From assembly GCA_023259175.1 (NCBI GenBank), contig JAHFQV010000026.1, forward strand, positions 1 through 42,538: 42,538 bases of DNA, written 5' to 3'. Numbering within the stretch: the stretch's first letter is position 1; each line of letters opens with the position of its first letter. The notes beneath the pieces were generated by a model. It searched no databases, was not told the origin of the DNA, and saw only the letters and a list, made by a program, of their open reading frames with translations. The translations under genes were made by a program, and so were the position numbers. Below are positions 1-42,538 of this stretch, one piece after another. Source of the DNA: Oxalobacteraceae bacterium. GTDB lineage: Bacteria; Pseudomonadota; Gammaproteobacteria; Burkholderiales; Burkholderiaceae_D.

Positions 1-998
1 GCGTAAGATTTATCACCGGTACGCACAATCGCCGCCTCTGGCAACATCAAAGCGGCCACCGTTTCAGATTCGATATTACCTTCCGCGTATAGGCCGGCAA
101 CCTTGGCTTGTTTGTTGTCATTAAAGGCCACCAAGACCTCAACTTGTCGCGTAATATCATTGGCGGCTGGATCAACCCGAGTCACCTTGCCACGGAAATC
201 TTGACCGGTATAACCATTGATACGGAAATTCACGGCCTGCCCAGGTTTCACCTGTGCGATCTTGTCCGCCGAGACGCGGCCTGCGAAACGCATACTGTTA
301 GGGTCGATTACTTTCACCAATTCTTTACCGGGGGAAGCGGTGTCGCCTGCTGAGACTTTGCGTTCGCTGACGATGCCATCGAAGGGTGCGCGAACTAGGG
401 TTCTATCAATTTGCTGATGCGCTTGGGCTGCCCGTGCTTTGCTCGCCGAAAGCTCACTTTGTGCACCGTTGCGACGAACCTCGGCTTCGTCCAATGCCTG
501 CAAGGAAGTCATGCCCGATGCGCGCAAGGTTTTTAAGCGTTGCACATTGCGTTCGGCCTGATCCAACGCCAAACCTGCATTACGCACGGCATCATTGGCT
601 GAATTAAGATTGTCGCGTATCGCCGTGTCGTCTAAGCGCACTAATACGTCACCGCGTTTCACCGCTTCACCATTCTCTTTTAAAACTTGCAGCACCACGG
701 CGGACACTTCAGCGCGTAAATCGGCTTTGCGTTCGGGCTGAATGGATCCACTGACGATGGGGCCGGACGCGAGCATATTGTTTTGCAGGTTGAGGACGTC
801 TTCACGTGCGATTAATAATTTTTCAGGCGCTGCTTCGGTCGTTTTTGTTCCTGCGCTTGCGACTGCACTGGCCGAAGCGGCTGAACTACTGGCGCTAGCA
901 CTGGAAGCAGAAGCATCGGCGGACTTTTTTCCACAAGCACTCATCGCTAAACCAAGCGCGGTGGTGATGGCGATGACGAGTATTTTTTGACGTAGCAT
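1..998 (-). CDS. RND efflux periplasmic adaptor (HlyD/MFP family), lipoprotein, 3' truncated by window edge
   Basis: Reading the minus strand from ATG at 998 gives about 332 residues open to the window edge. The N-terminus is a lipoprotein signal with Cys22 after LAMSA, followed by an Ala/Ser-rich linker (about residues 27-48). Next come a biotinyl-lipoyl-like half (AEVSAVVLQVLKENGEAVKRG), a long helical hairpin (NAGLALDQAERNVQRLKTL), the second lipoyl half (DRTLVRAPFDGIVSERKVSAG) and a beta-barrel. This order is typical of AcrA/MexA-like adaptors that link an inner-membrane RND pump to an outer-membrane channel. The pump would be expected off the left edge. The substrate cannot be inferred. 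Confidence 0.88.
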   Translation of the reverse strand, partial: MLRQKILVIAITTALGLAMSACGKKSADASASSASASSSAASASAVASAGTKTTEAAPEKLLIAREDVLNLQNNMLASGPIVSGSIQPERKADLRAEVSAVVLQVLKENGEAVKRGDVLVRLDDTAIRDNLNSANDAVRNAGLALDQAERNVQRLKTLRASGMTSLQALDEAEVRRNGAQSELSASKARAAQAHQQIDRTLVRAPFDGIVSERKVSAGDTASPGKELVKVIDPNSMRFAGRVSADKIAQVKPGQAVNFRINGYTGQDFRGKVTRVDPAANDITRQVEVLVAFNDNKQAKVAGLYAEGNIESETVAALMLPEAAIVRTGDKSY

Positions 999-1050
999 GG
1001 AGGCACCTTTGAGAGGAAAGCAAAAATGAACCGAGATTTTCCGTATAACG

Positions 1051-1067
1051 CAACTGAGCGCAACTGA
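1051..1067. repeat. Two CAACTGA heptamers, 10-bp period, upstream of the efflux adaptor
   Basis: CAACTGA occurs at 1051-1057 and 1061-1067, in the non-coding stretch upstream of the adaptor gene. On the minus strand the pair lies in the 17-bp spacer between a weak TTTTCA and a TATACG hexamer, so it could be an operator within a promoter. The hexamer assignment is tentative. Confidence 0.3.
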
Positions 1068-1255
1068 AAACAGTGAGGGCAAAGGAACATCTAGGTTGGA
1101 TGGCAGTGAGTATTCTCCAAATACAAGCGTGCTTCAAAGGGGAAAGTTGTGATTTGCTGGAATCGGGGTATGAAACGCCAAAAAGCGGGCGTGAAATGAT
1201 TTGAGCCTGCCATGCTATGATAAGACTTTGTGTTTATTTACTACCGACTACCATC

Positions 1256-1792
1256 ATGACCGATACCTTAGACTCACTCCATTTTCGTCCTGCAGAACTG
1301 GGCGACGCCAGTGCCATTGCCTGTCTCGTCAATAGCGCCTATCGCGGCGACTCTAGCCGCGTGGGCTGGACTACGGAGGCAGATTTATTAGAGGGAACGC
1401 GTATCCACGCCAGCGAAGTAGAGACCATCATCAAGTCAGAAGATGCGTTTATTTTGCTTTGTCAGCAAGGCGAAAATATCATCGGCTCGGTACAACTAGA
1501 ACACACCGATGACAGCGCGTATCTAGGCATGTTTGTGGTCAAGCCGGTCCTACAAGGCGCAGGTATAGGCAAACTTTTCATGACGACCGCCGAAAAAGCG
1601 GTACAAGAACGTTGGGGCGTGAAGAAAATGTGGATGTCGGTGATCAGCGTGCGTGAGGAGCTCATCGCCTATTATGAACGCCGAGGCTACGTCAGAACGG
1701 GGCGCTTTAAACCATTTCCTGTGGAAGATTTTGACAGTGAGTTATTGGTGCCGGAATTACAGTTTGAGGAAATGGAAAAGGATTTGGCTTAG
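1256..1792 (+). CDS. GNAT family N-acetyltransferase
   Basis: This 178-residue protein is read from ATG 1256. An upstream in-frame ATG at 1217 adds 13 residues with no homology-like content and sits in a TATGAT promoter-like string. The GNAT fold is visible: N-terminal strand FRPAELGDASAIACLVNSAYRG, a beta4 strand GMFVVKPVLQ and the acetyl-CoA pyrophosphate loop Q100-G-A-G-I-G105. The C-terminal MWMSVISVREELIAYYERRGYVRTG matches the late GNAT strand and helix. It should transfer an acetyl group from acetyl-CoA to an unidentified small molecule or amine. It stands alone with no operon partner. Confidence 0.85.
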   Translation: MTDTLDSLHFRPAELGDASAIACLVNSAYRGDSSRVGWTTEADLLEGTRIHASEVETIIKSEDAFILLCQQGENIIGSVQLEHTDDSAYLGMFVVKPVLQGAGIGKLFMTTAEKAVQERWGVKKMWMSVISVREELIAYYERRGYVRTGRFKPFPVEDFDSELLVPELQFEEMEKDLA

Positions 1793-1922
1793 TTTGCACT
1801 GTGTTCGTAAGGCCGATACAACAGTTTCTTCAGCACAAAGAAATATTTCTTTGCGGAACTCTAAGTGAATGCTAAGGTGAGCCGAGGTCTTTCTTTGAAA
1901 TTTTACCTTTGGAGCGCGCAAG

Positions 1923-2159
1923 ATGAAAAACGTCATTTTGGTGATCGGTCTGTTTGGTTTGAGCTTTGCCGCGAACGCGAGCGGAATGTCTTGTGAGGAT
2001 TTGAAAGCGAAGATAGAAAAAAAGCTCGATGGAAAAGGTGTAAAAGCCTATGACTTACAAATCGTCGCTCGCGACCTACTCTCGAAAAGTCGCAATGTAG
2101 GCAGTTGTGAGGGCGGTAAGAAAAAGATTTTGTATGAACGTGCGACTGCTGTGAAATGA
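1923..2159 (+). CDS. DUF1161 small secreted protein
   Basis: This is a 78-residue protein with an N-terminal signal peptide cleaved near ANASG. Two cysteines remain in the mature part, in the contexts MSCEDLKAKIE and VGSCEGGKKKI. The C-E-x-L-K start and the V-G-S-C-E-G-G-x-K-K-I end are the pattern I know from DUF1161, a family of small periplasmic proteins of unknown function. A disulphide between the two Cys is likely. An AG-rich stretch (TTTGGAGCGCGCAAG) precedes the ATG and gives a good ribosome site. Confidence 0.75.
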   Translation: MKNVILVIGLFGLSFAANASGMSCEDLKAKIEKKLDGKGVKAYDLQIVARDLLSKSRNVGSCEGGKKKILYERATAVK

Positions 2160-2165
2160 GGTTTT

Positions 2166-2187
2166 GCCTCTGCCCTAGGGCAGAGGC
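2166..2187. terminator. Perfect 22-bp palindrome between convergent genes
   Basis: GCCTCTGCCC is followed by TA and its exact reverse complement. It fills the 34-bp gap between the convergent DUF1161 and GST genes, where a shared bidirectional terminator is expected. A short TTTT lies on the minus-strand exit side but there is no long T tract, so efficiency is uncertain. Confidence 0.55.
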
Positions 2188-2193
2188 TCCTTG

Positions 2194-2880
2194 TTACTGC
2201 GCCTTGCGTTTATCTTCAATCACTTCGCCAGCGGCTTTGGCTTCGAGTTCGTGATTCGGTTCGCTCCATTCTTCTTTGAGCGCATCGGCCTGCCATAACT
2301 GCATGGAAGGCAAGGCCAAGATGTGTTGCGCATAGGCCGTGCTCGGCGCGTCCATTTTTAAACCATAGGTTTGTACGCGAAATACCACGGGTGCAAAAAA
2401 TGCGTCAATTGCGGTGAATTTATCGCCCGCTAAAAAGGGTCCGCCAAAACGGCTTAGACCTTCATTCCAGAGCTCATTGATGCGCTCAATATCGCGCTGT
2501 ACCGCGGCGCTGACTTGATTCATTTTGATCCGTAAGGAGATGTGCATACCGCAGGCATTGCGTAGGTTTTGAAAACCCGAATGCATTTCTGCTGCTGCAC
2601 ACCGCGCCCAAGCGCGGGCTTTGGCTTCTTTGGGCCAGACCTCGGGAAAGCGGTCGGCGAGATATTCGATGATACCCATTGAGTCCCAGATCACGGTTTC
2701 TGCGTCGTGCAAACAAGGCACTTTGCCGACGGGAGAAAAGCGTCGAAACTCTTCCCAATTGCTGTCACTGGCAAAAGGGACGACTTGCTCGGTGAAAGGA
2801 ATGTCCAGTTCGCGCATCAAAATCCAGGGACGGAGCGACCAAGAGGAATACAATTTATTGGCAATAAAAAGTTGGTACAT
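2194..2880 (-). CDS. Glutathione S-transferase family protein
   Basis: The product is 228 residues from ATG 2880, with GGAG 8 nt upstream; an ATG at 2898 is in frame but overlaps the ribosome site. The thioredoxin-like N-terminal domain starts MYQLFIANKLYSSWSLRPW; the Ser pair at 12-13 is the usual catalytic position in this GST subgroup. The PCL and DS (VPCLHD, IWDSMGIIEYL) elements of the glutathione site are present. An all-helical C-terminal domain includes FLAGDKFTAIDAFFAPVVFR. It starts 14 nt after the thiolase stop and is probably co-transcribed with it. The substrate is unknown. Confidence 0.88.
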   Translation of the reverse strand: MYQLFIANKLYSSWSLRPWILMRELDIPFTEQVVPFASDSNWEEFRRFSPVGKVPCLHDAETVIWDSMGIIEYLADRFPEVWPKEAKARAWARCAAAEMHSGFQNLRNACGMHISLRIKMNQVSAAVQRDIERINELWNEGLSRFGGPFLAGDKFTAIDAFFAPVVFRVQTYGLKMDAPSTAYAQHILALPSMQLWQADALKEEWSEPNHELEAKAAGEVIEDKRKAQ

Positions 2881-2894
2881 GGCGGTTTCTCCGT

Positions 2895-4073
2895 TCATGC
2901 GCGTTCAATCGCGAGGGCGACACCCAAGCCGCCGCCAATACACAGGCTGGCCAGTCCTTTCTTGGCATCGCGTCGTATCATTTCGTAGATTAAGCTCACT
3001 AAAATACGGCAACCTGATGCGCCTATGGGATGGCCGATGGCGATCGCGCCGCCATTGACATTGATTTTGCTGGTATCCCAGCCCATTTCGCGATTGACGG
3101 CGATGGCCTGCGCGGCGAAGGCTTCGTTAATTTCCATCAAGTCGAGATCTTGATGCGTCCAGCCCGCTTTTTTCAGGCACAACTGGGCGGCAGGTACCGG
3201 GCCTAAGCCCATGACACTAGGATCGACCCCAGCGGAGGCGTAAGCTTTGATACGCGCCAAGACAGGCAGACCCAGTTCTTTGGCTTTGTTTGCGCTCATC
3301 ATGATGACGACGGCGGCACCATCATTAATGCCTGAGGCATTGCCAGCGGTGACCGTACCGTTTTTATCGAAGGCCGGGCGCAGCGCTGTGAGTGTATCGA
3401 GGGTAACACCGTGTTTGATAAACTCGTCGCTATCGACCACGATATTGCCCTTTTTGCTGGCGATTTCGAGGGGAATAATTTCCTCGGCAAATTTGCCCGC
3501 TTTTTGTGCAGCTTCGGCTTTGTTTTGTGACGCTAAGGCGAAAGCATCTTGTTCTTCGCGGCTAATGCCATATTGCTTTGCGACGTTTTCAGCGGTGATG
3601 CCCATGTGATATTGGTTGTACACGTCCCATAAGCCATCGACGATCATAGTATCGACCAGCTTGGCATCGCCCATACGAAAACCGTCGCGAGAGCCGGATA
3701 AAACGTGGGCAGAAGCGCTCATATTTTCTTGCCCACCAGCGATGACGATCTCAGCATCGCCCGCTAAAATCGCCTGTGTCGCAAGGTGGGTCGCTTTCAA
3801 GGCGCTACCGCAGACTTTGTTAATCGTCATGGCCGGAACGCTGAAAGGCAAACCCGCTTTAATCAGCGCTTGGCGTGCCGCATTTTGTCCAACACCGGCC
3901 GTTAATACCTGTCCCATAATCACTTCGCTGATAGCCTCACCCTGCAAACCCGTCTTTGCCATCAAGGCTTTGATGAGATGGGCACCGAGTTCTGTGGCGG
4001 GGATTTTTGCGAGCGCGCCGCCAAATTTTCCAACAGCGGTACGACCAGCAGCGACAATGACAACTTCTTGCAT
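2895..4073 (-). CDS. Acetyl-CoA C-acetyltransferase (biosynthetic thiolase)
   Basis: The protein is 392 residues from ATG 4073, preceded by AAGGAG at 7 nt. It condenses two acetyl-CoA to acetoacetyl-CoA. The nucleophile is Cys88 ([11 protein letters not shown]), with His348 ([10 protein letters not shown]) and Cys378 (LCIGGGLG). Length and spacing match the PHB thiolase of Zoogloea. The phasin gene lies just upstream on the same strand, separated by a terminator, which suggests a role in polyhydroxybutyrate synthesis as PhaA or a paralogue. No phaB or phaC is in the window, so a role in fatty-acid or amino-acid breakdown remains possible. Confidence 0.93.
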
Positions 4074-4190
4074 GTAATACTCCTTGAAGGTGAACAACAA
4101 ATATAATGCGACGGGTGTTAGATTACACCAGTCAAGTACTCCGGTGGTGCAGCGCGTGAAAATGTTGCGCCGCCAAATTTTAGACGAAAA

Positions 4191-4222
4191 AAAACTCCCG
4201 CAGCGCTAACTGAGGGAGTTTT
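4191..4222 (-). terminator. Rho-independent terminator downstream of phasin
   Basis: AAAACTCCC (4191-4199) pairs with GGGAGTTTT (4214-4222) around a 14-nt loop. T runs leave the stem on both strands, so it can work in both directions. It lies 23 nt past the phasin stop and separates phasin from the thiolase gene. Confidence 0.85.
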
Positions 4223-4244
4223 TTTCATCGGTATAGCCGAATGC

Positions 4245-4805
4245 TTATTTCTTTTTCGCTGTCGTTTTCTCAGCCGCTTGGGTAAATTGCTTAGTAGCGT
4301 TATTGAGATTTTCTTCTAGCGTTTGTACTGCTTGTTTGGTTGTTTTCGACAATTGCTCGTAACCAGCGTTGATATTGCCGACCACTGTTTTCAATGCGGT
4401 GACGGCTTGTTCGGAACCGGCAGGTGCGTGCTTAGTGACTTCGTCGATCAAGGAAATTACTTTCGCATTAGTTTCAGCGATGTGGGATTCAACTGCTTTT
4501 GTGAATTCTTGTTGTGTCGCTGTCGTGATGCTGGACAGGTGACGGCCATAGGCCAAGGCTTTTTCTGCACTTGGTTTTGCCTGCGCAGCGCTCAGGCTCA
4601 AAAATTCTTGTGCATCTTTAGCGCTCACCAATTGTGCTGCAGCGGCTGTGCCTTCTTCAAAAGTCGCTTTAGCTGCGCTGACGTTCAAAGAAATGATTTG
4701 CTCCAAACCTTCGAAAGCTTTTTTGTTCAAGGCAGTGATTGCCGCGAATTGCGTTTCGAAATTAGATTTTGTTGCAGAAATAAATTGTTCTGGTGTTGTG
4801 TACAT
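4245..4805 (-). CDS. phaP: Phasin family protein (PHB granule coat)
   Basis: The product is 186 residues from ATG 4805, with GGAG about 6 nt upstream. It begins MYTTPEQFISATKSNFETQF, typical of betaproteobacterial phasins, and is almost entirely amphipathic helix (KKAFEGLEQIISLNVSAAKATFEE). It ends in a Lys-rich tail (TTAKKK). Phasins coat polyhydroxyalkanoate granules and control their number and size. It has its own promoter (4907-4934) and terminator (4191-4222), so it is a single-gene unit beside the thiolase. Confidence 0.92.
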   Translation of the reverse strand: MYTTPEQFISATKSNFETQFAAITALNKKAFEGLEQIISLNVSAAKATFEEGTAAAAQLVSAKDAQEFLSLSAAQAKPSAEKALAYGRHLSSITTATQQEFTKAVESHIAETNAKVISLIDEVTKHAPAGSEQAVTALKTVVGNINAGYEQLSKTTKQAVQTLEENLNNATKQFTQAAEKTTAKKK

Positions 4806-4885
4806 AGCGTTCTCCGAGAAGTTAGTGCGTTCGAGGTCGATCATGTGGATCAAAAAATGGCAGTGACTCCAACAACGAAACAGAT

Positions 4886-4893
4886 GGTGCACC
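4886..4893. promoter_or_regulatory. GGTGCACC dyad just downstream of the phasin start point (candidate PhaR site)
   Basis: This perfect 8-bp palindrome lies about 10 nt inside the predicted phasin transcript. It shares the TGCACC core with the larger dyad at 4939-4960. PhaR is the PHB-responsive repressor of phasin genes in Ralstonia and relatives. Assigning these sites to PhaR is inference. Confidence 0.35.
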
Positions 4894-4906
4894 GCAACAA
4901 ATAGCT

Positions 4907-4934
4907 ATTCTACTGACTATTTTTTAAGCGTCAA
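4907..4934 (-). promoter_or_regulatory. Sigma70 promoter of the phasin gene
   Basis: On the minus strand there is TTGACG (4934-4929), a 16-bp spacer and TAGAAT (4912-4907). Five of six bases match the consensus at each hexamer. The start point would be near 4900, giving a leader of about 95 nt. Confidence 0.65.
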
Positions 4935-4938
4935 GCAC

Positions 4939-4960
4939 TTTTTGTGCAATGCACCAAAAA
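4939..4960. promoter_or_regulatory. T5-GTGCA/TGCAC-A5 dyad upstream of the phasin -35 (candidate PhaR operator)
   Basis: The half-sites TTTTTGTGCA and TGCACCAAAAA form a near-perfect inverted repeat. It ends 5 bp upstream of the -35 hexamer. The TGCA-rich dyad beside a phasin promoter resembles known PhaR targets; the match was made from memory, not by motif search. Confidence 0.45.
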
Positions 4961-4999
4961 TTTCAAATAAACGACATGATTTCTTAACTTCGCGACAGC

Positions 5000-5515
5000 T
5001 TAAATTGCTTTTTCAATCTTTTTCTCGTGATTAAGCAAGTATTTTTTTCGTTCCAGGCCACCCGCATAGCCGCTTAAATCGCCATTGCTGGCAATCACAC
5101 GATGACAGGGAACGATGATGGAAAGAGGATTCCTTGCATTCGCGCTTCCCACAGCGCGTGCCGCACCGTGGTGGCCAATTTGCTCGGCTAAGGCTGCATA
5201 CGATCTCGTTTCGCCGTAAGGGATGGTTTGCAGCGCAGCCCAAACCGTGCGCTGGAACACGCTAGCCTGTGATACATCGAGTGGCACGGTGAAAGTTTGG
5301 ATTTTTCCGTGGAAATAGGCATCGAGTTCAAATTGCGCCTGCTGTAAAACCCTAAGCGTGGCCTGCTCAACTAATTTAGGCCAACTCGCTTGGTGGCGAT
5401 GCTGTTCAAAATAAAGGGCCGCTAAGCCCCGCTCGCTTGCCAGCAGCCGCAAAGTGCCGCAAGGGCTGTTGTAGTCCGAAAAATAGTAAGTCGGATTGGG
5501 CTGTGCATGATTCAT
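5000..5515 (-). CDS. ogt: Methylated-DNA-protein cysteine methyltransferase
   Basis: The product is 171 residues from ATG 5515. It removes methyl or alkyl groups from O6 of guanine (and O4 of thymine) onto its own cysteine. The acceptor is Cys137 in IIVPCHRVIASNG. The DNA-binding helix region TIPYGETRSYAALAEQIGHHGAARAVGSA and the closing LSGYAGGLERKKYLL are also present. The start codon overlaps the stop of the Ada-AlkA gene in an ATGA, so translation is probably coupled and the two act together in alkylation repair. Confidence 0.95.
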   Translation of the reverse strand: MNHAQPNPTYYFSDYNSPCGTLRLLASERGLAALYFEQHRHQASWPKLVEQATLRVLQQAQFELDAYFHGKIQTFTVPLDVSQASVFQRTVWAALQTIPYGETRSYAALAEQIGHHGAARAVGSANARNPLSIIVPCHRVIASNGDLSGYAGGLERKKYLLNHEKKIEKAI

Positions 5516-6972
5516 AAAGATTCCCAAAGATGTAGAGCGGCATAAGCACGCCACGGTGCCCAAGCCAATGAAGCTTCCTGTAATTGTTTTTCCGTACAAC
5601 GCGCGCTACCCGGCTTGGCATAGGCTTTTTGCAGTCCTAAATCACCCGCGGGAAAAGCGTTGGGAAATCCCAAGCCACGCATGGCGATGTAGTGCGCAGT
5701 CCATGCGCCTATGCCGGGCAGGGTACAAAGTTCGGTGATCGTCGCCGGCAAATCCAAGCCGGCGAGCTTTTGCAAGCGGCCCTCCGCACAAAATTGGGCA
5801 AAAGCTTGCAGAGTACGCGCGCGCGATTTGGGTAGACCTAGGCCGGCTAAATCTTCTATGCTCACTGTGGCGAGGGTGTGTGGTTTCGGGAAATGATGAT
5901 TCAATTCGGCACGCGGCCCTTTTACTTTACGGCCAAATTTTTGTATCAGTCTTCCAGATAAAGTCGTCGCGCCAGCCACGCTCACTTGTTGTCCCAAAAT
6001 GGCGCGTACACCCAATTCATAAGGGTCGTAACAAGAAGGCACGCGTAAGCCCGGTGTTTGCGCAATAGAGGGCGCCAGTCGCGGGTCGTGCTGCAAGTGT
6101 TCAGCGATGCAAAGTGGATTCGCTTCAAGATCGAACTGCTTGCGTATCCGCAGCAAAAGCGGCATCAAAGCCTTGCTATGATGGTCAAGTAAGTTGGCTG
6201 AGAGTTGTAGCGAACATTGTCCTTGCTCCGGCAAATGTTGGAGGCTATACCAAGCGGTGCCGCCCTGATCCAATTCGATGAGGCGGGTATAAGTCGATTT
6301 CTCGAGGTCTATGCATTCGAGTCCCGGTATTGCGCGTCCCTTCAGATAGCGCAGCATTTCGTCCCAAGCCAATGGTGGGCGATAGGCTAAGCCCAAACAA
6401 AATCCCGCAGCTTGCGTTTCGCTTTTGCGTCGAATGGAACTGGGGCTCATGCGATAGTGCGCCAAAAAACTAGCGTTAAACCGGCGTATGCTGCCAAAGC
6501 CAGCGGCGAAAGCAATTTGGGTGAGATTGAGTGTCGTTTCCTGTATCAATTTTTTCGCGAATAGCAAGCGTTGCGACTGCGCCAAAGCTAAGGGGCTTAA
6601 ACCAAATTCTTCTTGTACCACGCGTCTTAATTGGCGTGAGGATAGTCCTATGGTCGTCGCAAATTCTTCAAGATTTTGTTCATTTAATGCGCCCGCAGCG
6701 ATTTTCTGCCAAATTTGATGGGCCAAATTTTGTTGTAAGGCATACGGCGCTAGCTCAGGTCGACAACGCAGACAAGGCCGAAATCCGGCGGCTTCGGCCA
6801 GCCCCGCGGAAGCGAAAAAATGACAAACTGCCGCGCCAGGTGTTTTGACCCGACAAATCGGGCGGCAATAAATACCTGTTGTTGCAACGCCGACGAAAAA
6901 AATGCCATCAAAGCGAGCATCACGCGCAAGCAGGGCGCGATATCTTTCATCGATAGTTTCATTCTGAGTCAT
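5512..6972 (-). CDS. alkA: Ada N-terminal domain / AraC HTH / AlkA DNA-3-methyladenine glycosylase fusion
   Basis: This is a 486-residue fusion. Residues 1-80 form the Ada methylphosphotriester domain, with zinc cysteines at 36, 40, 67 and 70; Cys36 corresponds to the Ada methyl-acceptor. An AraC-type HTH follows (GLSSRQLRRVVQEEFGLSP; IAFAAGFGSIRRFNASF). The C-terminal half is AlkA: an N-terminal beta domain, then the helix-hairpin-helix LPGIGAWTAHYIAMRG and the Asp in FPAGDLGL that serves as the catalytic residue. The protein should both sense methylated phosphates and excise alkylated bases. The guanine methyltransferase part of classical Ada is carried separately by the downstream ogt. No clear Ada box (AAAGCGCA) was found upstream. 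Confidence 0.93.
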   Translation of the reverse strand: MTQNETIDERYRALLARDARFDGIFFVGVATTGIYCRPICRVKTPGAAVCHFFASAGLAEAAGFRPCLRCRPELAPYALQQNLAHQIWQKIAAGALNEQNLEEFATTIGLSSRQLRRVVQEEFGLSPLALAQSQRLLFAKKLIQETTLNLTQIAFAAGFGSIRRFNASFLAHYRMSPSSIRRKSETQAAGFCLGLAYRPPLAWDEMLRYLKGRAIPGLECIDLEKSTYTRLIELDQGGTAWYSLQHLPEQGQCSLQLSANLLDHHSKALMPLLLRIRKQFDLEANPLCIAEHLQHDPRLAPSIAQTPGLRVPSCYDPYELGVRAILGQQVSVAGATTLSGRLIQKFGRKVKGPRAELNHHFPKPHTLATVSIEDLAGLGLPKSRARTLQAFAQFCAEGRLQKLAGLDLPATITELCTLPGIGAWTAHYIAMRGLGFPNAFPAGDLGLQKAYAKPGSARCTEKQLQEASLAWAPWRAYAALHLWESL

Positions 6973-7083
6973 ATTTCTTTCTTTCGCTATTCTTCGCTAG
7001 GACTTGTGATACCTTAACGTAGCACGGCGGTTCAGACTAGCCATTTTCGGACAAAGAATTTTTTCGCTTGAAAAGCACTTCAG

Positions 7084-9966
7084 ATGCATAAGATTTTTCA
7101 AAGAATGGATGCTTGCGCATTCCGTCATCCACATTTGACGATGTTGATGCTGGCGGAATTAGAACGCCATGCACAATTCGAAAATCAAACCGACATCGAA
7201 CTCGATGCGATTATCCGACGATTTTATATTTGCGATCGTCTCGGTCTGGCCGATAGCATGACCGATATTTTGCAAGAAGCTTTGCAAAAGGCTGAGAATA
7301 AAAATCTCTGCCATCATGCGGGACGCATCATCTTGTGCATCGCCCGTAAGTATTTTTTTCAAGCCAATTATCTCGATGCGATACGAGCTTGGGCGCGTTG
7401 TTTGGAAATGAGTATGTGTAACCTCGACGGCGAATTGGGTGTCGAATCGCTTATCGGGTTTGCCCAAGTGTATGACCAACTCAAGGATGCTCAAACTGCT
7501 GAACGCTTCTATTTGCAAGCCGAAACCCTGCTAAGCGATTTGAGGCTGCCTCGTTTGCGTTGTCAACACATGATTTATGCGGCGACCAATTATTTGGCGC
7601 GTGGCGATCAAGGACAAGCGCAAGCGCTTTTTGAGACCAGTCGGCAATTGGCGATTGAATGCCAGCTGGAGGATTTGCAAGCACAAATTTATTTGCAGCT
7701 CGCCATCCAAGCGGTGCAAGCTAAAGAGTGGTCCAGCGCATTAAAGCAGTTGGATTTGAGCTTAAGGCTGGCACGCCGCAATCACCTACCGCATCTGCAG
7801 TGCCTTGCACATTTGTCTTTGGGGCACATTTATGTCGCCCAGGGCCACATTAAGCCTGCATTTAACGCGTTTTCAGAAGCCTTATTTCAAGCCGAATGTG
7901 GCAATCTGGTCGGGTATCAAATTGAATCTTGCCAGAACCTTTCTAAGCTTTACGAGGACCATCATTTAGCGGTTGAAGCACTGAAATTCGCACGTCGTGA
8001 ACGGCAGTTAAGTTCAAAAATATCTGCGCTCGCACAACACGAACGCTTGATGGAAGTGCGTGCTTTCGATCACACCAGTAAGCCGCCTGTTGAGCTATTG
8101 CTCGATCTTTCTTCGGACAGTGTTTTAGAGGAAAAGTCGCTAGAAGAAGCGACACAAACGATACTGCAGGCTTCGCTGCGCATACTGCGTATCGACATCG
8201 TTTTTCTGTATCTGAAAGAAACCAGACATGCGGCTTGGCGCTGTGCGGCAATCAGTGGCTCTGCGAATTTTAAGGATATGCTTGGACGTTATTTTGAGGA
8301 AGCAGAATATCCTTTGTATTTTGGTGCAAGTAAAAATTTACTTGCCCCAGTCGCCGTGCACGATATCCGGCTGCATCCTGCGGCGCGCGAACTGGATTTT
8401 CTATTTGGTAAAACGGACTTGCAATCGATGATGGATGTCTCGGTACGTTTGCACGGGAACCAAATTGGTTTTATCAGTTTTGGTACTGTCCGACGACAAA
8501 GAAACTGGGGACGCGATGAGCTACTCTTTGCCAGTCATGTCGCGACCTTGGTGCAACAGGTATTTGGTCACGAAGAATTCAGGCAAGCGCAATCGCAGCT
8601 GGAACATCGCGTGGAAGAGCGTACCCAAGAGCTGCAACAACAAACCGAACTGCTACAAGAGGCGCATAAGAATATCTATCAGTTGAGCGAATTGGGTCGG
8701 GAATTGACCGGCAAACTTGATCGTGATGCGATCATGTCCACCCTCTATCAACATGTGAATAAATTGATGCCATCGGAAGCATTTTCCATCGGCATTTATC
8801 GCCCAGAAACCGGCGTTATCGATTTTCCTTGCAACATCGTGCGGGGGACACAAATGTTGGCTTACCAGCGCGATATGCAAAACACGAATTTGTTATCGAC
8901 CTGGTGTGTGCGCCATAAAAAAGAAATCTATATCAACGTGATTCAAGCTGAATATCACTTGTATATGGACGAAACGGGTTTGCAAACTTTGATTGCGCCT
9001 GAATCTTATCCGGATCAACTCGAAATTTTTTTGCCGAACTCCTTCATTTACGTGCCGCTGCTAATCAAAGATCGCATCTTAGGATTGATTTCTGTCCAAA
9101 GCGCCGCGCCCTTTGCTTTTGAACGGGTGCACGTCGATATGCTCACAACCTTGGCCGCTTACACGGCTGTTGCTTTCGACAACGCCGACACCTACCAACA
9201 ACTTTCATCGGCACAACAGCTCTTGATGTCCAAGGAGAAATTGGCAGCCTTGGGTGCGCTGGTGGCGGGCATCGCGCATGAAATCAATACGCCATTGGGG
9301 AATAGTCTCCTGACCGCCAGCGCTTTAAAAGAGCGTAGTTTGAGCTTTAAAGCACAAGTGGAAGAAGGCTCGATCAAGCGTAGTACCATGACCCAATTCA
9401 TCGACATGCTCACCGAAGCAAATGAGATCTTGTGTCGCAATTTGCATAATGCGAGTGAATTGGTGAGTAGCTTTAAACAGGTTTCGGTGGATCAAACCAG
9501 TCAACAAAAGCGCCGTTTTAATTTACTCAAAACCAGCCAAGAAATTGTACGCACCTTGCAAGTGCGGATACAAAAGCAAGGGCATCAATTTAATTTTGAA
9601 ATTGATGAGGCACTCGAGATAGAAAATTACCCCGGCCCATATGGGCAAGTGATCACCAATTTGATTAATAATGCCTTGATTCATGGCTTTGAGGATGGGC
9701 AACAAGGTCAGCTCACACTGCGTGCAGAAGTGCTGGATGCAAGCCACCTGAAAATCATATTTTCCGATAATGGAAAAGGAATCAAACCGGAACATCTAAG
9801 AAGGGTGTTTGACCCCTTTTTCACCACCAAACTCGGTCAAGGCGGCAGCGGCTTGGGCCTCAACATTGTGCATAATATTGTGAGCGATTTGTTAGGTGGC
9901 AGTATTCAAATCGAAAGCACTTGGGGCGCTGGAACTCATATTAGCATTGTGCTTGGACGGGTTTGA
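7084..9966 (+). CDS. TPR-GAF-GAF sensor histidine kinase
   Basis: The product is 960 residues and probably cytoplasmic, since no membrane segment was seen. Residues 1-320 are TPR-like helical repeats (for example RLRCQHMIYAATNYLARGDQ). A GAF domain follows (about 340-500), then a coiled coil with the EHRVEERTQELQQQ pattern and a second GAF (about 540-700). The HisKA box GIAHEINTPLG has phospho-acceptor His732. The ATPase has its N box (NLINNALIHGFED), DNGKGI, FDPFFTTK and GGSGLGLNIV. There is no receiver domain. It is divergent from the Ada-AlkA gene. A weak AAAAG ribosome site precedes the ATG. It should phosphorylate a response regulator encoded elsewhere. Confidence 0.9.
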   Translation: MHKIFQRMDACAFRHPHLTMLMLAELERHAQFENQTDIELDAIIRRFYICDRLGLADSMTDILQEALQKAENKNLCHHAGRIILCIARKYFFQANYLDAIRAWARCLEMSMCNLDGELGVESLIGFAQVYDQLKDAQTAERFYLQAETLLSDLRLPRLRCQHMIYAATNYLARGDQGQAQALFETSRQLAIECQLEDLQAQIYLQLAIQAVQAKEWSSALKQLDLSLRLARRNHLPHLQCLAHLSLGHIYVAQGHIKPAFNAFSEALFQAECGNLVGYQIESCQNLSKLYEDHHLAVEALKFARRERQLSSKISALAQHERLMEVRAFDHTSKPPVELLLDLSSDSVLEEKSLEEATQTILQASLRILRIDIVFLYLKETRHAAWRCAAISGSANFKDMLGRYFEEAEYPLYFGASKNLLAPVAVHDIRLHPAARELDFLFGKTDLQSMMDVSVRLHGNQIGFISFGTVRRQRNWGRDELLFASHVATLVQQVFGHEEFRQAQSQLEHRVEERTQELQQQTELLQEAHKNIYQLSELGRELTGKLDRDAIMSTLYQHVNKLMPSEAFSIGIYRPETGVIDFPCNIVRGTQMLAYQRDMQNTNLLSTWCVRHKKEIYINVIQAEYHLYMDETGLQTLIAPESYPDQLEIFLPNSFIYVPLLIKDRILGLISVQSAAPFAFERVHVDMLTTLAAYTAVAFDNADTYQQLSSAQQLLMSKEKLAALGALVAGIAHEINTPLGNSLLTASALKERSLSFKAQVEEGSIKRSTMTQFIDMLTEANEILCRNLHNASELVSSFKQVSVDQTSQQKRRFNLLKTSQEIVRTLQVRIQKQGHQFNFEIDEALEIENYPGPYGQVITNLINNALIHGFEDGQQGQLTLRAEVLDASHLKIIFSDNGKGIKPEHLRRVFDPFFTTKLGQGGSGLGLNIVHNIVSDLLGGSIQIESTWGAGTHISIVLGRV

Positions 9967-9980
9967 GTCCGCGTCCAAGC
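9951..9980. terminator. 9-bp hairpin straddling the histidine kinase stop codon
   Basis: GCTTGGACG (9951-9959) pairs with CGTCCAAGC (9972-9980) around 12 nt that include the kinase stop. It sits between convergent genes but has no T tract, so termination is only suggested. Confidence 0.4.
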
Positions 9981-9995
9981 AGGCTTGTCGCGGTA

Positions 9996-10673
9996 TTATT
10001 CGCCCACTAATTGAAGCGCATCAATGACTTTGTAGCCGCGTTGCACATTATTGGCGATCGTGATTTTAACCGCCTTGGTTTTGAAGGCGGGTTTGTCAAA
10101 ATTCCGGACAAACCAAGTACGCGGACCGCGTTCATCGCGTTTTTGTTCGCTTATACCTGACCAGACGGTGTTCCATTTACCAGCGCTGTCTTGCAATTCG
10201 ATTTTACTCACCGCTTCAACGCCTTCACCATTCTGAAACACGATTCTGACTTGGGTAGCGCTCACTTCTTTCGCATAGCTGACTTCAACGGTATCAAAGC
10301 CCATGTCTTGATGATTATTCGTCCAAGTGTTGCCGTCGGGGCCGCCTTTTACGTTGTCTGCGCTGTTGCTAGAGGAGGGGCTGGCGTTGTTATCATCGCC
10401 AAAGGTCGAACTGGCCTTTACACTACTGGCCCATTGTCCATGCGGGTCGTTGATGAACTGATCTTCCATCGTGGCATAGTCCATTAGCGCCCGTTTTTGC
10501 GCCATCTCCCTTTGTGCTTCTGTCGGTTCTTGGTTTGCGTTGTTTGGGCTGCTAGCCGTAACGCTGGCGGTCGTTGCAGTGTTTGCGCTGCTAGGCGCAT
10601 CCGGCGCTTTTTTATTACATCCGAACATCAACGTACACAGCAATGCGAGTAACAAGCTTGAAGCGATTTTCAT
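9996..10673 (-). CDS. Lipoprotein with C-terminal discoidin-like beta-sandwich
   Basis: The product is 225 residues if started at ATG 10673; an in-frame ATG at 10685 adds four. The signal sequence MKIASSLLLALLCTLMFGC has a lipobox-like end. A Ser/Thr/Ala/Asn-rich linker follows. The C-terminal 150 residues carry WASSVKASSTFGDD, GGPDGNTWTNN, EVSYAKEVSATQVRIVF and VSKIELQDSAGKWNTVW. These resemble galactose-binding or F5/8-type domains that often decorate surface proteins. It has no operon partner and faces the kinase gene tail to tail. No specific function is known. Confidence 0.6.
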   Translation of the reverse strand: MKIASSLLLALLCTLMFGCNKKAPDAPSSANTATTASVTASSPNNANQEPTEAQREMAQKRALMDYATMEDQFINDPHGQWASSVKASSTFGDDNNASPSSSNSADNVKGGPDGNTWTNNHQDMGFDTVEVSYAKEVSATQVRIVFQNGEGVEAVSKIELQDSAGKWNTVWSGISEQKRDERGPRTWFVRNFDKPAFKTKAVKITIANNVQRGYKVIDALQLVGE

Positions 10674-11060
10674 AGTAAGACTCATTCAAGTAGAGTTGGC
10701 GGAAGCGATATTCTATTCGAAAATCTTGAAAGTATGAAAATTTGATAGAAATGAAATTTTTGGGTTTCTGTGCTAGCCGGTGCGCATTTATCCTTCGTTT
10801 TGCGGCACGGGTTTGTTATTGCCTCACCGTCTGAGTTAGTTACCAAAATTCGCGCAGGACAAGTGTGCGCGAACAACATGCTACAGGAGAGTTGCAATCC
10901 TAAACTAATTGAGGAATACTTCAAATTATTACTAAGCAGAACGTCGTTTGCAGCTATTCTTGGCATTCGGGTTGTGAGCTGTTGCCAGTAGTTGCGCAAA
11001 GTCAAATCGAGCAATTGGTAAAAAGTTTTACCCGAGTAGCGTTAAGTGAGAAAGATAGAA
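10674..11060. other. Divergent intergenic region, about 390 bp
   Basis: This stretch separates the lipoprotein gene from the GGDEF-EAL gene and must hold both promoters. A weak TTCATA, 17-bp spacer and TAGAAT can be read on the minus strand near the lipoprotein start. I see no RNA gene, repeat or convincing short coding region in it. Confidence 0.5.
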
Positions 11061-14039
11061 ATGCGTTCTAAAGCCACTATCGCTTCAGATCAGATGGTCA
11101 CGGCTGTGCAGTTTGCATGGCTGAATGCTTTGGTTTCCCACCATTCGCCGCGCGCTATTGCCCAACATATTGTGCGGCTCCTACGGGCTACTTTTCCTAT
11201 CGCTACGGTGCACATGGTATGGGGCATCGATGCCAACAGTGAGAGTGATAGCTTGGTCAGTAGTGAGCGTATCCCCGTTCAAATTGAACCTACAGCGCCG
11301 GTCACACGCGAGCAACTCATATTGATACGGGCTTCGCAGTCGAAAAATCAAGCGACTTTTTCGACCGATAAGAAAATAATTGCGATACCACTGGCGCAAT
11401 GTGACGCGGCTATTTTGCTTCTATTTGCCGAAGAGTTCGACGGCGATTTGGCTTCGTATCTTCACGATATTAGCAAGCTTTTGCATGTGGCGGTACAGCA
11501 TTTCCGACATGCGCTCGCATCGATTGATCTGCAGATGGCGATCACCGACTTAAAGCGCTCTGAACGATTGCAACGGGCTCTATTTGCCATTTCTGATCTT
11601 GCCGGTTCCGATCAGGATATGGCTGAAGTTTTACGTGGTATCCACGCCATAGTCGATACCTTGATGTATGCAGAAAATTTCTTCATCGTACTCTATAGCC
11701 AGGAGCGTGACAGCATACGGTTTGTATATTATGCCGACTTGGCCGATGATCCTCCTGACCCCAGCATCGAAATTCCTTTGCAAGCCCGTACCTATTCTTT
11801 CACATGGCATTTGATAAAAGGGAAAAAGCCGCTCATGGGCACGCCAGAACAAGTGTCTGCGCAAGTTGCTGGGGAATTGAAATTGGTCGGTACACCCAGC
11901 AATAATATGCTGGGCGTACCTTTACTTAGAAATGGCTTAGGCGTAGGTGCCATCGTGGTGCAGACCTACCAAGAGGGTATTATTTTTACGCCCGAAGATC
12001 GCTCCTTACTGGAATTTGTCTGTAGCAATATCTTGATTGCCTTGGAGCGAAAACAGGGTCGCGAAGACCTCGAACAAAGGGTGCAACAACGCACCATCGA
12101 ATTAGCCGACGCAAATCAAGTATTGCAGCAAGAAATCGTCGAACGACAACGCGCCGAACGCTTGCATGTCGCTTTATTTCATATCGCGCAACTCGCTACC
12201 GCCGATATTAGTCAACAAGAACTCTACCCGCGCGTCCATGCCGAAGTTGCGGCACTCATCAACGCGGAGAATTTCTTTATCGGGCTATTGGCTGATGACG
12301 ATCAAATGTTGGACTTCCCTTATGCCGCCGATAACAGTAACGAAACCTTTGTGGCGCGAAAAATTGGGCGTGGCTTAAGCGAATATGTACTCAACAATGG
12401 CAAAACCATCGTGCGTGCTGCCGATATCAAAACCTTGAGTATGAATGGTGATATTGATCTACAAACCGTCGGCGTACCACCCGCATGTTGGATGGGGGTG
12501 CCACTATTGGTCGATGATAAAACGATAGGCCTCGTGGTTGTACAATCGTATAACGAAGCGGTGATGTATACCCCGGCAGATCAAGAGTTACTCAGCTTTG
12601 CTGCCTCACAGATTGCCAATACACTGCATCGACATCTCGCGGCTGAAAATTTGCATGAAGCCTATACACAGTTAGAGCAACGTGTCCATGATCGCACCCA
12701 AGAATTACGCGATGAAATTGCGCAGCGTGAACGGGTTCAAGAGCAACTGAAACATGAAGTCTTGCATGATGCCCTGACAGGCTTGCCGAATCGTGGGTAT
12801 TTGTTAGATAGACTTACCCGGGTGCTTTCACAATTAAGGCGTGAGCCAACTCGGATAGGCGCACTTTTATATCTAGATATCGATCGCTTTAAAGTTATCA
12901 ACGATAGCTTGGGACACTTGGCGGGTGATCAGGTGCTCAAGGAAGTCTCAAGACGATTGCTGATTTGCGTGCGCGAGCCTGATGTTGTGGCGCGCCTATC
13001 CGGGGATGAATTCGCCATCTTGCTCATGGATGTCAGCCAACCGACGACGGCCATAAAAGTCGCGCAACGCATTATCGCCTCGCTCCGTGAACCGCTCACA
13101 ATCGCGGGGAAAGAGATAAATCCCTCAGCCAGTGTCGGCATTGCGATTATTGATGTGCGCTATCAGTTAGCCGATGAAGTTTTAAAGGACGCGGATTTAG
13201 CGTTGTATCGGGCGAAAAAAGGGGGGCGCAATCGATTTGAACTCTTCGATGAAACGATGCAGAAAAATGCGGTCAACGTGCTCGCCATTGAACATGAATT
13301 GCGAACAGCTTTACTGCAAAATCAATTCGAACCGTATTTTCAACCTATCGTGCGTTTGAGCACAGGAGAAACGGTCGGCTACGAAGCGCTGATACGTTGG
13401 AATCACCCCACCCGTGGTGTGGTCGGCCCCGGCGATTTTATACCCATTGCCGAAGAAAACGGCAGCATAGAAATGATCGATTGGCATATGTTCGAACTCA
13501 GTTGCACACTGATGAAGACATTTGTCGCTAGCCAAGCCTACCTCACAATCAACTGCTCACCTTTACATTTTCGGCGTGCCGATTTCGATACCCAATTGTT
13601 AGCGCTACTTGAACGTACAGGCATGCCCACCCATCGCATCGTCACCGAAGTCACCGAAGGCTCTTTACTCGACAATACCGAGCGTGTCTGCGCCACCCTT
13701 GATCGTCTACGCAGTGCCGGCGTTGGTGCAGCATTAGATGATTTTGGCACGGGTTATTCCTCGCTCAGTTACCTGCATAAATTCCCTTTGCGCGTATTGA
13801 AAATTGATCGTTCGTTTATCTCGGAACTCGGTAAGGGCACGAGTAATTCGGGACATACCGTGATCACCGCCATCTTAGCCATGGCCAGCGCATTAGGATT
13901 AGATGTTGTGGCCGAAGGCATAGAAACCGAAGAGCAGAAATGCACCCTAGCGGCGATGGGATGTGGATACGGTCAGGGCTATCTGCTAGGGCGACCAGCG
14001 CCAGTCGGGCATTGGATCAAACTCGCCCAGCATCTTTGA
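11061..14039 (+). CDS. GAF-GAF-GGDEF-EAL cyclic-di-GMP signalling protein
   Basis: The product is 992 residues from ATG 11061, preceded by GAGAAAG; a GTG at 11046 is in frame but less likely. Two GAF sensor domains are joined and followed by coiled coils of the type LEQRVQQRTIELADAN and LEQRVHDRTQELRDE. The diguanylate cyclase domain has SGDEF at 647-651, a variant compatible with activity. The EAL domain has E775-A-L, INCSP, EVTEGSLL, DDFGTGYSS, KIDRSFI and AEGIETEE, so metal- and substrate-binding residues of an active phosphodiesterase are present. No membrane segment was seen. The GAF-coiled-coil layout resembles the nearby histidine kinase. Confidence 0.92.
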   Translation: MRSKATIASDQMVTAVQFAWLNALVSHHSPRAIAQHIVRLLRATFPIATVHMVWGIDANSESDSLVSSERIPVQIEPTAPVTREQLILIRASQSKNQATFSTDKKIIAIPLAQCDAAILLLFAEEFDGDLASYLHDISKLLHVAVQHFRHALASIDLQMAITDLKRSERLQRALFAISDLAGSDQDMAEVLRGIHAIVDTLMYAENFFIVLYSQERDSIRFVYYADLADDPPDPSIEIPLQARTYSFTWHLIKGKKPLMGTPEQVSAQVAGELKLVGTPSNNMLGVPLLRNGLGVGAIVVQTYQEGIIFTPEDRSLLEFVCSNILIALERKQGREDLEQRVQQRTIELADANQVLQQEIVERQRAERLHVALFHIAQLATADISQQELYPRVHAEVAALINAENFFIGLLADDDQMLDFPYAADNSNETFVARKIGRGLSEYVLNNGKTIVRAADIKTLSMNGDIDLQTVGVPPACWMGVPLLVDDKTIGLVVVQSYNEAVMYTPADQELLSFAASQIANTLHRHLAAENLHEAYTQLEQRVHDRTQELRDEIAQRERVQEQLKHEVLHDALTGLPNRGYLLDRLTRVLSQLRREPTRIGALLYLDIDRFKVINDSLGHLAGDQVLKEVSRRLLICVREPDVVARLSGDEFAILLMDVSQPTTAIKVAQRIIASLREPLTIAGKEINPSASVGIAIIDVRYQLADEVLKDADLALYRAKKGGRNRFELFDETMQKNAVNVLAIEHELRTALLQNQFEPYFQPIVRLSTGETVGYEALIRWNHPTRGVVGPGDFIPIAEENGSIEMIDWHMFELSCTLMKTFVASQAYLTINCSPLHFRRADFDTQLLALLERTGMPTHRIVTEVTEGSLLDNTERVCATLDRLRSAGVGAALDDFGTGYSSLSYLHKFPLRVLKIDRSFISELGKGTSNSGHTVITAILAMASALGLDVVAEGIETEEQKCTLAAMGCGYGQGYLLGRPAPVGHWIKLAQHL

Positions 14040-14092
14040 TTTTTCGGTGACGTTTCCCTTGCGTGGACGATGCCAACTCAAAAATTTTGGCG

Positions 14093-14120
14093 AAAAAAAA
14101 GGCGCTACCGAAATAGCGCC
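14093..14120 (-). terminator. Rho-independent terminator downstream of amtB
   Basis: GGCGCTA (14101-14107) pairs with TAGCGCC (14114-14120) over a 6-nt loop. Eight T residues follow on the minus strand (14100-14093). It ends the porin-glnK-amtB transcript. A second 7-bp stem (14145-14151 with 14165-14171) lies between it and the amtB stop. Confidence 0.85.
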
Positions 14121-14183
14121 CAAGGTCACCCAAGGAAATCTGGACTGGCGCGTTTTTTATTTCTGCGCCAGCCGTTCTAAATC

Positions 14184-15755
14184 TTAGGAATGGTAAGCCG
14201 TTTCACCGTGGCTATTGATGTCCAGACCTTCACGTTCTTCATCTTCAGCAACCCGTAAGCCGACCAATTTATCGACGACGGTGTAAGCGATGATGGAGAC
14301 GACCGCAGACCAAACGATGGTCACACCGACCGCAGTAGCTTGCGTTGTTACCTGCGCTGTAATTGAATACGCATCGGCGGACATTTTGTTGGTGACATAG
14401 TCAAACAGACCTTGTCCACCCAAACTAGGTGCGGCAAAAACACCGGTCAGTAAGGCACCTAAAATACCACCCACACCATGCACACCAAATACGTCCAGAG
14501 AATCGTCGGCACCGATCAAGCGTTTTAAGCCATTGACACCCCACAAACAAACTACACCCGCTAATAAACCAATGATGAGTGCACCTGAGGGGCCGACATA
14601 GCCACAGGCTGGCGTGATGGCGACTAGACCTGCGACCGCACCGGAAGCCGCGCCCAACATCGAGGGCTTACCTTTGCCCATCCACTCACCAAAGACCCAA
14701 GAAACAGTTGCGCCTGCAGTGGCTACCAGTGTGTTGATAAAGGCCAGTGCAGCAATATCATTGGCTTCATAAGCGGAACCTGCGTTGAAACCGAACCAAC
14801 CCACCCACAACAAGGAAGCACCGATCATGGTCATCGTTAAGGAGTGCGGAGCCATCGATTCTTTACCATAGCCCACCCGTTTGCCTATCATGAAAGCGCC
14901 CACTAAACCGGCCACAGCCGCGTTAATATGCACCACTGTACCACCTGCAAAATCAAGTGCGCCTAATTGCCACAAGTATCCGCCCTTGGCTGTTTCGCTT
15001 GCCAAAGTCGCCGCATCTTTGATGCCATCTGGACCGGGCCAAAACCAAACCATGTGGGCAATCGGTAGATAACTAAAGGTGAACCACAAGACGATGAAAA
15101 ACAACACCGCTTTAAATTTCGCACGTTCTGCAAAGGCACCGATAATCAAGCCGCAAGTGATCGCGGCAAAGGTCGCTTGGAAAGCCGCGAAAACGAATTC
15201 TGGAATCACCACGCCTTTAGAAAAAGTCGCCGCTGATGTGAAGGTGGCAGTGACAGGATTCCAAATACCCTTGAGCATTAAGCGATCCATGTTGCCGATG
15301 AAACGATTGCCCTCGGTGAACGCGAACGAGTAACCGTAGATGCACCACAAGACGATAATGACCGCGAAAATCATAAACACCTGCATCAATACCGACAGCA
15401 TGTTTTTACTGCGTACCAAGCCACCATAAAATAAAGCGAGCCCAGGGATCGCCATCATGGTGACCAATAAAGTAGCGACCAACATCCATGCGATATCGCC
15501 TTTGTTGGCACTAGGGGCTGCGGCGGGTGCAGCGGCAGGCGCGGCCACCGCGTTCGGCGCCGCCATTGTCGTTGCAAGCGCGGGGGTTTGAGCCGCAGTC
15601 GCGGCAGGAGCCACAACCGGAGCTGCATTTGCGGCTGTTGCACTCGCGACTTCGCTGCTACCGGTGCTGGCACCCGGCGTAACTTGCGCAATCGCGGTTT
15701 GAGTCAGGACAAACAGTCCCACTGCCAGCAGGCTGGCCTTTAATATTGCTTTCAT
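14184..15755 (-). CDS. amtB: Ammonium transporter with signal peptide and Ala-rich N-terminal extension
   Basis: The product is 523 residues, against roughly 400-450 for a core Amt. A signal peptide (MKAILKASLLAVGLFVLTQTAIA) is followed by about 65 residues rich in Ala, Pro and Thr. The Amt core then starts near NKGDIAWMLVATLLV. The two pore histidines lie in GGTVVHINAAVAGLVGA and FGVHGVGGILGALLTG. It conducts ammonium across the inner membrane and is closed by the PII protein GlnK, whose gene lies 11 nt upstream. Expression is expected under nitrogen limitation. Confidence 0.95.
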   Translation of the reverse strand: MKAILKASLLAVGLFVLTQTAIAQVTPGASTGSSEVASATAANAAPVVAPAATAAQTPALATTMAAPNAVAAPAAAPAAAPSANKGDIAWMLVATLLVTMMAIPGLALFYGGLVRSKNMLSVLMQVFMIFAVIIVLWCIYGYSFAFTEGNRFIGNMDRLMLKGIWNPVTATFTSAATFSKGVVIPEFVFAAFQATFAAITCGLIIGAFAERAKFKAVLFFIVLWFTFSYLPIAHMVWFWPGPDGIKDAATLASETAKGGYLWQLGALDFAGGTVVHINAAVAGLVGAFMIGKRVGYGKESMAPHSLTMTMIGASLLWVGWFGFNAGSAYEANDIAALAFINTLVATAGATVSWVFGEWMGKGKPSMLGAASGAVAGLVAITPACGYVGPSGALIIGLLAGVVCLWGVNGLKRLIGADDSLDVFGVHGVGGILGALLTGVFAAPSLGGQGLFDYVTNKMSADAYSITAQVTTQATAVGVTIVWSAVVSIIAYTVVDKLVGLRVAEDEEREGLDINSHGETAYHS

Positions 15756-15766
15756 GTGTCTCTCCC

Positions 15767-16910
<1,144 letters not shown>

Positions 16911-16999
16911 TTCAAATCCTTTTTTCAATTAAAAATTGAAGCGATGTTTTGATTAATGTGGCTTTCTTATGCTGCTTAGTTTCTGCTTACTGCACTACT

Positions 17000-17015
17000 A
17001 GCAGAAGTCATGCCA
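17000..17015 (-). promoter_or_regulatory. Candidate sigma54 promoter for porin-glnK-amtB
   Basis: The minus strand reads TGGCATGACTTCTGCT. This matches TGGCAC-N5-TTGCW with the invariant GG and GC ten bases apart. The start point would be near 16989, about 80 nt before the porin ATG. Sigma54 control fits the nitrogen genes downstream. Confidence 0.5.
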
Positions 17016-17042
17016 GTTTTACTTTGCCCAGAATGACTTCTG
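17002..17042. repeat. 10-bp inverted repeat overlapping the sigma54-like promoter
   Basis: CAGAAGTCAT (17002-17011) and ATGACTTCTG (17033-17042) are exact reverse complements separated by 21 nt. The left arm covers the -12 element. It could be an operator dyad or a hairpin; there is no T tract. Confidence 0.5.
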
Positions 17043-17200
17043 AATCCAAAACTGTTTTGCTTAAGGGCTTTCACAGGAGAAAGCGCAAAAAAGACTAGAG
17101 AGGAGAGGAAAATTCACACCAACTTTACTACTCACATAGTCTGAAAAGGTGTTAAATTATTACTTGAGCCGATTGCGTGGCGGACTGCCTTACAAGCGCC

Positions 17201-17217
17201 TGCACCGAGTTGGCGCA
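17201..17217. promoter_or_regulatory. NtrC-like enhancer site
   Basis: TGCACCGAGTTGGCGCA matches TGCACC-N5-GGTGCA at 11 of 12 positions. It lies about 200 bp upstream of the sigma54-like promoter, a plausible enhancer distance. A TGCACC half-site follows at 17243-17248, 42 bp away, which is about four helical turns and so on the same DNA face. Confidence 0.45.
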
Positions 17218-17295
17218 TGTTTGTGTTCCTACGGAAATAGTGTGCACCGTTTACGACCAAAAATCGAACAGATTTCTACCACTTTCGAGATTCCC

Positions 17296-17550
17296 ATGAA
17301 TAAAAATAATTTTTTTGACGATTTACAGACCAAAATGCAACAGGCCTTAGAGCAATCTCCCATCAAAGACATCGAAAAAAACCTTAAATCGGTGATGAGC
17401 CAAGGTTTCTCTAAACTCGATCTGGTCACGCGCGAAGAGTTTGATATTCAAGCCCAAGTACTGGCGCGAACGCGTGCCAAACTCGAATCACTAGAAGCAC
17501 GTGTCGCTGCCTTAGAGGCTGCCGCCGACGCGAATAAGTCCGGTACATAA
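17296..17550 (+). CDS. ubiK: Ubiquinone biosynthesis accessory factor UbiK (BMFP family)
   Basis: The product is 84 residues from ATG 17296; the frame runs open upstream but without plausible content. It starts MNKNNFFDDLQTKMQQALEQSP, has the middle FSKLDLVTREEFDIQAQVLARTRAKL and ends in a coiled coil (LESLEARVAALEAA). This is the pattern of UbiK/YqiC, a trimeric helper of aerobic ubiquinone synthesis that works with UbiJ and can interact with lipids. Its stop overlaps the start of the YifB gene by one base (TAATG), a pairing common in betaproteobacteria. Confidence 0.9.
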   Translation: MNKNNFFDDLQTKMQQALEQSPIKDIEKNLKSVMSQGFSKLDLVTREEFDIQAQVLARTRAKLESLEARVAALEAAADANKSGT

Positions 17551-19070
17551 TGTCACTCGCCGTCCTCAAAAGCCGCGCCCTAAGTGGTATGCATGCACCT
17601 GAGGTTACGGTTGAAGTGCATCTGGCCAATGGCCTACCTGCCTTCACCATAGTTGGTTTACCTGAGACCGAAGTCAAGGAATCGAAAGATCGGGTACGTG
17701 CAGCGTTGCAAAATGCCCACTTTGAATTTCCCGCACAACGCATTACCGTCAATTTAGCACCGGCTGAATTACCCAAGGAATCCGGGCGTTTTGATCTGCC
17801 GATTGCGCTAGGAATCTTGGCAGCCTCTGGTCAAATTCCGATGGACGAATTGGTGCACTATGAATTTGCGGGCGAATTATCGCTCTCCGGTGAGTTGCGT
17901 CCTATCCGAGGGGCGTTGGCAATGACCTATGCAATTTGCCGCAAAGAGGGTGACAAAACGAGTCCGGTCAGCGCCTTTATTTTGCCGCAAGCGAATGCCG
18001 ATGAGGCTGGACTGGTGTCTAACGCACAGATTTTCCCGGCCGTCAGCTTGCTGCAAGTTTGCGCTCACTTCGCCAGCCGAGGCGCAGAATCGAGAATCTT
18101 GCCGTATCAAAGGCAGCACTTACCGGACCTTCCCCACTATCCTGATTTTAATGATGTGAAAGGACAAATCCATGCGAAACGCGCTTTGGAGATTGCCGCA
18201 GCGGGGCAGCACAGTGCGCTTCTAATTGGACCACCGGGTACCGGAAAATCTATGTTAGCGAGCCGTTTTCCGGGTATCTTGCCCAGTATGACGGAGCAAG
18301 AAGCCTTGGAATCGGCCGCAGTGCAGTCTTTGAATAATGGTTTTACACTGGCCAAGTGGAAGCAAAGACCTTATCGAGCACCGCATCACACAGCTTCCGC
18401 GGTGGCATTGGTGGGGGGTGGTAGCACGCCGCGCCCAGGCGAAATCTCGCTGGCGCATCGTGGCGTTTTGTTTTTAGATGAATTACCGGAATTTGATCGC
18501 AAGGTCTTAGAAGTCTTGCGCGAGCCTTTGGAATCGGGCCACATTAGTATTTCGCGCGCCGCCAAACAAGCCCAATTTCCGGCGCGGTTTCAGTTAATCG
18601 CCGCCATGAATCCCTGTCCTTGCGGTTATTGGGGGCATGCACGATGTCGGTGCACGCCGGATGCCGTTGCACGGTATCAGGGCAAGCTGTCCGGTCCTTT
18701 ACTCGACCGCATTGATATGCAAATTGTGGTCGGCGCATTGAGCCACGAGGAATTAATGCAAGCGGCGCAAGGGGACAGTAGCCAGACCATACAGTCCCGA
18801 GTCGAACAGGCTTTTGCACGTCAAATTGCGCGACAAAACAAAGCCAATAACCTCCTCAGTACCAAGGAAATCGCGAGTTTTTGTATCTGCAGTGAAGCGG
18901 CGGAAACCTTGTTGCGGCAAGCGATGCAGAAATTCAATTGGTCGGCACGTGCCTATCATCGGGTATTAAAAGTCGCTAGAACCATTGCTGATTTGGCACA
19001 ATCGGAAAACATAGAAACGGCGCATGTGGCAGAAGCGATACAGTATCGACGTGCATTGCGCGATGCTTAA
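17550..19070 (+). CDS. comM: YifB/ComM family Mg-chelatase-like AAA+ ATPase
   Basis: The product is 506 residues. The N-terminal Lon-protease-like fold (HLANGLPAFTIVGLPETEVKES) is followed by an AAA+ module. Walker A is GPPGTGKS at residues 227-234 and Walker B is VLFLDELPEF. NPCPCGYWGH and CRCTP supply the conserved cysteines of this family. ComM is a hexameric helicase that promotes branch migration during natural transformation. Its presence is widespread and does not by itself show competence. It is translated directly after ubiK. Confidence 0.93.
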   Translation: MSLAVLKSRALSGMHAPEVTVEVHLANGLPAFTIVGLPETEVKESKDRVRAALQNAHFEFPAQRITVNLAPAELPKESGRFDLPIALGILAASGQIPMDELVHYEFAGELSLSGELRPIRGALAMTYAICRKEGDKTSPVSAFILPQANADEAGLVSNAQIFPAVSLLQVCAHFASRGAESRILPYQRQHLPDLPHYPDFNDVKGQIHAKRALEIAAAGQHSALLIGPPGTGKSMLASRFPGILPSMTEQEALESAAVQSLNNGFTLAKWKQRPYRAPHHTASAVALVGGGSTPRPGEISLAHRGVLFLDELPEFDRKVLEVLREPLESGHISISRAAKQAQFPARFQLIAAMNPCPCGYWGHARCRCTPDAVARYQGKLSGPLLDRIDMQIVVGALSHEELMQAAQGDSSQTIQSRVEQAFARQIARQNKANNLLSTKEIASFCICSEAAETLLRQAMQKFNWSARAYHRVLKVARTIADLAQSENIETAHVAEAIQYRRALRDA

Positions 19071-19121
19071 TCTGTCGCAAGATTTGTTTCTCACTTTTTC
19101 GAGAGTTTGGCATACACTGTT

Positions 19122-19135
19122 ACTTACCAGTAAGT
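19122..19135. promoter_or_regulatory. Operator-like palindrome ACTTACCAGTAAGT upstream of the MCP
   Basis: This is a perfect 6+2+6 dyad, about 170 bp upstream of the MCP start and 50 bp after the comM stop. It resembles dyads bound by TetR- or GntR-type repressors. No T tract follows, so it is not a terminator. The regulator is unknown. Confidence 0.3.
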
Positions 19136-19306
19136 GTAATTCCTAATTAGGACTGACCCATCTTCAAAAATAATGCAGCGTTCTGCCGTGGCATCAAATT
19201 AAAGCTTGTCGTTTTTCGTTCCGTATTTACTTTAGACCGTTCGTAGTGCTCAAGTTGGAAGGCCAAAGTCTTCCGCCTTTTTATACTAGCCAGTCGAGGT
19301 TTTTTG

Positions 19307-21013
19307 ATGAGCATCAAACGCAGAATATGGGCTTTGCCCGCCATTGCCGTTGTGATCTTCGGTATCGGTATTGCCGCCAGTGTTTTTTATTCGACGACCG
19401 CGATCACCTCCATTAAGACCACAGAAAGTATCGATTACCCCGCTTTAGATCGTTCAAAAACCATACAATTGGAAGTGCAGGGTATTGTCGATGCACTCAA
19501 GCAAGCCGTTGGTGAGGACGACAAAAAAGGCATAGAGAGTGTTGGTGAGCGCGCCAAGCGAGTGCGGGAAAAAATGAAAGCGCTGGGCGAACTGCCCGGA
19601 CGGCATGATCTGGCCGAGCGTTTAAGTAAAGAATTCGATGATTACTATAGCCCTGCGCTGACCGTGGCGAAAATCATGCTGAGCATGGAGCAAGGCGATC
19701 CTCAAGCCTTCATCGTACCGATGCAAAATTCCCAAAAAGTATTGGAAGAAGATTTAAGCAAAACGGTCGATGCGGCTAAATCTCAGTTCACTGCGGGCGT
19801 AGACAATAGCGGTGATAATGTGCGCAAAGTTTTGTACACCGTGATTGCGGCGGGCGTGATTGTGACTTTGGCTTTGGGCATTGTGTCCTTCTTCATTATT
19901 CGTACCGTTTGGCAGCAACTAGGTGGCGAACCCGAGTATGCGCAAGAAATTGCTTCTGCCGTGGCATCGGGCGATTTGAGCATGCAGATCGAGGTCGAAA
20001 GTGGTGATACGACTAGCCTACTGGCCGCCTTGGGGGAAATGCAAAACCGATTGCAGAATATGGTGAAGGAAATCAAAACTTCTGCAGAAACAATCAAACT
20101 TGCCAGCGCCGAAATCGCCTCTGGCAATACCGATTTGTCGGCACGCACTGAAAATCAGGCGGGCAGTTTAGAAGAAACGTCAAGCTCCATGACCACCATG
20201 ACAGAGACCGTCAAACAAAACGCGGACAATGCCAGACAGGCCAATAAAATGGTGGAAACCGCCTCCGAAGTGGCGGTGCGTGGCGGTGCGGTGGTCAATC
20301 AAGTGGTCACCACTATGGACGACATCAATCAGTCATCGAAAAAAATCGTCGACATTATTAGCGTGATCGATGGCATCGCATTTCAAACCAATATTCTCGC
20401 CTTAAACGCAGCGGTCGAAGCGGCAAGGGCGGGTGAGCAGGGACGTGGTTTTGCCGTGGTTGCTTCCGAAGTGCGTAATCTTGCGCAAAGAAGTGCGGCC
20501 GCCGCGAAAGAGATTAAGGAATTGATCGGTGACTCGGTCAACAAAGTAAGGACAGGCTCGACTTTGGTGGATCAAGCGGGTAAAACGATGGATGAAATTG
20601 TGGCTTCGGTGCGCCGTGTCAGTGACATCATGTCGGAAATCACAGCGGCGAGTCAGGAACAGAGTTCGGGTATTCAAGAGATCGGTTCGGCCATCAATCA
20701 GATGGATGAAATGACCCAACAAAACGCTGCCCTAGTTGAACAAGCCGCAGCCGCAGCTGAATCCTTGGAAGAGCAAGCGCAAGTGCTGACCAAGACCCTC
20801 AATGTGTTTAAACTCGACCAAGCGCACAGCGCCAATATGTCGCCTACTCGCGCGCCGCTTAAAGCAATGCACATCGCCACGCCGATGAAGGCACCCGCAC
20901 GTGTACCCGTCAGCCCTGCACCAAAACTTCCAGCAAAAACCGCGAAGGCTGCAACATCTTCAAGCAGCAATAAGCCAGCAGATGACGAGACCGGCGATTG
21001 GGACGAATTCTAG
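19307..21013 (+). CDS. Methyl-accepting chemotaxis protein
   Basis: The product is 568 residues from ATG 19307, with GAGG 7 nt upstream; a TTG one codon earlier is also in frame. The first membrane span is at about residues 9-31. A periplasmic four-helix-bundle-like domain follows, then a second span ([20 protein letters not shown]) and HAMP. The signalling hairpin contains [20 protein letters not shown] and [16 protein letters not shown]. The C-terminus DWDEF after an Ala/Pro/Lys linker resembles the xWxxF tether that recruits CheR and CheB in enteric receptors. The ligand is unknown. Confidence 0.95.
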
Positions 21014-21024
21014 GGAAGCGCGCT

Positions 21025-21366
21025 TTATTTTGTATTCGGCTTACTTGCCCACGGACGTAATAGCTCGTCAAACTTGGGTGGAATCTCAGAAATTTTCATG
21101 CCGACACGATAGTGATCACCGCTTAAGATGCAGTATAAGCTCGTCGCTTTGCAGTTGACTTGGCTGCGGTGAGACGCGTCGCGGATATGAGGTACTTCTA
21201 TCGTCAATTGATAGGTCGAATTGTCAGGCAAAATTTGCGGGCAAGATATTTGTACGCCGTTTTGTGAATAATTGAGGACTTTCACGATCACAATTTGCCC
21301 CGAAGCTAGGCGTAAGGCTGCGCGCCAATTGACAGGAACACGGGTGCTGGAACGGGCATTGGACAT
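21025..21366 (-). CDS. PilZ domain protein (c-di-GMP receptor)
   Basis: The product is 113 residues and consists of little more than a PilZ domain. The c-di-GMP-binding RxxxR is R5-SST-R9, and the second motif N/DxSxxG is N32-Y-S34-QN-G37. The order and spacing predict real ligand binding. It lies tail to tail with the MCP, 11 nt apart. It could read out c-di-GMP made or removed by the GGDEF-EAL protein at 11-14 kb, but that link is only contextual. Confidence 0.85.
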   Translation of the reverse strand: MSNARSSTRVPVNWRAALRLASGQIVIVKVLNYSQNGVQISCPQILPDNSTYQLTIEVPHIRDASHRSQVNCKATSLYCILSGDHYRVGMKISEIPPKFDELLRPWASKPNTK

Positions 21367-21528
21367 GAGAATTAGGCGAGATTACACGAACACAAGTGAC
21401 TGGCGACCTAAATACGAACTTAAAATGAAGCTTTGCTACGCCCACCTTTTTGCGCTCGGGCGCTTCCTTAAGTTCAGTCTAGTAAAAATTTTCCTACGGG
21501 TAAAGTCGAAGTGTAGAAAAAAAATCGC

Positions 21529-21624
21529 TCAATGCATTAGCTTGTAAAACACCACAATTACCGCGATTGCTAATACCGCCGCGACGATGATTTTCCAGAC
21601 CGAATAGGCTCGTTCGCCTTGCAT
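21529..21624 (-). CDS. Putative 31-residue single-span membrane peptide
   Basis: A complete minus-strand frame runs from ATG 21624 to TGA at 21529. It has a polar N-terminus (MQGERAYSVWK), a hydrophobic span of about 16 residues (IIVAAVLAIAVIVVFY) and the tail KLMH. The composition is that of a real transmembrane helix rather than random sequence. GAGA and GAG lie 3-10 nt upstream. It follows the DUF922 gene on the same strand with a 69-nt gap and sits in an otherwise empty 327-bp stretch between 21367 and 21693. No homologue is recognised. Confidence 0.45.
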   Translation of the reverse strand: MQGERAYSVWKIIVAAVLAIAVIVVFYKLMH

Positions 21625-21626
21625 TT

Positions 21627-21645
21627 CTCGATCTCAAAAATCGAG
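21627..21645 (-). promoter_or_regulatory. Hairpin over the ribosome site of the 31-aa peptide
   Basis: In minus-strand RNA, CUCGAU pairs with AUCGAG around UUUUGAG, ending 2 nt before the ATG at 21624. It would mask the start region and could act as a translational switch. It lacks a T tract, so it is not an obvious terminator for the DUF922 gene. Confidence 0.35.
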
Positions 21646-21693
21646 CGTAAGCCCTTTATTTATGCGGAGATTCGTGAGTAAGCCCTGCGCAAA

Positions 21694-22269
21694 CTACTCC
21701 AGAACGGCACCTTGTTCGCGCCCATGTTTGGTGCGGGCATCATAGTCTAGGTCGCGTTGCCGTGCATCTTTCAGTACCCCTTCGCCTAGGGCATTGGCTT
21801 TTTCTTGTAGCTGGGCGCAGCTCGCCATTTGCGGTAAAGCGTTTAGGAGCTTTTCAATTTGAACCGCGGCTTTTTGCGCGGTCTCAACATGGCCCATTTC
21901 GTGCTCCTTTAAGGCGGCGAGGTAGACATTGAACTGGCGTTTTTGAACGGAGGACGTAGAACCGACCAAAACGGGCAGCGTCACTTTGACATCCACGTCA
22001 ATGTTGACGTTACTTAATTTACACGCGCCATCGGCATTGCTATTCCATTTCAAATTCCACTTCACGAACCATTTTGTATAACCGTGAAAGAGTCGTCCAT
22101 CCTCGTTGATGGGGGAGGCGGCATTGATCAAATTGCCCAAACTCTGACTCGCATCGGCTTTTACTTCATAAGTGACGTTGTCGACCTTTTCACGAATTTG
22201 CGCTTGGGCTAAGCTTGTCAACGATAACAACGATAAGGCCATCAATAGCACTGAAATACGACGTAACAT
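21694..22269 (-). CDS. DUF922 secreted putative zinc protease
   Basis: The product is 191 residues with a signal peptide cleaved near SLAQAQ. The middle has the DUF922 pattern GYTKWFVKWNLKW, LSNVNIDVDVKVTLPVL and then KEHEMGHVETAQKAA. His123-Glu124-x-x-His127 is an HExxH zinc site. The family is annotated as predicted Zn-dependent proteases, without known substrates. Two Cys (in GACKLSN and ASCAQL) may form a disulphide. Confidence 0.8.
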   Translation of the reverse strand: MLRRISVLLMALSLLSLTSLAQAQIREKVDNVTYEVKADASQSLGNLINAASPINEDGRLFHGYTKWFVKWNLKWNSNADGACKLSNVNIDVDVKVTLPVLVGSTSSVQKRQFNVYLAALKEHEMGHVETAQKAAVQIEKLLNALPQMASCAQLQEKANALGEGVLKDARQRDLDYDARTKHGREQGAVLE

Positions 22270-22343
22270 AGATTTCTCCCCCGATAGGATTTATTAGATT
22301 TTATAAATACACGACGACAGCGAACGACTCTAGTTTGAACCCC

Positions 22344-22784
22344 TTATAGAAATTCGCTTAAAGCGATTTCGTAAACTGTTTCCGATGCGGGCGTACCGCA
22401 GCGCAGATAGATGACCGCACTTGCCGCAACCGTTTTTTTGATCGTCAATTGCATATTCACCGCATGATTTCTGTCGTAGACAGACCTTAATTCTAAGGGC
22501 GCAGTGAGCAATAATCCTTGACTGTCTCTTAAATGCAAAGTCGCACCGAAAAGTGCTTGCAAAGTGATCGTTGATGGCGCGCTAATGTTGACTTGAAAAT
22601 CGTCGGTGCTACCGGCTACGGGCATATTTTCTTGCTGCCATGCGACGGACTGATCGACGACGTGTACTTGTAGCGCCAATGTCTTTTGTAAGGGAGAATT
22701 CGGTGCGACGTGATGTAAGACAAGATTGGCGAAGGCGGACGAAGAGAGGCTTAGGGCCAACACCGCAGTCAAGATGATTTTCAA
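22344..22784 (-). CDS. Hypothetical secreted protein
   Basis: The product is 146 residues with a clear signal peptide (MKIILTAVLALSLSSSAFA). The mature part is mostly predicted beta strand, with one cysteine in YLRCGTPASE. I do not recognise the family. It precedes the DUF922 gene on the same strand with a gap of 74 nt, so the two may be co-expressed in the periplasm. The VOC gene lies 21 nt upstream of it. Confidence 0.6.
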   Translation of the reverse strand: MKIILTAVLALSLSSSAFANLVLHHVAPNSPLQKTLALQVHVVDQSVAWQQENMPVAGSTDDFQVNISAPSTITLQALFGATLHLRDSQGLLLTAPLELRSVYDRNHAVNMQLTIKKTVAASAVIYLRCGTPASETVYEIALSEFL

Positions 22785-22805
22785 GTCGACCTCCGTATGA
22801 ATGGA

Positions 22806-23171
22806 CTACATGTGGGTTATCATCAAACAATAGCCATCGGGGTCGATGAGTCTAAATTCACCGTCTGGGCAATAGATCGGATAGGAAATCTGGCTTACGA
22901 CTAATCCGGCTCGAACCAATTGGCGATGGGCCGCTTCGACTTCGTCCACGTAAAGATAAAAAAGTATAGCTTGCTGGCTAGGTACCACAGCATCCGAGGC
23001 CAGTGCCAACATGAGCGCGGCATCACCTGCTTCTAGGCAAGCCCAAGCAATCTCGTCGGAAGCATCGATCATGACCGTGTCCACGCATTCCAAGCCCAAC
23101 ATGGCATAAAATGCGATAGAGGCGCGGACATCTTTGACATAGGCCATAGGCACTAAATTACGTAGACGCAT
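22806..23171 (-). CDS. VOC (glyoxalase/bleomycin-resistance-like) family protein
   Basis: The product is 121 residues from ATG 23171; the frame extends to 23237 without support. The two beta-alpha-beta-beta-beta modules are visible: NLVPMAYVKDVRASIAFYAMLGLECVD, then ILFYLYVDEVEAAHRQLVRAGL and DGEFRLIDPDGYCLMI. The final Asp-Pro-Asp-Gly turn is characteristic. Members include glyoxalases, dioxygenases and antibiotic-binding proteins, so the activity cannot be named. Confidence 0.8.
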   Translation of the reverse strand: MRLRNLVPMAYVKDVRASIAFYAMLGLECVDTVMIDASDEIAWACLEAGDAALMLALASDAVVPSQQAILFYLYVDEVEAAHRQLVRAGLVVSQISYPIYCPDGEFRLIDPDGYCLMITHM

Positions 23172-23370
23172 AAAGAAAAATTTCTCACGAGACCCGGAAA
23201 GAAGACACACTATGCCACCATGCGATGTCGCTTGCAAGCACTCAAATTGCGCGCTAAGAAGTGGCCTAGCTGGACTGCCAATTCTCGTAAATGAGCGGCG
23301 ATAAAATGCGACTGCCGAGCAGGCAAATCCCGTATAATTTTCGGCGATATCTTTAATTATTTTGAGCCCT

Positions 23371-23802
23371 ATGAAAACCCATCACATTACGATTTACCAC
23401 AATCCGCAGTGCGGTACATCCCGAAATACTTTGGCGATGATACGCAATACCGGTATCGAACCCGAGTTGATTGAATATCTTAAAACACCACCCGACCGTG
23501 AGCGGCTGAGCGAGATCATCGCGGCCATGGGTTTGCCAGTGCGCGAGATCATGCGACAAAAAGAAAAGCGCTACGAAGAATTAGAGTTGAATGATGCGAA
23601 ATGGACGGATGCCGATTTGATCGCGGCCATGTTGCGTGAACCGATTTTGATGAATCGCCCTATCGTCATTACCGAAATGGGTACACGTTTATGTCGTCCG
23701 TCCGAACGGGTGTTAGATATTTTGCCTTTGCCCCAAAGGGCTGAGCTCAGCAAAGAAGATGGCGAAAAAGTGATTGATGCCTTGGGCGGGCGAGTAGTCT
23801 AA
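23371..23802 (+). CDS. arsC: Arsenate reductase (glutaredoxin-type, ArsC)
   Basis: The product is 143 residues from ATG 23371; a TTG three codons upstream is in frame. The catalytic Cys14 sits in YHNPQCGTSRNTL. The supporting arginines are in MGLPVREIMRQKE, ILMNRPIVIT and RPSERVL. It reduces arsenate to arsenite with glutathione and glutaredoxin. No arsenite pump or ArsR gene is near, so it is an orphan and may have a housekeeping thiol role. Its 3' end overlaps the next gene tail to tail by 4 bp. Confidence 0.92.
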   Translation: MKTHHITIYHNPQCGTSRNTLAMIRNTGIEPELIEYLKTPPDRERLSEIIAAMGLPVREIMRQKEKRYEELELNDAKWTDADLIAAMLREPILMNRPIVITEMGTRLCRPSERVLDILPLPQRAELSKEDGEKVIDALGGRVV

Positions 23803-24848
23803 AATTTTCTTTTTGTGCGGCCGATTGATTCATGCAAATCCAGTTGCGAGCTAGCACCTATCACATCACGCCCGCTGGCTGTTAAGCGGCGGTGGGTATC
23901 GGGTAGGCGCTGTTGCAAAGCCATGCTATCGCGAATACTCTTGCCCATACCCGTTAGCACACTAAAGCCAATAATGCCTAGGGCAAGACGCGGATTTCCC
24001 ATCACCCTTGCGATGGGTTTGGTCATCAAAAATTTGGTCGCGGGATTGCGTAATAGCGGACTGCGTATCGTGCCTTTCGGGGCGATTCTATCGAGCGCCT
24101 GATTGGTCGCTTGTCTTTGCGCACGACGATTAAATAAGCCAAAAGCCAGCATGCCAAAACCAATGGCTGGCGCAATTTTATCTTGCAAGGAGTCGACGAC
24201 TACCCGTCCACCATGTTTGGTTTTGTCAAATAGACCGCCGTCCATTTCGAAATAGCGATCTTTGTAATTCCCAAAACTTTGTCTGAACTGATCTTTTTTG
24301 CGACTCGCAAATGCGCTAGGATCGCGATACAGTTCAAGTGGTTGCATGAACTGGGTTTTCCGCTGCTGAAAATAGCGACGGGTCATCTCAGGATGGGTGA
24401 ACAGCGTTGCGATGTGCCGTGGGTCATAGCGATCCTTGGTGCCTGGCACAACCCGATCACTGACACCCGAGAGAAAATGACTTGCGCCTTTAACGATCAT
24501 TTCACTGTTATCAAACACTTTCCCTGAGGCGAAATTTATCGCCTTGTTTCTGATGCGTGTGTGCATCCAAGCATCAGGCGGGGTTTCGATTCTGGTCGCT
24601 TCCCGTAGATGCTCCATGCCTTTGAGCGCCAGACTCTGCACGCCACCGTCAAAACTGCGCATCACGGCTTCGCGCTTTTCAGCTTGGAAGGCGCGGAAAC
24701 GCTGTTGTGTCACTCTAAGGCGCTGCGCAGCCTCTGGGTATTGCTGTGAAAAAGAATCCTGTGCTTGCTGAAAATGGACGACGCTTTGCTTCCTGATCCT
24801 GTCGAGGAAACTGGGAGGTGTGGGTTTGCCGCTAGAATCGCCGTTCAT
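23799..24848 (-). CDS. Hypothetical basic protein
   Basis: The product is 349 residues, rich in Arg, Lys and Gln and with a helical N-terminal third (QQYPEAAQRLRVTQQRFRAFQAEKREAVM). Two short hydrophobic stretches (IAPAIGFGMLAFGLF, LALGIIGFSVLTGMG) are weak candidates for membrane contact. I recognise no domain. It overlaps the arsC end and diverges from the solute-binding protein gene. Confidence 0.65.
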   Translation of the reverse strand: MNGDSSGKPTPPSFLDRIRKQSVVHFQQAQDSFSQQYPEAAQRLRVTQQRFRAFQAEKREAVMRSFDGGVQSLALKGMEHLREATRIETPPDAWMHTRIRNKAINFASGKVFDNSEMIVKGASHFLSGVSDRVVPGTKDRYDPRHIATLFTHPEMTRRYFQQRKTQFMQPLELYRDPSAFASRKKDQFRQSFGNYKDRYFEMDGGLFDKTKHGGRVVVDSLQDKIAPAIGFGMLAFGLFNRRAQRQATNQALDRIAPKGTIRSPLLRNPATKFLMTKPIARVMGNPRLALGIIGFSVLTGMGKSIRDSMALQQRLPDTHRRLTASGRDVIGASSQLDLHESIGRTKRKF

Positions 24849-24918
24849 GGTTCACGCTTCGTATGGAGACTGGTTTGGGGTCGGTTGATCGCGTTACATG
24901 TTAAGTATTGTAGCCTAA

Positions 24919-24939
24919 GTTGCAGTCATAGTTGCAGTC
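24919..24939. repeat. Two GTTGCAGTC direct repeats, 12-bp period
   Basis: GTTGCAGTC occurs at 24919-24927 and 24931-24939, between the divergent genes at 24848 and 25024. A third, shorter TTGCAGT occurs near 24990. The repeats could be regulator half-sites; nothing else is visible in this gap. Confidence 0.3.
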
Positions 24940-25023
24940 TTGTTTGCCGCAGAAAATCGAATTTGGAATAAAACTACAACACAAGCATTTGCAGTTTCCG
25001 AGTTGAGGACGTAACCTAGATGG

Positions 25024-25851
25024 ATGACACTTAGCACTTTCCCTATTCGCGCACTCTTTTCTGCAAAACAAAATCAGCACCGGCTGTCGATACGCGACTT
25101 GGCGCTGGTTTTTGCCATTTTGTTGGTGAGTGCAAACGCCCTGGCAGGGAGTCGGCCTATCCTAAAGGCGGTGACGGCCGATAATAATTTTCCCTATAAT
25201 TTTTTGAACGGAAGTGAAGTGCAAGGGAGCAGTGTAGACCTCGCGCGAAGCTTGGCTGATCGTTTGGGCTATGAGCTGGACGTGGAGGTTTTACCTTGGA
25301 CGCGCGCAATCAACACCGCTCAAACGACACCTGAAGTCTTGATATTTAGCATTTCCAAAACGCGTGAACGGCAGGATTTGTTTTACTGGATAGGGCCGGT
25401 GAGTAATAGCGAAGAATGGTTGTATAAGCTTAAATCACGGAAAGATATCAGCATCAAAACGATAGACGATGTGCGGAAATATGTGCTCGGTGATGAAGCG
25501 AGCAATGCCACGATCCCGGCTTACCTGAAATTGGGAATACAGGTGGATACAGCACCGTCTATGCTTTCGAACTGTAAGAAATTTAAAATAGGCCGGGTTG
25601 ATCTGATCGCTTTCGATCCCGCAGGAGTTAAGAATATTTTGGAGCCATGCGGCTTGACCGTGGATGATGTTGAAAAAACCGTGCGCTCGCCGCGTGATAC
25701 TGCGATCTACTTTGCGCTTGGAAAAAACACTTCGGTGGTCTTGGTTGAGAAATTCAAAAATGAATTTGCACGCATGCTGAAAGACCATAGCATAGAGAAA
25801 ATTAATGAAAAGTGGCTGCCGCGAGGCGCGCCACAGAAACAAATTAAGTAA
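25024..25851 (+). CDS. Periplasmic solute-binding protein (SBP family 3-like)
   Basis: The product is 275 residues. A long, basic N-terminus leads into the hydrophobic signal segment LALVFAILLVSANALAG. The mature part has SBP_bac_3 features: LKAVTADNNFPYNFLNG, GSSVDLARSLADRLGYELDVEVLPWTRA and INEKWLPRG near the end. No permease or ATPase gene is adjacent, so it may be an orphan binding protein or a sensor rather than part of an ABC system. The ligand is likely amino-acid-like, by family only. Confidence 0.78.
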   Translation: MTLSTFPIRALFSAKQNQHRLSIRDLALVFAILLVSANALAGSRPILKAVTADNNFPYNFLNGSEVQGSSVDLARSLADRLGYELDVEVLPWTRAINTAQTTPEVLIFSISKTRERQDLFYWIGPVSNSEEWLYKLKSRKDISIKTIDDVRKYVLGDEASNATIPAYLKLGIQVDTAPSMLSNCKKFKIGRVDLIAFDPAGVKNILEPCGLTVDDVEKTVRSPRDTAIYFALGKNTSVVLVEKFKNEFARMLKDHSIEKINEKWLPRGAPQKQIK

Positions 25852-25957
25852 TGAGTCGAGAATTGAGTTTCTTAAAAAGTGGTCTTTCGCGCTTGTCGAA
25901 TCGAACCGCGCTTTCCTAGATTTGATTCACAAGGCCATCGCCAGTAAAATAGCTTCC

Positions 25958-25997
25958 TTTTAAGTCCGATTGGCTGCTCAGCCAATTTGACTTAAAA
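25958..25997. repeat. 40-bp near-perfect inverted repeat upstream of the DUF3297 gene
   Basis: TTTTAAGTC and ATTGGCTG on the left match CAGCCAAT and GACTTAAAA on the right, with one 2x2 mismatch and a 2-nt centre. RNA would fold as a long stem. T's lie on the 5' side and A's on the 3' side, so it is not a standard terminator on the plus strand. It sits 51 bp before the ATG at 26049. Confidence 0.6.
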
Positions 25998-26048
25998 AAC
26001 CACAAGCAAATCTCATTTGCGACAATAGCCCGATAAGAAAGCAAAAAA

Positions 26049-26300
26049 ATGAATGACAACAGCGCCCGTCCCGCATTCCCTGATCGTTTATCAGTTAATC
26101 CACGCAGTCCGCATTACCACGCTGCCGTGTTTGAACATGAAGTGGGCATCAATCTGAACGGTAAAGAACGCTTGAATGTGGAAGAGTATTGCATCAGCGA
26201 AGGCTGGATTACCGTACCAGCCGGAAAAACTTTGGACCGCAAAGGCATGCCCATGATGATTAAAGTAAAGGGTGTGGTGGAACCTTTTTATCGCGACTAA
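26049..26300 (+). CDS. DUF3297 family protein
   Basis: The product is 83 residues. It contains PDRLSVNPRSPHYHAAVFEHEVGINLNG and ISEGWITVPAGKTLDRKGMPMMIKVKG, the pattern I know as DUF3297, a short conserved protein of unknown role. An AAGAAAGCAAAAAA stretch precedes the ATG. The gene stands alone, with the M16 peptidase 64 nt downstream on the same strand. Confidence 0.8.
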   Translation: MNDNSARPAFPDRLSVNPRSPHYHAAVFEHEVGINLNGKERLNVEEYCISEGWITVPAGKTLDRKGMPMMIKVKGVVEPFYRD

Positions 26301-26364
26301 ATCCAAGTTGATCTCATCGCCGCTGCATCTACATTCACATCCCCATCCGCAAAGGACAAGCCCC

Positions 26365-29226
26365 ATGAAAGCTGTTTCATCCTGTTTGGTTTTAGCAGCA
26401 CTGTGCGTGCTGCCCATTAGCAGCAAAGCGGGGCTCAACGATAAGGCATTGACACCGCAAGCTAAGGCAAGCGCCCAGACAGGATTTAAAATAGACTATC
26501 AAAAATTCACCCTTGCCAATGGCTTGCAAGTGATTTTTCATATCGATCATTCTGACCCAGTGGTGGCTGTGAATTTGACGGCGCATGTGGGTTCGGCGCG
26601 GGAAAAATCCGGTCGCACAGGCTTTGCGCATTTGTTTGAGCATCTCCTGTTTTTAGAGTCTGAGAACTTGGGTAAAGGTGGCCTCGATCAAATGAGCGCG
26701 CGCATCGGTGGCTCTGGCGCAAATGGTTCTACCTCGCATGACCGTACCAATTATTTGCAGACTGTTCCAAAAGACGCACTGGAAAAAATGATCTGGGCCG
26801 AAGCCGATAAATTAGGCTGGTTCATCAATACCGTCACCGATCCTGTGCTCGCCAAAGAGAAGCAAGTCGTCAAAAATGAAAAACGTCAAAGCGTCGATAA
26901 CAACCCTTATGGACATACGCAATATGTGATCGATAAAGCCTTGTATCCCGCGGATCACCCTTACAACTGGCAAGTCATCGGTTCACTCGAAGACGTGCAA
27001 AATGCGACGGTGGATGACGTTAAAGAATTCTTCCGGCGTTGGTATGTGCCGAACAATGTGAGCTTGGTGCTGGCTGGCGACTTTGATCCAGTGCAGGCAA
27101 AAAAATGGGTCACGCAATATTTTTCTGAGATCAAGCGCGGTGCAGATGTCCCAGCACTGAGCAAACGTTCTGGCGAATTAAAACAAAGCCTGCGTTTCGT
27201 CCATGAGGATAATTTTGCCCGCATTCCAGAACTTAGCTTAGTGTGGCCCGGGGTAGAACAGTTTCACCCGGATTCCTACGCCTTGGATATTTTATGTAGT
27301 TATCTTGCCGAAGGAAAAAAAGCGCCTTTATATCGCAGCGTAGTCGAGGATAAAAAATTAAGCGGCTCTGTCCACATGTCGCTACAGGCAAGTGAAATAG
27401 CAGGCGAAATACATTTAAGCACGCGCTCTTTTGAAGGCCGATCTTTGGATGATGTGCGACGCGCAATTGACGAGGCTTTTTCTCAATTTGAAAAATCAGG
27501 CATTTCGCCAAAAGACCTCGCACGGATACAAGCGGGGCGCGAAACTGAATTTTATAGCTCGCTTTCCAGCGTTTTGGGTAAATCGGCTCAGCTTGCAGAA
27601 TACAATTATTTGACCGGAAATCCAGGTTACGCCGAACAAGAAGTGCGTAGCCTAATGGCCGTGACCCCTGCCGATGTAATGCGGGTTTATCGTAAATACA
27701 TACAGGGAAAAAACGTCCTTGCCACTAGTTTTGTACCGAAGGGGCAATCGCACTTGGCGCTTGCCGATTCGGTGAAGGCTGAAGTCGTCGAAGAGAACAT
27801 TGTGCAAGGCGCAGAAGCGGCCGTTGATCCGAAAATGAGCGCCAGCTATAGCCCAACACCCTCAAGCTTCGATCGAAGCAAAGAGCCGTCTTACGGCGCG
27901 CCCGCCGAAGTCAAAATACCGCTCGTTTGGCAATCGAAAGCACAGAATGGCATGCAGCTTCTGGGCATACTCAATCAGGAGGTACCTTTGGTGCAATTTG
28001 AATTGGTGATCGATGGCGGCTTGCTTTTGGAAGACAAAAATAAAGTCGGTGTTGCCAATCTGATGGCACGCATGATGACCCAAGGCACGGCACATAAAAC
28101 ACCCCAGGAATTGGAAGAAGCCATACAACAACTCGGTGCGAATATTCGTGTTGCCGCGGGTACTGAAGCGGTGCGCATCAGTGTGCAAACCTTAGCCCGT
28201 AATTACGCGGCAACGATGACCTTAGTCGAAGAGATATTGTTGGCGCCACGGTGGGACGAAAAAGAATTCGCCTTACTCAAGCAAAATGTGCTCAATCAAA
28301 TCCGTCAACAAGAAGCCAATCCCAATTCGGTCGCGAGCCAATATTATGCGCAACTGATTTACGGCAAAGACGAAATTCGCTCCCGCAATCTGATCGGTAG
28401 CACCGAGTCGGTCACCGCAATTAGCTTGAACGATTTAAAAGCCTACTACGCCCAAAATATGTCTCCCAATGTAGCGCGCATGCAGGTCGTGGGGGCATTA
28501 CCGAAAGCGGAGATTGAACGCAGTCTTCAGGGTTTGAATAAAAAATGGCTAAGTAGAAATGTGACTTTACCCGCAGCTACAAAAGCCCAAGTCATTGAGC
28601 GAGCGCAGCTTTATTTTGTCGATATACCCGGCGCTAAACAATCCATATTGCAAATTGGCGCACCAGCTTTAGCGGCGCTTGATGCGGATTTTTATCCAGC
28701 CTCGGTCATGAATTATATTCTCGGTGGCGGTGGTTTTGCTTCGCGCCTAACCCAAGAACTGCGCGAGGGAAAAGGTTATACCTACGGCATTTCTTCGAGT
28801 CTAAGTGGCACGCGAAGCGCGGGCAGTTTTACCATTGCCAGTGGCGTGCGGAGTAACGTGAGTTTGGAAGCGGCACAACTCATCAAAAAGATTTTGCAGG
28901 AATATCCTAGTACTTACACCCAGGCTGACCTCGCGACCACGCAGAGCTTTCTCATCAAGAGTAATGCCCGCGCCTTTGAAACGAGTAATGCCAAGTTGAG
29001 CATGTTAGACAATATCAGCAAATACGGATGGAAGGCCGATTATGTCAAAGACAGAGAGCGCATAGTTAAAGAAATGACGGTGGAACGCATCACGGCACTC
29101 GCGCAAAAATATGCCGACCCCAATAAAATGATCTGGCTCGTTGTGGGTGACGCGCAAACACAATTACCCCGCATGAAGGACTTGGGTTTGGGTGAAGCGA
29201 TTTTGTTGAATAAGAAAGCGCAATAG
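26365..29226 (+). CDS. M16 family zinc metallopeptidase, double-domain
   Basis: The product is 953 residues from ATG 26365, with AGGA 8 nt upstream. A signal peptide (MKAVSSCLVLAALCVLPISSKA) places it outside the cytoplasm. The inverted zinc motif HxxEH is His89-LF-Glu92-His93 in GFAHLFEHLLFLES, and the distal Glu lies in VVKNEKRQ. The second half is a non-catalytic M16-like domain with the usual GGGGFASRLTQELREGKGYTYG. This is the pitrilysin/insulinase architecture, closing around unfolded peptides. It heads a same-strand cluster with the next two genes (21-nt gap, then a 4-bp overlap). Confidence 0.93.
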   Translation: MKAVSSCLVLAALCVLPISSKAGLNDKALTPQAKASAQTGFKIDYQKFTLANGLQVIFHIDHSDPVVAVNLTAHVGSAREKSGRTGFAHLFEHLLFLESENLGKGGLDQMSARIGGSGANGSTSHDRTNYLQTVPKDALEKMIWAEADKLGWFINTVTDPVLAKEKQVVKNEKRQSVDNNPYGHTQYVIDKALYPADHPYNWQVIGSLEDVQNATVDDVKEFFRRWYVPNNVSLVLAGDFDPVQAKKWVTQYFSEIKRGADVPALSKRSGELKQSLRFVHEDNFARIPELSLVWPGVEQFHPDSYALDILCSYLAEGKKAPLYRSVVEDKKLSGSVHMSLQASEIAGEIHLSTRSFEGRSLDDVRRAIDEAFSQFEKSGISPKDLARIQAGRETEFYSSLSSVLGKSAQLAEYNYLTGNPGYAEQEVRSLMAVTPADVMRVYRKYIQGKNVLATSFVPKGQSHLALADSVKAEVVEENIVQGAEAAVDPKMSASYSPTPSSFDRSKEPSYGAPAEVKIPLVWQSKAQNGMQLLGILNQEVPLVQFELVIDGGLLLEDKNKVGVANLMARMMTQGTAHKTPQELEEAIQQLGANIRVAAGTEAVRISVQTLARNYAATMTLVEEILLAPRWDEKEFALLKQNVLNQIRQQEANPNSVASQYYAQLIYGKDEIRSRNLIGSTESVTAISLNDLKAYYAQNMSPNVARMQVVGALPKAEIERSLQGLNKKWLSRNVTLPAATKAQVIERAQLYFVDIPGAKQSILQIGAPALAALDADFYPASVMNYILGGGGFASRLTQELREGKGYTYGISSSLSGTRSAGSFTIASGVRSNVSLEAAQLIKKILQEYPSTYTQADLATTQSFLIKSNARAFETSNAKLSMLDNISKYGWKADYVKDRERIVKEMTVERITALAQKYADPNKMIWLVVGDAQTQLPRMKDLGLGEAILLNKKAQ

Positions 29227-29247
29227 AATTTAGCGGAGAATCAGGCT

Positions 29248-29808
29248 ATGAAAATCAAGCGATTAGCTCAAGTTTTCGTCTTGTTGTGGGCAAGTTTTTT
29301 GTTGCTTCAAAACACAGCTGCGCAAAGCCTCTCACCCGAGCAGGCCTACGCAGCGATTCCTCATGCGCGTACCGTTTTTGATGTGAGCCAATCTAAGTTA
29401 TCGACGAAAAATAAAGAAGCCCTAAAGCAGTTGTTCGCGCTCTGCGATCAAGGGGTGGTGTTACGCGTCGAGGCAATGCAAGCATTTGCGGAAAAGGATA
29501 AGGCGCGCTTGCAATACGCGAGCTTGCGTTATACCGGCTTGATTCAAGCCGTACAAAGTTTGGCATTGCCCACGGAATTAAAAAATGTCCAGAATTTAAT
29601 TGCGCGTGCATTACAAGACCATCAGCAGTTTTACCGCATCAAACAAGAACAGCTAGGACATCAAGCTTGGCGCTTAAGTGATGAAGCCATGCAAGCGAGT
29701 CAAAAGCTGCATCAGAGTTATGCCAATCTGATGCAACTCTTTCCCGAAGAAACGGCCCATAATCGGCAGGCATTTTTCGACTATCTCTGTGCTTTAGATT
29801 TCTTATGA
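29248..29808 (+). CDS. Hypothetical secreted helical protein in the M16-TPM cluster
   Basis: The product is 186 residues with a signal peptide ending near NTAAQS. The mature part is predicted all helical (SKLSTKNKEALKQLFALCDQGVVLRVEAMQ; LIARALQDHQQFYRI). I do not recognise a family. It starts 21 nt after the M16 peptidase and overlaps the next gene by 4 bp (ATGA), so it is almost surely co-translated with it. Confidence 0.65.
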   Translation: MKIKRLAQVFVLLWASFLLLQNTAAQSLSPEQAYAAIPHARTVFDVSQSKLSTKNKEALKQLFALCDQGVVLRVEAMQAFAEKDKARLQYASLRYTGLIQAVQSLALPTELKNVQNLIARALQDHQQFYRIKQEQLGHQAWRLSDEAMQASQKLHQSYANLMQLFPEETAHNRQAFFDYLCALDFL

Positions 29809-31256
29809 AGGCCGGGAAAATAGGCTGGGCGCTGGCTGTTTTTGTAGCGATTGTTGGGCTATGCGCCGCGTATTTTTTGCACTTCCACAGATCATCAATC
29901 GCCGCCGCTTTTCCCGAATCGGGCCTAGTCAATCGAACCGCACATCACCAATTTGATCGTGCCTTGCGAGCCTCGATTCATAGTTTTCAAGAGCGCACAC
30001 AGCTAGGTTTAGGCATCCTTCTACAAGATCAAATTCCGCCACAAACCACGATAGAAGAGCAAGCCGCCGCGAGTTTTTCGCAATTGACGCAGCAAGGGGA
30101 ACGGCCTGAAGCGATTTTGTTGATTTGGTCCGAACGAGAACACCTGTTTAAGATCGAAGTGAGTTATCAACTTGAAGGCATATTTCCCGATGTTTTATGT
30201 CGCCGTCTTGAGGAATCTGCACGCACTTTTATGCTTTCTCAAAACGATTTTGCGATGCGTGATTTTTTAACCGAAATCATCGTCACCATGGGTCTCCATT
30301 ATTTGGATTTTAAACGTAGCGGACAGTTGGGCGAATTCGAGCTGCCGACGGCCGCACCATCGACAGCTTTCCACACGCGCTATTTTTCCGGTGGAGCGGG
30401 TTTTGTTGGACGGGGTTATGCTGCGACTATGGAACAACTGCGTGCGATGCAGGCATCAGTAACAGCGGCCGTGCTGACCCCCGAGACGGCACTGGCGATG
30501 CAGCCGAATGCGCAAATTGAAACGGTGATACAGCGTTATTTACAGTCTTTGCAAATGGGTTTGGGTAGCCCACACTTACCGCTCATCACCGAAGGGAGTC
30601 GATACTATCGCATGGAAAAGCCCCATGCCGCCGCCTACCTTCAGCGCATGTATCGCTATTACCAAAAATCGCAACCCTATCAAGTGCTGCAAGAGGGCGA
30701 CTTAGGTTTCGTCAAATTTCCAGAAGGTTCGCCAGTCCAACCCATTTTGCTACGCAAAAATCAAGATGGCAACTGGATGGTCGATGAAGCCAAAGCATGG
30801 GCTTATTTTCATTTGTATGAAGACGGCAGCAGTCATCCTAAATTCGGACGTGGTCCTTTTTCCTTCGCATGGCAGAGTCAACAATCGGTATATCGTGAAC
30901 ACATTACACCCCCCGCATTGCTGGCATCAACACAGCCTCTAGACCAGCTCATCCTCCAAGCGGAAGAAGACCTTAAATCGACGCCCAAGGATGCAAATGC
31001 CTATATTCATCTGGCTGAGTTATTGCAGTTCGAATTGTATTGGATTACCGCCGCAGCACCACTCTACGAAAAAGCCTTAGAACTTGAGCCAGGGCGGCTT
31101 GAACTGCATTGGCGCTTAATCGATATTTACGCCAATACGACTGATATTGACGGCGAAGAAAGGCATTATTTGGCGCTATTGAAGTTGACCCCAGATGACG
31201 CGCTCTTACAGTACTATTACCAATGGTTTCAAACGACCTATGGCACTTCTAACTGA
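29805..31256 (+). CDS. TPM-domain protein with C-terminal TPR-like repeats
   Basis: The product is 483 residues. An N-terminal membrane anchor (WALAVFVAIVGLCAAYFL) precedes a TPM-like domain: FDRALRASIHSFQERTQLGLGILLQDQI, RPEAILLIWSEREHLFKIEVSYQLEGIFPD. A C-terminal TPR-like region contains PKDANAYIHLAELLQF and AAPLYEKALELEPGRLELH. TPM domains act as membrane-associated phosphatase or assembly factors in other bacteria. The middle (about 170-370) is not recognised. It is the third gene of the M16 cluster. Confidence 0.7.
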   Translation: MKAGKIGWALAVFVAIVGLCAAYFLHFHRSSIAAAFPESGLVNRTAHHQFDRALRASIHSFQERTQLGLGILLQDQIPPQTTIEEQAAASFSQLTQQGERPEAILLIWSEREHLFKIEVSYQLEGIFPDVLCRRLEESARTFMLSQNDFAMRDFLTEIIVTMGLHYLDFKRSGQLGEFELPTAAPSTAFHTRYFSGGAGFVGRGYAATMEQLRAMQASVTAAVLTPETALAMQPNAQIETVIQRYLQSLQMGLGSPHLPLITEGSRYYRMEKPHAAAYLQRMYRYYQKSQPYQVLQEGDLGFVKFPEGSPVQPILLRKNQDGNWMVDEAKAWAYFHLYEDGSSHPKFGRGPFSFAWQSQQSVYREHITPPALLASTQPLDQLILQAEEDLKSTPKDANAYIHLAELLQFELYWITAAAPLYEKALELEPGRLELHWRLIDIYANTTDIDGEERHYLALLKLTPDDALLQYYYQWFQTTYGTSN

Positions 31257-31388
31257 ACCGAACGCAACGTAAGCGCGAACCTGATCAGGTGTTCAGGCGG
31301 CGCTTGGATGGTGCATCATTTGACCCACCTCGCGCTTTGCAGTACCCTAAGCGACCGTCGTATTTAGATAGAGGAAGCGCGCATTCGT

Positions 31389-32792
31389 ATGAAAAAAATA
31401 GTCGTCAAATTTGGCGGGTCTAATCTTCGCAAGCCACAAGATATTGATCGTATCGTGAACGTGGTGCAGACGTATAATCGTCCCTTGGTGTTGGTGGTAT
31501 CGGCATTTTATGGCATCACCAATGCGCTAATTGAGTGCGTACAGGCCGCAAAAGAAGGGGCAGGAACCCAGGCCGCTTTGGCTGATAGCCGCAATTACAC
31601 ACAGACGCTACGCACCCTGAAATCTGAAATTTTAATCGCCAATATCAGTGATGCTGCACTCAGAGTCGATATTGAAAAAGCGCTGGGTGAAAGATTGGAT
31701 CAACTCGATCGTTACCTGACCGGCATTCATTGCATAGGTGACGTGCCGACCTTTGTGAATGATGCGATTTTAAGTTATGGCGAACGTTTATCTAGTTTGC
31801 TCTTAAGTGAAGTTTTAAAGAGTCGCGGCATCGCGGCGCAGGAAGCTTTGCCAGAAGATATCGGCTTAATGACGGACGGTGTGTTTGGTAATTCGGCCTG
31901 CGATTTTGCCGCCAGTAGCGCATCGGTAGCAGAGGCATTGAGTGCGGATAAAGTCTATGTGGTTCCCGGATTTTATGGGGTTGATGCGAGCGGCAAAACG
32001 ACATTGTTTGGTCGTGGCGGTTCTGATTATTCAGCGGCCTCAATCGCTGCCTGTATCGATGCCGAATCGCTCGATGTTTGGAAAGATGTGGATGGTTTTT
32101 TAAGTGCCGACCCCGGTGCAGTGAGTGCCCCACGTTCTATTGCGCAGCTAAATTATTTAGAGGCCGCCGAGCTATCTTATTTCGGAGCGAAGATTTTGCA
32201 TCCGCGCACGGTGGAGCCACTTTTTGATCGCGAAATCCCGATTCGGATTCTCAATATCATGCGACCAGAGCGCGGTTTGCAGCCCTACACCCTCATCAAT
32301 GCGCAACGCAAAGTGACGCGCGACGTGGTCAAGAGTGTGACCTCAACTGAGGATGTGGCGATTCTCAAATTACATGGCCCTGGCGTGGGTTTTAAGGCCG
32401 GTATTTTGGCGGAAGTCACACAGACTTTAGATAGTCACGGCATTAATATTAAGAGTGTTTTGACTGCGCAAACGGCTATCAATGTGTTGCTCTCTCGCGA
32501 TCATCTCGATGCCGCCTATGCTGCTGTGAGCGCACATCATCTCAACGGTGTCGTCGAAGTGAGTCGCAACGATGCCGTCGCGATTGTTGCTGTGGTGGGC
32601 GACGGGGTGCTGGATGCTTCTGATGTCGGTAGTGCGATTGCCAGCCGTGCCTTGTCCGCTGCGATTGCAAGTGGTGTACGAGTTTGCCTAGCCGCAGCCG
32701 GGGCGAGTGAAGTAGCGGCGTATATGTTGGTGCATGAAGACGACAGAAAACGTGCGCTACAGGCGGTGCATGCAGAATTTTTTGGTGTTTGA
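31389..32792 (+). CDS. Aspartate kinase, ThrA/LysC-III-like form
   Basis: The product is 467 residues. It opens MKKIVVKFGGSNLRKPQDIDRI (the family usually has KFGGTS). The kinase domain includes VVSAFYGITNALIE, GRGGSDYSAASIAACIDAE and VWKDVDGFLSADPGAV. Two ACT-like segments follow (VAILKLHGPGVGFKAGILAEV; VAIVAVVGDGV). It phosphorylates aspartate, the first step toward lysine, threonine and methionine. It is longer than the usual betaproteobacterial LysC (about 410-420 residues) and may be a second, transferred isozyme. There are no biosynthetic neighbours. Confidence 0.88.
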   Translation: MKKIVVKFGGSNLRKPQDIDRIVNVVQTYNRPLVLVVSAFYGITNALIECVQAAKEGAGTQAALADSRNYTQTLRTLKSEILIANISDAALRVDIEKALGERLDQLDRYLTGIHCIGDVPTFVNDAILSYGERLSSLLLSEVLKSRGIAAQEALPEDIGLMTDGVFGNSACDFAASSASVAEALSADKVYVVPGFYGVDASGKTTLFGRGGSDYSAASIAACIDAESLDVWKDVDGFLSADPGAVSAPRSIAQLNYLEAAELSYFGAKILHPRTVEPLFDREIPIRILNIMRPERGLQPYTLINAQRKVTRDVVKSVTSTEDVAILKLHGPGVGFKAGILAEVTQTLDSHGINIKSVLTAQTAINVLLSRDHLDAAYAAVSAHHLNGVVEVSRNDAVAIVAVVGDGVLDASDVGSAIASRALSAAIASGVRVCLAAAGASEVAAYMLVHEDDRKRALQAVHAEFFGV

Positions 32793-32984
32793 GCAGATTG
32801 CGCCAATTGCGCTAATTGAGCGACTATAAATCGGTATTTGCCCTGCGATATTAACGTGTTTAGTAGTCCCTGTTGACTGCTCGGCGGGTGTATAGTGCGC
32901 TACTCGATGCAGCCTTAGCTTAAGGTTTCGTTGAGATCGATTGACGATATTTGTTGAAAAAATTTATGGGAGGGGAAATACATT

Positions 32985-33884
32985 ATGAATCCACGTGGAA
33001 TCAAAATTTTTGCAAGTTTGTTTGCAATTGTGTTGCTCGGTTTTTTGATTCGAGGAACCTTGATCGATTGGACGATCATTGCGCCGGGTTATACTGGCAT
33101 TAAGGTCAATCGTTTGGTCAATCGCGGCATTAGTCGGGAAGATGTCGTGACTGGGTTTGTGTTTTTTAACCCGATACAATCGACCGTTATTACTTACCCG
33201 ACTTTCGTGCAACGTGTTGTGTGGACGCACGATGCAAAGGAGGGAAATCCGACGAACGAAGAATTGACTTTTAATACCAAGGACTCCGTTCCAGTTAATT
33301 TGGATGTCGCTGTTTCGTATATTTTGGACGTGAATAAAGTGCCGGATTTTTACACTAAATTTCGCGCTGATCGTATCGAGAATTTTACCCATGGCTACCT
33401 ACGCGATACGGCACGTAATGTGGTGGTGATGATAGGTTCCGAATACGCTTTTGACGATATCAATGGCTCGAAAAAAGAAGAATTTTTAGCGCGTCTGGCA
33501 AAAGAGTTAGACAATCATGTGAATCCTATTGGGGTCAATATTCAACAATTTGGTTTAGTCGGTGCGCTGCGCCCACCTCCTGCTTTGCTTGATGCAGTCA
33601 ATGCAAAAACACGCGCCATTCAAGACTCCATCAAAGTTGAAAATGAATTGCGCTCGACCCAGGCAGAGGCCAAGAAAAAAGTGGCTTTAGCTGAAGGTGA
33701 GGCGGCGGCAAATCGTGCTTTGGCTTCCTCGATTGATGAACGCTTGCTGGCTTGGGAACGCATTAAACTGCAACGTGATGCGATCGCTAAATGGAATGGA
33801 CAAATGCCTTCTGTGATGTCCGGCGAAGGCAATGGTATGCTGTTTAATGTGCCAACACCGAATGCGGGTGCGCCGCGTAAATAA
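32985..33884 (+). CDS. SPFH/prohibitin family membrane protein
   Basis: The product is 299 residues, with GGGAGGGG 12 nt upstream of the ATG. One membrane span (IFASLFAIVLLGFLIRGTLI) is followed by the SPFH core (NLDVAVSYILDVNKVPDFY; LAKELDNHVNPIGVNIQQFGLVG) and a charged coiled coil (KVENELRSTQAEAKKKVALAEGEAAANRA). Family members form large membrane rings that organise lipids or FtsH-type proteases. No protease gene is adjacent. Confidence 0.88.
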   Translation: MNPRGIKIFASLFAIVLLGFLIRGTLIDWTIIAPGYTGIKVNRLVNRGISREDVVTGFVFFNPIQSTVITYPTFVQRVVWTHDAKEGNPTNEELTFNTKDSVPVNLDVAVSYILDVNKVPDFYTKFRADRIENFTHGYLRDTARNVVVMIGSEYAFDDINGSKKEEFLARLAKELDNHVNPIGVNIQQFGLVGALRPPPALLDAVNAKTRAIQDSIKVENELRSTQAEAKKKVALAEGEAAANRALASSIDERLLAWERIKLQRDAIAKWNGQMPSVMSGEGNGMLFNVPTPNAGAPRK

Positions 33885-34080
33885 CTTTGAACTTGTTCTA
33901 AATTTGACTTGAATAAAGCAGGTGCGTCCCCCGTACCTGCCAAGTTCGCACTCTCCTCTTATACCGATCACTGGCATTCGCCACTTTGCATCGGCAGCTC
34001 ATCCCTGATCATTCGCCTATTTGTTTGCTACTGCGCAGACTAGCATTTGTCGTGTTCCGAACAAATTGAAAGGATAGTAG

Positions 34081-34551
34081 ATGAACATAATCGAACAGAG
34101 AGAAAAGAAGGTCTTGCTAGTGATACGGGTGCTAGTTGCCGGCATGATTTCAGCCCATGGTTGGCACCGTTTATATACGGGCTCCGTGTTTGAATTTGCC
34201 GATTCTTACGATGGCTATATCCCTTTCGGCTATTCGCTGATTATGTTGTTGGAATTGGGTGAAACCCTGGGTGCATTTTTATTCGCGTGGGGGAAATTGG
34301 TTTTTCCTTTGAGCGTGTTTTATACGGTGGTCTACACCTGCGCAATTTATTTTTTCCACGCTCATTTTGGGTGGTATATGACCGGGGGTGATCACAATGG
34401 CGCGGAATATGCCGTGGCGCTCATTGTGAGTTTTATGGCGGTGGGCTGGCAATCTGCCCCCGCCAGCTTTTTCCTGCCACTGTCACGTAGTTGGCGTTGG
34501 AATTTGAAATCCGCAGAAATCACAATCGGAGAATCCCATGCAGAAATTTGA
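34081..34551 (+). CDS. DoxX-like four-helix membrane protein (first of pair)
   Basis: The product is 156 residues, with AAGGATAG before the ATG. Four membrane segments are visible (VLLVIRVLVAGMISAHGW, LIMLLELGETLGAFLFAW, VFPLSVFYTVVYTCAIYFF, EYAVALIVSFMAVGW). The GWHRLY after helix 1 and the GW-Y-G-D-NGAEYAVAL segment fit DoxX/SURF4-type proteins. Its last 14 nt overlap the next gene, a paralogue. The function is not established. Confidence 0.75.
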   Translation: MNIIEQREKKVLLVIRVLVAGMISAHGWHRLYTGSVFEFADSYDGYIPFGYSLIMLLELGETLGAFLFAWGKLVFPLSVFYTVVYTCAIYFFHAHFGWYMTGGDHNGAEYAVALIVSFMAVGWQSAPASFFLPLSRSWRWNLKSAEITIGESHAEI

Positions 34552-34972
34552 AAACCGAAGCCAATACGCAGTCCTTGTTTTGCGCTTGTTGTTAGCGGCC
34601 TTGATCGGTGCGCGGGGTTGGGCGCATTGGTTTGATGGCGGAACGCTGCCATTTGGCGAAACCCTTGCGCATGATTTTGCGGGTGCCGCCATGTTAACGA
34701 TGGCAGTGACTGCACTTGAAGCAATCGGTGCCTTGTTTTTAGCAGCAGGACGCTTGGTATTTCCGATTGCTTTAGCTTACGTTTTGATCTTCGCAAGTAG
34801 TATCGCTTTTTATCACGCGGGGAAAGGTTGGTATACTTCGGGCGCAGACCAAGACGGTGCGGAATACGCGGTGTTGTTGATGTTGATGTCGGCGTGTATG
34901 GCCTATTTACATGCGCCTTTAAGGAAGGTGAAATTGCTTGACGCTAAAGTAGAAGTAGGCCTAGCTGGGTAA
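34538..34972 (+). CDS. DoxX-like four-helix membrane protein (second of pair)
   Basis: The product is 144 residues. It is a diverged duplicate of the preceding gene: VLVLRLLLAALIGARGWAHW, ALEAIGALFLAAGRLVFPIAL and the shared GWY-SGADQDGAEYAVLL. An ATG inside the upstream gene's end, preceded by GGAGAATCCC, points to coupled translation. The pair may form a heteromer. Confidence 0.75.
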   Translation: MQKFENRSQYAVLVLRLLLAALIGARGWAHWFDGGTLPFGETLAHDFAGAAMLTMAVTALEAIGALFLAAGRLVFPIALAYVLIFASSIAFYHAGKGWYTSGADQDGAEYAVLLMLMSACMAYLHAPLRKVKLLDAKVEVGLAG

Positions 34973-34986
34973 GGGCTTGCGCTCGA

Positions 34987-35415
34987 TTAGCTGTCCTCAA
35001 TTTTGGTGCTGCGTATCAGCTCAACTAGGTTGTTTTCCTGGCCACGCACCAATTTGAGTAATTCGCCTCGTGCGACTTCGTGCGTGACACCGGCGGCGAT
35101 CAATTTGTTTAAAAGAGCACCAAAGCGGGCTCGTCGTTTTAAACCGACTTCCGTTAAATCGCGCCGGTCGCAAAAATTTTCTAACATGGTCGAGCCACAG
35201 GCGCAGTTGCGGAAAAGTTCGATAATTTGCGAGCCGTCGTCATCTTCGGAAAGCTTAAACCCGCTGCGCCCGGTTTTGATGGCGACCGTGCCTTCAATAA
35301 AAGACTTTGCATCGACAAACTCGCGCCCACAGTTGCGACAAGTGCGCGGAAAATTTGACTCCACTAGGCTACGCAGATTTGCGAACATGTCATCTTGTTC
35401 TAGCTGCGTACTCAT
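34987..35415 (-). CDS. Hypothetical zinc-ribbon-like protein
   Basis: The product is 142 residues from ATG 35415; the frame continues upstream to 35574 through the repeat-like region and is not used. Cysteines 26 and 29 (RTCRNCGREF) and 71 and 73 (NCACGS), with Cys82, could bind zinc. The C-terminal half is helical and charged (VARGELLKLVRGQENNLVELIR). No family is recognised. It is convergent with the DoxX pair. Confidence 0.6.
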   Translation of the reverse strand: MSTQLEQDDMFANLRSLVESNFPRTCRNCGREFVDAKSFIEGTVAIKTGRSGFKLSEDDDGSQIIELFRNCACGSTMLENFCDRRDLTEVGLKRRARFGALLNKLIAAGVTHEVARGELLKLVRGQENNLVELIRSTKIEDS

Positions 35416-35542
35416 GGTGATTGACTCCGCGAAATAATTGCTCCTAGCACTAGGATAGCAAAAAAATGCGGGATTCGACAATTTTGTAAGCATTTCCCCT
35501 AGGGCGATTGCATGAAGCCGTATCAAAACATAATACCACTCA

Positions 35543-35569
35543 ACACAGAGGCACAGAGACACGGAGAAA
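35543..35569. repeat. CACAGAG-type low-complexity repeat
   Basis: The stretch ACACAGAGGCACAGAGACAC and a following GGAGAAA consists of irregular CRCAGAG units. I know very similar ACAGAGGCACAGAGACAC strings as dispersed repeats in several bacterial genomes. It lies 26 bp from the mobile element at 35600. Confidence 0.4.
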
Positions 35570-35599
35570 CCCATGAGAACTTCATAAATTCACAATGAT

Positions 35600-35852
35600 C
35601 CTAGAAACGGCAGTTGACCGCTCAAGATCGTCTTTAACTTTTTGATTTGTCGACATATTGTTCGCTTTATGGTGATCACCATTTCGGTGAGTGCGCTACA
35701 GGCTTGATTGCACACTTTTCCGCCCATCTGGACTTTTGTGTTACTTCAGTGAAGTAACCTCCTCCTATCAACGTGGAGGTTGCGTCGTCGTCGTGCCTTG
35801 CCAGATGGGCGGAAAAATGCACACTCAAACCCGTCCAACTGCCGTTTCTAGG
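35600..35852. mobile_element. 253-bp MITE-like element, IS1380-type ends
   Basis: Terminal inverted repeats CCTAGAAACGGCAGTTG (35600-35616) and its exact complement (35836-35852) are flanked by the direct repeat ATGAT (35595-35599 and 35853-35857), a 5-bp target duplication. Inside are a second inverted repeat of 16 bp (35716-35731 with 35801-35816, imperfectly extended to about 33 bp), the palindromes ATGGTGATCACCAT (35669-35682) and TTACTTCAGTGAAGTAA (35741-35757), and a 7-bp stem (35756-35762 with 35775-35781). There is no transposase frame. The CCTAGA start and 5-bp duplication resemble ISEcp1 of the IS1380 family. Confidence 0.7.
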
Positions 35853-35857
35853 ATGAT

Positions 35858-36056
35858 TAACGCGAGAAACACGCCAAAATTCACTCCTCTTGCTTTTCCT
35901 CAGGTCGCAGCATGCTGCTTACCTGTGTTGAGAGGTTTTTTGGCTCTTTATTGGTTCTTTTATTCATGCAATTGCCCTAGCATTTCTTCTTGTGCGAGAA
36001 ATGGCTTAGTAGACGTGCTACATTAGATGCTCTAGAGCCGTCGTTTGGAGTTTGCT
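35858..36056. other. Non-coding spacer after the mobile element
   Basis: About 200 bp lie between the element and the next small gene. No coding frame, RNA gene or clear terminator is visible. A -10-like TACATT precedes the gene by about 25 bp. With 35416-35599, these stretches make the whole 640-bp gap non-coding. Confidence 0.5.
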
Positions 36057-36308
36057 ATGCTGGAAGAAGACCCTTTAATTCAATTGCTTATTTCCTTGCT
36101 ACCCAGCCCCTTATTTATGGCGCTGTCGGTGGCGTTTGGCATCATAGGTATGGTTTGTTTTTATTCGGGACGCAAAAAGGCTAAACCTCGACTCAAGTGG
36201 GGGGGCGTGGCCTTGATGTTTTATCCGTATTTGATCGGTAACGATACCCGACTCTTGGTGGTCGTTGGGCTGGCGCTCTGCGCGGGTTTATTTTTCTGGC
36301 GGGAGTAA
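36057..36308 (+). CDS. Small hypothetical membrane protein
   Basis: The product is 83 residues from ATG 36057; a TTG at 36045 is in frame. Two or three hydrophobic segments (LFMALSVAFGIIGMVCFY, GGVALMFYPYLI, RLLVVVGLALCAGLFFW) surround a basic loop SGRKKAKPRLK. It resembles small conserved inner-membrane proteins of unknown role. GGAG lies 7 nt upstream. Confidence 0.65.
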   Translation: MLEEDPLIQLLISLLPSPLFMALSVAFGIIGMVCFYSGRKKAKPRLKWGGVALMFYPYLIGNDTRLLVVVGLALCAGLFFWRE

Positions 36309-36326
36309 CAAGATCTTGCGCAGAAG

Positions 36327-36355
36327 CTGCGATGCTGGGTCGGCATCGCAGTTTT
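36327..36355. terminator. Bidirectional terminator between convergent genes
   Basis: CTGCGATGC (36327-36335) pairs with GCATCGCAG (36343-36351) over a 7-nt loop and is followed by TTTT on the plus strand. It serves the small membrane protein gene and probably also the convergent gene at 36372. Confidence 0.75.
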
Positions 36356-36371
36356 GCGCACAAAGTTTTCT

Positions 36372-37196
36372 TTAGGCTGCGGGTTTATTCCCCGTGCCGC
36401 GTACCTGCATTTTGAGTAAGCCCTGCAAGGTGTCGAACCAAAATGGCGCACCTAAGCTAATGGCAAATGCCGTCACCAAACATCCCCAAAATGCCATTCC
36501 AGTCGGAAAGCTATGGAATAAGGGCTGAAAGCCAAATAATTGTAATGCTTGCTCTGGCATTCCGGTCGGAAGTGCTTTGCCATAAGCTGCGGTGGCGTTA
36601 GCGGCTGCTGTGGCTTGTTCGCGCATGGCCGGACTGACCCACAGCGCCCCGACCACCCGCAGCGCATCGAGTTGCAAGCCAAAAGCCAAGACTGCGCCTA
36701 AACCCAAACTGATGTAGCCAGAAAGACGTTTGTAACGACCTGATAAACGATTCATGGATTCATCGAACCAATTGGCGACTTCTTGTTCGACTTGCGCAAT
36801 GTCACCTTGAGCACGCGTATTGGCCATTTTGAGCACGTCTTTTAAGCGTCCATCGGGCAGATTTTGTATGCGCTGATTCACGCTATCGAAAGTGCTGGCC
36901 TGTGCAGTTGGCGCATCGTTTAAAACATGCACGACAGTGGAAGCAAATGCTTGCGCCGATACGTAGGAGAGCTTACCGTCGAGGGGCGTAATGCGTGGAT
37001 GTCCAACGATGGCGTTCAGTGTTTCGTGTTGATTTTTTTCGAGCTCCAATAATTCGGAGATGCCACTGGCTAAAGTGCGTGCGCGCAGCTTTAGAAAAGT
37101 CGCGATGAATTCTTGTAGTGCAGTGACGAAAAGCGAGATCGACAAAAAGAAAAAGACTAGACCGATGGCTGTTTCTAAGACTTGACTTCCAAACAT
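36372..37196 (-). CDS. Hypothetical membrane protein
   Basis: The product is 274 residues. The first membrane segment is near the N-terminus (TAIGLVFFFLSISLFVTAL), the second near residues 160-180 (YISLGLGAVLAFGLQL), the third near 232-254 (FWGCLVTAFAISLGAPFW). A soluble helical domain lies between the first two (NQHETLNAIVGHPRI; LKMANTRAQGDIAQVEQEVANWFDESM). Proteins of this layout are widespread but unnamed. It has its own ribosome site (AAGGAG). Confidence 0.65.
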   Translation of the reverse strand: MFGSQVLETAIGLVFFFLSISLFVTALQEFIATFLKLRARTLASGISELLELEKNQHETLNAIVGHPRITPLDGKLSYVSAQAFASTVVHVLNDAPTAQASTFDSVNQRIQNLPDGRLKDVLKMANTRAQGDIAQVEQEVANWFDESMNRLSGRYKRLSGYISLGLGAVLAFGLQLDALRVVGALWVSPAMREQATAAANATAAYGKALPTGMPEQALQLFGFQPLFHSFPTGMAFWGCLVTAFAISLGAPFWFDTLQGLLKMQVRGTGNKPAA

Positions 37197-37252
37197 ACGA
37201 TTCTCCTTGTGGGTGTATTTATTTTATGAAGCGAAAAAATAATAACACACTC

Positions 37253-38641
37253 TCAAGCCACAATCGCGAGTGGCGCAGTTGTCTTCCATTGGCCACGGGT
37301 AAAGTCAGGGAAATTTTGCGGCATGCCGTCTTCAGCCACCGACTTTTCGCTTAAGGGCGCAACAGCCGACCAGAAACATCCCTCGTACACATTTTGGTCT
37401 AGCGGCTGGCCCAAGCGCAGACATTCAATAATGCGATACAACATCAAAAAATCCATGCCGCCATGACCGCCCATTTTTTTTGCGACTTCACCCAAACGGA
37501 CGTACAAAGGATGCTCATATTTTGTGGCAATGGCTTCCCAGTCTTTGCCCTGCGCCCATTCGTGGTAGCTCGGCGTGAGTCCCTCGACCGAAATTCGATT
37601 CGGGAAACCAGCCAATACGCCATTCACACCCATGATTAAATTGTGGCGGGAATAAGGGCGCGGCGTGGTTTCATCCCATTGCACCATGATGGTACGGCCC
37701 AAGGCGGTTTTAATGATGGAGGTATTTTGATCGCCTCCTTTAAAATTGAGCTCTTTAAATTGTGGAAAGCTGAGCTTCTCAGATTGTTTGGCGTAGGCCG
37801 CACGCCCTTTAGCTGGACTTGAAAACGAGGAGATGCGTGCGAAATTATCTTCGCCGCGCGCCAAACTCATGTACTGCGCAACCGGCCCCAAACCGTGGGT
37901 CGGATACAGATTTCCATCGCGTTTGGCGTATTCAAAAGTCCGCCAGGAGCCAGTTGAATCTCCGTTCTCCATCTGAAAACGCAGCGCATGAATATACGCC
38001 GCTTCACCATGCAGTAAATCTCCCAACACACCTTGTCTGACCATATTCAAATACAGCAATTCTTCGCGGCCATAATTAACGTTTTCCAGCATCATGCAAT
38101 GCTTGCCAGTCGCCTCTGAAGTATCGACGATGTCCCACATTTCTTTTAGCGTGGTGGCAATCGGCACCTCGACAAAAGCATGGGCACCTTTTTGCATGGA
38201 CATGATCGCCATCGGTGCATGGGTGTTCCATGGCGTTGCGATGAAGACCGCATCGGGCTTGGTTTCGTCTAACATTTTGTGCCAAGCCTGCGTGTCACCG
38301 GTGTAAAGCTTGGGCGTATGGCCGTGTTGGGTGACGCTGGCGAGCGCTTTTTTTGCACGCGCCTCGACCACGTCGCAAATGCCGACCACCTGTACACCCG
38401 CTATGCTGGCCAATTGTTTAGCATGACCTGAACCACGCGCACCGACACCGATCATCGCAACTTTGACACGTTCTAAGGCAGGCGCAGCAAAGTTACCCAT
38501 GTAAGCTGCACTAGGCTTACTTTGCTCCATGTTGTGAGCTTGCGTAGTTTGGCCAAAGACTTGAAGGGCCGCAAAACCAGCGCCGGCACTGCCCACATTT
38601 TTTAAAAAACGACGACGTGGTGTATTGTTTGATGCGGACAT
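37253..38641 (-). CDS. Tat-exported Gfo/Idh/MocA oxidoreductase, GH109-like
   Basis: The product is 462 residues from ATG 38641, with GGAG 8 nt upstream. A Tat signal (R9-R10-RFLK) precedes the NAD-binding Rossmann fold VAMIGVGARGSGHAKQL. The segments WNTHAPMAI, EVPIATTLKEMWDIVDTSE, MMLENVNYGREELLYLNMV and YIHALR match family GH109, which hydrolyses alpha-N-acetylgalactosaminides through an NAD-dependent oxidation-reduction cycle. Folding with NAD before export explains the Tat route. It may trim host or environmental glycans. No sugar transporter is nearby. Confidence 0.85.
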   Translation of the reverse strand: MSASNNTPRRRFLKNVGSAGAGFAALQVFGQTTQAHNMEQSKPSAAYMGNFAAPALERVKVAMIGVGARGSGHAKQLASIAGVQVVGICDVVEARAKKALASVTQHGHTPKLYTGDTQAWHKMLDETKPDAVFIATPWNTHAPMAIMSMQKGAHAFVEVPIATTLKEMWDIVDTSEATGKHCMMLENVNYGREELLYLNMVRQGVLGDLLHGEAAYIHALRFQMENGDSTGSWRTFEYAKRDGNLYPTHGLGPVAQYMSLARGEDNFARISSFSSPAKGRAAYAKQSEKLSFPQFKELNFKGGDQNTSIIKTALGRTIMVQWDETTPRPYSRHNLIMGVNGVLAGFPNRISVEGLTPSYHEWAQGKDWEAIATKYEHPLYVRLGEVAKKMGGHGGMDFLMLYRIIECLRLGQPLDQNVYEGCFWSAVAPLSEKSVAEDGMPQNFPDFTRGQWKTTAPLAIVA

Positions 38642-38810
38642 GAGCGACTCCAAAAATGGCTGCGTAATTGTAAGAAAAGAAGGCTTCATTCTACTGATCA
38701 GTTCAAAATTCTTCAGCGACAGTTTTTAAGGCAGACATTTAGTTTTTTTTGATGAGTGCAAATGATGCCCAGTAAAACAATGGGATAATTCAGTTTTTGA
38801 GGAGAATACG

Positions 38811-39191
38811 ATGCGGCAGTTAATCAGTTCCGGTTCCAGCTTTGAAGAAAAAATTGGCTATTCGCGTGCGGTGGTACAAGGCGACTGGATTTTCGTCTCA
38901 GGTACGACGGGTTTTAATTATGCCGACATGAGCATCAGCGAGGACATCGTGACACAGACCGAGCAGTGCCTACAAAATATCAGCGCCGCTTTAGTGCAAG
39001 CCGGTGCGAGCCTACGAGATGTGGTGCGCGTTACCTACGTACTGCCCGATGCGACACAATTTGAATCTTGCTGGCCAGTTTTACGTCGCTATTTCGGCGA
39101 AATCCGCCCCGCTGCCATGATGATTTCCGCAGGCTTGGCCGATGCGCGGATGAAGATCGAAATTGAAGTGACGGCCTTGCGGCAAAGTTGA
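38811..39191 (+). CDS. RidA/YjgF family protein
   Basis: The product is 126 residues, with GAGGAGAA before the ATG. It has the RidA fold: YSRAVVQGDWIFVSGTTGFNYADM, QNISAALVQAGASLRDVVRVTYVL and the closing ARMKIEIEVTAL. RidA deaminates reactive 2-aminoacrylate. The usual catalytic Arg region is replaced here by RPAAMMISAGLADARMK, so it may belong to a different subgroup of the superfamily with an unknown substrate. Confidence 0.85.
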   Translation: MRQLISSGSSFEEKIGYSRAVVQGDWIFVSGTTGFNYADMSISEDIVTQTEQCLQNISAALVQAGASLRDVVRVTYVLPDATQFESCWPVLRRYFGEIRPAAMMISAGLADARMKIEIEVTALRQS

Positions 39192-39228
39192 CTAGGGAAG
39201 CATACCGAATAAATCCGCGCTTCCCTAG
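39192..39228. terminator. 10-bp stem terminator-like hairpin between convergent genes
   Basis: CTAGGGAAGC (39192-39201) pairs exactly with GCTTCCCTAG (39219-39228) around 17 nt. It starts right after the RidA stop and overlaps the stop of the opposite gene. There is no T tract. The same CTAGGGAAGC string also occurs at the MCP stop (21010-21019). Confidence 0.5.
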
Positions 39229-40544
39229 CGAGCTAAGTTGCGATTTTCTTGCTGGTGTACTCGCTTCATGCCCGATATCAAATCGTCGCGACCAAGGCGT
39301 TCAAAATGACTGTATGCTTGACTGTAATAGCCGTCGCGATCAGTTCTATCCTGGGTTTTTAGCGATAGTCGCAATGCGCACTGCGCAATTTCTAAACTGT
39401 TGTTTGTTTTAGTCGCGAGCTTCAAGCAAGTTTTCAGAAATTTTTCACTTCCCAATTCGCATTTTAAAAAGCTAGCAATATGTGGCGTGCAGTCCTTAGG
39501 ACTGATACCGTATTGCTCAATGAGGTCATAAATTCGCAGATAACTTAAGATCGAATCGTCACCGATTTGAAAGTGTTGGCAGACAAATTGATTCAGATCC
39601 ATCCACTGTGCTGCCAAGTTTGCCGTTGAACGTGGCAGTACGCCCGCATCGATACCATGAAGCAGATTGTTGGCGAAATTAAAACTGAGAAAATCTAGGA
39701 GACTGACATCGCTTTGCATGATAAAGATGTCGGCAAATCCTTTAGAAAAGGCGTCAAGACATTCGGCCAATAAGGCTGGGTCTTTCGTGCGTCGAAATTG
39801 CGCGCCTAAATTACGGCCTAGCATATTGAGCCAAGTACTATTGCTGTCGATTTTGGTGTCTGCAACGCTACGGAGCAGGCCAGCGGCTTCTTCAAATTTG
39901 CCTTTGTCATAGAGGACTTTAGAACGGCACATTTGCGCTCGTATCTGCGTACTTTGTAGGGCATGCCCATGTTCAAATGCGGTATTTACGCGCTGTAAAT
40001 AACCTGCCAATTGCTTTAGGTCCGATTGGCGCTCATAGAAGTGGGCTTGGCACATATCAACGACACTTTTAGTCCAAGCGGGAAGCTTTGTTGTAACTGC
40101 ACGGGCTCGGTCGAGTTGTGCTTCAGTCTCATCTTTGTCCGTGAACAGCGTTCGTTTTGCAGAATGGAGCGCAATCGCAAGTGCTTCGACCCACACTATC
40201 CATTCGGGTCGCAACATCAAGTCCAGAGAATTCAAGCTCTCAAAATTCTGTTGCGGCTTTTCTTTCGTGAACCCACTCTTTGTCGGGCTGATGATTAAAT
40301 CTTTGGGATCCACCGCGAGTCGATATGGACCGGCAGTGGCTTTCTCGTAAGCGATTAGCGGCGGATTAAACCCTTCCACATAGCTGCAAAAACGGGCTAA
40401 TTGTCTGCGATGAATATTGCCAAACACGAGCGCGATATCGGCCTTCTTTAAGCTATTGGGATAGGCATCTTTGAGTAAACGCAAAAACCGGAGTAGATCT
40501 GCGCTCCGCACCGTATGCCGCGTTCCACAATATTCGATCCACAT
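39225..40544 (-). CDS. Hypothetical protein, winged-helix-like N-terminus and TPR-like body
   Basis: The product is 439 residues from ATG 40544, with GGAG 7 nt upstream; a TTG at 40559 is in frame. The first 95 residues (RSADLLRFLRLLKDAYPNSLKKADIALVF; YEKATAGPYRLAVDP) could be a winged helix. The rest is helical and repeat-like (SKVLYDKGKFEEAAGLLRSVAD; CALRLSLKTQDRTDRDGYYSQAYSHFERLGRDD), as in TPR scaffolds of regulators. I recognise no named family, and no regulated partner is obvious. Confidence 0.6.
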   Translation of the reverse strand: MWIEYCGTRHTVRSADLLRFLRLLKDAYPNSLKKADIALVFGNIHRRQLARFCSYVEGFNPPLIAYEKATAGPYRLAVDPKDLIISPTKSGFTKEKPQQNFESLNSLDLMLRPEWIVWVEALAIALHSAKRTLFTDKDETEAQLDRARAVTTKLPAWTKSVVDMCQAHFYERQSDLKQLAGYLQRVNTAFEHGHALQSTQIRAQMCRSKVLYDKGKFEEAAGLLRSVADTKIDSNSTWLNMLGRNLGAQFRRTKDPALLAECLDAFSKGFADIFIMQSDVSLLDFLSFNFANNLLHGIDAGVLPRSTANLAAQWMDLNQFVCQHFQIGDDSILSYLRIYDLIEQYGISPKDCTPHIASFLKCELGSEKFLKTCLKLATKTNNSLEIAQCALRLSLKTQDRTDRDGYYSQAYSHFERLGRDDLISGMKRVHQQENRNLAR

Positions 40545-40673
40545 CAAAACGCTCCGCAACTCGTGAATTTAAGAAAATTCATTATGTCACAGCTGTCACT
40601 TTGGAGCCAGCCGATTTCTTGCCTAAAATCGCTGGGAACTTGTGGAAAAAAATCGAAAATTTAGGAGGCTATG

Positions 40674-42538
40674 ATGACAGCTAATGTAAGCAGGGGAAAA
40701 AGTTTTTCTTGGGGAGGGGCAGTGCTGAGTTTGGTGCTGTGCTCCGCATGCGGTGGCAATCACGAAGCGAGTCGAGTATCAACACCTGTCACACAAATGC
40801 CAGCGCCCTTGGTGCAGCAAAATTATTCAGGTCCGCGCTCGCAATACCACATCGTACCGGCGGGCGATGTGTTTCGCATTATCGACACCTCGGGAAAGCA
40901 GGCCGACGGTCTGGTGTCCGGCAAGGCCGTGCTGGTTTTTGATGACCTGCGCGTGTCGCTGCAAATGTTCGAAGCCTTGCGCGGCATCTCAGGGTCTGAG
41001 GTGAATACGATTATCGACCTTTACATCGCATTTTTTAATCGGATTCCAGACGCTGAGGGTTTGCTGTACTGGATAACGCAGCGAAAAGCGGGCATGAGCG
41101 TGGATCAAATTGCGCAGAATTTTTATCTCGCGGCCATAGCGTATTCATCCTTGACCTCCTATAGCGTTAGCATGACGAATGATGACTTCGTGAAGATCAT
41201 CTATCAAAATGTGTTGGGACGCAGTGGTCTGACTGCGCCGAGTTACATTGAAGTGAAGTACTGGTCAGATGAATTAAAAAATGGCCGCAGTAGAGCGAGT
41301 CTGATCAACGCCATGTTGGTCTCGGCACGTAGTTTGGCCAATGACGCACAATGGTCGTGGGTGACACATCTTCTCGATAATAAAGTTGAAGTCGCCCGCT
41401 ATTACGCGCTTGAACAAGGTGTGAGCCTCAATAGCCAACAGGAAAATATTTCCAAAGGTATGGCGGTTGTACGTGATATTACAGCCACCAACGTCAGCCT
41501 TGCAAAGCAAAAAATAGTCATCAATGACCCGCAATTTAATTTGGCGCTTGATCGCTATTTTGCTGCATCAGGCGCAAATCAAACCGTGACGCAAGGTGCT
41601 AAAGTCAAGCTCAATGCAAGCGAAAGTTTTGTTCCATTTGGGCGCAGTATTCGTTACCAATGGCAGTGGCTGAAAAAGCCCAATGGTAGCCAAGCTAGTT
41701 TGTCGAATGACAGTTCGGCGCAGCCCGAATTCATCGCCGACACTGCGGGGCAATATAGCTTGGCACTTACGGTTACAGATGGCGTTCAGTCGAGCGCCGC
41801 CAGTCAAGTGAGTGTGACGGCAACTGGTGCGACACAATCGAGCTTGAGCCTGTATTTGGCAGGTGGAGTTGAAGCGGTAGAAGAAACGGCGATTGATGTG
41901 ATTTTTCATGGTACGCGTGCCGGACACATCAACTCGGTGAGTTTGGTGGGGCAAAGTTGTAGCAAACAAAGCGCTACCGCGACCAATGAATTCGTCCAAT
42001 TTACTTGTCAAACACCGAGTTCGCAAGGGCAAGATCAACGTATGGATTATCTGCGGGTGAGTGCCGATGATCAAGCCGAATCATGGAACAGCGGCCCTAT
42101 CTACACCAGTTCACGCAATTTCTGGCGTACTTATAACGGTGAAATGCTTGTCACTGGGTTGGCGCAATACCTGTATCCGGGGCAGGTAAATTCAGGTGCG
42201 ATCATCGATCTCAAAGTGAACGCCCTCAGTGGAAATTTAGGCGACATCGGTGCCGCCTCGTATTACGGCTCGCTCAAAGTCGGTGACGCAATTTGCCCCC
42301 AAGTTGCCGGTGTCGATTGGCGTTATCAATGTCCAGTGATGAAGACCGGAACTTATTCCGTTCACGTTCAACACGATCAAAACACCCGTTACATCGTTGG
42401 GCAAACCTTTCAAGTTTACATTTCAAGCGAAGGCGCGGTGGTGTCAACACCGGTCGTCAACGGCAGCTGCGGTAGCGCACACCAATTCAACGGCACAAGT
42501 CGTCCGAGCCAGCCCAGCGAACTTTGCAGTGCCGGAAC
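40674..42538 (+). CDS. DUF4214/PKD surface lipoprotein, 3' truncated by window edge
   Basis: At least 621 residues are open to the edge. The second ATG (40674) is preferred because GGAGG is 5 nt away; the first (40671) is only 2 nt away. The lipoprotein signal ends at Cys26 (VLCSAC). A DUF4214 domain follows (NTIIDLYIAFFNRIPDAEGLLYWITQRKAG; FVKIIYQNVLGRSGLT). A PKD-like domain comes next (KLNASESFVPFGRSIRYQWQWL; AGQYSLALTVTDG). The visible end has a Cys-rich VNGSCGSAHQF-LCSAG repeat seen in secreted beta-proteobacterial proteins. DUF4214 occurs in S-layer and adhesin-like proteins. Confidence 0.85.
   Translation, partial: MTANVSRGKSFSWGGAVLSLVLCSACGGNHEASRVSTPVTQMPAPLVQQNYSGPRSQYHIVPAGDVFRIIDTSGKQADGLVSGKAVLVFDDLRVSLQMFEALRGISGSEVNTIIDLYIAFFNRIPDAEGLLYWITQRKAGMSVDQIAQNFYLAAIAYSSLTSYSVSMTNDDFVKIIYQNVLGRSGLTAPSYIEVKYWSDELKNGRSRASLINAMLVSARSLANDAQWSWVTHLLDNKVEVARYYALEQGVSLNSQQENISKGMAVVRDITATNVSLAKQKIVINDPQFNLALDRYFAASGANQTVTQGAKVKLNASESFVPFGRSIRYQWQWLKKPNGSQASLSNDSSAQPEFIADTAGQYSLALTVTDGVQSSAASQVSVTATGATQSSLSLYLAGGVEAVEETAIDVIFHGTRAGHINSVSLVGQSCSKQSATATNEFVQFTCQTPSSQGQDQRMDYLRVSADDQAESWNSGPIYTSSRNFWRTYNGEMLVTGLAQYLYPGQVNSGAIIDLKVNALSGNLGDIGAASYYGSLKVGDAICPQVAGVDWRYQCPVMKTGTYSVHVQHDQNTRYIVGQTFQVYISSEGAVVSTPVVNGSCGSAHQFNGTSRPSQPSELCSAG

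Follow-up and report, generated by a model that had tools for sequence, protein, structure and literature searches.

In the Bacillus cereus group, bcr1 is a short mobile repeat whose RNA fold is conserved and which is flanked by a 5-bp target duplication. Ends beginning with CC, together with a duplication of 4 or 5 bp, are hallmarks of the IS1380 family of transposons. Several other bacterial repeats are close in kind to the element described here. In the part of the survey drawn on here (Delihas 2007, PMC2229807), ERIC, NEMIS/Correia, YPAL and RUP are small bacterial MITEs of about 100-200 bp with mostly inverted ends, described for particular genera or families, whose RNA stem-loops are proposed to affect mRNA via RNase III and RNase E; the table of the same source marks a 5'TA3' terminus in four of seven MITE families. 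BRE, in the portion of its description cited here (PMC3110155), is a repeated, usually intergenic sequence of Bordetella, Polaromonas, Acidovorax and Rhodoferax, and lies in the same region as the small RNAs bprJ1/bprJ2 of B. pertussis. Mattes et al. (2008) reported MITEs from Polaromonas sp. JS666, as cited in a 2024 review of prokaryotic MITEs (PMC10969869), in the available part of which no mention of IS1380 was found.

Here, we describe a 253-bp element at positions 35600-35852 of a 42,538-nucleotide stretch of DNA from an Oxalobacteraceae bacterium, the whole of which we refer to as the window. An earlier note, made from the letters alone, had proposed a MITE-like insertion with exact ends and a strong fold, perhaps mobilised by an IS1380-family transposase elsewhere in the genome. 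Judged from sequence comparisons, the element is very probably a MITE that is mobilised in trans by a group of IS1380-related transposases via a bipartite end, and that has an interior selected as RNA.

The element and its copies

The element is bounded by perfectly complementary 17-bp inverted repeats, the left, CCTAGAAACGGCAGTTG, at 35600-35616 (plus strand) and the right, its exact complement, at 35836-35852 (minus strand), and is flanked by ATGAT, of the form NTNAN, at 35595-35599 and 35853-35857, so that the length, ends and target duplication given in the earlier note are all confirmed. With up to three mismatches, the end 17-mer occurs at two places in the 42.5-kb window, both of them ends of the element, against 0.08 expected. 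Inside lie a subterminal palindrome, CACC-ATTTC-GGTG (35677-35689), which starts at element nt 78; an inner stem, P2/P3, with a left arm at 35698-35731 and a right arm at 35801-35834, which form an inverted repeat that is 82% complementary and shows covariation; and a perfect 19-bp palindrome (35740-35758), located in the stretch that brings the window subtype to 253 bp, compared with about 235 bp otherwise. The claimed strong fold was borne out on both strands (plus, -100.7 kcal/mol, z -7.2; minus, -111.9 kcal/mol, z -9.7), neither being equalled by any of 200 shuffles, and G-U pairs favour the RNA fold of the minus strand of the whole element (35600-35852). As had also been noted, no transposase is encoded inside: among ORFs of at least 100 aa, the only one to enter the element (35691-36026) exits via its right end. 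Rfam 15 covariance models gave no match at E<=1 for window positions 35300-36200, and in 10 loci from relatives only two tRNAs passed the gathering threshold.

The MITE appears to have inserted into an imperfect palindrome at 35499-35980 (arms 35499-35516/35963-35980 and 35529-35548/35923-35942); its flanks, when joined without it, form one hairpin (z -4.9, against mononucleotide shuffles only). No other copy of this flanking palindrome was found among the loci examined. Its left arm contains CACAGAGGCACAGAGACACGGAGAA, which we take to be a widespread repeat motif.

In the source assembly (4.03 Mb in 233 contigs, 95.8% complete), blastn with the window element gives 47 matches, and the end pattern, at up to three mismatches, matches 74 times compared with 6 times for a reversed control pattern. 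Four full 253-bp copies, 98-100% identical and flanked by ATGAT, ATGAT, TTGAA and ATCAT, lie on four contigs; these are the multiple copies with different 5-bp flanks that the earlier note had proposed to look for, and the single copy that would have spoken against it is not what the 47 matches describe. Both ends, with up to four mismatches each, were found in 23 copies, 13 of them with exact 5-bp duplications, in a pairing count that leaves out loci L006, L007, L008 and L015. Several copies reach contig ends, as repeats that break assemblies would.

Beyond this genome, the end pattern occurs with at most one mismatch in 23 of 98 relatives and exactly in 23 of 399 genomes of the order, counts that include the source genome and, among the single matches, chance hits; the reversed control pattern also matches some genomes, so that those with a single hit are partly due to chance. 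Named genome contigs carry the pattern at no fewer than 113 loci (at least 83, 14, 8, 3 and 2 from Pseudomonadota, Chlamydiota, Nitrospirota, Verrucomicrobiota and Nitrospinota, respectively, and at least 3 from others). Two-ended copies at named loci number at least 64, 18, 5, 4 and 1 in the same five phyla, and exact duplications at least 37, 15, 3 and 2 in the first four, with none in Nitrospinota among the copies listed; most of these records are metagenome bins, any single one of which may be a wrong bin. Some of the metagenome bins with end-pattern matches (L089, L140, L146, L151, L199) carry the titles Klebsiella pneumoniae and Bordetella parapertussis, which may be wrong labels. Viral contigs gave six end-pattern matches, none of them two-ended, and blastn searches of plasmids gave no match with the window copy and two records with a copy from Polaromonas.

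For the analysis of flanks, a two-ended copy was allowed up to five mismatches per end, up to seven summed and a length of 90-480 bp. This gave 147 copies, leaving out the duplicate loci L001, L006, L007, L008 and L015, as well as L286/L304 and loci fetched for transposases; two were repeats (L119=L297 and L182=L248), so that 145 distinct copies have these ends in common with the window element. Exact 5-bp duplications flank 86 of the 145, against a mean of 10.5 and a maximum of 19 with shuffled flanks (69 of 115 in an earlier set, against a mean of 8.3 and a maximum of 18). All 86 are of the form NTNAN, which is also found on the left of 131 copies and on the right of 133. The exact duplication is absent from 59 copies, 38 of which have NTNAN on both sides and 12 of which differ at the centre only; recombination between copies would explain such NTNAN-flanked but inexact pairs. 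The many copies, the different 5-bp duplications and the lack of a transposase together support the identity of the element as a non-autonomous, MITE-type element.

The folded interior

Copies of the 233-253-bp class (alignments A1 and A3) contain, within the terminal stem, another stem of some 34 bp; those of the 163-bp class (A2) are palindromic over almost their whole length. The alignments have 34 (A1), 23 (A2) and 30 (A3) rows after near-identical copies were left out by hand, and A3 is also without four distinct rows of A1 (L017, L020, L098, L136). In A3 (30 sequences, 68 pairs), 94.0% of cells are paired compared with 77.4% in shuffles, and covariation is 0.476 compared with 0.166, a value reached by none of 500 shuffles and falling to 0.06-0.10 when the partner is slid; in A2, the corresponding values are 90.2% and 73.4%, 0.476 and 0.176, and 0.09-0.16 for the slides, with the qualification that these controls leave shared ancestry in and that the structure, being drawn from the same sequences, has an advantage over the slides.

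Such double-sided changes do not in themselves require RNA. Quasi-palindrome correction and the need for a cruciform during transposition are established processes that would give them, and the arms of a MITE are palindromic DNA. Both processes follow Watson-Crick pairing and predict equal numbers of G-T and A-C cells, whereas the inner pairs, predicted without allowing G-U and counted outside the terminal repeats, contain G-U and A-C cells at 116:28 in A3 and 90:19 in A2 (shared ancestry uncorrected). Counted by columns, the ratios are 26:7 in A3 (p 0.0013; 7 with both) and 15:4 in A2 (p 0.019; 3 with both), and G-U exceeds A-C in 27 of 30 sequences of A3 and 22 of 23 of A2. When the prediction is made for the other strand, A-C cells exceed G-U cells (126:99 and 107:37); for the class of the window element, the strand favoured by G-U is the minus strand. 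The excess of G-U on one strand points to selection at the RNA level, and we regard covariation arising from DNA-level processes, with no selection on RNA, as unlikely. The strand bias in folding energy agrees with the G-U bias, although composition accounts for part of it, as shuffled interiors favour the same strand too (-11.8 against -28.8 and -7.0 against -16.7 kcal/mol).

A strand-biased mutation pattern imposed by the neighbours is argued against by the orientation of the copies to their flanking genes, which is random: 46:43 upstream and 45:44 downstream, for the 89 of 145 oriented copies with usable neighbours on both sides by crude ORF calls, by which 13 further copies lie within ORFs. 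A role in cis within mRNA thus gains no support from this random orientation. Nucleotide profiles of MITEs and transposons match weakly, with E<0.01 only at the ends (approximately the first 107 and last 30 bases), and the inner stem is therefore no visible remnant of a transposase gene. Because the stem shows compensatory changes and tolerates G-U mainly on one strand, selection for an RNA hairpin, with transcription of the interior, is the most likely reading.

The interior also has optional domains. One is the 19-bp palindrome of the window subtype; another, some 89 bp long and containing two hairpins, is inserted at about one site in L021, L029, L033, L245 and L023, and stem differences between its copies keep pairing; other inserts, of 28 bp (L025/L027) and 80 bp (L119), are found elsewhere.

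Transposons with related ends

Ends like those of the MITE are found in autonomous transposons of other genomes, which form a divergent, IS1380-related group. PF13701 was searched in 73 genome handles that match the end pattern once or more, some having a single match and at least one genome probably being counted twice (G035, G817); it matched in 36 of them, and tblastn with the Polaromonas protein against fetched loci found the divergent group in at least 9. At E<=1e-30, PF13701 matched in 17 of the 73 handles compared with 27 of 398 phylum genomes, two samples that are unmatched for phylogeny. The transposases of the group are long (about 480-550 aa) and divergent, and come with ends near-identical to those of the MITE. 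Their hosts are Nitrospirae (G829, G830), Chlamydiae (G847, G828), Thiohalocapsa (G839), a groundwater gammaproteobacterium (G849), a betaproteobacterium (G831) and G510, which has many copies. In the 98 relatives, the 30 loci examined, taken from the stronger matches, contain one member, an incomplete gene in G086, which does not itself have the end pattern.

Six group proteins were aligned, and identity to the first of them is 42-55% in the remaining five. The best NCBIfam model for all six is NF033539 (IS1380), matched over nearly the full length with 119.7-159.9 bits, which is below its cut-off of 180, and the next family reaches at most 41.7 bits; all six are above the PF13701 cut-off of 34.7. 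In a plasmid tblastn search, most annotated matches among the best 25 of 2985 records are labelled IS1380 family, including ISEcp1 and ISSsu5.

Ends were analysed for 11 transposons, five of them from G510. Of the 17 positions of the MITE end, they share 10-16, and all 22 begin with CCTA, followed by G in two only (Polaromonas right, Thiohalocapsa left) and by A or T in the others; left and right ends of a single transposon are often unlike. Seven are flanked by exact 5-bp duplications (TTTAT, GTGAA, TTAAT, ATTAT, ATAAA, GTCAA, TTAAA), all NTNAN, and the remaining four by unequal flanks, each of them NTNAN. The group thus has the CC-initial ends and 5-bp duplications expected of the IS1380 family. 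A transposon on a Polaromonas plasmid (L382:1418-3047, duplication TTAAA) has one end that is like the MITE end at 16 of 17 positions; its right end is CCTAGAAACGGCAGTTA. A 234-bp MITE (L382:3405-3638, flanks TTCAT/TTAAT) lies about 360 bp from this transposon. A hypothetical protein, LP417_34705, is annotated inside this MITE copy (L382:3463-3642) and is probably spurious.

Transposons and MITEs also have the subterminal palindrome in common. With nt 1 set at the transposon end that precedes the transposase gene, CACC-N5-GGTG is found at nt 78 in three transposons (L382, L364, L356), at nt 89 in three (L369, L368, L354) and at nt 101 in one (L378), steps of 11 and 12 bp, or about one helical turn; in L358, the strict palindrome is absent and a variant, CCCCATGGGTGA, is found at nt 90. 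It extends over the start codon (ATGGGTGAA) in some transposons and falls within N-terminal codons in others, so that it cannot be put down to a shared protein frame. In the MITEs, CACC-N4-6-GGTG is present in 81 of the 145 distinct copies (64 being without), compared with about 1 in shuffled interiors, and starts at nt 74-81 from an end in 66 of the 81 (at 78 in 35) and at nt 89 in 3. Ends, target and palindrome together make this branch of IS1380 the most likely mobiliser, and mobilisation of the MITE by an IS1380-type transposase can be considered well supported.

The suggestion of an IS1380-type transposase made in the earlier note therefore holds at the level of the family, through a divergent group with near-identical ends, NTNAN duplications and the subterminal palindrome. 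Its placing elsewhere in the same genome does not, as the source assembly has no match to PF13701 at E<=0.001 and none to NF033539. The copies in this assembly are probably leftovers of earlier waves, since the source transposon was not found there. Nor is the relative ISEcp1-type proper, because the group falls below the curated IS1380 cut-off and is without the canonical ends.

A canonical, ISEcp1-like IS1380 element as the driver of the MITE is accordingly very improbable, even though such elements resemble the MITE in ends beginning CC[CT] and in NTAN or NTNAN duplications: no canonical locus examined has an end pair like CCTAGAAACGGC, CACC-N4-6-GGTG is found within 150 bp of either end in 0 of 8 canonical elements, and the divergent group fits far better. 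Canonical loci from the 98 relatives and 398 phylum genomes were rejected as candidates on their ends, which are wrong, the duplications being similar; two of them are off-pattern in the duplication as well (L275, TAATA; L282, ATTTA).

We give equally little weight to an IS4-type transposase as the mobiliser, with the 1776-bp unit of G594 that contains it as the autonomous parent. This 430-aa protein is indeed encoded between exact 17-bp MITE ends (L286:1009 and 2784, flanks CTGAA/TTGAA), and its relatives in G691 and G1110 are also found beside MITE-like ends. Elsewhere, however, the transposase has ends of its own, (T/C)AACGGTGTCCGG, with 9-bp duplications (L324, CCGCCAGAG; L325, CTTTCGTAT) and no MITE ends, and in G594 its transposon lies inside a MITE palindrome, between CCCATTTGG and CCTGTTTGG (7/9 alike); the best family for the protein is IS4, below cut-off. 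The candidate is thus largely refuted, its own ends and the 9-bp duplications in further copies indicating a nested insertion.

The IS4-type transposon is found inside or beside MITE-type elements at L286:1009-2784 (G594), L305 and L323, in G594 in the loop of the CACC-N5-GGTG palindrome, and may prefer palindrome loops. Searches with its protein found no relative on viral contigs and no solved structure. A MITE family that is sister to the one described here is suggested by a related end variant, CCTAAAA(A/T)CCTCAGTTGAAC, at L305:2894 and L323:1614, whose flanks are NTNAN (TTTAA, ATTAT). The source assembly has two matches to PF01609 (DDE_Tnp_1), the stronger of which (L204, G000:C215), a 568-aa transposase that we take to be of the IS1634 kind, was rejected for its unrelated ends, CTGAAGTTCC.

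Finally, a chance palindrome or a non-mobile host regulatory repeat, to which the 59 copies without an exact duplication might be attributed, can practically be dismissed in view of the 86 exact duplications, against 10.5 with shuffled flanks, and of the four near-identical copies at four sites.

Proposed mechanism and comparison with known systems

In the mechanism that we favour, a divergent IS1380-group transposase of about 480-550 aa would cut and paste the MITE in trans, reading a bipartite end that consists of a CCTAnAnnCGGCAGTTG-like terminal repeat and the subterminal CACC-N5-GGTG palindrome, which starts either at nt 78 or roughly a helical turn deeper in the element, and each insertion would cut NTNAN with a 5-nt stagger. 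The minus-strand interior would be transcribed and kept as an RNA hairpin, which may protect the element or its neighbours from read-through, recruit RNase III or act in trans. A further-reaching reading, possible though somewhat doubtful, is that the element, from a selfish lineage of DNA transposons, is a mobile carrier of structured RNA, one strand of its interior being kept folded across phyla, with the two-hairpin domain of about 89 bp as an optional part, that it is moved by the IS1380 branch with the bipartite end, read in helical phase with the palindrome at nt 78, 89 or 101, and that the RNA serves the element itself; the RNA would then control access of the transposase or silence read-through, and not serve neighbouring genes.

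A single end sequence connects MITEs from the records of four phyla with an IS1380 branch that has been little described, and this link makes cross-mobilisation directly testable. The palindrome common to nt 78, 89 and 101 predicts how the end complex is built, and strand-specific tolerance of G-U offers a way to tell RNA-level from DNA-level selection in palindromic elements.

Among known systems, the IS1380 family (ISEcp1, ISSsu5; NF033539, PF13701) has transposase homology with the partner group over most of its length, and its CC-starting ends and many of its duplications (NTNAN, or NTAN in 4-bp members) are like those of the MITE and its partner. The window element differs from it in encoding no transposase, and the partner group differs from canonical members in its score below the NCBI cut-off, its CCTAnAnnCGGCAGTTG-like ends and its palindrome, which is missing from the eight canonical elements tested. 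The bcr1 repeat belongs to another host group. A literature search with CCTAGAAACGGC gave no match, and we recognised no published description of the MITE family. The MITEs of JS666, so far as the citing review describes them, come from Polaromonas, a genus that also carries the present family, and BRE, compared by the cited portion of its description only, is about 90 bp long and often in tandem; both may overlap with the present family, part of which may thus already be in print. In the portions of the literature compared here, earlier bacterial MITEs, including those of the ERIC type, were described from one genus or family, whereas records from four phyla contain the present family, which has NTNAN duplications of 5 bp and a partner of the IS1380 type.
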